Source: Cercospora beticola (Eukaryota > Ascomycota > Dothideomycetes > Mycosphaerellales > Mycosphaerellaceae). Taken from it: 64,000 bases of DNA. Each line of letters starts with the position of its first letter. The stretch's first letter is position 1. Location of the stretch: assembly GCF_033473495.1 (NCBI RefSeq), contig NC_088938.1, positions 2,418,001-2,482,000 of the forward strand, given 5' to 3'. Below, in pieces: positions 1 to 64,000 of this stretch. The notes beneath the pieces are model-generated. The model worked only from the letters and a program-made list of their open reading frames with translations. It had not been told where the DNA came from and did no database searches. The position numbers and the translations under genes are program-made.

Positions 1-183
1 GGACATTCTGGGGGTGTCCTAGGCTTTTCGGCTCAGCTGTGGTGGAAGGAAGATGGAGACTGTATTATGTGCGTGCTGGCTAACGTCGGTACTGTGAATG
101 CAGGCAAAGTGGACTTTGGCACGAGCCCTATTGTGCAACGATCGAACTTTCTCGGGCTGGCCTACGATCTGGTCAAACGCTGA
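1..183 (+). CDS. Serine hydrolase (beta-lactamase-related), C-terminal fragment
   Basis: The frame is open from base 1 to a TGA at 181-183 and encodes about 60 residues. The peptide begins GHSGGVLGFSAQLWW and continues with a hydrophobic strand ending in LANVGT. This resembles the C-terminal HTGG-type motif and final beta strand of the beta-lactamase/penicillin-binding-protein-like serine hydrolases common in ascomycetes, where the H/K-[ST]-G-G box lines the active site. The N-terminal part, including the SxxK nucleophile motif, would lie left of the window. The assignment rests on this short motif only; another alpha/beta fold cannot be excluded. Confidence 0.5.
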   Translation, partial: GHSGGVLGFSAQLWWKEDGDCIMCVLANVGTVNAGKVDFGTSPIVQRSNFLGLAYDLVKR

Positions 184-1474
184 TTGCCTGAACGACCCCT
201 AAGCAGACCGCCAACCAGCAGGTGCTACCTCCCGCCTGCCTCATGGGTAAGATCGTTCCACTAGTGTGGCAGCATTTGTGAAGAGTATGCCGGCAGAGCT
301 AGTCTACATCACAAGGCTATTTAGAGTGTCCGCTTGGCATTGCTCAAACTTGCTCACGATCAGCTCATAGCCGGCTTGTCCTGTGCTAGATCGATCGCAG
401 AGGCTCGCATATAAAGGTGCTGATGGTCCTCGGGGAGGAATCCTTGACACGTTCTCACCTTCTGTATCCTTTGAATGGAGGAGCTGATTCAGCGGCATCG
501 GCATCGGTATTCGACCCTCTCTATTCTCGGCCTACGATGCATCGATCTTCCCAACCTAGGATGGCAGGGCGTCTACAATCAAGGCGAAGCACGGCAACCT
601 CCGAGTGCTCGACTGGAATGCCCATTGAGCGTCTGAACGCCAGAAGTCCATCTTGCCGTGGCGCATACGAGACGTACCGGCGTTGATCACGAGTCTCCAG
701 CTAATACGAATGCCCAATCTTGGTACCTCGATCACCACTCGCTCTGTTCCTTGCATGCCATGGACACAAGCTGTGCAGAGACCCCTCCCATCAAGTGGGT
801 GCTGTGGGTGCTTCGCTGACCAGCGCTGCACACTACTCGATAGCGCTACCTTGGCATACATTCCTGCAGCAAGTGTACGATATGACAGCTGCCTGTTTCG
901 GCTAGAGCTCCGCTTCTTTACGCGAGAGATCCCAAGACTGGGTCGGCGAAGTGCGTGGGGCAGTGGCGTTGCTCTCAACTTCATGTCTTCGACATCTAGT
1001 TCACTGGTCTCAAAGCACGCGCAGCTCTGGTTCACAATCTGACGACCTGCCACTCACAGTCTCTCTATTTGGCAAGGCAGGGATAGAGTGTTTCCAGAAA
1101 AGGGCGATCACTGGTTGGGATTATTCTTTGCAGCTGCCCGCCAAGCCGGCTTGAACGTACCAAGACGCATTGCAGCAAATGAGATGGCAGAGTTGTCACT
1201 GCACCCAAGACTTGTCCAAGCACGCCGCCACAGCTTGTTTCCTACCTCCACCAAAGACGCTATCGCAACCTCGGGGCTACCCTATGATAGGAAGGTATGA
1301 TTGAGTGTACACAGATTGCAGCGGCATGGTGTCGCGTGCAACAAGACCAGTACCAAGCATGGCTGCGACAAGATCTCGTGCAACCGCTAGTCTGCAACGA
1401 CCCAGTATAAGGGCAAGTGAGCTCCCTTTCACTCGTAGCTCCAGCAATCGCAACTTTCTCTTCACATTGCCATC
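184..1474. other. Intergenic, no recognisable gene
   Basis: Overlapping short ORFs on both strands (the longest about 165 codons on the minus strand at 556-1053) have no recognisable motif and overlap one another in antisense. I see no gene here. The last few hundred bases should contain the promoter of the downstream secreted protein gene. Confidence 0.5.
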
Positions 1475-3333
1475 ATGAAGTTCGCTACAGTCGCGGCAGC
1501 TATGCTGCCTCTTGCGGCCGCATACACCAAGGAACAGTACAGATCGGGAGCTGTCATGCAATGGATGATGGAGGCCAAAGAGGTATGGTGATTGTTTCAG
1601 AAGATTCATCGAATCGTATTGATGGAAGTAGTCTGCCTGGGCTGTTGCCAGAGCTGCCGGCGAGTACAAGAGCGAGAGATACAACGGATTCGAAAAGAAC
1701 AAGAAGGGCGATCGAATTCGATGCACCAACGGCAAGGCCGAAGCCGTCGCAGGAGACGCCAACCAAACATACGCCTGCAACGGCATCGATATGTACGACT
1801 TCAAGACTCACGCAGAGCTCGGTAGCAACGGCGGCGAGGGCTCTGGATCTTGGGGTGTCACACTGCAAGGCCGAGACTTCATCGCCATCGGACAGACAGA
1901 CGGCGCCGCGTTTGCTGAGGTGACGAAGCAAGGCAAGCTGGTGTACCTTGGCAGACTTCCTGCGCAATCGACACCAATCATCTGGAGAGAGATCAAGGCG
2001 AATGGTCCTTACATGATCATCGGCTCTGAGGCTGTTGCACATGGCGTTCAGATCTTTGACGTGAGGCGCACCACGTAGATATGTCACACCACTTGCTGAC
2101 AGTGACTTCAGATGCGCAAACTCCTCAAGGTCGATCCGAAGAAGCCGAAGACGTTCAGCACTCTTACTGATGTCACTGTGTTCAATGGTGAGTCTCGAAC
2201 TACAGCACCAACGGACTTTGCCTAGCGTTCCCAAACACCTGTGCACAAGGCATCCACGACAATTAGAGCTAACTGGTTTTCTCAACAGATCCCATCGGTC
2301 TCCCAACTGGCCGCTCGCACAATGTCGTGGTGAACGAGGAGAGGAACTACGCCGTCGCGGTCGGTGCCGCACCAAGGAATACCACATGCAACTCTGGTCT
2401 GGTTTTCATTAACATGGACAATCCTACCAAGCCATACATGTCTGGCTGCGCGCCACAGGATGGTGTAAGTCTTGTTGTCCCGATCTGGGTTGCTGAGGGA
2501 CCAAAATTTGCTGACCCATGCTGCAAAGTATGTCCACGATGCCCAGTGCATTGTCTACCGCGGTCCACACAAGAAATACTACGGAAAAGATATATGTTAC
2601 GGCTTTAATTTGAGTACTCTCTTCTTCCGTTAGATGTGACTGCATTCTAATGATTTCTACAGGAAGATACGTTAACCATCTACAACGTGGAAAACAAGAA
2701 GGGTCTCACTGCCGCCGAGATTATTTCCATCACTCCTTACAAGGGTGCCTCCTACAGCCACCAAGGCTGGGTCCTGGACCCCAACTGGCAAACTCATCTT
2801 GTTTTGGACGATGAGCTCGACGAGGGCTTGGTCGTGCCAGACGAAGTGAACCCAGAGAGTCCTGCATTGGATGGTTTCCCGGTGACCTACATCTTCGACA
2901 TCACAAATCTCGAGAAGCCAGTCAACACCGGATTTTACAAGTCCAAGGTCAAGTCGGTCGACCACAACCAGTTTGTCGTAAGTCTTCTCATCGCACATGA
3001 AAGGCCTGACTAGCGCTAACACCGGTACAGCACAACGGTCTCTCCTTCCAGTCCAACTACCAAGCTGGTCTGCGTGTCCTCGATGTCAGCAGCATTCCAC
3101 GCGATCCTTCGGGAAAGAGTGTTCGCGAGATCGCCTTCTTCGACACATATCCACAAGACGACTCGCTACCTGGTGGCGGACTTCCTGACTGGACCTATGG
3201 AACCTGGAGTCATTACAGCTTCCCCAGCGGCTGGATTGTCATCAACACAATCGATCGCGGCCCATTCGTCGTCAAGTTGAACAACTTCAGGAAGCGCGGT
3301 TTCGGCAGCGAGTATGTCAAGCGTGGCGCTTAA
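1475..3333 (+). CDS. Secreted choice-of-anchor-B / LVIVD-repeat-like protein
   Basis: Seven exons fit: 1475-1582, 1665-2060, 2112-2187, 2289-2464, 2529-2609, 2663-2977 and 3031-3333, giving 484 residues with all phases consistent. The N terminus MKFATVAAAMLPLAAA is a signal peptide. The body has beta-propeller-like repeats with motifs such as HNVVVNEERNYAVAVG, CFGFNEDTLTIYNV-type (here CYGFNEDTLTIYNV) and SHQGWVLDPNWQTHLVLDDE. These match fungal proteins annotated as choice-of-anchor B or regulatory P domain proteins, extracellular and of unknown substrate. Intron 1 uses a GAG acceptor. Intron 5 has TTGAGT where a GTGAGT donor is expected; the alternative donor at 2614 with an acceptor at 2665-2666 would replace ED with LN. 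Family call is fairly secure; function is not known. Confidence 0.8.
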
Positions 3334-4006
3334 GTCGACTGTAATGACAGTCATGATATAATGAAGAGAAAACAGAAATATGATGAAGTCGGATAGCGCT
3401 TGTACGATTTGCCGAGCCAACTCTCGGTTCATTTGAGTTTCCGTTCGGGCTCAGTGTTCCATTCATGTTGTGACCCGCGCCTGCGGTATGCCAAGGCATG
3501 GTGATGTGGCCGTCGGTCGGAAATGTGGGCCTCCGTAGAGTAACCGACGGTATGGTCTACGCCACGGACTTATAGGAGGCCTCTACGCGATTCTTCCGGC
3601 ACTGAATACTAATCAATAGTGATCAACTCTGGAACAATGCTGAATGCGCTCAGATGTGGATTGGAGCCATTCCTCAATCCGTGACTAATTCAATGGGGCA
3701 TACAAACGAATGTTAATTGCCAACCAGGACAGACCTGTCTTTGAAGACAAACCCAGTCGGCCACGTATCTCACACCATTGCGTCTAGTTGGGCGACGAGG
3801 ACTCGGGCGACAGAAATGTACGGGCTCATCCATGCGGTTACCGTTCACTGTAGTCCAATATTGTGGGGACAATACGACTCGGATATCCACAATGCTTGCA
3901 CGAGGCTGAAACCCTATACCAGTTGGCTTGATTCTTAGGGCATAGTCAGGGGAAGAAGACTAGGTATTTCCGTCGATACTAATCGCCTTATAGGGAGAAA
4001 GGCGAT
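3334..4006. other. Intergenic, no recognisable gene
   Basis: Short ORFs at 3690-3938 on both strands are antisense to each other and lack motifs. I see only the 3' flank of the preceding gene and the promoter of the small secreted protein that follows. Confidence 0.5.
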
Positions 4007-4018
4007 AGTATATAGCAG
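4007..4018 (+). promoter_or_regulatory. TATA-like box for the small cysteine-rich secreted gene
   Basis: AGTATATAGCAG lies about 110 bp upstream of the ATG at 4126, a plausible distance for a TATA box with a short leader. Assigned by sequence and spacing only. Confidence 0.4.
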
Positions 4019-4125
4019 AGAATTCAACTTCTTTGATCGGAAAAGGTTAGCTGCCAGAAGTTCTTCAACATCCACTGGAAGAGCCAAACACGTCTCTGTA
4101 GCTCACTTCAGATCAGTCCGACAAG

Positions 4126-4384
4126 ATGCAGTTCTCCATTTACATCACTTTTGTCCTGGGCCTCATTGGCTTCGCAGCTGCTGGTAAGCCACATCTTGTC
4201 CCAGGCTCTACGCGATCAGCCTACACAGCACAAAGCGGCTGACGAAAGCTGTGTACATTTAGACTTGGGCTGCGATGCGCAGTACTGCGATTGCATTAGG
4301 GGAGGCTCATCACAGGGCTCATGCTTCAACGGTCATTGCTCTAATGCATTTCCTCCTGGTAGCACTGTTCCGAGCTGCAATTGA
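4126..4384 (+). CDS. Small secreted cysteine-rich protein (59 aa)
   Basis: Exon 1 is 4126-4183 and exon 2 is 4263-4384, joined by a GTAAGC...TTTAG intron. The product has 59 residues. The first 19 (MQFSIYITFVLGLIGFAAA) form a signal peptide. The mature part, about 40 residues, starts DLGCDAQYCDC and ends in VPSCN. It contains six cysteines (in GC, YC, DC, SC, HC and SC contexts), an even number suited to three disulfides. Size, secretion signal and cysteine density are those of effector-like or defensin-like fungal peptides, but I recognise no family. The coding half is too short for usual ORF filters, yet splice sites, phase and stop all agree. Confidence 0.7.
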
Positions 4385-4967
4385 TCGGAGTGGCACATAG
4401 ACGTCGGGACGGAGGAGAGGACTGTCAGCGACGATATGGGTTTTGGACCTCACAGCTTGTGTTGAAAGAGTATCTCCCAAATATACTCAACGGCATCACA
4501 AGATGGGGGTCTACTCGGAGTGCCATGCTCTCCACCAAATTTTCTGTGCCAATACTGCGAGCAGCATCGCGCTAGGACTTTACAATAGCAGAATCACAAG
4601 CACCACAAGGTTACCACAAGGTCGCCATGTTCCTGCAGCTTTGTCAAGCACCGCCTACTCACATTCTGCACAAGCCCGTAACTCTCGAGTTGAGACGTCA
4701 TCTGATCCTCCATCGACATACTTTCCGATTCGCGATTGCAGAATTCGGAAGGTGTGATGTGCAAACCAGATTGCCCATTTCAGCCAACACGAAAGCTACT
4801 TGCAAAGTTGGACGAATGGCGTCGAAGCAAGTGTGGCTTGTGTACCTTGCAGCAAGAAACAATGTGAATCCTATTACAATGATCAGCAGAGGCTGTGTAT
4901 TCTCGATATTTCATTTATATAGCGTGATGCACAACGAGGTCATGCAGGATATACCGATACCGCTACA
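4385..4967. other. Intergenic, no supported gene
   Basis: An open stretch around 4700-4860 holds a short cysteine-containing frame (MCKPDC...CGLC) ending in TGA, but I found no start, signal peptide or convincing upstream exon. A TATA-like TTTATATAG at about 4914-4922 probably serves the carboxylesterase at 4968. Confidence 0.4.
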
Positions 4968-6759
4968 ATGAAGTCCATAACGTGCAGCATACTAGCAACA
5001 GCACTTACAGCTGCTGCTCAAGGTATAGGGCTAGTAACTGATGATTTTCCAATTGTGGATCTGGTGAGTGCGAAATGTGGTCGTTGTGATATGTATGCCT
5101 GCTGACTTTGTTCACAGGGCTATGCTCGGCACGCCCCTACGAAAATCAACCAGACTACACTGAACAAAATATCATACGCAACCTATTCCAACATTCGCTT
5201 CGCGCAGCCTCCCGTCGGTGCACTGCGTTTCCGGAAACCAAAAGTCCCTCCACCATACGCCGAAGGAGTCCAAGATGGCGTGATATCACAGAATGAGACG
5301 AATTGCATACAGTCCGTACCAGGATACTTCACGTCCTTACCAGGCTTGAATGGAACCTCATGGGGACAAGAAGACTGTCTGTTCCTGGATGTCATCGTGC
5401 CCGAAGGTGTAAAGCAAGGCTCCAGCGTGCCAGTGCTCCACTGGATTTATGGTGGTGGCTTTTTCTTCGGAGCTAAGGATACTGGAGGAAATCCGGCGGC
5501 GTTGTTCGATCGCATGACTGCAGACGACAAGTTTGTGATTGTGGCATCGAATTACCGGCTTGGAGTCCTTGGCTGGAGTGCTGTAGAGGGAGAGTCTGGC
5601 ATAGATGCGAATGCAGGTTTGTACGACTCCCAGGCTGCGTTGGAATGGACTCGCGATAATGTGCATCGTTTTGGTGGGGACTCAAATCAAGTCACGGTCA
5701 TGGGCCAAAGTGCGGGAAGTGGCATTATCGAGCATTTGCTAGCCGCAACTAGCGAAGGCCAGAGACCATCTTTTCAACAGGTAAGTGAAACGAGCTCCAT
5801 TCTCATTGTCAAAGACTAATAGCTGCACGAAGGCTATTCTCTCCTCTCCCGGCTATCGCCCACATGTCAATCGCTCCATCGAGACACTCGGCCTGTGGCG
5901 TGAATTGTTGAATCAAACCAAGTGCACCGATTTCGACTGCGTTAAGAAACTACCAGAGACAACCATCGCTGAAGCAAACCGGTATCACTACCTCGAAGCT
6001 CCGTCTGGTGGATTTCCTGGTTCCTCGATCTCTTACGGGCCAGTCATAGATGGAGATCTGGTCAAGGACCTTCCCGAACGCGTCCTGCAACAAATTAGTC
6101 AGTTTTCACCAGCTCCACCGAGCTATGTGAAACGAGTTATTGCAGGTGATATGAAGAAAGATGGAGCAGCTTCCACGATCGGCGACTTCACTTCTTGGGC
6201 AGAGCAAGTTTCCGTGTTTGCACGAACGCCTTCGAATGCGACCATCTCAGCGATCGAGAACCTCTACGGGCCATTCAATGGATCCGGATCATCGTTTCGC
6301 GAGGATGGGTCTGTCGAAATGACTCCATTCGATACCTTCTCGGGGGACGTGATCTTTGCTTGTCACTCCCATTTCGTGGCCGAAGCCTTTGCTGCATATC
6401 GTGCAAGTGGTCACTGGCCAGGGCTGGACAGTGAAAGCTACCGCTACGAGATGTCAATCCAGCCGGCAGTACACGGCCAGGACATCAGCTATTACTTTTT
6501 TGATGAGATCGTGGCGGCCCTGGATCCCACCGTAGAAGAATCTGTTGCAACAGACTTGCAGCAAAAGTTTCGAGACTTTATCATGGGTCGAGAAATGGAG
6601 GGTTGGCCCGAGTCTACCTCGAGTGGGGGCGATGCTCGAGATTGGCTGAACATCACTGCAGATGGCCTTGTTGCTGTCGAGCAGGCCGATGAGGGTGATC
6701 GTCGGAAAAAGTGCCGAGAGATTGTCTCATTGTACGGGAACGAGGCGGATGGGTGGTGA
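4968..6759 (+). CDS. Secreted type-B carboxylesterase/lipase
   Basis: Three exons, 4968-5063, 5118-5780 and 5833-6759, encode 561 residues. The start MKSITCSILATALTAAAQG is a signal peptide. The carboxylesterase type-B order follows: substrate-side motif RFAQPPVGALRF, EDCLFLDV, oxyanion-hole IYGGGFFFG, nucleophile elbow VMGQSAGSG (Ser), and the late HGQDISYYFF (His). Such enzymes hydrolyse ester bonds of lipids or plant and xenobiotic esters outside the cell. The acid member of the triad, usually Glu in a NEG-type motif after the GPVIDGDLV segment, seems to be KDG (Asp) here in GDMKKDGAAS. The substrate cannot be told from sequence. The family call is secure; the Glu-to-Asp reading is an eye alignment. 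Confidence 0.88.
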
Positions 6760-6906
6760 GCTGAGCGGACCGGCCATAAATAGTGACCGCGATATATAAT
6801 TCTCGATGAAACTTGCCCCTGAGCACAGTGTACATCTCGAAAGAGAGGGCACGTCCCAGGAATAGACTTTTGACAGGAGGAAGGAGGAGGGAGAACTCCG
6901 CACATG

Positions 6907-6914
6907 GCGGCAAG
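6907..6914. repeat. Left target-site duplication of the 13-kb element
   Basis: GCGGCAAG here and ACGGCAAG at 19920-19927 directly flank the inverted ends; seven of eight bases match. This is consistent with an 8-bp duplication in which one copy mutated, or with a 7-bp one. Confidence 0.6.
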
Positions 6915-6947
6915 ACGGGGGCCGAAACCTTAGTGGTTGCCACTACG
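6915..6947 (+). repeat. Left terminal inverted repeat
   Basis: Thirty-one of 33 bases match the reverse complement of 19887-19919, including a perfect 28-bp core that begins GGCCGAAACCTTAG. Beyond 6947 similarity falls off quickly. Confidence 0.8.
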
Positions 6948-6978
6948 AATTTCGATCAAAACACCTACGTAAACAACG

Positions 6979-7026
6979 CTATTACCACCTCTATCACCAC
7001 CTCTATTACGCCCTCTATCACTCGCA
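6979..7026 (+). repeat. Four imperfect 12-bp tandem repeats
   Basis: Four copies of a CTCTATCACCAC-like unit lie just inside the left inverted repeat and ahead of the integrase-like frame. Subterminal repeats of this kind are often transposase-binding sites; that role is inferred from position only. Confidence 0.5.
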
Positions 7027-7039
7027 ACACACTCGCAGC

Positions 7040-8750
7040 ATGCCTCGCTATACTGTCGATTATAGTTAATAGTATAACTTTATTAAGGAACGCGTAGAGG
7101 CAGGTATACCCCGAGCTACTATCGTTTCTAAGCTCGCTGCCGAGGGCATTATAATATTAACACGCACTCTTAGCCGTACTATATCAAGCTGGAACGTTTT
7201 GTACGGCAGTTAAAGGCCTAATTAGCGTCTTAATAATAAAGAGAAGCTGCGACTACGTATTGTTTAGTTATATTACTTTATACGTACTACCGACGCTAAG
7301 GCAGCGGAGATTCTTAAACTAGAAGGATTCGTAATCGGTGCCTACCGCTATAGTATTATACGCAAAGAGATAGGCTTATAGAAGCGCAAATATAGTACTA
7401 AATAAGAAGAAGAAGAAGACCGGATTATCTAGCTACTATAGGTTAAACTATAGAAGTCTATAGTAGAGTCGTTTAGTAGGCGGAATCTATATACGTATAT
7501 AAGGATAAAGCATAATATTATTAGACGGTTTAAGCCCTCTGTACTACTATTATAGCGTTAAGCGCACCGCTAACGATTCTAGTAACCGTATATACGCCGC
7601 TATCCGCGACTTTAACTCTAAGGGCCTCCGTAAGCGTACCGAACGAATCTGCGAACACTATAGCGCTATTATTACGCCTAGACTATTCTATATACTATTA
7701 ATAGACGCATACTATAAATTCGAGCATTAGGGTATCTAAATCTATACTACGATTAATATTTATTTATGCTATATCGTATAGATTTATATCGGAATTACTA
7801 GCCGTATAGCTGTCTTAGTTCTCGCTTAATACGTCTATACTCTACGCGCGACAAGAACAGTACTATAGATAGTTAAATCTAATCGTAGTATAGAGATAAT
7901 CCTAGCTACTAATACCTATTATATAGTTCGTATAGCCTACTACGAATAGGAGCAGAATCCGGACGATACGCCGGTATACCTAACATTTAACGAGGTGTTT
8001 AAATACGGCACTAGTAAGATAAATTAGCGTATTAAGGCATAGTAGAATTAATAGGCACCTGCGCTAGAAGGCTAGAGGGCGTACTTCTACGAATTAACCG
8101 ATAATAGACACTTTAACGACAGATCCTTAGCGGATAAGATCGCGTTTCTCGCGATATATATACCGATTATACGGCACGAGGTTTATTAGTTTGTTAAGGT
8201 TTAGAACTACTATCGTATTCGGAAATAGGCGAAAAGGCCGCATAGTATTCTAGGTATTCTATATAAGCTATTTAACTACTCTTAGCTTTATTAGGCTAGC
8301 TACTAAGGGCTGCTACTACCTAAGGGTATATTAGATAGTATTAAGGAAGAATTGAAGGATTTTAGTAAGGCTACTCGTAGTAATAGTGTTAAATACTCGC
8401 TAATCCGATATGTATAGACCTTAACGCCTACCTACCCTAGGATATACTATAATAGTACTACGAGGCAATACAGCCGCACGGCTTTAAGCTGCTAATTAAT
8501 AGTAGTGCGATTAACTCTAACGGTAAACGCCTTCACCGCCTTGCTTATATATAACTACGTAGTTTAATTGCTAATTATATAGCCTCTAATTAACTTCCAA
8601 TTCTAGCCGAGCTTAATAAGCCGCTAGTAGCTCGTAACTAGGTACCTCTACGCTACGTTAAACGAGCGTTTAGAGCCGCTAGTAATTAGCCGATTATTAA
8701 TAACGATATAGGGTTAGTAGAGTTCGCCGACTACCTATAATATATATCTC
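7040..8750 (+). pseudogene. RIP-decayed integrase-core (DDE) protein of a fungal mobile element
   Basis: One plus-strand frame can be followed from ATG at 7040 (MPRYTVDYS) to roughly 8750 through many TAG/TAA stops and no clear frameshift. Early parts read FIKERVEAGIPRATIV and EILKLEGFVIGAYR. Then comes an integrase catalytic core: LLIDAYYKFEH, INIYLCYIV, SNRSIEI, and later LADKIAFLAIYIPIIRHEVY. This pattern matches fungal integrase-core-domain proteins of the kind grouped in PANTHER PTHR46177 (from memory). The first acidic residue (IDAY, about 7703) remains. The second Asp reads Asn in SNRS (about 7881) and the Glu reads Lys in RIKA (about 8033), both G-to-A changes. It is certainly non-functional. 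The 3' end is approximate. Confidence 0.7.
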
Positions 8751-8999
8751 CGGCACCGCGAGCTACGATAGTTCTAGCGTATAAGATAGCGTAGAAATCT
8801 CTGCGTACCCCGCTATAAACTAACGCTTCTATAGCGCTACGGTATATTCTATTCCTCTACTATTTCTTAATCTACTAGCGAGCCTCTAATACCTTACCCT
8901 ATAACGCTAATACTATAAGCAATAATAGCGGCATATAGGGTACCTTCTATGCTATTAATAGCAATAACTATACTAGGCTATATAGCAACTATGCCTTCT

Positions 9000-10310
9000 G
9001 CGGCGTATACGGCTTAAGGAATCCAAATCTGCTAACTAAATAGTTCCGACGCGAGGCTTCTACGTACCTAGGCGCTAGCAACGCTGCTAGTAGCGCTATA
9101 ACTATAAGTATACCGGAACCTCCGGGGTATTAGTTATTTGCTAGAATTCTATTATACGCTAACGACGTACGCAATACTACGAATATACGGTATAAACTAC
9201 GGCCTTCCGCGAACGCTAGTTCTAAGCCTCTGTCTTATCGTAAACTAATACCTATAGTAGTAGCTTAACCGCAGGTAGGGCCGGTTAAGAGGTATAGCTA
9301 CGGTATTTAGCTATATACGTAGGCGATTAATATTAAGCTTAATAAGGATACCGAGATATAGTACTACGCTAAGGTTAAAAGCTATAACTTTATAATAGAA
9401 GACCTATTTACTAATAAGGAGTTTAATAATACTAATACCGACCTTCTAGCGTTTATTATCGACCGCCTTCCGCGAGAGGAGTTTAAGGCCTATCTACTAT
9501 AGAGTATTAAGGAGTTCTACGGTATTATATTCTTTAAGGATTTTAACGACGATACTACTAAACTAACTATAATTAATATACAAGCCTAGTAGTATAAGGA
9601 TATTAAGGAAGCAATATACGCCTTTAAAACTCCGAGGACTACTATACCCTATACCTTTAAGGTGCTCGTTTAAACCTTAACGATAGATAAGCGTATAAAG
9701 AAGCGCAAAGAACGTACTACGAGTATAGTAACTAGCGAGCCTACGAGTCGTTATAGCAGCGTTGTTCTATCTATTAAGAACGATACGTTTATTAAGACTA
9801 AGAAGCCTTCCTTTATAGAGATAGTTTCGAACTATAATAACCTACCTACGACAATTAATTTAACTAGCAATACTATAACGGTGCCTACTACGTTGCCTAC
9901 TACCGTGCTAGCGGTACTAGTAGTGCTAGTAGTGCTAGCGGTACTAGCGCACGATATAGAGGCCGATAGTGCAGTTAATTAGAACGCTAATTAAAGCGTT
10001 AATTAAGAGGCTAACAAGGTAGCTAATTAAGAGCCTAACTAGCAAAAGAAGGGTAATAAACAACACTCTAAGGTAGCCGATTAAGAGGCTAAGAAGAGAG
10101 CTAATTAACTAGCTAAGCGTTAAAGGATAGAGGTATTACCTATATATATATCTACTAGGAGTACTACGAAGAAGAACTAGTATAGCTTAATACCGTACCG
10201 TAGTATACTTATAGGTAGAACCGTTGTTTAGAGGTATACTAGGGTTTATTTAGAATACTAGAGGCTGTATTTAATAGTATTTAAGACTAGGGGAATAGTT
10301 ATAGAGGCAG
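9000..10310 (+). pseudogene. Second RIP-decayed frame of the outer element, unknown function
   Basis: A single plus-strand frame (codons starting at positions such as 9449) runs for over 1 kb broken only by TAG/TAA. Readable blocks include FIIDRLPREEFKAYL, SIKEFYGIIFFKDF, a basic KRIKKRKERTT and a late acidic/Ala/Asn-rich repeat with EAKKRAN. No catalytic motif is recognisable. The preserved frame with stops at presumed Gln/Trp codons argues for a former protein rather than chance. Start and end are approximate; the tail overlaps the end of the minus-strand frame described separately. Confidence 0.45.
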
Positions 10311-10680
10311 AAACTAGAGTATTAAATTAAACGACTCGTAGTTATAGCGTTACTATTTAAATAGTAACTCGCTATTAAGCTATAGGCTCTTTACGCTCGC
10401 TATTAGGCTACAAACCCTTCTATAACGCGTAAATGTCTTTAGCCTTACTATTAGCCTTAGTACGTAGCTATTCTAACTACTAATCGTACGTCTTAATCTA
10501 TTTACTATATCTAGCTACCTTCTCGTTTAATATAGCGTTATTAGCCTCTAGCATAGTTACCTTATCCTAAAGCTTAGCTAATATACTCTCTAGTATAGCG
10601 AGTCGCTCCTAGGTATTAGTAGTACTACTATCTTTACTACCCTCCGTATCCTTAGGAATAGCGTTTCTAGCTTAATAACT

Positions 10681-10685
10681 ACCTT
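10681..10685. repeat. Target-site duplication ACCTT of the Copia element (left)
   Basis: ACCTT precedes the 5' LTR and recurs at 16760-16764 immediately after the 3' LTR. Confidence 0.85.
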
Positions 10686-10916
10686 TGTTAGAAAGTGCAG
10701 TCTAGTTAGATATTCTAAGAGACACTTTAGGAATTAGGATTAGGTAATATAGGTTATATAATACTAAGTTATATAACCTAGCTAATACCTATCTTAGGAG
10801 TAAGATATAACCTATAACTAACTAATATAATTAACTCGGTTAGTTCCTACTTATTATCTCTACTTCTACTATATTATACCTATCCGACGAGTGCCTACGA
10901 GAATACAAATTTAATA
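10686..10916 (+). repeat. 5' LTR of the Copia element
   Basis: Starts TGTTAGAAAGTGCAG and ends AATTTAATA, the last bases probably a RIP-altered TAACA. It is nearly identical to 16377-16598, differing mainly by CA/TA and TG/TA changes. Confidence 0.88.
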
Positions 10917-10931
10917 GGTTATAAGCCCGGG
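10917..10931 (+). promoter_or_regulatory. Primer-binding site of the Copia element
   Basis: GGTTATAAGCCCGGG directly follows the 5' LTR. The same 15 bases directly follow the 5' LTR of the second element (minus strand, 18997-19011). The complement CCCGGGCTTATAACC looks like a tRNA anticodon arm with a TAT anticodon, so priming by a tRNA fragment is possible. Confidence 0.6.
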
Positions 10932-10949
10932 TTTATAGAGAGGCTCTAA

Positions 10950-13900
10950 GTAGAAAGAGTTAGCCTTCTTATCCTTAAAGTAATATATATTACCTCTTAT
11001 AGGACCTATAGTATTAACTAGATAGAGAAGCAGGAAAAGAGTATAAGGGAGACTAGAGGCATATCCTATCTATACTACCTTAAAGCTTTAGAAGATCCTA
11101 GTTATAAGCTAGAAGTCTCTAAAGGGTAGGTAAGATAGAGAAAAGCCTAGTAAAGCATACTCTACTTTAAAAGAGAGGTATACTAAAAGAGTATAAAGAG
11201 GAAAGGATTAGCCTTAGACTATAGTACTTAAGTAGATAAGACTAGGCCTAAGTACTAAGTACTACTAATACCTTAGAACTAGCTAGTAGTGCCCTTCTAA
11301 GAAAGTAGATCTTTTAGAGGTTCTCTACCTAAGAACCTAACTAACTCCTATAAGAGAGAAGAGTCCTTAGATACCTTAGCTAAGAGAGAAAAGTCTTAGT
11401 AACTAGAGAAGGCAGAAATCTAGAAGCTACTAATTAGATTAAAAGAGCTTATATTTCTAGAGTTTAGATTTGTTTGTTTAATTTTATAAAAATAGATTTA
11501 ATAAGTAGAATTAAAAAGAAAAGAGCTATACTAGTACTAAGTAAGGAGAATTAGAAATAATAGTTTAGCCTACTATAGGACTACCTTAAGTTAAAGGATA
11601 TATTTTAGGTTATCTTAGAACTAATACCTAACTTATCTATTAAGTTATTACTATCTGTCTTTAGCCTAAAATATTTAAGAAACAACCTAATATAGGTTAA
11701 GGCTAATATAACTACTAGGTATAAAATAATAATCTGCCTATTAGAAGATAACTAGGAAAAGGTCCTTAAGAAGAGATAAGCCTTAAAGATATAGGAGAAG
11801 ATAAGAGCTAAGTATAGCAAGGTATATACTATATATATAATAGTATATATCTAGGAGTTTATAAACTTTTAGATAACTAAGGATATAATAATTAGAAAAG
11901 TATAGGTATAACTAGCTAGTATAGCAAGAAGGATTATAGAGGTAGACCCTTAGGAAGTATACTATAAGGAACTAGAGAGAAGACTTAAGTATCTCCTTAA
12001 TAGCTTGCCTAAAGTATACTAAAGCATAAAGGACATAATCCTTACCTAGTAGTCTATAGTATATAAAAGTATACTATAGCTACTAGAATCCTATAAAGCT
12101 AGACTAAACTAGTCCTAAGAGATAGTAATATTTGCTAAGGGCAGAGGTATATAATATATAAAGCTAAAATACTACCTTTATAGAGAAGAGTATTTTAGAA
12201 GTATTACTAAGTATCTATACCTTAATAAAGCTAAGAGAACTATTAACTTAAGATAGGCTAATAGAGTAGAGAAGAGAAGATTACTACCTAGAGAGAGTAC
12301 CTTTAGAAGGAGATCTTTACTAGATAGAGAAGTATTAAAAGAAATAGTAAAGAAACTTAACCTAAAAGTCTAATCCCTTAAAAAGAGACAAAGCTTAAGG
12401 AAGTTTTCTAAGAAGGTATATACTACCTAAGAAGATATAGAACCTTCTATAGTATCTAAAGTATCCTAATCTCTATTAGAGGATAATAATATTAATAAAG
12501 TTATATACTTAACTATAGAAGCAAAAGGCAAGTATATACTATTAAGGTAGCTACTTAACTCCTATGCTTTATTATATATAACTAACTAGGAATTACTTTT
12601 TAGAGAACTAAAACCTCTTTAGAGGAAAAAGTAGATTAAAGTTAGGAGTAGCTACCTAATAGCTATATATATAGGAAGTATAGTAATAGGTAAGAAAAGA
12701 GGAAAATAGATTGTTCTTAAGAATGTTCTCTTTATACTAAGTCTAGGAGTAAATCTTGTTTCTTAGAGCTAATTTAGCTAGTAGTATAGTGTTTAACTAC
12801 TAAAATTTATACTTGTTTTATTATCTAGGAAACTAGTTATCTAGACAAAACTATTAAGAGGAGTACTATTTATTAAGGAGATTAATAATATATTATAGGA
12901 GCTTGTAATATTATACTTTAATTAAAAATAAAAGAATAAAGCCTATACCTTTAAAGTCTAGAAAAAGACCTAAGAATAGTAGGAGCTTTAGTATAGGAGA
13001 CTTATATATTTTAAAGAGAGTCTTCTTAGAAACCTATATAAAGTGTCTAACTTAAAGGCTTAGATTCCTATTCTAAAGGAATACTAACTTTATAGAGTAT
13101 ATTCCTTAGTAAAAATAAAGAAATATAGAGAGAAAGAAACTAAGAGGAAACTATAAAAGTTATCTCTAGTTTCTATTAATATCTATAGTCCTTTGCCTAT
13201 CTTAAGATTAGGATATAAATAGTAGCTTAAGATTATTAATAACTTCTTAAGAAAGAAATAGACTTTCCTAATAAAGTCTAGAGAAGATATACTAAGTATC
13301 CTTAGAGACTAGAAAGTAAAAGCTAAGCTATAATCGAGAAATCCCCTCTAGATTATAAGAAGTAATAGAGCAAGAGAGCTTCTTACTATACTAAAGTAGT
13401 AGGAGAAGGAATATAGAATTTCCTTCTATATAACTAAAGTATATAACTCTATCTAGAATAGAGTAGTTAAGAGGTTAATCTAAACCTCTAAAAACTATAT
13501 AAGAGCAATACTAGAAGATGCCTATATACCTATTAAATTCTAGCTAGAAGCTTTAGTAGCTTATTTAGTTATTAGAAATTCCCTTCCTAATAGCCTAGAA
13601 ATTAATAGATTTAAGGTATTATCTAAGGAAGCCTTTTTAAGTATTTAACTCTTAGTATTATACTTTAGAGTTTAGAGTTGCAAAGCAGTAGTCTATATAG
13701 ATCCTAAGTCCTAGCTAGTAGGAATAAAATTAGATAAACTAATAAATAGAAGCAAAGATACTATATTTATTAGGTATATTCCTAATACTACTAAAATATA
13801 GCTCTTCTAGGAGCCTAATATAAGAGCTATTAAAGCCTATAATACTACTACTTAGTTTAAGTATAAGAAAGGAGGAGATATAGAGCTAAATATTCCTAAG

Positions 13901-16140
13901 CTTAATTAAGTAAGTAGTATACCTATTAGAAACCTAGTTAGTAGACCTCTAAAGAAGCTAATAGTAGTTATACCTTCTATAGCTACTATATCTATAGCTA
14001 TAGTAACTAAACCTATAGGTCCTAGCTAAATACTCTTTATATAGTTACTACCTCTACTAAAGGATAAGGAGGAGTACTAGAGAATAGAGGATCTAGAAGA
14101 AGAAAACTCTAGGGAACTATAACTCTAGTAGGAGAAAAGTAGAACTACTAAACTACCTAAGCTAAGCTAGGAAGTTAATAGATAAGCTAGTCCTAGTACT
14201 AGTAGGAGACTATATTCTAAAGCAAAAGGATTAAATATTATATAGTAGGACCTATAAGGAAATAGGGATTAGAAGAGGAACTAAGACTAAACCTATAGCT
14301 AAAAGAGAAGGAGATCTATCTTAGATAAAGGACTAGGCCTAGAGCTAAAAGCCTATAGTATAGTAATAAAATAAGTACTTTAGAAGAAATAGAGAGAATA
14401 TAGATAGGAGGAGGAGCCTAGTACTAAGTATTATAAGGCATTCCTAAGCTAAGTCTAAAGCTAAGAATAGGAGTAGATTTAGGAAGCCCTATTAGAGGTT
14501 TAGGAGTCTATATTTATAGCAATTGCTCCTTAAGTCTCTATATAGAGATAAGAAGTACCTATTCTAAAGTCCTATAAAGAGGCAATTTAGGATCCTAAAT
14601 AGAGATATATATAGAAGGATATAGTCTAAAAGGAACTAACTATATTAAGAAGTAATAATACCTAAACAAAGGTTATTCTACCTAAAGGAGTAAACCTTAT
14701 TATATCTAAATAGGTATTTAATATAAAGAGATTAATTAGTAGAGCTATTAAGAAGTTTAAGGCAAGACTAGTTATAAGAGGTTTCTCTTAGAAGTTTAGA
14801 GTTAATTTCTAGGAGACCTTTATACTAATAGTTAGGTATAATACCTTAAGAGTATTTATAGCTATAGTTTATAAGAAGGATCTAGAACTCTACTAAGTAG
14901 ATATAAACAATATATTTACTAAGAGCAAACTTAAAGAAGAAATCTTTATAATTCTACTACTAGGAGTTAAGATTCTACCTAATATAGTCCTACAAATCCT
15001 AAGAAGCTTATATAAACTAAAGTAAGTAGCAAGAGACTAGAACAAACTCTATATCTTAAAGTTAAAACAGATTAGGTTTATATAATTAGAAGTAGACCTA
15101 TACCTTCTTATCTACTAGGAAAGGAACATTCTAATCCTAACCTATATAGATAATATTCTAATTATAGTACTAAAGCTAGAAGATATACTTTAGTTTAAGG
15201 AATAGCTAGGTAAGGTATTTAAGATTAAGGATCTTAGAGAACTAGAGAAAATCCTTAGGATAAGGTTAATAAGAGATAGACAAGCTAGGATTCTAAAGCT
15301 TAATTAGGAATACTTTATTTAGGAGAACCTTATAAAGCTAGGAATAACTAAGGAGATAGCTAACCTAACTCTCTTACTAATAGATAGTTATAATAGCCTA
15401 AAACTAATAGGCTTATATAATAAGAGAGGGAACAAGACAGAGTACTAAAGCTAAACTAGTACCTAGATATAGCCTATAGTTATAATAAGACTAGATATTG
15501 CTTTCTCTCTTAGAAGGTTAAGCTTATATATCTTAGACCCGACTAAGAGGCATATATAAGCTCTAAAGAAACTAGCAAGATACCTAAAGTTATCCTAAGA
15601 CTTAGGATTAATATTTAGGAGAAATAGAGGAAGCCTAATAGGATATTTAGACTCTAACTATATAATAGACAAAGCAAACAGAGTCTTAATCCTTAGGAGC
15701 ATCTTCTTCCTTTATAGAGCTCTAGTTTCTTAGATAAGCAGGAAGCAAAAGTCTATTATAATATTAATAATAGAAGCTAAGTATATAGCTATAAATATAT
15801 ATATAAAGCAATCTTAGTTCCTAGTAGTACTCTTAAGGGAGATAGACTATATAGAGTTAGTAGGAGAATACCTATTCTAACTAACTATAAAAGCATATCC
15901 TAATATAGTAAAAGAGCTAAGGCTAGTACAAATTATAGGAGACAACTAAGCAGCTTTAACCCTTATTAAGGATATATATACTTATAAGAGATCTAAATAT
16001 ATTAATATTATATATAACTATATTAGACATCTCTAGCGGCAGAGGAAGGTTATAGTAGAATATATTCTAACAAAAGAGATAGTTGCTAGTAGCCTAACTA
16101 AACTAAAGAATAGGCTATAGTTTTAGGAGTTTATAAAATA
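10950..16140 (+). pseudogene. Copia Gag-Pol, RIP-decayed
   Basis: Readable blocks in order: integrase-like segments about 13.2-13.9 kb (FLIKSREDI, then RELLTILK). Reverse transcriptase at about 14.7-15.2 kb has FKARLVIRGFSQKF, YQVDINNIFTKSKLKEEIF and LTYIDNILII, where the catalytic YVDD box has become YIDN. RNase H at about 15.75-16.1 kb has IIEAKYIAI, AALTLIKDIYTYKRSKYI and a final LTKLKNRL. Numerous TAG/TAA stops replace Trp and Gln. The gag portion before 13 kb is too degraded to follow with certainty. The element cannot encode active enzymes. Confidence 0.8.
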
Positions 16141-16376
16141 ACTCTAACTTATATAAGGAAAGGCAAAAGATTCTAGCCCTAAAGAGATTAGTTCTAAGCG
16201 GAGGAATAAGATATATAAATAGAAGAAAGTAACTAGAAAACCTACCGCTAGGGTTTTTAGTTAGAAACTCTATCGATAGGGTTTTTTAGTCGTTTTAATC
16301 TAATTCGTATAGCTATATATAGGGATAGACTTAAATATAAGAAGGCAGGCAGAAGACTACCTAGCCTAAGTAGAAG

Positions 16377-16759
16377 TATTAGAAAGTGCAGTCTAGTTAG
16401 ATATTCTAAGGGATACTTTAGGGATTAGAATTAGGTAATATAGGTTATATAATACTAGGTTATATAACTTAGCTAATGCTTATCTTAGGAGTAAGATACA
16501 ACCTATAACTAACTAATACAATTAACTCGGTTAGTTCCTACTTATTATCTCTACTTCTACTATATTATACCTATCCGACGAGTGCCTACGAGAATACAAT
16601 TCAAAACTAGGTTATATAACCTAGCTAATACCTATCTTAGGAGTAAGATACAACCTATAACTAACTAATATAATTAACTCGGTTAGTTCCTACTTATTGT
16701 CTCTACTTCTACTATATTATACCTATCCGACGAGTGCCTACGAGAATACAAATTTAATA
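16377..16759 (+). repeat. 3' LTR of the Copia element with a 153-bp internal tandem duplication
   Basis: It starts TATTAG (a TGTTAG with TG-to-TA change). The segments 16453-16605 and 16606-16758 are near-identical in tandem, and only the second has the proper LTR end followed by the target duplication. So this is one LTR lengthened by duplication, not an LTR plus a solo LTR. Confidence 0.8.
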
Positions 16760-16764
16760 ACCTT
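16760..16764. repeat. Target-site duplication ACCTT of the Copia element (right)
   Basis: Matches 10681-10685 exactly. Confidence 0.85.
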
Positions 16765-16885
16765 TGCTATAGCGCTTGCAATAAGCGTAGACGGTCTTAT
16801 TATCCTTATTTAATACTATATATACTATATCGTAGTTCTTACGCGTATACTAGCGACACGGATTCGATACTACTATTCCTTTATT

Positions 16886-16890
16886 AGTCT
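16886..16890. repeat. Target-site duplication AGTCT of the short LTR element (left)
   Basis: AGTCT lies directly before the left LTR and recurs at 19228-19232. Confidence 0.85.
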
Positions 16891-17106
16891 TATTAAATAT
16901 AGGAGTCTAACCTGTCTAGGTATAGCGGAATAAGGCAAAGTGAAACCCCCTATAGTAAGTAGTTAGAGAGGCTTAGGTTGCTATCTACCGTAAGCCTACA
17001 AAGAAATACCCTCTGCTAAGAATTCCTAAAGCCTAAGGTACTACTTGCCTAAAGCCTAACTATTAGATAGAGAGATATAGTATCTATAGAATCTCAAATC
17101 GTAACA
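16891..17106 (-). repeat. Left LTR (3' LTR) of the short element
   Basis: Starts TATTAAATATAGGAGTC (RIP-type variant of TGTTAAATATAGGGGTC) and ends ATCGTAACA; near-identical to 19012-19227. Confidence 0.87.
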
Positions 17107-19011
17107 CTCCCTCTAATAGCCTATCTCTTAATAGCTAGTTACCTTTCCTTAGTCTTATCCTCTATTATAGCAAAGGCCCTTGCCTTGCCTATATCTCTAA
17201 AAGCTAAGACTATACTTCTTGTAGGTTCTAGATACTAATAGCTTAATAGCAAGTGTCCCTTCCCTTAATATAGAGTGCACTGCCTAGCTTTAAACAACTC
17301 TAAGTTGTCTGTCCTCTTTCTCTCTTATTATTGTCTCTATATAGCTCTTATAGTATAAGCTAAAGGCTCTAATCCTCCCTCTAGTTTAGGTTACCTAGGT
17401 ATCCCTACTTCTTTCTCTTCTAGAATAGAAAGGATATTATTAGGTAATAAGTATAGTTAGGCATCTATAGTATCTCTAATAGATAACTAAGATTTAGGTA
17501 GGCTACTAAGCAGAACTTAGATTCTGTTCTTAGGTTTAACTGCCTCTACTATTGCTAGCTAGGCCTCCCTTATCTTCTTCCTAAGTAATAGTAAGCTTAA
17601 CTATACTTGTAATACACTCTATAAACTTGTTATTTAAAAGGTAAAGTACTGCTATACTAGTTTCCTTCCTAATGCTTTATTATCCTTATACTTCTTCTTT
17701 AGCTCTTACTAGATAGCCTTTGCTATCTCTTTCTCTAATACTACCTCTTTATCCTCTTTACTAATATAAAGCTAAATCTAGTAGATTGCTTTATAGTTTG
17801 CCTTGTTAGTTATTAGGATAGATATTAAGGTCTTAATAGTTAAGTATAGGTCTTCTCCCTTAAGGAATATAGCTATCTTTCTAAACTATTATTCTAAGTT
17901 CTCCTTAGAGAGTACTAGATATAGTCTCTTTACTAAAGTACTATTTATCTTGTCTTATTCCTATCTTGTCTTCTAAAGGGTTAACTTTAGGTATATATAT
18001 TACTAAGTTCTTCTAACTATAGCTAAGAAATAAATTTGTTTTATATAGTAAACTAGGACCTATATATCTTGGCATTCGGTTCTTAGTATATATATAGGTA
18101 GAAATTCCCTTATACTAGATAGACTATCTAGTAGGGGATTAACTATGCTAAGACTCCTCTCTCTTAGCTAGAGCTTATAGGACTCTATCTTCTAGGTAGC
18201 TCTAGGGCAGGCATTATACCCTAGGCCTTATATATAGCATATATGTTAATAGCTAAAGGAGTATACCTCTCTAGTACCCTCTAGTATAGGAACCTCCTAG
18301 TGCTACTATATTTATAACAAAGGTAGGTTTATAACTCCTCTTAATCTTAGGTATATTAGTTTGTCTAACTAGGCCCCTAGGGCCTAATTGTCTAATCCTC
18401 CTTTAGATTCTAGGGATAGTAAGAGGTTTAGTTAGTCTCTAAAGTGTTATTAGCTAATAGCAGGTCTCTCTAGAACCTGCCTTGTAACTATCCTCTCTAA
18501 ATATAACCTGCCTAGTATAAACCAATCCTCTAGCCTTATAAGATCTTCCTTTAAATAGGTAGTAAGTTCTATCTATATAGCTGTCTTTAGGAGACTCTTC
18601 TCCCTCTAATAGCCTAACTACTCTTCTAACTTTGTCCTCTTCTGCTTTCTAGTAGCAGGGAAATGCTAGACTAACTCCTAGTATTGTTAGACTATAACTT
18701 TTGTTTACTAAGCACCTAGCCTAGGTGCCTTATAGGGTTTGTTCTCTGTCTTTATATAGCCGTATAGTATGTCCTTCTACTTAGGACTAATATATATTAG
18801 ATATCCTATCTACCTATATATACTATTCTTTCTACTATCTAGTTTGTGCCCGCAAGACTACTCCTCTTGCTTCTAACTCTTTTATAGCTTTAGATCCTAC
18901 TATTGCCTTTAAGTCTCTTACTAGAGTACTTTAACTCCTACCGGGAGTACTTACTATTATATCCTCTAGCTCCTAGCTTTCCGGCTACGATGCAAACCCG
19001 GGCTTATAACC
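17107..19011 (-). other. Internal region of the short LTR element, no coding motif seen
   Basis: About 1.9 kb of AT-rich sequence rich in CTCCCTCTAG-like and TATAG-like strings. I could not follow a reading frame on either strand. At 18997-19011 the minus strand carries the 15-bp primer-binding site, and the sequence further in (TTTGCATCGTAGCCGG on the minus strand) is less decayed than the rest. Confidence 0.5.
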
Positions 19012-19227
19012 TGTTAAATATAGGGGTCTAACCTGTCTAGGTATAGCGGAATAAGGCAAAGTGAAACCCCCTATAGTAAGTAGTTAGAGAGGCTTAGGTT
19101 GCTATCTACTATAAGCCTATAAAGAAATACCCTCTGCTAAGAATTCCTAAAGCCTAAGGCACTACTTACCTAAAGCCTAACTATTAGATAGAGAGACATA
19201 GTATCTATAGAATCTTAAATCGTAACA
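19012..19227 (-). repeat. Right LTR (5' LTR) of the short element
   Basis: Starts TGTTAAATATAGGGGTC and ends ATCGTAACA on the plus strand; 216 bp, same length as the left copy. Confidence 0.87.
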
Positions 19228-19232
19228 AGTCT
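19228..19232. repeat. Target-site duplication AGTCT of the short LTR element (right)
   Basis: Matches 16886-16890 exactly. Confidence 0.85.
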
Positions 19233-19886
19233 CTATAATCCTACTAGCTACTAAATACTTATTAAGGTTATTTCTAGCCGTCTTCTTTAGCTACGACTCC
19301 TTTACTATAGCTTTATATAGCTAGGCTTACTATTTATTAGGTAGATAGAACTAGAAGTCGGAAGGGTTCGTAGTAGTAGAGTAGCGGAGGTTAAGAAGAA
19401 CGGGGTCGATAGCAATAGTACTAAAACATTAATAAGTATACTATAAGTATACTACGAGGTAGATTTAAACCTATAGTTTAGTAGCCGTCTTATTCTCTAT
19501 TTTAGTAAATTAAGTTAATTCTAAGATCTCGCTAGCAGCTCGTTCTAGCGTCGGTAGTAGTAATTACGCTAGACGTTTGCGCCTATAAAGAGGTTATTAG
19601 TATAATAATTTACGTCCGAAGATAGCTAGGTACGTACGACGAGCGTATAGTGCGTACTATAGACTAATTATAGAATAGTATCGCGAAAATAGTATCGAAC
19701 GCGCTGCGGCGGAAAGCTTATAGCGGAGGTAGTAGTAGGCGACGAGGTAATATAGACCTCGAGCGCTATTGTTTAGGCGTACAATGAACTGCTAAATAGG
19801 CTGTTTAATGCGACAATGCGACAGCGACAATAGTAGTTGCTATTGTAGTCAATAAACTAAGTAAACACTAAGGTAGAAGCGAATTA

Positions 19887-19919
19887 CGTAGTGGCAACCA
19901 CTAAGGTTTCGGCCTCCAT
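19887..19919 (-). repeat. Right terminal inverted repeat of the 13-kb element
   Basis: Reverse complement of 6915-6947 with two mismatches. It is followed by ACGGCAAG, the right direct repeat (19920-19927). Confidence 0.8.
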
Positions 19920-19927
19920 ACGGCAAG
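19920..19927. repeat. Right target-site duplication of the 13-kb element
   Basis: ACGGCAAG, seven of eight bases shared with 6907-6914. Confidence 0.6.
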
Positions 19928-20360
19928 CTCCCGAAGCAAGCGCGCCAAGGAGACGTCGGCCAGCAAGCCAGATCACTGATGTGGCTTCTTACACTTTGCA
20001 CAATCACACCACCGCAAGAGCGCCAAAAGCAAAGTCTTCGCACGATCGTGTAGGTCCAGCAGCCGCTCTCTCAGGCTGAGCCCATGTAACAGGCCAAGTG
20101 ATGCATACTCATCGCTTTGAATCGCTCGCCTGCGAGATCCCATCTTGCGATATTCACATAGACAAAATGATACGCAAGTCAAGTCCATACCGTCCGAGCT
20201 CACTGCGCTAACTGTAGAGTTCTATTGCGTCTGGTCTAACAGACGCCACAGCTGGCCATGCCGCGAGTCTGGGTCATCTGATTGCCCTTATAGGACGTAG
20301 CTTTTCTCGTGCGCTTCTCAATGGGCCACGACCCATTTCCTTCTTCCCACAAGCTCAATC
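19928..20360. other. Intergenic, no recognisable gene
   Basis: Base composition returns abruptly to a normal mixed composition after the element. Only short overlapping ORFs occur; the stretch probably holds the promoter of the PAN-domain gene. Confidence 0.5.
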
Positions 20361-21745
20361 ATGCGTCTTCTGGTGCTTCTTACAGCATTGCTGCCGTCTC
20401 TGGGGGCCTTCGCTGCCACTTTGGAGCATTCGCACAGCGACAGTCTCGTTGAGCAGCCTGAGAAGCGCAACTACTATCGGCCGACCTGTGGCATCTCTGG
20501 TTATCCGAAGAAGACGTACAAGCCCTACAAGACCATCCGCCGCTGATGCAACCAGTCGCAATGCTCTGCATATTGTAAGCAAAGCTCCAAATGCAAAAGC
20601 TATGCTTTGGGCAAGCAAGATTGCCTTCTCTACTCGGTCTCGGTCAAGGACAATGTCAAGAGTGGCTATGGGGCAACGTACAAATTCTACGACAAGTCCT
20701 GCCCATGCCCAAAGCCGAGTGCGACCAAGACAACGTGAGCAAGACTGAGAGTGTTCTAATGCGCGCGCACTTACTGAAATCGCGTAGGACTGCGAGGACT
20801 ACAACAAGATCTCAGACTACTTCGCGCACATCGACGAAAACGAGCACTACTACTGCAGTCTCCGAAAGCACCACTACAGCTACAGTCTCCGCGTTGACTA
20901 CCTCGGCGGCATCGACCACCACGGCCAGTGGAAGTACCACAAGCAGTGTCAGTGTCAGCTCTACTTCTAGCGACGCTACCACAACTAGCGCGAGCTCGAC
21001 TTCTACCGCCAGCAGCACTTCTAGTGCTACTACTACTTCAGTAACGACCACGGCCTCAACTACGTCCACCACCTCCTCTTCTCCATCCACCACCACGACA
21101 TCGATAACCACAACCACGTCTTCTTCAACGACTACAACTTCGTGAGCAAAATCGCAACCATCATTTGGCTTTGACTCTCACTAATCTTTGAGGTCTTTTA
21201 GCAGCACAACGACTACAACAGTTGCGGCCAAACAGACGGGCAATATTAGACTAACTGATGAACGCAACAACATGCAAACCGAGACTGGGGCTGTCCTGGA
21301 CAGACCAACCAATGTCGATCCGGCTGCCTTCATTTTCGGTGAGCTTAGTGACGCCGTGGGTACCGACCAGTATGTCTTTGATCCTGCCGATGGATCTCTG
21401 CAGGTTCTCAAGGCCGATCGTGCCCCCTCCACCATTGGTCAATTTCTTTACTACGATCCAGTGACTGCTGGATTCGGACCACCCAACGGAGGAGGTGTGG
21501 TTTCTTATTTAGTCGCCACCACCGAGGCAGATGCAGCAGCGAGGAATGGCCAGAAGGCTGTGTGTCAGATTTCATCGGCTTCACAGGTAGATTGCGCGTT
21601 CGGCCCAAGCACTGTGGCAGATGTATGGTTCTGTGCAGGATCGATCGCTCTCGTCTCGCAGGGTCGCGATCCAGGGGAACCTTGCGACGGCCTTAGTATC
21701 ACAACAAAAGTGACAAGCGTCGTCTTCAACACGCCTGCTGAGTAA
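20361..21745 (+). CDS. Secreted PAN/apple-domain protein with Ser/Thr-rich linker; interrupted by in-frame TGA
   Basis: Exons 20361-20734, 20788-21141 and 21202-21745 join in phase to 424 codons. A signal peptide (MRLLVLLTALLPSLGAFAA) precedes a PAN-like domain: RPTCGISGYPKKTY, then CNQSQCSAYCKQSSKCKSYAL and DCLLYSVSVKDNV, ending YKFYDKSCP. After it come about 150 residues almost purely Thr/Ser (O-glycosylated cell-wall or secreted linker) and a C-terminal domain of about 170 residues with four Cys, not recognised. Inside the PAN domain the codon at 20544-20546 is TGA (CGC CGC TGA TGC), the expected place of an ordinary residue; CGA-to-TGA is the simplest origin. The gene is therefore a recent pseudogene, a polymorphism or an error. 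Extracellular role, ligand unknown. Confidence 0.68.
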
Positions 21746-22380
21746 ATTGTTGTACTGCTACCTAAGTTCAGTCGGAAAAACATCACACAAAATTGAGCAT
21801 CTATGGGTCGCTATTCTCTGATGACAGTACATCTAAATGGGTTCGATAGCAGATGGGGGAACTGTATAGTTAGTTGTTCTACATCGAATACAAGAATGCA
21901 CTCAAATTTGTAACAGGTTTTGGTTAATGCATGATGTATGGTTGCCTCGAGCGAGTCCGACACAGCTGCGAAGAATGGCCAAAAAGCTGTTTCCAGACTC
22001 ATGTCGTCTCCAAGCGTACAATGGTAGGTTGGCACGAATGGGGTGGTCGTATCTGGGGCTTGTGGCAGAAATGTTGCTCTTGTCGCTCCAGCCTACGACC
22101 CGACTGAAATTTGCCGCCCATATAGTGCTGCAACGACGGATCATCTAGCAGAACGTAGCTTAAGTGCTTGCATGCCGTCTTGAAGAGTTGGTGGCATGCA
22201 GCTTGAAATTTACGAAAATCAATACTACAACATCTGGAATGCTTCGTAAGTAAGAATCCAACATGTGGAACTCATGCCGTTGCAATAATAAAAAATAGAC
22301 ACAGGATATATATTGCAATTTGTAAGGACATGTGGCGAACGCCTTGCATAATTGGCTATCACGACGCGAAGCGTTGTCCA
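21746..22380. other. Intergenic, no recognisable gene
   Basis: Short ORFs only, overlapping on opposite strands. The last part flanks the tRNA gene and may hold its upstream transcription signals. Confidence 0.5.
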
Positions 22381-22477
22381 CTCTCGATAGCTCAGCTGGA
22401 AGAGCGCAAGACTGTAACGGATCAATAATGGATCAGACCTCATCTTGAGGCCCGCGGTTCGATCCCGCGTCGGGAGA
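22381..22477 (+). tRNA. tRNA-Tyr (anticodon GTA) with a 24-nt intron
   Basis: Acceptor strands CTCTCGA and TCGGGAG pair, a D-arm (GCTC AGCTGGAAG AGC) follows, and the anticodon stem CAAGA/TCTTG closes a loop CTGTAA+A with anticodon GTA. The intron, about 22418-22441, sits one base 3' of the anticodon, the canonical nuclear position. The T-arm GCGGTTCGATCCCGC is present, doubling as the B box. The discriminator is A. CCA is not encoded, as expected in a eukaryote. Tyr tRNAs normally carry introns in fungi, supporting the call. Confidence 0.92.
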
Positions 22478-22852
22478 TCAATTTCTTTTGTCGTTGTTGT
22501 TGTTCTATTGTGTGTCCTTTTGTCAAGTTGCGAAGGTCCAAATTTTTGTTTTTGGAAATTTTCAAAATTTATGCCACTACGCCATCGTGCAGAACGGTAT
22601 GCATCCACCTATGCTCCGTTCTGCTAGACCAGTGTACACAGCTGATGTGTTCCAGTTGAGCGGTGCGTTGAACTCTGCCGGTGGTGAAGAATGCAACAGA
22701 CACCGTTTGGTGTGCTAGAGTGCGAGATCCACACAAGCGAAGCTCAGCGGGGCAGACTTCGTCGCAATTTGTTCTCCAAACCAGCGCACTCGAAGTAATA
22801 CTTCGAACACCACGGACTCGCAGACCATATTTGTTGCATCCATTGCCAAAAG
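22478..22852. other. Intergenic, no recognisable gene
   Basis: A T-rich run directly after the tRNA (TTTCTTTTGTCGTTG and TTTTTGTTTTTGG) probably includes the Pol III terminator. The rest is promoter sequence of the rhodanese gene. Confidence 0.5.
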
Positions 22853-23407
22853 ATGGCCTCTGAAGCGCAACCATGGCACGCCGCCTTCCCGGCCCCGAAA
22901 CCAGAATTCACGGCCGAAGTAATGCCTCGCAACCGCGCATTCATGATCCTGAGCATGCGAATCGCCTCAATGGTCATCATTGACGTCCGCAGAACAGATT
23001 ACGAAGGAGGGTGTATACGCGGGAGCCTCAATATTCCTGCTCACGGCTTCTGGTGGAATCGTGGGATGCTCTATGAGCTTTGTTATAAAGCCGGTATTGA
23101 GTGGGTGGTGTTCTATTGCGGCTCATCGAATGGTAGAGGTCCAAGATGTGCAAGTTGGTTTTTGCAGCATGTGAGAGAGACGGCGGAGGATAAGGATATG
23201 AATGTTATGGTATTAGAAGGTGGGATTAAGGGTTGGGTAAAAGCTGGACCGCAGTTTATACAGTTTATGGATGGGTATAAGGAAGAGTATTGGAAAGAGC
23301 TATTCGAGGAAGAGGAGAAGAAGAAATCTGCAGAGTCATCAAATAAGGCGGCATCGGAAGGGAGTAAAGTTGCCAGCGCTGTGGGCGAGGGTGATGTCCT
23401 CAAATGA
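22853..23407 (+). CDS. Rhodanese / Cdc25-like single-domain protein
   Basis: Intronless, 184 residues. The rhodanese fold shows IIDVRRTDYEGGCIRGSLNIPAHGF, here split as IIDVRRTDYEGG and IRGSLNIPA, then the active-site loop VVFYCGSSNGRGPRCASWF and VLEGGIKGWVKAG. The loop is C-x5-R (CGSSNGR), the spacing of Cdc25-type and arsenate-reductase-type phosphatases rather than the six-residue loop of sulfurtransferases. Fungal homologs include Ibp1-like and arsenate reductase-like (Acr2/Arr2) proteins. The C-terminal 40 residues are Glu/Lys/Ser-rich and disordered. The preceding segment MILSMRIASMVII differs from usual family sequence. Likely cytosolic or nuclear; phosphatase versus arsenate reductase activity cannot be settled here. 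Confidence 0.85.
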   Translation: MASEAQPWHAAFPAPKPEFTAEVMPRNRAFMILSMRIASMVIIDVRRTDYEGGCIRGSLNIPAHGFWWNRGMLYELCYKAGIEWVVFYCGSSNGRGPRCASWFLQHVRETAEDKDMNVMVLEGGIKGWVKAGPQFIQFMDGYKEEYWKELFEEEEKKKSAESSNKAASEGSKVASAVGEGDVLK

Positions 23408-25079
23408 TGTGGACTGGATTTTGGTACTGGTTTTCGCGGCCTCATTCACGCATGCATATGAACTATGCGTGAGTCTTCCTTCAACATCTCTCGTGGACCT
23501 TTGCGAGTGCCAAACCCAGCGAGAAGATTACGATGAAGCGGCCGAACGAGAATTCCAACATCAGAAACATAACTCTTCGCCCACCACCTGACTCTGTCCA
23601 GGTAGCGATGGTCGCCAAATACTATGCCTCACGACAGAGCAAGCCGACATGGACGCTGGAATCGGAGAGAGCGAAGACACGAGGATGCAAGATCATGATC
23701 GTGAAATGGGGAGACTGAGGACGCGCCTGGACTCCGCCGCACTCTTCTCCTAGTATCGACAGGTATCCCTCTGTTATCTCTCGATGACACTTGCGAAAGC
23801 TGCCGGGAGTCGATTGGAATGGGCCTACCCTTGAAGATCCCACGCAAGGAGCTCAACACAGCAGGCAACATGTAGATGCGGTTTCGATGTTGCACAATTT
23901 TCTCGGGAAAAAGATGTCGCGTCTTGCATATGAAGTATTGGATAATCGCGCCTCGTCTGTGATTGCGAGACACCCGGTTGGACAAGTCATGAGCAGCAGC
24001 TTCTATGCGCCAAGGAATATTTGGGTGAGGTTGATGGTGGAGGCTTACGGTTCACGATACTGGCCTGCAATAATGTTAGCTGCAAAGCCATCAAGGCCGA
24101 GTGGATGGCAACATGGGATTCAAGCTGGAAGCTGAATCAACAAGCCCAAGAGCAAGAGCAGACAACCTCGTGTTCAACATTGCGCTTTCTTGATTCCTCC
24201 CGCCGATCCATCTCATCGATATTCCCAAGCTCTTCACCCTAGCCTGATGTCGTGAGAGCAGGACAGAAGCTGCGAGCTGTACATTTCCCACCTCATGACC
24301 TTTCCAGCCTTCTCTATTTTGGGTTGCGCTAACCTCTTGAACTTGCTGCTATCCAGATGTTGACTAGCGCGGTGTGGTACGATACAAGCCGTCTCGCCGA
24401 GGCCGAGTACGACGTGCTCGATGTATACAGCTGTCAACAGAATCGATAGCACACTTCGTGTCGTCCGTGGTGGAAGCCGAAGAGCAGGACGTAGGAGCCC
24501 GACGCTCGATGAATCGCGCAGAATGTCCAGCACCGCAGGGGCGCAGCCGTGGCGGACTCATGGCGTCCGAATTGCACTTCGAGACCACCTGAATAAGGTT
24601 CCATCACGCAGCATGCAATTCGTATACTTGGCAAGCCGCCTCGTCTTCATTGTACAAAACGAGAAGATGGCAAGCAAGCTAGAGACTGGAGCTAACTCAG
24701 AGTAAGTACGCCTATCGGCGCACGACGCCTTCGAGCCTTCTCTTCCAGCCTCACCTCACCATCGTCACACCGCACCACTCCACCCAGACACTTCAGCTCC
24801 GCATTTCAACTCACGGGGCATCGAAGTCGCAACGTGCATTGTGGTGCAACGGTTTTGTTTCCGTCGGCTGCAGGCCCGCATAATTGCCAAATTACGGACA
24901 GCAGCGGATGTCGGCGAGTCAAGAAGGTCAAACACGTGGGCTTTGCGCAAAGGCAGTTTTATTTATACCCAAGCAACGAGTAATAACGCGAGCAAGGCAC
25001 GTGTGAGCGCGAGAGGGGTGGAGGGAGCAGAGAGATCACTGCGGTCTCCAAGATTGTGAGGGCAGATTTGTCGGCCGCC
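23408..25079. other. Intergenic, no recognisable gene
   Basis: Nearly 1.7 kb with only mutually overlapping ORFs under 125 codons and no motif I can name. A signal-peptide exon for the membrane protein at 25080 might lie near its right end, but none was found. Confidence 0.45.
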
Positions 25080-25930
25080 ATGGCCGCTTTGGAAGTATTG
25101 CAGTCCGCGCAGCGCGCGACGTTGGAGTTCACGGCACCATTGGAGGGATCCGCGGATCTGAAAGCTGGAGAGAGCGTTGATGTCGCTTGGAATACGCCAT
25201 GGGAATTGACGACGCTGGAGCTGTGGAGAGGGCCTGCACGGGATGGGAGTTTTGCTGTGAATGTGCTTGCCGGTGAGTGGCATTGGGACACAAGTTCTTT
25301 CGCGCATTCGTGACTGACTGTATTTCAGCAAACTTGACGCAGGACGTCACGACATACCTTTGGAACGTGCCGGACAATGAAGACCAAGCTATACCATTTC
25401 AACTCCGACTTCAGAAAGGCGACCAGCCGAGTGAATGTGCCGAATGCGTCGCCAGCACATCATCCTTCCAAATAGAGAGCGCGGCATCAAGACAGACATC
25501 GCCAACGGCAGACACCACTTCATCACCGCCAGCAGCTGCTCCCGCTTCGTCAAGGCCAGCGCTGTCGCGTGAGGTTCAATTGGGCGTGGGGCTGGGCGTC
25601 GGACTAGGGATACCATTTGTCGTCACACTGGTTGCATTCATCTTCCTCTGTCGCCGAAAACGACAACGAAGGCAACATCAAATCCAGCAGCTGAATAATG
25701 TGCACCGGCGGCAACAGGAACTCATGTCGGATAGAGATCTCCGATTCTCCACAGGCGCCTACTCGTCGGTCTCCAGATTCAGCGAGAAGTCGTATCACGG
25801 ACCTTTCGAATTCGAAGAAGAGCCTGGAAAAGTGAAGCCTGGGTGGGAGAGGCTGTTCGGGAGGAATGGGCTTCCGTTTCTTGCGGCACCTGAGAAGGCA
25901 AAGGATACGCGAGGTTTACTTAGACATTAG
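25080..25930 (+). CDS. Single-pass membrane protein with extracellular beta domain (WSC/Mid2-like layout)
   Basis: Exons 25080-25272 and 25329-25930 give 264 residues from the ATG at 25080. Residues about 10-95 look like an Ig-like or Kre9/Knh1-type beta domain: FTAPLEGSADLKAGESVDVAWNTP (read in two parts) and TYLWNVP. A Ser/Thr/Pro-rich stretch follows. Next comes a transmembrane segment (LGVGLGVGLGIPFVVTLVAF), a basic stop-transfer CRRKRQRRQ and a cytosolic tail with RFSEKSYHGPFEFEEEP. This layout is typical of fungal cell-surface proteins. No signal peptide follows the chosen ATG, so an upstream exon or another start is likely. Function unknown. Confidence 0.72.
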
Positions 25931-26127
25931 AGCTCATCGTGACGAATGCAATGATTAATGACTGTATTTTAATGCTTCTTTGAAAGTGATCGTCGCAATG
26001 GTCGCTCCTGGCCGTGCTGCGGAGTTGGTCTCGGAAGAGCGGCTTGGCATTGGTTCATCGTCAAGGCTTTGGGCCATCAGATGCACAACACATCGCATTG
26101 CCGTCGCAGCAGCGAGTCGACGGGACA

Positions 26128-27753
26128 ATGTCCAAGTCGCTGCACTCGCCCACGGCGCGACTGCTGCAGTCGTCGCGCCTCTTCTCCCTGCCGCGACCGT
26201 TACCTCCGCCGATACTAGAATCTCCTTCGGCATCAGGAGCATACAAGGCTTCGGAAACCGCCACGCTGCCGTATCCCACTCACCAGGCCATCGCGACACC
26301 TGCATCGTCCCATTTTCGAGGAGACTGGGGCCTCAAGCGCCCGATCCCACGAAAGACGACTGCACGAAGCACGACCCCGGTCATCCGCGTACGAGCTCAG
26401 GACAACACCCAGCACATTACCGACTTCGAGAGTGCTGCAGACCACGTCCTGACAGAGGCCAAATGGCGGCAGATGGGTATTCCGCTGATCAACAAGGACG
26501 GGAGAACGAACTACTCCGGCAACCGAGGTACACCCCAGAGCGTTTATGATGACAACCTTGACAACACAGACCCAGATGCTACTCGTTTCGATGCGCAGCT
26601 CCCATCGGGTCGACAAAACCTATCATCCGCTAATGCAGAGACCGGGAACCAGAGATGGAAGTTTGCTGGCCCATGGCTTGCGGGAATGGAAGAGGGAGAG
26701 TTTGAGGACTACGTATCGGACAAATTGAGTAAGAGGAAGGCTGAGTTCAAGAAGTTCCTGGCCAAGCGCATATTGGAGAAGCGCATTCGTGATGAGGAGA
26801 GAGTGAATCGTGAGCGTGGACAAGGCGGTGCGCTTCCAGCAAAGCGGGTGGAACAGCTGCGCCAGTATGTCGAGGAGAACTACGACAGTGAAGAGAAGAA
26901 GCTACGCGATGATCATATCCACCAGCATTTGGGCTCGGCCCTCACCGCGGCTATATGCGATTTTCTGGATCTGCCAGGCGTCGAGATGGGTCGACAGAAT
27001 TTCGCTCACTCGGCACTGTTGCAGAACCAACTCAACAGTCTCACGTCAACGCAAGGCCCACCTTCTACTCACCCAGGTGCTGGTCTCTCTTACATTCGAA
27101 CGAATGCTTTCATGGAGAATCATCCATACTGGGGACCTCAGGCTCACCGCGCGCCTGTGAAAGCGCGTGTCATGACACCACGTACGAGCGCGACCTTCAA
27201 CAACCACTACGCTTTGCTCGGCATTGGAGGAGTAGTGGCCCGTGACCCCATTGGCACTGGGGTCAACGTCGATAGTCGCGCAGCTGTTCCGGAATACAAC
27301 GAGAACGAGAAAGAGGAGCACTATGCTAACCCCGATCGCATGGTGACCGCTCTCGATGAGAACCTACCAGGCGGCAACAAGATTTGGGTGCATCCTCAAT
27401 CGGCTCACATCAATGAGGCAGGATTCATCGACCTGGAGATAAGCAGAGGCGACAAGGAAGCCATTGCTGTCAAGCGGAACAAGGTGCAACACATTCATGA
27501 TGCGAGGAGTCAAAGTTTTGGTGCTACAGGATCGGGATATGTTGGCGGTGCGCGCCCAGGACAAGAGCCCAATTATGGTTCCAGCCTGCCAGATATGAGG
27601 AGGAGAAGGACGTCGGGAGTGGAGGGATTCGACCGAGAAATGGGAAGAAGCCCACTAGATCAGGCTCAGGCAACGGAGAGGATCAGACGTTTGATGGATG
27701 GCTATACCCCAAAGAATTCGCCGTCAGACAGTTCGAAATCATCAGTAGAGTGA
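26128..27753 (+). CDS. MRP51: Mitochondrial ribosomal small-subunit protein Mrp51 (bS1m)
   Basis: Intronless, 541 residues from the first ATG at 26128. The N terminus (MSKSLHSPTARLLQSSRLFSLPRP) is basic and Ser/Leu-rich, a mitochondrial targeting sequence. Family motifs include FRGDWGLKRPIPRK, HITDFESAADHVLTEAKW, GPWLAGMEEGEFEDYV and THPGAGLSYIRTNAFMENHP, then LGIGGVVARDPI. These fit Pfam Mrp51 (PF11709), a component of the small subunit of the fungal mitoribosome. In yeast, Mrp51 is also needed for translation of COX mRNAs through their leaders. The protein is longer than the yeast one, as is usual in filamentous ascomycetes. The last 100 residues are low-complexity. Confidence 0.8.
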   Translation: MSKSLHSPTARLLQSSRLFSLPRPLPPPILESPSASGAYKASETATLPYPTHQAIATPASSHFRGDWGLKRPIPRKTTARSTTPVIRVRAQDNTQHITDFESAADHVLTEAKWRQMGIPLINKDGRTNYSGNRGTPQSVYDDNLDNTDPDATRFDAQLPSGRQNLSSANAETGNQRWKFAGPWLAGMEEGEFEDYVSDKLSKRKAEFKKFLAKRILEKRIRDEERVNRERGQGGALPAKRVEQLRQYVEENYDSEEKKLRDDHIHQHLGSALTAAICDFLDLPGVEMGRQNFAHSALLQNQLNSLTSTQGPPSTHPGAGLSYIRTNAFMENHPYWGPQAHRAPVKARVMTPRTSATFNNHYALLGIGGVVARDPIGTGVNVDSRAAVPEYNENEKEEHYANPDRMVTALDENLPGGNKIWVHPQSAHINEAGFIDLEISRGDKEAIAVKRNKVQHIHDARSQSFGATGSGYVGGARPGQEPNYGSSLPDMRRRRTSGVEGFDREMGRSPLDQAQATERIRRLMDGYTPKNSPSDSSKSSVE

Positions 27754-27944
27754 GAAAATGTATGTATAGATGTGCCCAAAAGAGATGCGTGATGCAGTGA
27801 AAGTATTGTGCAGAGTGTCGTTGATCAGAACTGCACCGACTAAAGCCGATCCTACCCTCGAAAGCTTGGCGAAAAGCCCCAGCTGTCACTTGCGGGCACT
27901 TCACCTCGACCGATAGCTTCTCGCATCGACTTCTGCGGCATAGA

Positions 27945-29527
27945 ATGACCAAGAACACCATGGCTCCTCGGCCAATTGCCAATCCCGACCTCCCCAAGCC
28001 GCCTTCGGGCAAGTATCCAGCCAAGGCTCACGCGAGAAGGGTTGCAAAATATATCGCTGAGCATGGCGGGCCAAGCAGCGGTATCATCTATCTGGAGGGG
28101 CAGAGCACTAAAATGACAGAGGTACAAAATTCGTTTGAAAAGGTATCGAAGTGAATGCGCTGATGTGTGATTTCAGGACGACGATCAAGCGAGCCACTTC
28201 AGGTTTGTTATTCGGCGTCTGCGATAACGCCCGTCATCCGTGATTGACGTTCTACAGGCAACGACGACATTTTTACTACCTTACCGGATGCGACTTGCCA
28301 GACTGTTTCTTCGCCTATGATATCGCGTCTGATACTTCAACACTATGGATCCCGCCTGTCGACCCAGAATATGTCATGTGGGCAGGCATGCCACTTCTAC
28401 CCAAGGAAGCACTCGAACGATACGACATCGATCATGTGTCAACTACAGATGATCTCAAGTCAGGAAAGTCTTTGGTTGATATGCTATCGAAGCAGAAGCC
28501 TGTTATTCTGGCGATCGAAGACCGAGCAGATTTGGCCATCTTCGACACTCCTGCTATCAAGAATTTCCAGCCTGAGATTAACCTCGCCTCGCTCCGGGAG
28601 GCAATTGAGGAATGTAGAGTCGTCAAGGATGAGCATGAGATCGCCATGATCAGGCATGCTAACATTGTATCCTCATATGCCCATGAGCAGGTTCTGTCAT
28701 CCGTCCCACGCGCCTCCAACGAGCGCGAACTCAACGCCGTCTTCGTCATGCACTGCCACGCCAATGGCTGCAAAGAGATGGCCTACGGCTGCATTTGTGC
28801 TTCTGGAACAGCAGGAAGCACTCTTCACTACGTCCACAACGATCAACCCCTCGAAGGCAAGGACAATATTTTGCTCGACGCCGGAGCAGAATACAACTGC
28901 TATTGCGCCGACATCACTCGCACCTTCCCCATTACCAAAGATGGCAGATTTACAAAAGAGAGCAAAGAGATCTATGATCTCGTCTTGCTGATGCAAAGCG
29001 AGGCTTTCAAGCTCATTCGACCTGGTGCCATGTGGGAGGATTGTCACATGAAAGCTCACACGACCGGCGCTTTAGGATTGCAAAAGTTGGGTATCTTCAA
29101 TAAAGACCTCACATTGGAACAAATCATGTCCTCACACATTATGACGCGATTCTTCCCTCATGGTTTGGGACACTACCTTGGTATGGACACACACGATACG
29201 GGAGGCCACGCGAACTACGATGACCCAGATCCTTACTTTGCTTATCTACGTAAGCGTGGCCCGTTGCCTGTCGGCGCTGTTATCACGAATGAGCCTGGGA
29301 TATACTTCCGCGAGTTTCCATTGAGGCAAGAGTTGAAGGACGGGAAGTGGGATGGCATTGTGGAGCAAGAAGTCCTGGACAGATACTGGAGGGTGGGAGG
29401 TGTGAGGATCGAGGACGATGTGGTCATTACAGAAGACGGATATGAGAATCTGACCACGGTCAGCAGTGACTGGCAGACTGTTGAGGGCATGGTGCAGAGG
29501 GGACTGGCGAACGGAGCTCTGCATTAG
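27945..29527 (+). CDS. Xaa-Pro aminopeptidase / prolidase (M24B metallopeptidase)
   Basis: Three exons, 27945-28121, 28177-28202 (26 nt) and 28258-29527, encode 490 residues. An N-terminal creatinase-like domain contains RRHFYYLTGCDLPDCFFAYD. The C-terminal pita-bread domain carries the five metal ligands: LLDAGAEYNCYCADITRTFP (two Asp), HGLGHYLGMDTHD (His), NEPGIYF (Glu) and GGVRIEDDVV (Glu). These enzymes bind two Mn ions and cleave Xaa-Pro dipeptides or N-terminal Xaa-Pro bonds in the cytosol. Length and motifs match the fungal PEPP family. No targeting sequence is evident. Start chosen at the first ATG; a second in-frame ATG lies five codons later (MTKNTM). Confidence 0.93.
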
Positions 29528-29904
29528 CGCGGTGTTTTGCATGAGTGAGAATTGAAGTGAGTTTGAAAGAAGTGAACAGATCGTATCATTCGCTGATTTT
29601 ACGTCTACAGTTTGATGAGTTCACAGGAACAGGCACTGCGGTCTCTCGCTTGCGTGGCGCTTCACTTCACAATTCACTGCCGTGTCTGATTGGGGCAGAC
29701 TAGAGCCGCGGTATGGTTTGTTTGCTATGATGCAAGATGTGAAACTGTCTACGGTGTCTTACATTGAGGAGTGAAGTGAAAGTCTCACTTCTTCGATCAG
29801 GCATTAAAACTCCATGCCCCATCCAATCGCTCTCCTTTTCCGCTTCTTCATTCAAGAACCGCTCAGCTTTAGCAGAATTTCAACATTGAAGGGTCCACAC
29901 AGCA
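29528..29904. other. Intergenic
   Basis: No gene seen; includes the upstream region of the first BTB gene. Confidence 0.5.
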
Positions 29905-30656
29905 ATGGCTACAGCGAAAATGTCGACAGTTCCAGCACTAGCCGAGTGCACAAGCGCTGCATCAGAGTAAGCGGATTCACTGTGTCATTTCTGCAGCTGC
30001 TGATCTGTCGCAGTTTCTCTACCGCGCCAGTACTGATCACTGTTGGCGAAACGAAGCAGCACTTCTACGTTCACGAGCCTGTTTTGCGGGCCGCGTCTAG
30101 ATTCTTCGAAGCGGCTCTTGACAAGGAATGGCTCGAGCGCCAGACTCGTGTGGTCAATCTCCCTGAGAGTAACCCAGAAGCTTTCACAGTCTACGTCAAC
30201 TGGCTGTATTTCGGTAGACTGTTCGTCGACGACGAGCCTTCTGTGCCGCCGGAGAGCAAACAAATGTTTGAGATTTTGGTACGCGCATACTTGCTTGGAG
30301 ACCAGCTTCTAGACGTGGCTTTCAAGGACGCCGCTGTCGATGCTTTTGGCCAAGAAACGCTCAAGCTCTATGAGGGTATCCGATACCTCCCAGGTGCGAT
30401 TCCTCGCCATTTGTTGTACGAGAATTCGCTGCCGACCGCGCCACTCCGACGTCTAGTGGTCAGAAGACTCACGATGTTTCAAAATGCTTCTAACATCAAA
30501 GAGGACGAACCGAGCGCTTTTCTTCACGATGTTATCCAGGCGCTGGTCCACAGAGACACGCCTACTGTCGATGACTTCGTTCAGGAGCTGGCGGACTGCA
30601 AGTATCATGAGCACGAGGCAGGAGCAGAGAACTGCTACAGGAGCAAGCGGCGATGA
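29905..30656 (+). CDS. BTB/POZ-domain protein, tandem paralog 1
   Basis: Exons 29905-29966 and 30014-30656 give 234 residues. The BTB fold starts at TAPVLITVG and continues with FYVHEPVLRAASRFFEAAL, typical of fungal stand-alone BTB proteins. After the domain come a helical region with YLLGDQLLDVAFKDAAVDA and a cysteine-bearing tail CKYHEHEAGAENCYRSKRR. The intron falls between Asp and Phe (SD/FS) at the same phase as in the next two genes, showing that all three arose by tandem duplication. BTB domains dimerise and can bring substrates to Cullin-3, but the short length and lack of a second known domain leave the role open. Confidence 0.85.
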
Positions 30657-31031
30657 TCAGAATCGTTGTAGAGGCGTGAGACTCGGACTCGTAAGTGGGG
30701 GAAGGGCGAGTGCTGAGTCGGGTTCCGTGCAATTTCAGGTACGATTGAGGCCGCGTGCCGTGGAAGGCCGCTCGTGAACGAACGGTTGCCGCCAAGGTAG
30801 TAGGCAAAAGAGCAGCGCGATGGACCGCGTACTGGGTGGGCTTGGTATCAGAAACGTTTGCTGCAGATATGAAGTGGAGCTGCAGCTGCAGAAACAGTTC
30901 CATGCAAGGTGGAACGCACTTGACAAACGTTCACTGTCCCAACACAAATTCTCTCTTCCACATATGCGCTCGAACCAACGACGCACGCGCAGGCCCGTCA
31001 CGCACTAGATCAGTCCGGTCATTGGAGCACC
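30657..31031. other. Intergenic between BTB paralogs 1 and 2
   Basis: No gene seen; only short overlapping ORFs. Confidence 0.5.
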
Positions 31032-31814
31032 ATGACTCTCGCTCTCTCCACCATGTCGCCATCAGCATCGATTTGGACAAAGGCGCTGCCGGCGGCGCAT
31101 GCCCACGAGTACGTTGTCAACATGGTCCATTATGCAAAGCGTCACTGACCTGCGGTTTCTAGCTTCAAGAGCCGAACCATCACCATCAAAGTTGGCCAAG
31201 AGCCTGAGTGCTTCTATGTGAACGAAGCGATGCTACGCAAGACCTCTAAGTTCTTCGAAAAAGCTCTCAAGGAGCAGTGGAAGGAGGGAAACGAGAGGGA
31301 AGTACGACTTCCAGAGATGAAGCCTCATACTTTCAACATCTACCTAAACTGGGCGCTCACTGGCAAGCTCTTCTTGGAAGACGGAGAGGAAGTCTGGATG
31401 TCGGACAACCAGATCTTCGACAACATCGCCGATTCTTTCGTCTCGGGAGATATGGTATTCGACTCTGAGTTCAAAGACGCAGTCACAGACGCAGCCGCTT
31501 CTCTCTTCGCCAGCGTACGCTCGGGCCAAGGTCGTTGGCTTCTGGGCAGTGAATTGCGCCAATATCTCTATGACAACACTTCATCAAGCTGCGCTACCCT
31601 TCGTCGCATGCTGGTTCGTCAATTGAGCATGTCATCGAAGCTGGCAGAGCTCGTGTCGGAGGACGAACCGCCGGCGTCGCTATATGAGCTGAGCGTTGAG
31701 CTCGCTAAAGGAAAATCGAAGGCGATGGAGGAGTTCAAGAAAGAGGTTGAAGATTGCGAGTACCACGAGCATGCCCCAGGAGCAGACAACTGCTACAGAA
31801 CCAGGCTTCATTGA
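31032..31814 (+). CDS. BTB/POZ-domain protein, tandem paralog 2
   Basis: Exons 31032-31108 and 31163-31814 encode 242 residues. The intron again splits the Asp codon ahead of Phe (D/FKSRTIT). The BTB core reads FYVNEAMLRKTSKFFEKAL and FNIYLNWALTGKLF. The later helix has SFVSGDMVFDSEFKDAVTDA, matching the GD-x-hydrophobic-x-D-x-x-(F/Y)KDA pattern of its neighbours. The tail CEYHEHAPGADNCYRTRLH repeats the HEH...NCY signature. It is more diverged than copies 1 and 3 in the N-terminal exon. Function unknown beyond protein-protein interaction. Confidence 0.85.
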
Positions 31815-32226
31815 AGGGAATCTACTCAAAGCACGCTGGGCCAGAGACACTTGCACAGTCGTGAGCTGGAGGAATGCTCGGCTTCATGTCAGGGTTGTGG
31901 CAGTGGAGATAGATTGTCTGCTCGATGTGCAAAGAGGCATACACAAAGCGCATGGACGACATATGAAGTAATTGAGACCGCGAGTAGACAGTCGGTCGCA
32001 TCTTACACGAGCTAAGCTTCTTTTCAGACGGCAAGACCACGATCATGAGAGTAGAAGTGAGCTGAGGTGGCTCTGCGGCAGCGCTAGCGGCGTTTGCCAC
32101 TGTTCGCAAGTGAAGGCCTCATAACGGCACCTCTGTGGTGCAACAGACATCGACTCACTCCACAAACCACGCGTTCCTCGTTACTTCATCGGAAGCCGCT
32201 TTCAACCACGAACCCAGCAATATAGT
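31815..32226. other. Intergenic between BTB paralogs 2 and 3
   Basis: No gene seen; short ORFs only. Confidence 0.5.
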
Positions 32227-32993
32227 ATGACTTCCAGTGGCTTGAAGTCAGCATCGCCAGAGCTCCCTCTCGCGAGCGCGGCAATCGAGTAAGTAATCGC
32301 CATCTTGGAATGAAGAATTGACTGACCGACGACAGCTTCTCTGCCGCGCCCGTCATTGTGAACGTCGGCTCGGACGAATCTCAGCGATTCTACGTCAACG
32401 AAACAGTACTTCGGAGATCCTCGAAGTTCTTCAACGCTGCACTGGGCAAGGAATGGAAGGAACGCCAGGAGCGCACCATCAATCTACCTGAAGGCTCGCC
32501 AGCAGCCTTCAACACCTATCTGAATTGGCTCACTTCCGGCAAGCTGTACGTGAGCAACCAGCCTGAGACCGAACGCAGGCAGTGGAGCTGCGACACGAGA
32601 CTGCTTGAAGCATACCTGCTTGGCGACAAGTTATCAGACGTCGACTACAAAGATGCTGCAGCCGACGCTTTGGCCAACGAATTCCATACGCTTCGCGGCG
32701 GATGGTATTGGAGCTTCTGCAAGAACGATCGCACGAATCTCTACGAGAACACTGTCGCTGGTGCATCGCTTAGGCTTTTGTTCGTCCAGTCGATGTTGAC
32801 GCACTGTGGGGTCCAAATGTTGGAGACCGAAGGTGAACCCAACGCTTTGCTGCATGAGATGGTGATGGCAATGCATACGCGTGGACGTCCATCGAAGAGA
32901 CAGTTCGAAGAAGACGTCAAGGCTTGCGAGTTCCACGAGCACGAACCTGGAGCAGAGAACTGCTACAAGAACAAGCGATCTCGGGAATCGTGA
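32227..32993 (+). CDS. BTB/POZ-domain protein, tandem paralog 3
   Basis: Exons 32227-32288 and 32336-32993 give 239 residues. Exon 1 has the same length (62 nt) as in paralog 1. The BTB core includes APVIVNVG, FYVNETVLRRSSKFFNAAL and FNTYLNWLTSGKLYV. The next helical part has YLLGDKLSDVDYKDAAADA and the tail CEFHEHEPGAENCYKNKRS. It is closest to paralog 1 in the YLLGD block and tail. All three share direction and spacing of about 0.4 kb, with no other gene between. Function unknown. Confidence 0.85.
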
Positions 32994-33333
32994 TTACATC
33001 GACGCACCGAACGTTTGCGGGTCCGTGGATGAGATTATGGATTCGAGGTTCGACACCCAGCAAGCTTCCACCGGATCGAAGGCTTCGAGAGGATGGATTA
33101 TCCGCAGAGCTTGACCTTACAAGATGGCGCGAGTCACACAGAACACTCATTGTGGGAGGTGATCTGTGGCATATCCAGTCAGTATCACGCGAATACAAGT
33201 ACCACTTTCGGGGGTCTCAGAGATGAGCAGCTTCCAAGCAAAGATCGAACTTTCTGCAGATCCAGGTCAGCATGGAAGAGAGGTCGCAACGAGCAGTGAA
33301 TTTCACAGTGACGCATCACTTACATTCCTACCT
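32994..33333. other. Intergenic between convergent genes
   Basis: The space between the third BTB gene and the convergent GST; nothing recognised. Confidence 0.5.
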
Positions 33334-34041
33334 CTACAACTGATGCCCTGTCTTCTCCACCGCCTTCTTATACCCCTCCGTACCCTCACACTCCCCCAAC
33401 CACTTCTCGATCCCGGGCCACTTCCCTCCTTGCGTCCCCAACTCCCTCTCCAAGATAAACCTCGCAGAGAACTGCATCATGATATCCGCCACAGTCAATT
33501 TGTCCCCGCACAAGAATTTCCCTCCACTCTTCTCCAATTCCGCTTGCAAGTAATCCAAATCTTTGATGACGTTTTTGCTCAGTCCTGCGATGGTCTTGGA
33601 GACGTCGCCGTCTTGTTGGTTCCAGCGGGCGTATAAGCAGGCGAGACTGTGGAGCATGAAGGTCGCTTCGGCGGCGTGGACCCATTGGAGGACTTTGTAG
33701 CGTTCTGGAGAGCCTGCGGGTGGGAGGAGGCGGTGGGAGGTGTCATATTTGTCGGAGAGGTATCTTTGGGGGTGTCAGTCGGATTGAGGGCGAGGTGCGT
33801 GTCGAGGAGGGAGGAAGTTGACGTACTCGCAAATATTCCCACTCTCGTAGAACACGTTTCCTTCATCCACGAGTGTAGGGAATTTGCCTAATCCTCCTGC
33901 TTCTTGCTTGAAATCTGCGGGAGCAGCATTATTTTCTCGTGGGGCGAATTTCAATTCGTAGTCGAGGCCGAGTTCGTGAAGGTGCCATGCTGTGCGGATA
34001 CAGCGTGAGGCTTGAAGGAAGTAGAGCTTGATGGCTGGCAT
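33334..34041 (-). CDS. Glutathione S-transferase
   Basis: Exons (minus strand) 34041-33827 and 33763-33334 encode 214 residues. The N-terminal thioredoxin-like domain reads IKLYFLQASRCIRTAWHLHE, then GKFPTLVDEGNVFYESGNICEYL, containing the cis-Pro (FPTL) and the ES pair that binds glutathione. The C-terminal helical domain has KFLCGDKLTVADIMMQF, the conserved Asp helix cap. The pattern fits cytosolic fungal GSTs of the Gtt1/URE2-like group, which conjugate glutathione to electrophiles or reduce peroxides. In-frame codons upstream of the ATG at 34041 lack another ATG. No neighbour suggests a dedicated pathway. Confidence 0.92.
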
Positions 34042-35008
34042 GGTGCTCGATTGCAGTTCCTGCGTTGTCAATACGGTAAAGTAGTAGGTATAGAAAGTGT
34101 TAAAGAAAGTGTCGTTATTGAGTTCTCCTACCGTTCAGTGATCTCTTCATGTCTACGCCAAATACTCAACACGCAATGCAGCAGTAGCTCTTCTCCTAAG
34201 ACCACTCTCCAATGCCATGACGTCCAACCTATCCCACCACATACATCATCACGAGCAGCACCACCGGAGACACTGCCGTGTTTCACGAGCTCTTCCTCAA
34301 CCCCGCGACCAAGCTCATTCGGAGCTTCCAGTGATCCGCATGCGATGTGGGACACGTCGGACAAAGTAATTGTCAGAAAGAGGCTCGAAGCCATTGTGAG
34401 GGGTCGAGTTCTAGATGTCCACCACAGATGTGCATGAGGATCTCTGCTGATCTTTTTCCGCGGACGATCGGACAGGATGGAAGCTTGTCTGGGAGCTCTG
34501 GTGCAGCTCTCGCGTGCTTGGTGGCACGACGTAACGAGAGCTGTAGGAGTTTATTGGGACCCTGGCTGCGAGAACGTGAAGGTGAAGATGAAGCTGGGGA
34601 AGAAGTGTGTGGATGTGTTGGTGATGGTCAAGAGAAAGACGTGAGATGTGTCGCGACTTCCGGCTTACTCTGTTCAGCAATTCCGGAAAGTGCAAGGGTG
34701 TTTGATGGAAGCAACCCACCAGCTGTGGAACTTGCACGGTGCACTTTTTCTCAAACAACCAACGACATCGGGTTTTGCACAATTAGCAAAGACACGACTC
34801 CAGATGGCGTGTGCAGGGCGACAAGGTAGGCAACGTAGTTTGTTTTGACCTCTCCTCGCATCTTGCGAGGAGATTCTTTCATTCGTACAATTAATTACAG
34901 TTGTCGCATTCATGAGCAATGCGAGATTCATAAACATCATTGTGGTATCATAGCTCTCTTATCCTCTCTCTTCTGTTCATATTGAGACGTCAAACCATTG
35001 ATCATAAT
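34042..35008. other. Intergenic, no recognisable gene
   Basis: Short overlapping ORFs on both strands, none with a motif. It contains the GST promoter and the 3' flank of the GPR1/FUN34 gene. Confidence 0.5.
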
Positions 35009-36401
35009 CTAAGCCTCGTACTCGCCCTTCGACTTGGCCTTCTCCGAAGCACCCTTGATGAAGCGCGACAGATCGACGACGGGAAGCTGGAATGGGAAGT
35101 CGAGCGCGGCCAACATGATGGCGAAGAAGATGTACCAGCCGAGCATATCGACGACGAATGTGGTGGCACCTGCCGCGATGACCTCGGTGGAAGCCTTGCT
35201 CGCGAGAGAGGCAGCCGCGGCCATGTTTCCTGCTGCCGTTGCCTCTGCTTCCTGAGCCAAGTGCCAGAAGGCAGCGGCGAGGAGACCGAAGGATGGAACG
35301 AGGAACAAGAAGATGAGGAAGAAGACCAAGTTGGTTCGGAGGGAGAGGATCATGTACAAGAAGCACAGGACACCCATGAAGACGAGGAAGAAGGCTGTGC
35401 GGTGTTAGTGCGGTGCGATCAACATTGGAAGATTGGAGACATACCGTAAGATGCGTTAAAGCCCACTGATGTCAGACCAGTTGTCACCTCCTCGCCAGGT
35501 GTCGCGTATGCGCCCCAGGCATTGTAGAAAGGCTGAAGGGTCGCACCGTATTGGAGCCAGAAAGCACCAAAGGAGCTGAAGACGACGAATGGGAAGGTGT
35601 TGCCCTGGACTTTGTTAGCCCTGGTACGTTTTCTGCGCTCAGAAAAAACTTACCAAGATGAATTCACCAAGACCGCCGAGAATCATCAAGAGACCACCAA
35701 AGAAGAAGTAGACACCAGTGGATGCTGCACCATTGCCACCAGCTCCTCTCCATCCCATCAAGTCGCAAGACAAAGGTGTGAGAGAGAGCAAGAAACCGAC
35801 GAGAGCCCTGCGAGGAAAATTAGCCTGAGGCGCTGCTGTTGAGCTTCAGGTCAACTTACAAAGGTGTTGGGTTACCGAAGGTCTTTCGGAGATCACCTGC
35901 GACCTTGTTTTGTGGCGAAAGGTAGATCTTCTCGAAGAGCTCTGGCGAGATGGAAATGCTGCCAGAGGTCTGGATCTTCCTCAACGCGGTATCTGGATCC
36001 ATATCTTTGTCGAGGTGGTATCCTGGATGTTGGATTAGTATGATGCTCACATCGCAATGGCGCGGCTGGCAACAATGCCACGCCAGCAGGTGTTCACAAT
36101 TCGAGAGTCGCACAAATTATGCGACTCCTGCATCTGTGCGTTCTCGAATACAAGATTGCGCCAACTGCGTCCTCAAGCTATGCTATGACTCCAATCTCGA
36201 GGGATGGTGTTCAACATCGAGGACTGCAGTCATACCTGTCGAATTCGTGGTTGCGGTCGCGCTGCTTGTGGCAAAGTTGCCAGGCTGGCCTGCGTGGGTG
36301 TCACACGTACCGTTCTCGAAGTCCTTTTCGCGTGGAGCACCGGCTCCCGTTGGGGCAGTGAGGTTGGTGTTGTTGGCAGTAGCGTTGTACGTGTCACTCA
36401 T
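35009..36401 (-). CDS. GPR1/FUN34/YaaH (Ato) acetate-family membrane transporter
   Basis: Five exons on the minus strand: 36401-36236, 36022-35860, 35807-35654, 35604-35445 and 35394-35009, with introns of 213, 52, 49 and 50 nt. The signature FGNPTPLALVGFLLSLTP is split by intron 2. Six membrane segments follow, including GVYFFFGGLLMILGGLGEFI, FPFVVFSSFGAFWLQYG and a last one near WYIFFAIMLAALDF. The soluble N terminus is Asn/Thr-rich. Members import acetate/succinate or export ammonium at the plasma membrane (Ato1, Ady2, Gpr1). The NPTPL motif marks the acetate branch. The substrate is inferred from the family only. Confidence 0.9.
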
Positions 36402-39400
36402 AATGGCAGCGCTGTGTGATCAATGCACAACTGATCAAGCTGGTCAATGGCAATGCTGTGAATCAAAGATGAATGATACAGCAAAGCAAGATTGGTAGGA
36501 TCAAAAGGGGACACGAGCAGAGGCCAGGGCACGAGGCGTGTCTGTCTTTATTTACGCAAAGCACAGATCATCGAAAGCAAAGAGAGCGACGGCTCCGCAC
36601 ACGTTGAAGTTGCCGGAACCTAGGAGCGGGTTGCAGAGTGGCTGCGATCGCGCTATGGCCCTGCCTGCTTGGGTCTGGCGGGCCACTGGCGGGCCAGTGC
36701 AACGACAGCAGGTGATCACAGGATGAGCAACGCCGACGCCATCTGATGGACAGAGCATCACGACCGCAGCACAGCTCTGCTCCCCTTCACGCGTCGTGTC
36801 GTCGCCGCGTGCATGGGGCGCCAGCGAGCTATCCCGAGCGGGCATGGTGCCCTTTGCAGACGAGTCTGCGGTTGGAGGGACCCTGCCGTGGCTATCGAAT
36901 AGCGCTCTGCGCATCCAATATGCAGGCGGCTCTCCGGAAGGCGTGCAGGCCGGGCGAGCGATGCACCGATTTCGCGATTCGTGCGAACTTCGTCCATTGA
37001 ACTCGTGGGAGCTATGTTCAGCTGTTTCGACTGCTCTTGTGGTATCAGAACGCGAGTATGGCGGCTCCGGAGGAACTGGCGTGCATGCCCCCGATGTGAT
37101 CTGATGCATTCGATGGCGGTGCAGGCACCTCCTGCTGGCGGCGATGTTCCTGTCCACGGACAGGCGGATGTGGAAAGCCCTCTGGCGCTAGTCGAAATAA
37201 AGTCGAGGCCATAGCGGAGGATGATCGACGTGAAGCTGGGGTAGCGAGGCGGGGTAGAGGCCGAATCGCGAAACACAAATCGACGCCTCCAACGGCGCCA
37301 GCAGTACGGTGTGCTCTGTCAACTGGAATTAGGCTCCATCACATCAATTGTGCGTGATATGGTGTCGAATTCGACCTGGTCTCCTAAATCATGGTCAGCA
37401 AGAACCTCGACGACAGGCTCGTTCAGCCTCTTCACGCTATCGAGAGACAAGCCTCAGAAATGAGACAACCTGGACGAAACCTGGTCCCTGGCCCTGCGCA
37501 CTGTATCTGCGACAGAGTCCTACGAGAAGCCTCTTCCATCGATATGCTCTCTCATCCCAGCACCGCTGTGCATAACCTTCACCCTCACCTTCTTCTCTGG
37601 CGCGGCAATGTTTGAAAGATCACCCCATCATGCAGCACAATGAGACCATTTCGAGGAGATCAGTCAATCTACTTTGAGCCAATGGGCCTGTAGATCACCT
37701 AGTTCGCAATGCCGAGCAAAACAGCCGCCTGTCTGCTCTACACGTGACGACTCTGTGTGCACTTTAGAGTTGTTGGTAACTTATTCGTGACGCGACATTT
37801 GGACCAGCCTTGTCAACGTGACCTGCAAATCGTTTGGAGACTTTTTCGTGGGGAGCAAGGATATCCACGTCGGTGCAACAGTCACAACGTCGTCGACCAC
37901 TTCACCTCTCAACAGTTGGCATCAACATCGCCAAGCCGTTACTACTTGCCTTCCACTCTTTGTGCACGAACCTGCGCCATCAGTGCCATCACAGAAATAT
38001 ATTCGCCATTGCAGCCGCGGACCACACTTCTCACCACCCACGCGTCAGCGGAAGCTCGGAACAGTTCCTCCCATACCCAACCACCGCATCAAGATGGCAA
38101 TTTTCCCTTTCTCCTTTGCACAGACCTTATCCCCAAAAGGGGATGACGTGTGGCCATTAATGCACGAGCCGTCCGCTCGAGGACGTGCTTTGCCGTTGGA
38201 GCGGCGCTAGTCGCTGTTCGCGTGCTTACTGCGCTAGGAACGAACAGCTATTTGCCGCCTACTACTGTCAGCTGGTCGCTGGACCGACGGGCGGACAACG
38301 ACGGCAGCAATAGCTACCTTAGCTGAACTACTAGACGACTTCTACAACTATGCATGCGCCAGGTAAGTTGTGCTCACTGCTTGTCATACATTGACTGCCG
38401 CGACAGTGAGAAGACTGCCTTCACCACGACGACGATGAATACGACGAATTTCCATCAAGTAATGAGCCGTCTTGCCGCTGCCTCATCTCATTTCACTTCA
38501 TCGACAATCGTCAGATTTCATCTCTTCTGTCTCTCGAGAATCCAAAGGGGAAGGGTCTCAGAGTACGTACCTCGCGACAACAAATTCGAAATGAGGTTCG
38601 TTGTCGTTCTTCAATAGCGTCGACGGTGCACAGGCACAACTCGTACGCCGCTCGCCGTCCGCGATCGCTGCGCGATAATTTTCAGAACGTCGAGCATCGT
38701 GAGTTCTCTCAAGGCGTAAGATGCGAACTGGAAACGTCTATCTCACTATACATGGCGAGGAACCAATCTCTCTGCTTGCCCATCGACCATCTTCCAGTCC
38801 CTGGCCTTCTTTCTTTAATGCGACGAATCGTACGATAGACGGGTCATTAGTGCCCGTTTGATCGAGGTGTTGATTGGAAGCGGCCTCATGCATTTCACAA
38901 CTCAGTCAGCCATCGCGGGACCAGACCGGTCACTTTGCAAGCGTTGCAATGCGCATTGACTTAAGCGCCTGGACAAAGATTCGGGAGACGAGTATTGAAA
39001 AATTCCGAGCAATTTCTCCAGTGGTGTAGATTTAAAATGGGCGATCAGCCATAATCCGCGACAGCAATGAAGGGCTTGCTAGGGCAGTGCCAGTTCATGA
39101 CTGCCGGTTGAGCAAGGACTGTTCGCGCGATGTGCTATTTTTTGTTCTCCATTTTAGCGTCGAACAGCATAGAGGGAGATGACTCACCAGAAGGCTCGTC
39201 GCCATAAGCAGACTGACACTAGCAGAATACTCGATGACCCAGATCCCGTCTGCGCCGATGCAGCTTTGCCTCCGCTGCCAGAATTCATCGAATAGTAGCT
39301 CGGAGAATTGCAATTGAAAGGACAAGACCAGTCAACTCATTGTAAGATTGTACAGAATGCCGTCCAGCTGCGATATGGTCGAGCCTGTGGAGAAGGCTAT

Positions 39401-41018
39401 GTGTGGCACATGCTGGCGTTCTGGAGTGGCACTTGGACGTGAGCGACACAAAAGGAGTGGCATCGAAGCTGCCGCACAGGCTGTTGACACCCGGCTCGCG
39501 AGCCACGTGGGAGTCATCACCTCATGCGACGGAGACCCTCGCTGCTCACGAAATATAACGCGATTTTTCGGTTTCCGCACACAGAAATAACATCGCATGC
39601 GCTCGGAACAGATGCATGGAGAGACACTCGCGTGGCAAGCAGGAGTTTTCCCACAGAATCCCGCAGCTCGGCGACTACTGACCAGTTGCAGTGCGCGGGC
39701 GACCGCTGCCGTCGTCTTGTTCGTATCGGTCCTCACACCTGTCTACGAGTCTCCAGACTGACGCCCTTGCAGCCCTCCTCGTCTACGTTGCTTCCAGAAT
39801 CCAGCTTCCGGGTTGATGTAGGGCTGCAATGATCAGCTCTGCCGACGTAGCTGCCGAGGAGCGTATACAGCTGTGGCCGGGCGGGCGCTCTGCCTTGTTC
39901 TGTCTGGTTCGGGAAGTCGAGATGGTGAATGTCAGCTTATGAGAGCCCTGTCCTCGACGCGGAAGCTTTAGGGCCTCTGGGCGTTGGGATCGGATACGAC
40001 TTACAGCGTGCCTTGACCAACACTCTCGATGACCTGGACGATGCGAGGAGAACCGCAGCCGAGTCTTCGCCAGTCAGCAGGTAAGGCAGGAAATCCGAGG
40101 TCCCATGCAGGAGCACGATGCTGAAGATGTTCCAACCCGGAAAGCTGACAGCGAACTAGGCGGTTCTTCTGGCATCCCTTGCGCCAATACGCAGTGTAGG
40201 CAGCGAATTTCCATGTGTTGAACACCGTTCACTCTCGTATTGTGAGCCACGCTCCGCGGTTAGCTGTCCTCTGGACCCGGGACTTCCTCCTCCGAGAACC
40301 ACCACGATGTTCATCCTAGGAGAATGATACACCACTACCTTTGACGGTTCAGTTATGTTGCAAGGCCACAGACGTCCTGATCCTGGTATCCGGTGAACTC
40401 AGGCTCCTGCAAAGCCCAACATTTGTTTGCCCTCTGGCGTTTGGGTGCTCTTGAACCTCGCTGACCAGATCGCTCTAGGCTTTGCACCCCTGCGGCGATA
40501 CCGTGCATCTACTAGACCGACGCGGACTGTCCGACTCCGGCCTTGCCTTCAACCCGAATGTACTTGTTACCTTCTTTAGCACCATTGTTGTCTATGTAGC
40601 TTTGGGATGCAGCAGTATTCTGATCCAGATGCCGTGAACTATATTTGCGTCCGGCCCAGTAGTGCCCTAATCGTAAGGTCGGACCCGAAATTCATCCTCC
40701 AGCGCAAGCTAAGGGCATATGGACAAACTCCGCAGAGGCCCGCAACACCTTGACCATTCGGCGCCTGAGAAGCATCTCGCGCGAAACCTACAGGAAAACC
40801 TAGAGTTCGCAGAACACATGGCTCGGTTTGACGGTTCAACTGTCGATGGCACCGGGAGAAGGTCTGGACTACACTCACGTCTCGTGTAGTAGTGCCCTAA
40901 CAGGGATAGCCTAAACTATACTCGACCAACATTCACGAGCCCTGAGAGTCGCTATCCGTAGTAGGAATCACGACTCGATTCTAGCCCACTTTGTGATGCG
41001 CAGTATCCGTCTGATGGC
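36402..41018. other. 4.6-kb stretch without a recognisable gene
   Basis: Many overlapping ORFs occur on both strands (the longest about 200 codons on the minus strand at 36552-37157), but none has a domain, signal peptide or splice structure I can support. Composition is ordinary, not RIP-like. It could hold untranslated regions, long non-coding transcripts or fast-evolving genes that I cannot see. Confidence 0.45.
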
Positions 41019-41029
41019 GTATATATATC
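41019..41029 (+). promoter_or_regulatory. TATA-like box for the orphan secreted gene
   Basis: GTATATATATC lies about 140 bp ahead of the ATG at 41166 in otherwise mixed sequence. Assigned by motif and position only. Confidence 0.4.
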
Positions 41030-41165
41030 GCAAGAGATCTCAGATACCTCTGTAGAAAAAGCAAGGCAGAAGACGGGAACAATCGGCACATTTCCACCTA
41101 CATCGCACAAGAATTTTCGAAAATACCCTCGACTTCCTCCTCTTATACTCATACTTCGTGTCAAG

Positions 41166-41882
41166 ATGGAGATTATCAACATGATCCTCCTACTTTCGGC
41201 ACTACAAAGTACCTTTGCCGCCTACCTTGATCATCAAGACTCCGGATACCCATTACTTGCACCGAGATTCGACGAAAACGCATGCAAAAGAGATGTTGCT
41301 GTCTGGCATCTGAATTCAAAGCACACCAATGAAGCTGCGGAATCCCGCGATGGCTCTACTCTACGCACAACCTTACTCTCTTGCCTAAAACCTCAGCTAC
41401 TCAGCACGAGAGCACTCGCCAAAAACCCCGGCAAAAACATCTTCAACAAAATCTGCCAGAGGGAAATCACTGGACGATCGCAGGTGAGGAATCATGTGGT
41501 GGATGTCGCCGTTCCGATCAACGGCAATGTCCAATCCATCAACACACCCGGCGATTCAGGACGAGTCGAGTTGCACGCCGACACATACACGGTCGTGGAC
41601 CCCGGCGATCCTGAACTGCAAAGAGAAGAAATGTCTTTCTACATTGTCAACCGCAGTCAATGTCCAATTGGTATAGAGTTCAGTACAGAATTGCGATATG
41701 TCTCAAACAGGCGCAATGATCCCAACAACATGGTGGCAAATCGGGACATTCCTGCCACTCCACGACGTAATTGGTTCCAAGGCGCGAACAATTGCGAGAT
41801 AGATGGTATTCAGGTCGTCACCAACGTCGCGATTGCTGTGCGATTGATCATTGAAGCTTTCGGATATTGTGGTGCTAATTAG
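41166..41882 (+). CDS. Secreted protein of unknown family (238 aa)
   Basis: One intronless frame. The start MEIINMILLLSALQSTFAA is a signal peptide. The mature protein of about 219 residues contains six Cys (NACK, SCLK, KICQ, SQCP, NNCE, GYCG), an even number consistent with disulfides, and a basic middle part. Readable features are VDVAVPINGNVQ and FYIVNRSQCPIGIEF, but I match them to no family. The isolated position beside a 4.7-kb gene-free stretch and a TATA box upstream suggest a regulated, lineage-specific secreted protein, possibly an effector. That is inference. Confidence 0.72.
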   Translation: MEIINMILLLSALQSTFAAYLDHQDSGYPLLAPRFDENACKRDVAVWHLNSKHTNEAAESRDGSTLRTTLLSCLKPQLLSTRALAKNPGKNIFNKICQREITGRSQVRNHVVDVAVPINGNVQSINTPGDSGRVELHADTYTVVDPGDPELQREEMSFYIVNRSQCPIGIEFSTELRYVSNRRNDPNNMVANRDIPATPRRNWFQGANNCEIDGIQVVTNVAIAVRLIIEAFGYCGAN

Positions 41883-42455
41883 GAGGATTTGGGAATGAAC
41901 CCATAGGGATCGCTGAACGGGACTGGTGGGTACGACCGGCATTAGATAGTGGAGATAGTGCTCCTGAGGAGTCCAATTGATCAGGTGTCGGTATTTTCTC
42001 AACACCTGTCAAAGTATACAAGAGAAGAGAGGCACATGCCCATCAAGCCAGAAGGCCACCGGATTGACTCCTTCGTTGTGCCCCTCTAGCTTCTGCGTCT
42101 GCTCGCCTTTATGCTGGAAATTTGTGACAACATTGTATATACCAGTATCGTGGTACCCCCAGTCAGTCGTGATGGTGTTGTATTCAATGACTTCTGCAGA
42201 TCAAAGACAAAGAGGGGTCAGATCAAGCAAAGGCGCGGGTGCGGCGGAGCTTGTAACTTGTATACAATTCACGCTTTGCATTTTGTCTTGAGCTGGTTGC
42301 CTGTTCCTGTTTACGGCGTAGACACGCGTTGGTTTCGTGTCTGAGTACGTCGGTACATCTAAACTTGGCGTGAGTAAGGTGTATTGGCGTCCTTTGCGTC
42401 CGCATTCGCATTCAGGGACTGGTCAGATTTACACGTACAAACAGCGTGCTCGGAA
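41883..42455. other. Intergenic between convergent genes
   Basis: Nothing recognised; short ORFs only. Confidence 0.5.
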
Positions 42456-44015
42456 TCATCCTTCTAGCTTCCTTAATGCTTGCTCCTGTTTCCTCTTGAC
42501 ATCTCTTGCGATCGCATCGACATCTAGCTCACGCATCTCGTCGCCGATCCTTTGGGTCTCATGTTCCAGCTTATCCAGCTCGGCCTGAATTCGATTATCT
42601 ATAAGCTGTGCCTTCCCATGTTCAGAGTGTGCATAGACTGCATTGAGCAGATCGTGCAGGTTGGATTCACTCTTTGCCACAGATTGGACCACTGCCTCTG
42701 TGATCGTTTCTTCCGTCGTCTTGCGTAGTGTGGTCAATTTCTCCTGCTTTTCACGCACCGTTGTGTCGAGGGATCCCAACAGCTTGGCGTTGTCAATGGG
42801 GTCTGCAACGCGGATATCATGTTCGCGAAGGAAGGGAATGGCAGGATCCTGCGCATCGGACATGTTGGCCTGAACGAGTCTCAAGGGCTTGAGACCTTTG
42901 GCCGGCGTATGTCGTTCTCCTCCAATTGGGCTCGTGGGACTGAAGGCACCGGATTTAGCTTGCTCCGAAACAGTCGTCTCTTCGAGCGTCTTCGATACGG
43001 AACGAAGAGCGGCACCGTGTGAGTGCAGATGCTGTATGTGTCCGCTGATCGCATCCAGTCGGGAGGTGAGGTAGACCAGTGCTGAGACAGTGTACTCTGC
43101 GAGCTTCGCTTTTTGTGCCTGGCCTTCCGCTCGAGCGGAAAGCATTCCCGTCTTCAATGATTTCCGATATTGGCTATCTATTACGATAGTGACGAGACCT
43201 TCAATCTCGCTGCTCAGCTCTTCCAGCTCTGCGTGTAGCGTCTCACGCTGCTTGATTTGTGGTTCCGTAAGCGTGCCAGTCAAACTCCCGCGGCGACTAT
43301 ACTGCAGCAAGTTTTGGCGATACGTGCTGTCCAGACGTGCTTGGATACTTTGCACGGACAAATCCGTCAGTTTGGAGCAAAGTTGCTCTACTTCAGCTGC
43401 TTCGTCCTTGTCGAGCGAGGTATCTGCCAGCTTTGGAAGCAGCTTCTGAAGTCCGTCCAACAGCCGGTCATCTTTTTCCAGCAGGCGGTTTACGCTTCCA
43501 TCCAGGCTTCCGATAGCTGCATCTGTTTGCTTCATAGATGTTCGCAGGCGGTCTTTGGTGCCGACAGAAAGCTCATCGACCTCGAGGTCCAGCTGCGCTT
43601 TCTCGCGCGCGAGCTTCTGGTGGCGCTTCTCTCGAGCAAGAAATTCGGCATCATGGTTGCCGGACTGGGACTTGAGCTTTTGCAGAGCCACTTTTTGCTG
43701 CTCGAGCATTTGGCATTGTCGTTCAATGGCAGCTGTGCTCGCTTCCAGCGAATCAATGGCTGCCTCGAATTCATCGTCGTGCAATGGCCTGCCGGAAGGC
43801 CCAGATCCCGCGGCAGTGCTGATACCATGCTTTTCGTAGAAGCGTAACTCATCTTTACTGAGCAGTGTCGATGACCCGAGATACTCTTTCACCCAGGACG
43901 CAGCTTTACCCCTGGTTCTGTTGTCTTCAAAAGCCCATGCAATTTCCTTTTCGCCAAGCGGTATGTTGCGATCTTGTAAGACGCGCAGCAAGTACCGCAG
44001 CTCGGGAGTGCTCAT
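42456..44015 (-). CDS. Coiled-coil protein, probable augmin (HAUS3-like) subunit
   Basis: Intronless, 519 residues from MSTPELRYLL at 44015 (an upstream in-frame ATG would add 34 residues). Residues 1-70 form a compact helical region with IAWAFEDNRTRGKAASWVKEYL and LLSKDELRFYEKHGI. This resembles the N terminus of HAUS augmin-like complex subunit 3 (PF14932), where an FDWLF...FLxWF pattern precedes LSxxEL. The rest is long coiled coil, including SLEASTAAIERQCQMLEQQK and ELDKLEHETQRIGDEMREL. Augmin recruits gamma-tubulin to spindle microtubules. The match is by eye and modest; a kinetochore or other coiled-coil protein remains possible. Divergent neighbour TIM21 starts 195 bp away. Confidence 0.6.
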   Translation of the reverse strand: MSTPELRYLLRVLQDRNIPLGEKEIAWAFEDNRTRGKAASWVKEYLGSSTLLSKDELRFYEKHGISTAAGSGPSGRPLHDDEFEAAIDSLEASTAAIERQCQMLEQQKVALQKLKSQSGNHDAEFLAREKRHQKLAREKAQLDLEVDELSVGTKDRLRTSMKQTDAAIGSLDGSVNRLLEKDDRLLDGLQKLLPKLADTSLDKDEAAEVEQLCSKLTDLSVQSIQARLDSTYRQNLLQYSRRGSLTGTLTEPQIKQRETLHAELEELSSEIEGLVTIVIDSQYRKSLKTGMLSARAEGQAQKAKLAEYTVSALVYLTSRLDAISGHIQHLHSHGAALRSVSKTLEETTVSEQAKSGAFSPTSPIGGERHTPAKGLKPLRLVQANMSDAQDPAIPFLREHDIRVADPIDNAKLLGSLDTTVREKQEKLTTLRKTTEETITEAVVQSVAKSESNLHDLLNAVYAHSEHGKAQLIDNRIQAELDKLEHETQRIGDEMRELDVDAIARDVKRKQEQALRKLEG

Positions 44016-44210
44016 GATGTTCTTGATGCGCCCGGATCTCTGCGCCACCAACGAACTCGAGTCCAATGGATGGAGAAAATTGTGGGAACGTGAAACATCG
44101 CATGGCAGCCCATGCACGCCAAGACCGAAGCTAGAGAGGCAGCTGTGATGTAGCTTTCCGCCGCATCACCTCCGCTCTTCTCTGACACTCTGCTCGTGTG
44201 ACCGACGACG

Positions 44211-44984
44211 ATGCTGATCGAGCGGCTACCCAGGCTCCCAGTGAGCAGACAGCTGCCTTTACTTCCGATCTGTCAGCCTGCAATCCGCTCCGCTGCCGTC
44301 AGCAACGCACAGCAATCCCGCCAGGCGACGACCTCTTCTTTGCCGAAAGATGCCTCACCTCGCCGACGATCCGTAACAGTGGTCAACGACACTGGCGCAG
44401 TACCATGGAAAGATCTGTCACTCGGTGAAAAAGCGGCGCGGACTACACAGCAGTCCTTCAACCTCGGCATCGTGTTACTGGGAATCGGTCTCACAGGTGC
44501 TGTAGCCACTGTGCTCTGGTTGGAAGTCTTTTCTACAGACAGCAAGACAGCATACTTCAATCGAGCGGCAGACAGGATACGCGCGGATCCACAGTGTAGG
44601 AAGTTGTTGACTGGAGATGAGCGGGGAAGCAAGAGAGAGATCGAAGCGCACGGAGAGCCGAGCTGGAGTCGCTGGGCGCGAAACAGGACGATTGCAAGTC
44701 GGTTGGAGACCGACAGAGCAGGTGTAGAACATTTGCACATGGTAAGCTGTGGCAAGACAAACGTATGCTGATGTAGGCTAATGAGGACCAAGCACTTCTA
44801 CGTCAGCGGAAAGCAAGCGAACGGGACGGTGCAACTACACATGTCGAGGAGACCTGGAGAGGACTTTCAATACCAGCTGCTGGCTCTGGATGTGCCTGGA
44901 GAACAGCGAATATATTTGGAAAATGCCAGCGCAATGACACAAGCGAAAGCTGGCAAGCTCTTTGGAATCAACTGGAACCGCTGA
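44211..44984 (+). CDS. TIM21: Mitochondrial inner-membrane translocase subunit Tim21
   Basis: Exons 44211-44741 and 44793-44984 give 240 residues. The correct splice joins HLHM to HFYVSG, matching the family's LRMHFYVEG. The N terminus is basic with little acidity, a matrix targeting sequence. One membrane segment (FNLGIVLLGIGLTGAVATVLWL) precedes the intermembrane-space domain with GVEHLHMHFYVSG and GEQRIYLENASA, then LFGINW. Tim21 links the TIM23 complex to TOM (via Tom22) and to respiratory complexes. Length fits the family. The intron has an unusual branch of candidate acceptors; the AAG acceptor at 44791-44792 alone keeps the frame. Confidence 0.92.
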
Positions 44985-45265
44985 GGGCGCCTAGCATTTA
45001 TCCAGCAAATTGATGCCGGCGCCTGGCTCTACGATTGAGCGTTTCTGTGCTGCTCAGGAGCACAACTGGCCTACAAACGCGAGGGGCAACTAACCATTGC
45101 AGCGCATGAGATCCTTGCTGCCGTAACACGATTCAAGGAAGAGATGATACACAGGAGACATGCACTGTCTATCATGGGCTCATGCATTTCTATCAGCATT
45201 GCCCTTTCCGAGTATCAACACACGGTCTATGGAGTGGCGGAAATAAGTGTGAATCACCCGCAAGC

Positions 45266-46033
45266 TCACCACGCCGCCTCCATCTCCTTGCGCATGGCCT
45301 CCTTCACGATACTGCCGCATAGCTTCGCATGCGGGTTGGTATGTACAGCCAACGCCTTGGCAACCTCGTTGCCATAAAGACCACCCATGTAGAAAGCTCT
45401 GGAAGCCTCTTCTTCGAAGCGTTCTTTGCTCCACTTCATGCCCTCAATTTCAGCCACATCAACATCGCCTCCCATTTCTAGGTCCTTCGAGGCTGCGTGG
45501 TATATGGCTCCGAGCTGTGTATATGCTTGGGCGAGCAGCTTGCCTTGAGCGGGAGAGACTGCGTCTTGTTGTCTCGCCGGTGAAGCAGAAGCAATGCATG
45601 CTCGAAGATCTCGTTCAGCTGCCACGCCTCCAGCTCGTTGGTCTGCGTACAGCAAGGATCTGGGTCGGACAATCGAATTTCTATCCCCGAACCTCCACCT
45701 CCTCATCTGGGCTCGATTGTTACGCGCAGAGGCATAGCTCGGGTGTTCTGCGATGAGAGCATCAAGCGAGGTGAGTGCGGCTCGATAGGCGGCATCCTTG
45801 GCGGATTCTTTTACATCCGGAAATCGCGCTCGGTTTCGTTCGAAGTCTTCCACAATCGATATCGCTTCTCTTTCTCGTGTCCGGAGCTGAGCGAGCAATG
45901 CGGCATCACGGATGTGGCGGTCCTCCGGCAGACTGGGGTCAATTATGACTTCTGCCCTCGTCGGTGCACTCTCCGGGTCAAACACCTGAGCAAGAACGGC
46001 CGAGTCGGCTCTGGATAATTGTTTGGGAAGCAT
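45266..46033 (-). CDS. Tetratricopeptide repeat protein 36 (TTC36)-like
   Basis: Intronless, 255 residues. TPR-like helices are visible: DAAYRAALTSLDALIAEHPS, SYASARNNRAQMRRW, then ERDLRACIASA and LLAQAYTQLGAIYHAASK. The first 45 residues include VFDPESAPTRAEV, a common start of the TTC36 family. The C-terminal part ends with NPHAKLCGSIVKEAMRKEME. In vertebrates TTC36 binds and stabilises HPPD (protecting it from degradation by PELI1/STK33), and here the gene lies 535 bp from, and divergent to, the HPPD gene. Family call is good; the functional link is inferred from proximity and animal work. Confidence 0.85.
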   Translation of the reverse strand: MLPKQLSRADSAVLAQVFDPESAPTRAEVIIDPSLPEDRHIRDAALLAQLRTREREAISIVEDFERNRARFPDVKESAKDAAYRAALTSLDALIAEHPSYASARNNRAQMRRWRFGDRNSIVRPRSLLYADQRAGGVAAERDLRACIASASPARQQDAVSPAQGKLLAQAYTQLGAIYHAASKDLEMGGDVDVAEIEGMKWSKERFEEEASRAFYMGGLYGNEVAKALAVHTNPHAKLCGSIVKEAMRKEMEAAW

Positions 46034-47877
<1,844 letters not shown>

Positions 47878-48147
47878 ACGAAGACTGGAATTGGATGTGA
47901 TAGCGAGTGGTTTGTGATTGGCGTTCTGGATGCATAGTTAGAAAAGCGAACGGCGCTGGGATTGAGAGCTAGTTTGAACAGTCATTAGATGGCACTTTCT
48001 CGCATGGGCACCATATGTGCTTGCTCATAGAGGGACTTAGTCCTGACTTGAAAGTCTTCTGCTTTGCAAAAATAGACTTTAGGGTATATTTATCGTTCCT
48101 CTATCATAATGCCTCTAGGCTTTATTGTATCAGACGAGCATATATGC

Positions 48148-49698
48148 TCACGCCTTCTCTTCAACCTGGGAAGTAACGACATCCTTCCTGTCCTTCTCCG
48201 AAGCGGCATCAGACTCATACTCATCCTCGAAAACATGTGACTCCCACTGTCTGCAAGGGATTCTCTCCTGGAAGAATCTCTCCAGCTGGGCGTTCGTCCT
48301 GCCAGTAGTTTCTCCGACACAGAACCAAGAGTACGCGAGAGTGAAGAGCGTGGTGCCGGCGTACACGAAACCGACCATGGGGCCAAGCTCGGCATCGTAG
48401 TACATGTATGGGCTGGTGAAGACCATCATCCAGACAGTGAAGAAGAATGTGCCGAGTGCGCAAGAAGTGATCTTGTTCCTGTTACGGCCGACAGCCATTT
48501 CCGAGGCGATGGTGTAGGACAATGTGCCGATCGAGAAGTTGTAGAAGACAATGTTGAAGTAGGCGAAGACGACGATGCCGATGCCGATGCCGCGGGAGAA
48601 CTCTCCGTTTGCGTCCTTCGTGGTTCCGAGACCGCCGACTGCGACGAGTGAGACCAGCATACCAATCGTGCAGACGAGAAGGTTGGTTCGTCGGTTGAGT
48701 TTGTTGCCGAAGATGACGGAACAGCCGACGGTGATGATTTGTACAACGTAGATGATGGTGTTGATGGTGAAAGGCTCGCCAACTCCGATGGATTGTGCGA
48801 AGACGACGCCGTAGGTGTACCAGAATTGAATTCCGTTGATTTGTTGAGCAAACATGACACCGCAGGCGTAGATCAGTTTGCGGCGCTCGACGGGGTCCAA
48901 GAGGAGGGAGGACCAGCTGGATTCGGCGGCCATTTCTGCATCAGCGGCAATTTGGTCATCGATGGCCTTGAGGTCTGCCTCAGGAGTGTAGTCGGCCTTG
49001 CTGCGGTTGATCTTGATGAGAGCCTTCCTAGCGTCCTCACGTCGGCCCTTCGACATGAACCAGACTGGCGATTCAGGAGTGAAGATCAGGAGAATAAGCA
49101 TGGTCAATGGCAGCACCGTCAGCAAGCTCATTGGAAGCTGGTATTGGGCTTTGCCATCGATCGTCTCCGTTCCCTGATTAACGCAAGCTCCGACGAACTG
49201 CGAGATCGACTGCATGAACTGGAACATCATGAGGGCGGGGCCACGGATCGCGCTTGGAGCAACGTCTGCGACGTAGACCAAGCATGTTGCCGTGAACTGG
49301 CCAACACCAAGACCGACAAAGACTCTGCCAACGTAGAAGACGCCTTCAATGCTGTACGCGCAGACCTGGATGATGGCGCCCAGAATGATGCAAACGGAGG
49401 CCGTGGCGAAAACTGCTCTGCGTCCGAACTTGTCGTTGATGGGTGCTGCGATCAAGGCTCCAACGAACTCGCCAACGTAGATGATGGATGCTGATACTGA
49501 GAGGAATGTGGTGCCGAGTTCGTATGTGCCGTCTGGCTGTTGCTCGCCATAGTCACGGGCAAAATACCGCATGCCCTGGATACCGGTGTAGTAGATCGTA
49601 TCGTAGCCATAGCAGAGGGCGCCAATAGTCGCTACTAAGCAGTAGAAGACCGCCCATCGGTGGGACTTCCAGTCGATGTTGAGGTTCAAGCCGCCCAT
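48148..49698 (-). CDS. MFS sugar transporter
   Basis: Intronless, 516 residues and 12 predicted membrane segments. Sugar-porter motifs: NDKFGRRAVF (loop 2-3), GRVFVGLGVGQFTATCLVYVADVAP (R-x-GG-like stretch and E-to-D change at the first PESPR-like box), TPESPVWFMSKGR (PESPR motif, loop 6-7) and FAQQINGIQFWYTYG. The last segments lead to VGETTGRTNAQLERFF (PETKG-like). The sequence is most like fungal alpha-glucoside/hexose porters of the STL/MAL group. It should be a plasma-membrane proton symporter; the substrate cannot be assigned. Convergent with HPPD. Confidence 0.92.
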   Translation of the reverse strand: MGGLNLNIDWKSHRWAVFYCLVATIGALCYGYDTIYYTGIQGMRYFARDYGEQQPDGTYELGTTFLSVSASIIYVGEFVGALIAAPINDKFGRRAVFATASVCIILGAIIQVCAYSIEGVFYVGRVFVGLGVGQFTATCLVYVADVAPSAIRGPALMMFQFMQSISQFVGACVNQGTETIDGKAQYQLPMSLLTVLPLTMLILLIFTPESPVWFMSKGRREDARKALIKINRSKADYTPEADLKAIDDQIAADAEMAAESSWSSLLLDPVERRKLIYACGVMFAQQINGIQFWYTYGVVFAQSIGVGEPFTINTIIYVVQIITVGCSVIFGNKLNRRTNLLVCTIGMLVSLVAVGGLGTTKDANGEFSRGIGIGIVVFAYFNIVFYNFSIGTLSYTIASEMAVGRNRNKITSCALGTFFFTVWMMVFTSPYMYYDAELGPMVGFVYAGTTLFTLAYSWFCVGETTGRTNAQLERFFQERIPCRQWESHVFEDEYESDAASEKDRKDVVTSQVEEKA

Positions 49699-51113
49699 GT
49701 TGATTCCCGAGGTTTTTGAGATATCCGGTCAAGATTAGCAACAAGGAGGGTTGATGTGAGCGCAGCAGAGTACGAAGCAAACAATATACTTCGACCACTC
49801 CCGAACTACCCAGGACAACCTTTCTCCGGGACACCTGGGGGACCACCGACCTTATAACACATCTGAGACTAGAGAGACCTTTCCCCCTTCGACAACCCAG
49901 TATCGTTGCATCGCGCAATAAGGCCGACTGACGACCGGTCTCTCCACATGGAGCGAACCCGCGCCAAGGCATACCCATGGGCAGACCATGTTCCCTTCAC
50001 GTGGTATAGCAAAGTTGCGCAGATTCTGTAGTTCCTGGCCTCTTATCAGGCTTGGCTGATGTCGTGAAACATCGCATGCGGCTCTTACTGGACTCAACGG
50101 ACATGTGGAGAACGGCGGCGTCAGCCAAAGTGGTCAAGACTACGTGGAAGATTTTGTGCTGAGCCCTTGGCAGGTGGCATAGTGTCTGGGCAGACCGACG
50201 AACGGCCGATAAAGTGGCCGGGGCTGATGTGAAGTCGTACGGGATGGCTTTGCGGGCGCGCGGAGTGGTGGACTTGGGGTGTGGTGGTAGAGATACATCT
50301 GGTGGTGTAGGTGAGGTGTTTGAATGTGAAGTGGAAGGTAGAGTTCGTACCTGGCGTTTTGTGCCTGAACGCCACCCACGCCGCCAAGACTGCACTCAAA
50401 CACGACTTCAGCTCATCGTATGTGGTATACGACAACACCTCCTCCTGGCTAATGTGGTAACTTTTCGTGGACTTTCCTACGGACCCACATTCTATAAACT
50501 CGCTAGGACTGGTCTTGGGGACTCCACCGGATGGGCCTGGATTTGGACCACACTTCAAGAGTTCAGCAGTTTTTCCTTCTCGCCACAACAATAATAGAGC
50601 AAATCGGCTAGTGGCGGAGAGCAGTACAGAGCACCGGAAACATGCACCCATTGCGATCTCTCATCGCGACGCTGAGTCCGTGTCTGCCCCCGCTCCTCCA
50701 GACAGAGCGTCTTGAGAGAGAGCTGCACCAGGCGGATATAAGAGGATCAAAAGAGCACTCGAATGTCCCGGGCAGAAGACGATGTGTGATCGTGCTGAGA
50801 TCTTGTCTAGCGCTTTTCGAATCCTCACCACTTGCTCAGATGCCTTGCTCGATCAGATTTCCTTTGTTCATGCAGACCAGTACATCAAACATTGAATGGT
50901 AGGAGCTGACTTCTTTGTTTCATTCACCACACATTCTATGCAGAGCTTCCCCAGAATGCGTCGCCGCATCCGTCAAGCTGAAAGAAACACCAGCTTTCCA
51001 TTTCATCAAGTTGAACAAGCGAAATCAATCCAGTGCTCTGATCCTCCTACGCACTTTCGTCTCACAATCCACGCCTCGAGAATTATCAGGATTCGTTGAA
51101 ACTGACAGCATCA
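49699..51113. other. Intergenic, no recognisable gene
   Basis: 1.4 kb with several overlapping ORFs (longest about 176 codons on the minus strand, 50121-50651) but no supported exon structure or motif. It holds the divergent promoters of the MFS gene and the next hypothetical. Confidence 0.45.
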
Positions 51114-51935
51114 ATGTCTCGCCGGTTTCAGGGTGTAAGTCGCAAACTCTCACGAACTTACTCAAAGAAAATTTGATACTGACCAAGCTCACAGCACCGG
51201 CCACGCCTGACCAGCTACGGCACAATCGAACAACAAGATATCAACGCTGAAGCACAAGAACTCTACGGAAATCCCTCAAATGCAAGCTCGTGGTCACCTC
51301 ACAACGCAATTTACGAGCCAGTTGATAGACCTTCCTACCGCAACCAGCGAGGACAGTCAGCCTACCTCAACAGCCGCTTGCGCCGCTCACAAAATGATGC
51401 GCTTCGACACTACGCAACTTCAGGACACGTAGATCAAACTACAGCGAGAGATTTTCGCGCTCTACAGTATCTGCGAGAAAAGGAAGCCATCAGAAATCGC
51501 CGAGCCCGACTCGCAAGTACAACTGCAGCTCCCGGTACTCCCACAGCACCACGCCGCCAAGTTGGCTGGAATCTGAGAGATGTGGGTCCTAGACAGCAGC
51601 CTCTGAGGACTGTCTCTGAAAGAGAGTACCCTTCTTCCCTTTATGCAGCAGCTGCTGGAAGACGTTTGAGAACCACTGGGGAACCAGAAGCTGCAGGGAC
51701 TGGTGGTGCGAATGTATGGAATAAGCCGTTGAAGAAGTCTGGTGAGGACTGGGAAAGAGAAATCGCTGAGGATGAGGCGAGGCGAATCAGAGGGCATGGG
51801 CTGGATCAGGAGGAGAGGGTGAGGGCTGCTGCGGAGGAGGAGGAGGCGAGAAGGATTCGAGGGCATGGGCTGGAGCAACCGATGGTAAAGAGGAGGCAGA
51901 CTTGGGGATTCAAGGGTACGGAGCACAAGATGTGA
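51114..51935 (+). CDS. Hypothetical basic protein with duplicated RRIRGHGL motif
   Basis: A 21-nt first exon (51114-51134, MSRRFQG) joins 51195-51935 across a GTAAGT...ACAG intron; the product has 253 residues. The second exon runs HRPRLTSYGTIEQQD onward with Arg/Gln-rich, low-complexity sequence. Near the C terminus DEARRIRGHGLDQEE and EEARRIRGHGLEQP are a direct duplication of an amphipathic acidic/basic unit. No known domain. The tiny first exon is supported by exact donor and acceptor and by the open frame through exon 2. Probably intrinsically disordered; function unknown. Confidence 0.65.
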
Positions 51936-52010
51936 CATTTGAGATTCGTCTAGAATCAGATGATGATTGGGAAGCTCTCGCAAGTACGAGTCATGGAAGC
52001 CGGTCTAACC

Positions 52011-52748
52011 TCACTGTGCATTCGTCTCTTCCTCCGCCATTCGCTTCCTGCTGCCATTCTCGACACCCTTTCTCACAAGTTGGCAAACCTCCTCTCGGGC
52101 AGAATCGAACTCGGCACCAGTCGCCATCGTCAACAGATCACCGAGCTCCAATGTCGTCTGTTCGCACCAGTCCTTTATCGCATCATCCATGTCCCTTGCC
52201 TGATTAACACGCTCAGTCACGCTGCTACCAGAGCGTCCCAGCAAATATCCTTGACCGCGAATGTTCATCACTTTTTCGACGTAACTGTCATTGTATTCTC
52301 GCCATGGAATAACAGGTCTGTCAAGAATGCCATATTGTGCACCAGACAAGTCGACAGCATACTGGTTACCGTCTGGGGTTTTGACAAGATACAAGGAATG
52401 TTCAGGCTGTGGACCCTGCTCATATTCATACACGTATTTTCGGTGTGGCTTGATCTCAACGCACAATTCTTCGACTTTGATGATGACGTTGGTTGAGAGC
52501 AATCGATCGAAAACTTTCTTGACGACCTCGTACATGTAGGAGAGGGGATCTTCGCAGCCACACCATGCTAAGATGACCTTTCCGGGTGGGGAGGGATCTT
52601 GCACGTCAAAAACTTTTGACGGGAATCCATTCGCTGCTGTCTTGGGCATCTCCTGGTCCCACGTGCATGCCGATATTGAGTCCCGAGCTGTGTGGACGAT
52701 GTTGATATCTGAACTCGTCCCAACGTTGACTGCTGCCGCGCCATGCAT
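52011..52748 (-). CDS. Hypothetical protein, fungal-specific
   Basis: Intronless, 245 residues, no signal peptide or membrane segment. Readable parts: VILAWCGCEDPLSYMYEVVKKV (in two pieces), KPHRKYVYEYEQGP and LYLVKTPDGNQYAVDLSGAQYG, then YVEKVMNIRGQGYLLGR. The YLVKTPDGNQYAVDLSGAQYG block looks like a repeat-family fungal protein with a beta-rich, possibly cysteine-protease-like or PPPDE-like fold, but I cannot name the family. It ends 75 bp from the preceding convergent gene. An extra upstream exon is possible. Confidence 0.6.
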   Translation of the reverse strand: MHGAAAVNVGTSSDINIVHTARDSISACTWDQEMPKTAANGFPSKVFDVQDPSPPGKVILAWCGCEDPLSYMYEVVKKVFDRLLSTNVIIKVEELCVEIKPHRKYVYEYEQGPQPEHSLYLVKTPDGNQYAVDLSGAQYGILDRPVIPWREYNDSYVEKVMNIRGQGYLLGRSGSSVTERVNQARDMDDAIKDWCEQTTLELGDLLTMATGAEFDSAREEVCQLVRKGVENGSRKRMAEEETNAQ

Positions 52749-52915
52749 AGAACAATGCCTGAAGGAGGTGCCCAGCTCGCGAGAGCGCCGAAGGAATGCT
52801 CGAAGAATCGACCATGATGCGTGGCGCGACTGGTATCGATCTCGAAGACAAGATGGCTTTTAAAAGCCGCAGTAGAGCATGAGTCAGAGGCCTCCTGTAA
52901 TTGATTGCATTTGCT

Positions 52916-54415
52916 TCAGCGCTCTAGCAAATCCACGCCGACGCCTCTTAGAGCTTCCACGGCCCACGAGGGAATCCTCTCGTTATCACCAGCATATAAT
53001 GTGTTGAAGTAGGCCTTGAGGAAATCCGGGTAGCGATCTTCGAGAATAGCTTCACGCATTCGGCGGACCAGATCCAGCATGTAATGCACATTGTGCATAC
53101 TCAACAGGTGTGAGCCTGCAGTTTCCTTGGCAGCAGTGTGATAGATGTAGGCTCTTGTGATGCCAAGACCACCATCATCTGATGGCCTACAGCACACACA
53201 CTTGCAGCCATTCGCGATGGGGCCAAAGTCGTTTGCGTAGGAAGCATGCCGTAGATTGAACACGCCCTCGTCGGTGATGGCGTTGCCAAACCGGGCTGTT
53301 CGCGTGGGCCAGACGCAGTCAAACATGTCTGCACCGAGTGCGACAGACACTAGGATGTCCTCTGGATAGCCAACTCCCATAACGTAGCGCGGCTTGTTTG
53401 GTGGGAACATCGTGGTGCAAGTGTCGACAATTTTGCAAAACTCGGTCTTGGCCTCGCCGCCGCTGAGACCTCCAATGGCAATACCCGGAGTATCTCGGGC
53501 GAGCATTTCTTTGCAGCATTCCTTGCGGAGTTCCAGATCGAGTCCTCCTTGGATAATGCAGAAGAGATTTTGCGTTTCAGGTTTCTTGTGTGCTGCAATA
53601 CAGCGATCAAGCCAACGCACAGATCGGTACATGGCCTCCTTGATTCGTGCGTGGTCTGGGGACGTTGTGGCAATCACGTCGTCGAGTTGCATCATGATAT
53701 CCGAGCCGATGGAGTTCTGAAGCGAGATCGAATGCTCTGGAGTCAAGAGCCTATGCAAGTCAGGGAACTTGCACATCAGGTAGCGGAATTCGCTTACATG
53801 GGCGTGCCATCGTGAGGGCTAAGAAAGCGCACTCCTTCTTCAGTCACCTGAGCAAGCTGTAGTAACGAGACCATCTGGAAGCTGCAATTTCGTAAGTATT
53901 CAGGAGGAGTCTTCGTGTGCCTTGTGTTCGAACATACCCGCCGCTGTCTAGCATGATGTTAGCCAGAAATTTTCTGAGCATTCCTTTCAAGCATACCTGT
54001 TAGAATGTTGTGTGGCCATGACTGCAACTTGTGCGCGCCGCCAATAGCATCCAGTGTCTTCTGGCCAGGCTTAAGCCCCCTGCCATGTCTCAGTACAGAT
54101 GCACGCCGGGTCTTCACGAGATCCGTACAAGTGGTATGTATTATTCAAGCACAGTCGGCAGCTCGTCTCTTCCAGTTGCTTAGGCGTCAGACCTTTCAGC
54201 GATGCCTGCGTGGCCACTGGCATAAACAGCGGAAGTTGAACGGAGCCATGGGGGAGGTGCAGTGTTGCTGCACGCGCTTTCGTGGTCTGGAGCGGATTTG
54301 AGTCAGTCACGTCCGATCTTTGCTGCCGCCGCCTCCTTACCGAGCATCTCGCCAGCAGGTCAAACTTCAGCGCGGACGGCGAGGGCTTCGGCGGCATATC
54401 ACCATTTTCCGACAT
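52916..54415 (-). CDS. QTRT1: Queuine tRNA-ribosyltransferase catalytic subunit
   Basis: Six exons on the minus strand: 54415-54341, 54286-54129, 54079-53997, 53947-53938 (10 nt), 53881-53798 and 53750-52916; the lengths sum to 415 codons. The enzyme swaps guanine for queuine at the wobble position of GUN-anticodon tRNAs. Motifs: LPHGSVQLPLFMPVATQ, NNTYHLGLKPGQ (exon 2/3 junction), ILTDSGGFQMVS (Asp base, split by the microexon), IGGLSGGEAK, GVGYPEDILVSVALGADMFD, CVWPTRTARFGNA and the zinc site CKCVCCRPSDDG...YIYH. All key residues are present. It is normally cytosolic or mitochondrial-surface and works with QTRT2, which is not in the window. It starts 150 bp from the divergent F-box gene. 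Confidence 0.95.
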
Positions 54416-54565
54416 GGTCGTTGGCAGGCACGAAAATATCGACAAGGACGCGATTGAGTTCCCGCGAGCGCGGAGCTGAGTCCGCTGCTGGCCGCATGTT
54501 GGTTCAGCTCGTTTCCCGCGCACTGCATCGCACTCAGTACTTTCCCGTCGCACGTACTCGGCATC

Positions 54566-55462
54566 ATGGACAATTTACCGCCAGAACTCGTCGAAACAAT
54601 CTTGTGCTTTCTACCAGCGAAAGACTTGTTATTCGTGCAACGCGTCGGGACCCATTGGCGCCACATAATCAAGACATCTCCACGCTTGCAAGCCGCGCTT
54701 TTCTACACACCAGCTGGCCAGCATCGTTTCATCCGATGGACTTGTAGTTGCCCTGACGGGGTCGAAGTCCATCACTACGAGATTTTGCCAGCTCCTGACG
54801 ACGAAAAGCGGAGTATTGCACAATATTTCGAGGACGATGATGGACTTGGATTTGTATACACATTGCCCTTGAGTCGACTGAACCCCATCCTGTTCCACCA
54901 TCCGACTCCTAAGAACATATTCGCGGCCATGACGCAACAATCCACAAAACTTCGAATCAAGCCCATGACCTTTCGCCATATATCTGCTGCAAGCTGCAGG
55001 AAGATGTATCTCTGCCAGCCTCCAATCCGCGGAGCCTATTACACATGGCGCTGCGACCACATGGAAATTGTCATACCTAGCCAGAATCGTACCGAAGAGC
55101 ATATTCGAGGCTTCTGCGTGGAAGGAGAGATACAGAACGAACATGGTCTCACCATGGGAGACATTCTAGACGAGATGACAGCCAAAGGCTCAGGACAAAA
55201 CCCCTCCACCCCATTCACACTGACCTTCACGCACGCCATCCTCGCTACCGAGCAACAGGAACAGCATCTCAGAACTCATCCTCAGAACGATGGTGTCGAC
55301 TTCGACTGGGATTCCTTGTGTCAATCCGTGTCAATGGCCGACCACCTCAGGCCGGAGTATTACAGGTCAGTGGAGCAATTGAAGCAGGCTATGGCATCGT
55401 GCCGCCTCTGTGCGATCGATGATGACCAAAATGGCCAGGGAAGACGACGTCTGTCGCTGTAA
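54566..55462 (+). CDS. F-box protein, tandem paralog 1
   Basis: Intronless, 298 residues. The N-terminal F-box reads LPPELVETILCFLPAKDLLFVQRVGTHWR (helices 1-2) and ends IIKTSPRLQAALFY. The rest is a fungal-specific region with LSRLNPILFHHP, ASCRKMYLCQPP and a late GLTMGDILDEM. F-box proteins bring substrates to the Skp1-Cullin1 ubiquitin ligase. The 55795-56586 gene shares the same blocks (LVRLNPLIFPR, ASCRRMQLTQPP, GLTLTDLI), so the two are a tandem duplication. The gene is head-to-head with the TGT gene. Confidence 0.88.
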   Translation: MDNLPPELVETILCFLPAKDLLFVQRVGTHWRHIIKTSPRLQAALFYTPAGQHRFIRWTCSCPDGVEVHHYEILPAPDDEKRSIAQYFEDDDGLGFVYTLPLSRLNPILFHHPTPKNIFAAMTQQSTKLRIKPMTFRHISAASCRKMYLCQPPIRGAYYTWRCDHMEIVIPSQNRTEEHIRGFCVEGEIQNEHGLTMGDILDEMTAKGSGQNPSTPFTLTFTHAILATEQQEQHLRTHPQNDGVDFDWDSLCQSVSMADHLRPEYYRSVEQLKQAMASCRLCAIDDDQNGQGRRRLSL

Positions 55463-55794
55463 AGTCGCTTGTCCGCTGCGGTGTGGAAGGAAGGCAAAGC
55501 AACATGCGTTCAAGCGTTATGTTTGCAATTGTTGTGCTGGCCTCGGTCCTGCTGTCAGTGCCCGTGCGCCAGCTTCACTGCCAGTTGCATTCCAAGACCC
55601 ATTGACTGCATCTCGCTGCCATGAGCTCGCATTTGAGGATAGTATGCATGCTGTCGGCAGTAGCACCACTTACAACCCCTGCAGTAGCTCGAAGCTCATG
55701 TGGATCATGCCCTCCTTCCGGGAGCTGGGCTTTGCAGTTGTCCTTTGACTTTCAGGCGATCTTGTATATTCTATGTACAACTATCTGGTCAACC
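55463..55794. other. Intergenic between tandem F-box genes
   Basis: No gene seen. The open frame entering from 55621 is continuous with the second F-box gene but lacks motif evidence ahead of 55795. Confidence 0.5.
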
Positions 55795-56586
55795 ATGGAC
55801 CGACTCCCGGCTGAGTTGGGTGAGAATGTGCTATGGGCATTGCCCCAGAAGGACTTACTACTGGCCCAACGTGTCTGCTGTCTGTGGCGAAACATTATCG
55901 AGAGGACGGCACGATTACAAGAAGCTCTGTACTTCTTACCAACACAGCGACGCCCAGATATGCTGTGTTGGTCGTGGAAGGCGGACAAAGATATCCTCCA
56001 GGAGAAGCTCACTCTGATTCCGGGACACAATGAGGAAGGCAAAGCCTCACGCAGAGTGATCGAATCCAACCCAGAAGAGCAATTCCACTACGAAGAGTCA
56101 CGCTTTCCTTTGGTTCGACTGAATCCTCTAATTTTTCCACGCAATCATACAGAGTCTGTGTATCAATTTATGCACAGAGGCTACATGGATATCGCCTGCA
56201 AGCTTCTTTTCAAACTCGTCTGGCACGCCTCCTCGGAAGCAAGCTGTAGGAGGATGCAGCTCACTCAACCACCCATCTTTCAGATCCCATGCACCTTGTG
56301 GACACCTTTGGAGTTTGGACATTACGCAATCAATGAGCTGGACGCAATTGAGAACGTAAAGGGATTGACGCTCACAGACCTCATAAAACGAGGTCGCGAG
56401 ATTGGCACTACAGAGCCACAAATATCACTTAAATCATCAAAGGCGGTTTGTCTGACCCAAGAGGAAGAGCAACAATTTCTAGCAGCTGAAACGGAGGAGG
56501 TGACTTCGCCAATCGAGTGGTGGAATCCGCGTGCAGAACGGGGCTCCAGTTTTCAACGCCTTGTCCGCCTTCGAAGTGGATGTTGA
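55795..56586 (+). CDS. F-box protein, tandem paralog 2
   Basis: Intronless, 263 residues from the ATG at 55795, where the F-box begins (MDRLPAELGENVLWALPQKD, QRVCCLWRNIIERTARL). The body matches paralog 1 in RLNPLIFPR, SEASCRRMQLTQPPI and the C-terminal GLTLTDLIKRG. An earlier in-frame ATG at 55621 would add 58 residues without homology. The F-box of the paralog starts at its own ATG, so 55795 is preferred. It converges on, and overlaps by 34 bp, the coding end of the C69 dipeptidase gene. Confidence 0.86.
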   Translation: MDRLPAELGENVLWALPQKDLLLAQRVCCLWRNIIERTARLQEALYFLPTQRRPDMLCWSWKADKDILQEKLTLIPGHNEEGKASRRVIESNPEEQFHYEESRFPLVRLNPLIFPRNHTESVYQFMHRGYMDIACKLLFKLVWHASSEASCRRMQLTQPPIFQIPCTLWTPLEFGHYAINELDAIENVKGLTLTDLIKRGREIGTTEPQISLKSSKAVCLTQEEEQQFLAAETEEVTSPIEWWNPRAERGSSFQRLVRLRSGC

Positions 56587-58136
56587 GGCTGCGTCCAGGC
56601 AGGCTGATCTGGATCAACTCCAACAAAACAGTTCACTGTTTCTGCGCCTTCGCCAGCATCGTTGATACTCGAACCAATGGGACCTCGGAATTTGCCTGTC
56701 AACTTTACGTATGAGCCCAAGGCATCGACAAGGGTCCTGCCAGCACTCAAAGCATCTGCGGCACGAGCGTGAGAGAAGGAAGTCAATAACTTCTTGCCAC
56801 CTTCGCGGTCTCCAGAATCGATCAGCAATTTGGCAGCCTTTTCGTAGAGCTCTACATCAATTCGAGAAGAGTTTTCAAGACCGTGGAGAACATTTTGTAC
56901 GATTGGGAGATGCGCCTCCGTATCAGAGCAGGTGTAGTAAAGTGCCTGCTTGAACGTCCTTCCGACAAAGTGCGTGGCCTCTTGCAGCTGGAAGTCTGGA
57001 TTCAAGAAGGAGGATGATGCGCCAGTCGTCAAGTAGCGATGCTGTCCATACTCTGGTGGAATGCTGTTCACACCCAACCACCATGGCACGAATGGAGCTG
57101 TCACCGAGGAAGTAGGCGCATTCCAAATGCGAAGGAGATCCGAGTCCACGCCATGTCGCAAGCTGATAACCTGCCCATAGCCAGCCTCATCGTCGCTGAT
57201 TCGATAGTCCCGTACTCTCTCGATCAGCTTCGTCTCGGTCAATGGTACCATCGCGAGCGTCGCCTCTTCAAGTGCGGCTTGAGACATGTACTTGAACCCG
57301 CCGTCCCTAGCAGTGTAATTACCCTGCAAACCATACACCTTGAAGATATTGAATGGTTCGGATGAACTCTCATTCCACCAACCCTGCTCCACAGCAAACG
57401 AAACCAGATTTGGCGATCCCATGTAATCCGAGTTGTTGGTTTGAAAATCGGTCGGAAAGTCCTCGATGTAGCCCGGATACAGAACCCTCACAACATCGGA
57501 ACCCAATCTCTCCGCAGCCCACAATTTTTGCCCTCCGGCAAACTCCCACACCACCCAGCCCTCGTCAGCATCAGCGATGAGATGGCTATTACCGCCATAA
57601 TCCGCATAGCCATACTTTGCAATGAGATCTCCAATGATTTCGACACCCTCTCGTGCAGTACTGGCACGCTCGAGAACAACTCGCGCAAGATCACTATACT
57701 GCAAGCCTTTTTGCGGGGTCGGAGTCATATCCCAGAGTTCAGTCCTCGTCTCAGCCCACACGTCTCGGACAGTGACGCCTTTCTCATTGAGTCCACCATT
57801 CGTAAGCGGGGCTGGGAAACCTTCGAATTCGCTGTATTCCATGGACATGTATCGAAATGTATGAGAGACTTGCGGGATTTGGATGAGTTCTCCAGGGAGG
57901 ACGGCATCTTCTGTTACTCCGACTGTGATCGTGGAATTAGGTGCGTGGTCTTTTGCGGGAAAAATCTCGAGCCAGTGGGATGAGACTTCTTCGCCTGTGC
58001 CACCGACCATGATGCTGCCGTCGGCGGTGAGGTCTTTGCCGACATAGAAGGCATAGCTGGCTGTCGCGGTGTTGACGAGGCTTAACAGGCAGAGCAGAGC
58101 GGTTGGGCTGCTTGAAGCTGGAGTAATTAGCTTCAT
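56553..58136 (-). CDS. Secreted C69-family dipeptidase (PepD-like, fungal)
   Basis: Intronless, 527 residues from MKLITPASSSPTALLCLLSL at 58136, a signal peptide; upstream in-frame sequence to 58205 lacks homology. Immediately after the signal comes SYAFYVGKDLTADGSIMVGG, aligning with the PepD start ACTTILVGKKAS-DGS where the Cys is the N-terminal nucleophile exposed by processing. Here the aligned residue is Ser. Later blocks: GEEVSSHWLEI, GLNEKGVTVRDVWAE, YGYADYGGNSHLIADADEGWVVWE and YYTCSDTEAHLPIV. The family cleaves dipeptides; the fungal branch is secreted or vacuolar. Whether Ser serves as nucleophile (as in other Ntn hydrolases) or the copy is inactive is unknown. Confidence 0.8.
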   Translation of the reverse strand: MKLITPASSSPTALLCLLSLVNTATASYAFYVGKDLTADGSIMVGGTGEEVSSHWLEIFPAKDHAPNSTITVGVTEDAVLPGELIQIPQVSHTFRYMSMEYSEFEGFPAPLTNGGLNEKGVTVRDVWAETRTELWDMTPTPQKGLQYSDLARVVLERASTAREGVEIIGDLIAKYGYADYGGNSHLIADADEGWVVWEFAGGQKLWAAERLGSDVVRVLYPGYIEDFPTDFQTNNSDYMGSPNLVSFAVEQGWWNESSSEPFNIFKVYGLQGNYTARDGGFKYMSQAALEEATLAMVPLTETKLIERVRDYRISDDEAGYGQVISLRHGVDSDLLRIWNAPTSSVTAPFVPWWLGVNSIPPEYGQHRYLTTGASSSFLNPDFQLQEATHFVGRTFKQALYYTCSDTEAHLPIVQNVLHGLENSSRIDVELYEKAAKLLIDSGDREGGKKLLTSFSHARAADALSAGRTLVDALGSYVKLTGKFRGPIGSSINDAGEGAETVNCFVGVDPDQPAWTQPQHPLRRRTRR

Positions 58137-58829
58137 GTTGACAACATGAGGTGAGAGCTTGGGAGAAGAAGTGGAAGGAACTGGGTTGCCATGTGGTGTA
58201 TGCAAGGTCTCAAGCTAAGGTAGGATCTGCCTGCAAAGCTAGTGTAAACGCTTGCTTCTAGCAGACAAGCTCGCGGGTTGGTGTCTTGGCCTCCACCTGT
58301 CTGCCGCATTTATGCGATGTTCTGCCAGATGAGCGGGTCTGTTGCCAATCAATTATCGGAGTGAAGTCATGTCATTGGAATAGATGTTAATCATCCCAGT
58401 GGCCCTGATACTGTTCATATACCATTGATCTGACGGTGAACCCACGACCTCAGAAGTCGTATTTTCAGGCGGACCTCATGCGAACAACCCCTTACCACCC
58501 AACATCACGATCAACAGGAAGAGCCGACCAATGTTAAACGTATGCTGTTGCTCAGGCTGAAAAAGTTTGAGAATGTGAGTGACCCTTGCCCTTCAGGCTA
58601 CCACCCGAGTTCTCGTAGCCACCAAGTATGTTCCAAGACGTGAGGCCAAATCGTTCGTCTCGGGAAGTGCAACTTCAAAGGCCAATCGGGGTTCGGTGTA
58701 ATGGCAGCAGAACGGCAAGACGTCCCTTCGTCTAGCGCCAGACCTCATCAAGACAGATGGGCAAAGAAGGTGCTGCAGCAGTCACCACAGTAGCCCAAGC
58801 CAACCGGTGACAACTCGTCCTCCTCGTCA
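58137..58829. other. Intergenic
   Basis: No gene seen. It is the promoter side of the C69 gene and the 3' flank of the SET gene. Confidence 0.5.
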
Positions 58830-59852
58830 TCATAGCCCCGCAGCATCGAAACGGCCCCCAGATTGCTCCAGCATATCAGCCACTTCCACCAACCGGTCAG
58901 CCTGATCATCGATTTGCTTCCTAGAAAAGCCTGTGCTTCCCAAAAGTACCATTTTGATATGCGATGCTCTTCTCATCCAAAGTCCTATTGTACGCATGGC
59001 GGAACGCGGGACCCGCGTGAAGCCGTTGGAATGGAAATCCTGAAGCAGGTCGCCGCCGCCTTTGACATACATGTTCCAGACCAACACACCAACGATCCCC
59101 TCCGCTTCCGCCAGCGCAGTGAAATAGCCAGCAGGCTCGCTGGCAATCTCGAATTCTGGAAGCGGGTGGTAGTTCCTCGAAGTGATCTGGGGCGGAATAC
59201 CAGCTTCAAGATCCATTCCGTTTCGTAGAACATACAGCAGGTGACGCATGAGTTTCCTCCGCATGTCGCTTAGCATGCGCTGGTCGGCGGGAAGACTGCA
59301 GAGCTGGCATATGCACGGCGAGTCGCTGAACTGGTGGTGCAAGAACTCTTGTCGTTCAGCTGTTGTCATGTATTGCAGTCCTTCAAAATACGCGAAGGTC
59401 AACTCATCGCCCGCCGAGACGTTGCGAGTAACGCGAAGTTGCTTCGTGCCTTGATTGGTCGTAGAGATTGCACAGTTTGGAAGGCAGGAGTTGTTGAAGC
59501 GTGAAGCGTAGCGGAAACATCCCCAGCCTTTTCCACCTGAAATCGCGAACTTGTTGAAGTCGAAGCGCGAATATAGCTGCATCATGCTAGAACCGTTTGC
59601 GAAGAAAGGCGCGAATGGAAGAGACCCGAACTGATGGCGGGTAGCAGATGGCAAAGCCGATAGCTTCGAGAGGATGTCGGCAAGCTCGATGTCGTCCTGG
59701 CTGTTCTTGTCAATGACGAAAAGAGGAGCGTCCACAAGAATACGAGTTCCGGCGCAGATATCTTTCAAAGCAAACGCTCCTTGTCCTTTGCGTCCAGCAT
59801 CCTTGATCTCGTAGAACCCGTGGTTGCCCTCTGAGGGGCCTGCTTGGGCCAT
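58830..59852 (-). CDS. SET-domain protein (SMYD/RBCMT-like)
   Basis: 340 residues from the first ATG (MAQAGPSEG) at 59852; upstream in-frame codons have no ATG. The SET domain is split by an insertion as usual: GFYEIKDAGRKGQGAFAL and IRILVDAPLF-like (ICAGTRILVDAPLF), then RFNNSCLPNCAIS (the NHSCxPN box), RNVSAGDELTFAYFEG (the GEExxxxY catalytic loop, here GDELTFAY) and a post-SET CICQLC. It lacks a recognisable MYND finger. Such fungal proteins are protein-lysine methyltransferases of unknown target. The His of NHSC is Asn here (NNSC), and GEE is GDE, both mild variations. Cytosolic or nuclear. Confidence 0.85.
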   Translation of the reverse strand: MAQAGPSEGNHGFYEIKDAGRKGQGAFALKDICAGTRILVDAPLFVIDKNSQDDIELADILSKLSALPSATRHQFGSLPFAPFFANGSSMMQLYSRFDFNKFAISGGKGWGCFRYASRFNNSCLPNCAISTTNQGTKQLRVTRNVSAGDELTFAYFEGLQYMTTAERQEFLHHQFSDSPCICQLCSLPADQRMLSDMRRKLMRHLLYVLRNGMDLEAGIPPQITSRNYHPLPEFEIASEPAGYFTALAEAEGIVGVLVWNMYVKGGGDLLQDFHSNGFTRVPRSAMRTIGLWMRRASHIKMVLLGSTGFSRKQIDDQADRLVEVADMLEQSGGRFDAAGL

Positions 59853-60052
59853 GTTGTTTCTGTGACTGACAAGCTGAAGATGATGAGAAGCTGTCCGCAA
59901 GTGTGGAAAATCTCTTTTTGTGGCTGAGTCGCGGGCCCGTGTAGCAAACAAAGCCAAACGTCAGACTTCACTTGCCAAAACGCCTGTGCATATGCGGAAG
60001 TGAGACCCGTCAATAAGTTGCATTTGCTGTAGTACGCGGGACATGCTAGAGG

Positions 60053-61525
60053 TTAAGCCCACACGCCCACCAGAGCCATAAGTGTACATCCCGCAACCAC
60101 AGAGGCACAAGCTTGTAATCGCCTCTTGCCTTTCAGCTCCGTATAACTTGTCTCACTCAAGAAATCTTCTGCGAGTAGCTGAACCAGTCCAGCATATATC
60201 AGCAACCCACTACTGATTGCATTCATGATGCCCACCATCAGTAGTCCCAGTTGCGATGCAGGATCGTAAAGTCCTTGAACTCCTAGACCAATTGCCTGGC
60301 CGATTGGTGTTGTGATCCCGTACATGACGCACATAAGCCAAGGTTTGTATGAGGAAGTCGAGAAAGAGCCAATTGATGCTATGCGAGAGCCCAAAGCCAG
60401 GCCTTCGAATGTTTGATGGAAGCTGATAGCAACCAGAAGAACAACGAAGGACGAACCCGTGGAGACAGAGACCGCTAAGCCGATGAAGACGGAATGGAAA
60501 AGAATGCCAGCTTCCAACATAAGGCATTGTACTATGAGGCGCTGCTCTTGAGCAGTGGGCAGGACCGCTGGTGTATGTGCTTGGTGATCGGAGTTTGCAG
60601 CACCTTGTGCTGCCCAGGAGACTTTACGTTTATGAGTGTCAGGACGAGCGCCGCCATTCGCGTGCCCGTTCAGAGGAAAGTCATCGTCGTCGTCCGAATC
60701 TGATGTTTTTCTCGTCAGAGGCTGCATATCATCCGTATGTGGATCCAGCTCGTTCAGATCCAGATCGTCATCTTCATCCTCATCGTCTTCTTTTCCGGGA
60801 CTGGGCGTCCTCGGCAGCGGCTTATTCAACGAGCTCCCAGCCGGACTGTGCGGCGTGGGAGGAGCATCCATGTATGGACTCCTCTCCGGTTGCTCCTCTC
60901 TATCCAAATCGTCCAATGGTACCTGCCGGAAACTGTTGAAACTCGTGCTTCTGCCTCTTCCAGCCGGACGATCTGATATTCCCTCTCCTTCATGCCCATG
61001 GCCGCCTCGCAATTGCTGAAAGTCAACGTGGTGACTGTGTCCAGCGCCGCGCATTGCGAAGAACATTTCCACGCCGACTACTACCAAAACGCTGATCATG
61101 GCAATGAGACCCGGCATCTCCGGATACGTGTCTGTCCAGAATGGCGGTAGACATGGGTTCGTCAGGTTGGTATACGCAGTGGGCAGTAAATGCACGAATG
61201 CCGTCGCGATGAGCACGCCAGTGCCAAAGTGTCTACTGATGAAGAGCGCATGATGCGGAACGGGCAGCTTGGGGTAGCAGCGCACAATCAGAGGGAACGA
61301 ACAGGCGAGCGTGGAGAGAGCGAGAATGAGGAGGAGGGCGAAGACGTGTAAGGGGAAGTTATATTCCCGGTTGGTATTGTCGGAGCCGCAAGCTGGCCGT
61401 TCGCCTGCTGCCTGTCGTCGTGCGAGTTCGGCGTGGAGGAGGGAGATGGGGAGGTCGGCTGCGAATCTGGCGGAGACTAGTGAGATGGAGGTGTCAGATC
61501 GGAGGTGAAGGCTGAAGCGGATCAT
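60053..61525 (-). CDS. ZIP-family zinc/metal transporter
   Basis: Intronless, 490 residues with eight predicted membrane segments. Early TM segments include FPLHVFALLLILALSTLACSF and HFGTGVLIATAFVHLLPTAY. The long central loop is His/Asp/Glu-rich (GHSHHVDFQQLRGGHGHEGEG, DDEDEDDDLD), the metal-sensing loop of ZIPs. The signature helices follow: LMLEAGILFHSVFIGLAVSV (TM4, H-x-x-x-x) and ISFHQTFEGLALGSRIAS (TM5, HxxxE). They form the binuclear metal pore. Fungal homologs (Zrt1/Zrt2) take up zinc at the plasma membrane. Length is longer than yeast Zrt1 because of the loop. Expression is likely zinc-repressed, but no site was identified. Confidence 0.93.
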   Translation of the reverse strand: MIRFSLHLRSDTSISLVSARFAADLPISLLHAELARRQAAGERPACGSDNTNREYNFPLHVFALLLILALSTLACSFPLIVRCYPKLPVPHHALFISRHFGTGVLIATAFVHLLPTAYTNLTNPCLPPFWTDTYPEMPGLIAMISVLVVVGVEMFFAMRGAGHSHHVDFQQLRGGHGHEGEGISDRPAGRGRSTSFNSFRQVPLDDLDREEQPERSPYMDAPPTPHSPAGSSLNKPLPRTPSPGKEDDEDEDDDLDLNELDPHTDDMQPLTRKTSDSDDDDDFPLNGHANGGARPDTHKRKVSWAAQGAANSDHQAHTPAVLPTAQEQRLIVQCLMLEAGILFHSVFIGLAVSVSTGSSFVVLLVAISFHQTFEGLALGSRIASIGSFSTSSYKPWLMCVMYGITTPIGQAIGLGVQGLYDPASQLGLLMVGIMNAISSGLLIYAGLVQLLAEDFLSETSYTELKGKRRLQACASVVAGCTLMALVGVWA

Positions 61526-61838
61526 ATCCTACTGTCGCTGAGCCCGGCTTGTGTCATCGTTGCGGTGTTCCCTGCGTTCCCCGACCACGTTGCACCATAG
61601 TACTAGGTGGCGGGAGTCTCAGGCAAAAGGGAGGACAATGGAGCTAGGAGGCAGTGCTGAGCAAGTTCTGGATGTCCCAAATGCTTGGGAGTGCGAGATC
61701 GGTATAGCTCAAGATCGACGGGCCGAGGCGTGCCGTAACATGTGAATGACAGGGGTGGTCACAGCACCCACTTGTTACTCCACAGCTTGTTCATCAACGA
61801 AAGGTAGCACAACATCACATCACCCATTGCAAGAGACA

Positions 61839-63206
61839 ATGTCGCTTCTTGCATTGCCACAAGAGTTGCTCAGCGAGATCGCTTTCCAGTGTCGCAGCAG
61901 TGATATCCCGAAACTGAGACTAACCTGCAAGCCGCTATATCATGCAGCCACGGATCACTTTCTCAAGGAAGTGAAGCTCTACTTAACCAAAGAAAGCATG
62001 AGTATGGCAGAGCAGATAGGTACCCACCATCTTGTACTCGCAGAGAATATCCAGTCTTGCTGGTTTCAAGCAGATCGGGTCCCGTTCCTCGGCAGTTTCG
62101 CTCAGTGGCGTGGAGAGGTCTTCCGAGGCTTCGAATCCTTTAGGAGTTTGTTATCCGGCGACCTGCGAGAGGAGGACACTCTGGAGTCCCGATACCAGCG
62201 ATATGTTCGTCTGGCAGACGTCCAGCGAGATCTTTGCTCTAGTGATGCAATATCACACCAACTGTACACCCTGTTTCACGCCTGCCCAAATCTCAAGGCT
62301 TTGTGGTTGACTCTGGGAGGTCTTGGGCGTAAACTGACTACGCATCGGCATAAACCCTACCTGAATGCAGCATGTATACCAAGTCAAGATCCTCTTCGCA
62401 CGAGAAACCAGGGAGGCGTCGTAGCATTTCAGCAGTCAATTTTGGCCGCAGCAAAAGCGAATCTCGGCCTGCATACACTAGTACTGGCTGGAATCGGTCA
62501 TATGGCACTCGACGAGGTCGATTTGGACCACAGAGTAATCGCGGCAACGGCAAAGGTACTGAGGACTGTGCGAAACCTTCATCTTCAGGTGCGAAGTCCG
62601 GAAGAGCTCTCTGGCGAGCCCAACTCATCCAAAATGGGCCCTACTTTCCGGCAATGGTTCAGAAATCACCACCTAGACCTGACAAGTCTCCGTCATTTGC
62701 ACCTGGAATTACCTCCATTACAGAGCTTTCGATCTAGCAACGTAGATTTCGAAGACCTAATCGCCGACCTCACTTTCCCACACCTGCGCCAACTGACACT
62801 GACTCAAGTCCAAGCGGACTTGACAAAGCTGTCGAGCTTTTTGTTCGCCCATGGCGCAACGCTACAAAGGGCCAAATTCGCAAACCTGATTGGCATGGGT
62901 GTGATGACATGGCAAGCACTGTTCGAGTCTATTGCAGGCAAACTCTCGGCGCTGGAAGTCATAGAGCTGCGTGGGACTTTCACACACCATCTACAACGGT
63001 GGTCAGAGGGCTACTGGCATCTTAGTTACTCCGTGAGGAGTGACTGTGGTACGCCCTTCGCGGAGGCCCTCGCAGATTATATCGTTCATGGCGGGCCACG
63101 ATTTCCTGTTCAGGAAGAACAAGGTCATTTACGCCCAGACGCAGGGAAGTTGTTGTCTATGTGCGATATTCTTAGGATTGACAAAGATGAAGACGAAGAT
63201 AACTGA
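61839..63206 (+). CDS. F-box-like protein
   Basis: Intronless, 455 residues from MSLLALPQELLSEIAF at 61839; an earlier in-frame ATG at 61746 gives an unhomologous extension. The F-box core is LPQELLSEIAFQCRSSDIPKLRLTCKPLYHAATDHF (read in two parts). The remainder is Leu-rich with weak repeat-like strings such as LRHLHLELPPL, FPHLRQLTLTQVQADL and LSALEVIELRGTF, resembling leucine-rich substrate-binding repeats. It should act in an SCF ubiquitin ligase; target unknown. It does not closely match the tandem F-box pair at 54.6-56.6 kb. Confidence 0.78.
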   Translation: MSLLALPQELLSEIAFQCRSSDIPKLRLTCKPLYHAATDHFLKEVKLYLTKESMSMAEQIGTHHLVLAENIQSCWFQADRVPFLGSFAQWRGEVFRGFESFRSLLSGDLREEDTLESRYQRYVRLADVQRDLCSSDAISHQLYTLFHACPNLKALWLTLGGLGRKLTTHRHKPYLNAACIPSQDPLRTRNQGGVVAFQQSILAAAKANLGLHTLVLAGIGHMALDEVDLDHRVIAATAKVLRTVRNLHLQVRSPEELSGEPNSSKMGPTFRQWFRNHHLDLTSLRHLHLELPPLQSFRSSNVDFEDLIADLTFPHLRQLTLTQVQADLTKLSSFLFAHGATLQRAKFANLIGMGVMTWQALFESIAGKLSALEVIELRGTFTHHLQRWSEGYWHLSYSVRSDCGTPFAEALADYIVHGGPRFPVQEEQGHLRPDAGKLLSMCDILRIDKDEDEDN

Positions 63207-63467
63207 GGTCGCCTTGCCATTTCGAGGAGACTCCACGGACACTGAGTATGGAAGCAGGACCATGACTGCAAGAATGCTTTTCTTGGAAGACATGAGAGCC
63301 AAAGAGGTAACCAAGATATCGACCTACAGTGCATAAAAAGGGAGTGGCACCATCCTCCACCGTTAGGTCATGGCTGAGTCTACCGAGCAACGCCATAATC
63401 GTTCAACGCACCTTTTTGGCCCCAATCAGCTCGCGCACACATGATAGATCACATCTTTCACATCTCC

Positions 63468-63968
63468 TCAAGTGGGCTTCGCGGCGCCCCAGGGAATGAA
63501 TTTATCATCACAATCATCCTTCGCCAAAGCCTTGTCATCACAAGCATAGGCCCGCACGCCCGTGAGATCAATCCCCGACTTAGTCCACGGCGTGAAACCT
63601 GTTCCGCTCGGATCATACCTCGTACTTCCTCCCGGTCCGGCATTCAACTTCAAATCCTTGTACTTCTTGTCGGCGAAGTACACGCGGTACGTTCCAAAGA
63701 CATCGTGGTCTTGAGGGTTTTGGACTGTCAGTCGAATTGAGACTTTTTCCTTGGACGTCCATTTGATATCGACAATGACTTTGCCTTTCTTTTTGCCGTC
63801 GCCAACGGTGATCCTGCCAGTCTTGGAGGGAGCGCGGGCGACGAGGTCGGCGGAGGGGATTGTGGAAAGGGAGGTATCCGGAGAGGGAAAGGCTAACGCC
63901 GAGGTGTGACCAACGTGCAGCGTAGTGCTGAGGAGAGGTGCCAGGAAAGCGAAGATGTTGAGACGCAT
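63468..63968 (-). CDS. Small secreted protein of unknown family (166 aa)
   Basis: Intronless. MRLNIFAFLAPLLSTTLHVGHTSA is a signal peptide, and a possible dibasic-like Lys-rich stretch (GDGKKKGKV) follows the Ser/Thr-rich propeptide-like region. The mature domain has beta-rich strings VIVDIKWTSKEKVSIRLTV and GTYRVYFADKKYKDLKLNAG, and only two Cys near the C terminus (YACDD, DDCDD). No family recognised. Such proteins are often effectors or wall proteins. Ends at the edge of the window. Confidence 0.68.
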   Translation of the reverse strand: MRLNIFAFLAPLLSTTLHVGHTSALAFPSPDTSLSTIPSADLVARAPSKTGRITVGDGKKKGKVIVDIKWTSKEKVSIRLTVQNPQDHDVFGTYRVYFADKKYKDLKLNAGPGGSTRYDPSGTGFTPWTKSGIDLTGVRAYACDDKALAKDDCDDKFIPWGAAKPT

Positions 63969-64000
63969 GATTTCTACGGCTTTCGAAGCTTTTTGAGCTG

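Follow-up and report, generated by a model that had tools for sequence, protein, structure and literature searches.

A RIP-mutated cut-and-paste transposon, very probably of IS3EU type, in the genome of Cercospora beticola

Results

Structure of the element

The window, that is, the whole stretch of 64,000 nucleotides of Cercospora beticola that was analysed, contains a RIP-mutated DNA transposon spanning 6914-19920 (copy A), with a transposase gene, a convergent gene coding for a Cys-cluster/coiled-coil protein, and two LTR insertions. Its features are as follows:

6908..6913, no strand: left target site duplication CGGCAA, 6 bp, a perfect match with the right copy
6914..6954, plus: left terminal inverted repeat, GACGGGGGCC..., matching the right end at 36/41 and common to copies B, C and D
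7040..7527, plus: transposase exon 1, N-terminal part, stop-ridden by RIP (related to the Clr5-domain protein of contig C9; splice register)
7528..7582, plus: predicted intron 1, 55 bp, GTTTAA...GCTAAC...TAG (GTTTA and TAG kept in 6/6 aligned copies)
7583..8364, plus: transposase exon 2, DDE integrase core, Pfam rva_4 (profile match; codon-position transversions)
8365..8417, plus: predicted intron 2, 53 bp, GTAAGG...GCTAAT...TAG (alignment of A, B and C10: TAG in 3/3, GT in 2/3)
8418..8908, plus: putative transposase exon 3 (in-frame similarity to C10; transversion pattern)
8909..10381, plus: transposase C-terminus or second gene, in the frame of exon 3, open except for TAA/TAG (frame conserved with C10)
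10380..10685, minus: convergent gene, 3′ piece, heptad-repeat part (aligned to an intact relative)
10681..10685 and 16760..16764, no strand: ACCTT, 5-bp target duplication of insertion 1 (perfect pair)
10686..16759, no strand: LTR insertion 1, LTRs 95.5% identical, with an extra partial LTR on the right side (perfect ACCTT duplication)
16761..16892, minus: convergent gene, middle piece, Cys cluster (aligned to the intact relative, score 110); bases 16891-16892 belong to the LTR element
16886..16890 and 19228..19232, no strand: AGTCT, 5-bp target duplication of insertion 2 (perfect pair)
16891..19227, probably minus: LTR insertion 2, 2.3 kb, LTRs 95.8% identical (perfect AGTCT duplication)
19228..19524, minus: convergent gene, 5′ piece (score 81 to the intact relative, shuffle maximum 42)
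19880..19920, minus: right terminal inverted repeat, ...GGCCTCCATA, pairing with the left end
19921..19926, no strand: right target site duplication CGGCAA, 6 bp, a perfect match with the left copy

The 33-bp inverted ends on which the original prediction was built were recovered with 31/33 bases paired, the true termini (GACGG...CCATA) lying at 6914 and 19920, where 36/41 bases pair over 6914-6954 / 19880-19920. Among the 166 inverted pairs in 5000-22000, these ends rank first (38 nt at 92%), the second-best of like length (38 nt) reaching 82%, while a pair at 96% is shorter, 26 nt, and lies within the LTR elements. The 8-bp direct repeats described outside the ends, on the other hand, proved to be a 7/8 pair produced by reading the 6-bp CGGCAA repeat two bases out of register. 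Both LTR insertions were borne out, each by its perfect 5-bp duplication and by copy C, which is uninterrupted at both sites; insertion 2 is assigned to the minus strand because a 26-mer by its right LTR complements one by the left LTR of insertion 1. Subtraction of the two leaves 4,586 bp of transposon, in agreement with the 4.6 kb that had been estimated.

The RIP indices in 6915-10690 (TA/AT 1.99, (CA+TG)/(AC+GT) 0.25) stand against 0.55 and 1.32 in 20000-60000, and 11 of the 12 transposase matches carry stops, the twelfth being the gene on contig C9, which is without the core. The transposon in the window is long dead: it has been damaged by RIP, a mutational defence of the fungus itself, and two LTR elements later inserted into it.

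Other copies in the genome

The left end was found again at three further places (copies B, C and D) and in a 686-bp MITE, and right ends also recur elsewhere in the genome. As far as each was read, copies A-D keep the same order of left end, transposase, convergent-gene region and right end, over spans of 13 to 77 kb. Target duplications were examined in seven copies (A, B, C, D, the MITE, C6 and C10): five are perfect over 6 bp (A CGGCAA, B TTGCGC, C GGAAAG, MITE GGTCCG, C6 CTCGGC), that of C10 matches at 5/6 (TCACTG/TCACCG), and the flanks of copy D hold no matching duplication. In A, B and C the 6-bp register is perfect in all three and the 8-bp register in none. Further copies with both ends and a target duplication exist, as one mobile unit would lead one to expect, with duplications of 6 bp in place of the anticipated 8. 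The left end is GACGG, with GA as terminus, in all seven; the right end is TATGG in A and the MITE, TATAG in B-D, TAAGG in C10 and TGAGG in C6.

These data bear on the idea that the two ends come from different elements joined by nesting, to which copy D and the very unequal spans could lend some colour. The perfect duplications around A, B, C, the MITE and C6, together with the shared order of parts in A-D, speak so clearly for a single unit that we give nesting next to no credence.

The transposase gene

The integrase-core gene that had been predicted was supported by profile search: exon 2 matches PF24764 (rva_4) with 29.4 bits against a cut-off of 26, which it reaches with TAG translated as W (E 8e-7) but not as Q (0.0019) or X (0.017), and the match is partial, covering profile positions 97-171 of 194. 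The first catalytic D is kept; in the column of the second, 58 residues later, A has N, and B and C have D; the third column holds K in each of the four copies read (A, B, C and C10), and an E there is therefore presumed. Exon 1 itself has no Pfam match, and intact relatives of this N-terminal part match Clr5 (Pfam).

Beyond exon 2 the reading frame changes at intron 2, in C10 as well, and 8393-8908 is 37% identical to C10 in frame. Transversions by codon position number 40/25/92 for exon 2 and 17/11/35 for exon 3, and the skews fall in the differing frames predicted on either side of intron 2. These are not independent counts, copy A being common to them; over 7762-8726, the single pair A-C10 yields 24/16/47 for the one exon and 9/7/20 for the other. 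A skew (6/15/1, p 0.001) is also seen in the presumably non-coding leader at 6950-7039, where a few changes, counted over again in three pairs, produce it, and the bias is absent from exon 1 (p 0.34) and from 8909-10381 (p 0.40). The frame of the last of these stretches scores 191 against C10 (shuffle maximum 70), and between 8900 and 10399 the frame of exon 3 has the fewest stops of the six frames in 6/9 windows.

From these sequence comparisons we infer a transposase with two introns, whose third exon would be the start of what the original prediction had taken for a separate gene of unknown nature. Since exon 3 would open that gene, two genes may suffice for the element. Of the three genes proposed, then, the middle one is put in doubt: 8418-8908 reads as transposase, and the remainder, in the same frame, as its C-terminus or as a neighbouring gene.

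In bacterial IS3, the transposase is made by programmed frameshifting. This was considered for the present gene and rejected, because the frame changes coincide with intron-like GT...CTAA...AG stretches common to the copies, and copy C appears in frame solely through an 8-bp gain in a simple repeat.

With stops read as X, Pfam gave no family in the six frames of 7001-10690 and one match below the cut-off in nine frames of the right side; with stops read as Q, the frame beyond exon 2 and the convergent gene gave only matches below the cut-off; and pieces of B, C and C10 had no Pfam match. Neither the broken integrase frame nor that of the supposed unknown gene found a protein match at E<=0.001, and searches of the PDB gave nothing meaningful. 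PF24764 run against the genome gave no matches and missed the window's own copy as well, so its zero says little. A single-sequence structure prediction of exon 2 (pLDDT 37) was not used.

The convergent gene and the host relatives

The minus-strand Cys/coiled-coil gene stands as predicted: it has been cut twice, and an intact relative matches its three pieces in order. A genome search with it gave 59 matches, most from the last ~40 residues of the query, which were set aside because the query had there overrun the element and entered a repeat that is abundant and unrelated to it. Matches covering earlier residues lie at C6:2794168, C1:1385893, C7:1237033, C1:858177 and some other places.

An intact, single-copy ORF homologous to this gene is found at C6:652048-652983; it adjoins a TIR-like end, ~330 bp inside it and in the orientation that the gene has in the transposon, and the 6 kb read around the ORF contain neither a second TIR-like end nor a transposase. 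The Clr5-domain gene CB0940_12140 of contig C9 resembles the N-terminal part of the transposase (25%, residues 2-170, E 4e-11), lacks the DDE core, and is represented by relatives in two other Cercospora species; the intact protein gave four matches at E<=0.001 in a protein search, and none in the viral contigs. Neither the C9 gene nor the C6 ORF has stops or RIP. The coiled coil of the latter matches many coiled-coil families, and these matches were given no weight.

The proximity of the TIR-like end to the intact ORF suggests that this ORF is a domesticated transposon gene. It is plausible, though somewhat less likely than not, that an IS3EU helper gene has been kept on C6 as a working host gene and that, with the Clr5 gene of C9, both proteins of one kind of transposon may have been domesticated. 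With a TIR-like end next to an intact helper gene, such a domestication event becomes open to test.

Discussion

The locus is very probably best understood as a cut-and-paste DNA transposon of IS3EU type that is dead and RIP-mutated. Its transposase gene bears signs of past coding constraint, and the same genome holds related families and a MITE with the same ends. In its active period, the N-terminal part of the transposase would have bound the TIRs, and the DDE core would have cut the ends and joined them to the target DNA with a 6-bp stagger, whose repair would have left the 6-bp duplications; the Cys-cluster/coiled-coil protein could have acted as a dimerising DNA-binding helper, and the MITE would have moved in trans. 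Afterwards, RIP broke every transposase copy found.

The original prediction suggested instead that the element, with its TIRs, three genes and duplications of 8 bp, stands for a new superfamily. In its favour are the left end, GA in place of TA, the Cys/coiled-coil partner, of which the excerpts of the IS3EU descriptions (PMC12730594, PMC10045372) make no mention, and the absence of homologues in protein searches with the broken frames. Nevertheless, the perfect 6-bp register in 5/7 copies, the rva_4 core, a right end that in A and the MITE conforms to the IS3EU motif, and a supposed second gene that begins as a transposase exon make this reading very improbable; the element is real, and it is not a new superfamily. 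Nor does it hold that no named superfamily fits, given that IS3EU, as excerpted, does so in the core of the transposase, in the lengths of duplication and TIRs, and in the greater part of the terminal motif.

An affiliation with Ginger, hAT, MULE or KDZ/Zisupton is very unlikely. Integrase-like transposases are known in Ginger, and 8-bp duplications, near those first counted here, in hAT and Zisupton; yet Ginger1/2 have 4-5-bp duplications and TGTNR ends (PMC2836005, in excerpt), as against 6 bp and GACGG/TATGG in our element, the perfect 6-bp register separates it from hAT and KDZ/Zisupton, and rva_4 is the sole integrase family among the Pfam matches at E up to 5.

As for IS3EU itself, excerpts of the literature place it in Repbase since 2013, with TSDs usually of 6 bp (PMC10045372), and give its rust families TIRs over 30 bp and TAYGG..CCRTA ends, and its TET-bearing fungal families an alpha-kinase gene opposite in orientation to the transposase (PMC12730594). 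The present element resembles them in its integrase-type DDE transposase (a partial rva_4 match), its 6-bp duplications, its TIRs of over 30 bp (36/41 matched), the TATGG right end of A and the MITE, and a second gene in opposite orientation. It differs in the left end, GACGG in 7/7 as against TAYGG, which departs from TA..TA termini and for which reason we call it IS3EU-type and not a strict member, and in the convergent gene, here one for a Cys-cluster/coiled-coil protein; Pfam found no alpha-kinase or TET/JBP in frames too decayed to exclude one.

GingerRoot is likewise similar by its description, which in excerpt gives 6-bp duplications and an integrase-related transposase, with termini mostly TA..TA and occasionally TG..CA (PMC10045372), and differs by the same token from the GA of the left terminus here.

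The host of Styx, Zymoseptoria tritici, belongs to the same fungal family as C. beticola. Styx is described as an active element of 7,927 bp, placed with IS3EU, with 36-bp TIRs, examples of 6-bp TSDs, and four ORFs, namely transposase (integrase), GATA, CCHC and DUF3577 (PMC10853768). It shares by this description the IS3EU affinity, the long TIRs, the 6-bp duplications and the integrase gene with the element of the window, in contrast to which it is active, with 7.9 kb and four ORFs, where ours is dead, with 4,586 bp and two or three genes. IS3EU-type families of two or three genes in another leaf-spot fungus thus offer a concrete comparison for Styx, as known by description.

Ends, copies and target site duplications

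The transposon of the window (copy A), which was mutated by RIP, a fungal mutation process, has outermost inverted arms that match at 36 of 41 bases, and its inverted pair (38 nt, 92%) tops the 166 inverted pairs of 5000-22000, where the next pair of the same length reaches 82%. Its parts, in window positions, are:

6914-19920, transposon, GACGG to CCATA
7040-7527, plus strand, transposase exon 1
7583-8364, plus strand, transposase exon 2
8418-8908, plus strand, transposase exon 3
8909-10381, plus strand, continuation of the frame of exon 3
10686-16759, first LTR insertion
16891-19227, second LTR insertion
19524-19228, 16892-16761 and 10685-10380, minus strand, pieces of the convergent gene

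Within the genome (36.07 Mb, 10 contigs, the window being C4:2418001-2482000), the left end is also found at C1:1704190, C1:1373183 and C2:2303701, and right ends at C1:1726639, C1:1450420 and C2:2321497; between them BLASTN pieces occur in the same order as in the window and define three further copies, B (22 kb), C (77 kb) and D (18 kb). A second family comprises one copy on C6 (stretch L037) and another on C10 (31.5 kb), and a 686-bp MITE on C5 (L038:2975-3660) carries both end types of the element, with bases 57-453 of the queried stretch matching the opposite strand of the MITE as well (78%). These counts of copies and families are lower bounds.

When the element is taken as GACGG to CCATA, a 6-bp duplication is perfect in five of seven copies, matches at five of six bases in one and is absent in one; the 8-bp direct repeat originally claimed is really this repeat, shifted two bases out of register.

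Flanks of the seven copies (left / right)
A: CGGCAA / CGGCAA, perfect 6 bp
B: TTGCGC / TTGCGC, perfect 6 bp
C: GGAAAG / GGAAAG, perfect 6 bp
MITE: GGTCCG / GGTCCG, perfect 6 bp
C6 copy: CTCGGC / CTCGGC, perfect 6 bp
C10 copy: TCACTG / TCACCG, 5/6 match
D: CACGTG / TATATA, no duplication

RIP does not produce transversions. In the left part, B, C and D differ from one another by 0.1-0.4% in transversions and from A by 3.2-3.4%; the C6 and C10 copies differ by 1.1%, and the groups A-D and C6/C10 by 13.4-15.7%. From these distances within and between groups, therefore, at least three families or subfamilies are present, every one of which includes at least one copy with a perfect 6-bp duplication.

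Insertions and RIP

The two LTR insertions of the original prediction are borne out, firstly, by duplications on both sides (ACCTT at the first, with an LTR pair 95.5% identical; AGTCT at the second, 95.8%), and secondly, by copy C, in which the flanking sequence runs unbroken across both sites; the transposon sequence remaining is 4,586 bp, in agreement with the predicted 4.6 kb or so. Relatives of the first insertion are present in A-D and relatives of the second in A, B, C6 and C10, the insertion points varying; copy C has grown to 77 kb and C10 to 31.5 kb.

RIP is strong in the element stretch: TA/AT lies between 1.9 and 2.2 in its four measured parts, versus 0.55 in 20000-60000. CpA/TpG is depleted in both LTR insertions and the surrounding transposon; CpG is nearly absent from the insertions (0.3-0.5%) and the older transposon around them retains about 6%, the nested DNA thus showing two mutation spectra.

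The transposase

The frame of the predicted integrase-core gene opens at 7040 on the plus strand, but the core itself lies in a different frame. The first frame change, common to A, B and C10 (copy C deviates through an 8-bp TA-repeat gain), crosses 55 bp that begin with GTTTA and end with TAG in all six aligned copies; the second crosses 8365-8417, with ends GTAAGG and TAG (TAG in 3/3 copies, GT in 2/3). Splice phases are consistent at both, and these features suggest two introns. Exon 2 is matched by the profile PF24764 (rva_4), with E 8e-7 when TAG is read as W, 0.0019 as Q and 0.017 as X. The first catalytic D is kept; at the second position B and C have D, whereas A and C10 have N; and the third catalytic column is K in all four copies read (A, B, C, C10).

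Exons 2 and 3 carry signs of past coding constraint: in the frames predicted for them, transversions fall by codon position as 40/25/92 (p 5e-11) and 17/11/35 (p 6e-4), p-values that are only nominal because all 12 segment pairs share copy A. The single pair A-C10 (7762-8726) gives 24/16/47 and 9/7/20. Neither exon 1 (p 0.34) nor 8909-10381 (p 0.40) shows the bias. The control leader, 6950-7039, is skewed too (6/15/1, p 0.001, the same few changes being counted in three pairs), which calls for caution with this test.

The separate "unknown gene" is doubtful, as its start reads as exon 3 of the transposase. From 8909 onward the frame of exon 3 stays conserved between A and C10, scoring 191 where shuffles reach at most 70 and the next frame pair 84; this segment, 8909-10381, could be either a transposase tail or a second gene. 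At the position matching 8909 the C10 copy is interrupted by an abundant 1-kb repeat, and since the repeat is inserted there, the uninterrupted join of A is probably the older state. This repeat (about 1.02 kb, L036:5704-6720 in the C10 stretch) has some 40 near-full genome matches among 40 of 197 candidates scored.

An intact Clr5-domain gene on C9 (C9:66689-67189, minus strand; L026:1114-2142) is homologous to the N-terminal part of the transposase and is without the DDE core; no TIR was found within the 10 kb read. Its protein is 100% identical to CB0940_12140 of Cercospora beticola over 87% of the query, with relatives in C. zeina (80%) and C. zeae-maydis (78%).

The convergent gene and its relative on C6

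The three minus-strand pieces match the gene of copy C; the first part has a match in D as well. They align in order with a 311-codon open frame at C6:652048-652983, and the predicted convergent Cys-rich coiled-coil gene is thereby upheld. The first piece scores 81 (shuffle maximum 42), the middle one 110, and the third, a coiled-coil stretch and the weakest match, 65 (shuffle maximum 54). The frame, whose start codon is uncertain, has the cysteine pattern C-x2-C-x8-C-x10-C-x2-C-x7-C and, after it, a long coiled coil. The window's middle piece spans five of the Cys columns: two of them hold Cys and three Tyr, the outcome expected of TG-to-TA change.

The C6 frame is stop-free and un-RIPed, and a search with it finds, beyond itself, just three decayed element copies, so that it is the single intact copy. 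About 330 bp upstream lies a TIR-like stretch (23/28 bases matching; locus C6:651693-652983, L049:494-1784); the same search on background gave 0 hits in 121.6 kb, both strands counted. In the 6-kb stretch read there, 0.5 kb of it upstream, neither a second TIR-like end (at most 8 edits) nor a transposase match below E 0.4 was found. A gene stranded by chance is a possible reading of this locus, as is a host gene related to the source of the element; the preferred one, judged from sequence, is a candidate domesticated transposon helper gene.

Mechanism and comparison with described elements

With these ends, 6-bp duplications and integrase core, the element would have moved by cut-and-paste, its TIRs bound by the N-terminal part of the transposase, the Cys/coiled-coil protein perhaps serving as helper and the MITE being mobilized in trans.

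Complete IS3EU families are described as invariably ending in TA..TA, with target duplications usually of 6 bp (PMC10045372), and those of rusts have 6-bp duplications, TIRs over 30 bp, TAYGG..CCRTA ends, and oppositely oriented transposase and alpha-kinase genes (PMC12730594). None of the titles and abstract openings found in literature searches describes an IS3EU element in Cercospora. The left end is GA in all seven copies here, whereas in IS3EU it is TA, and because the TA..TA pattern breaks at that one end, the element is filed as IS3EU-type. The closest described element, going by its published description, is Styx of Zymoseptoria (PMC10853768), which PMC9970103 also assigns to IS3EU.
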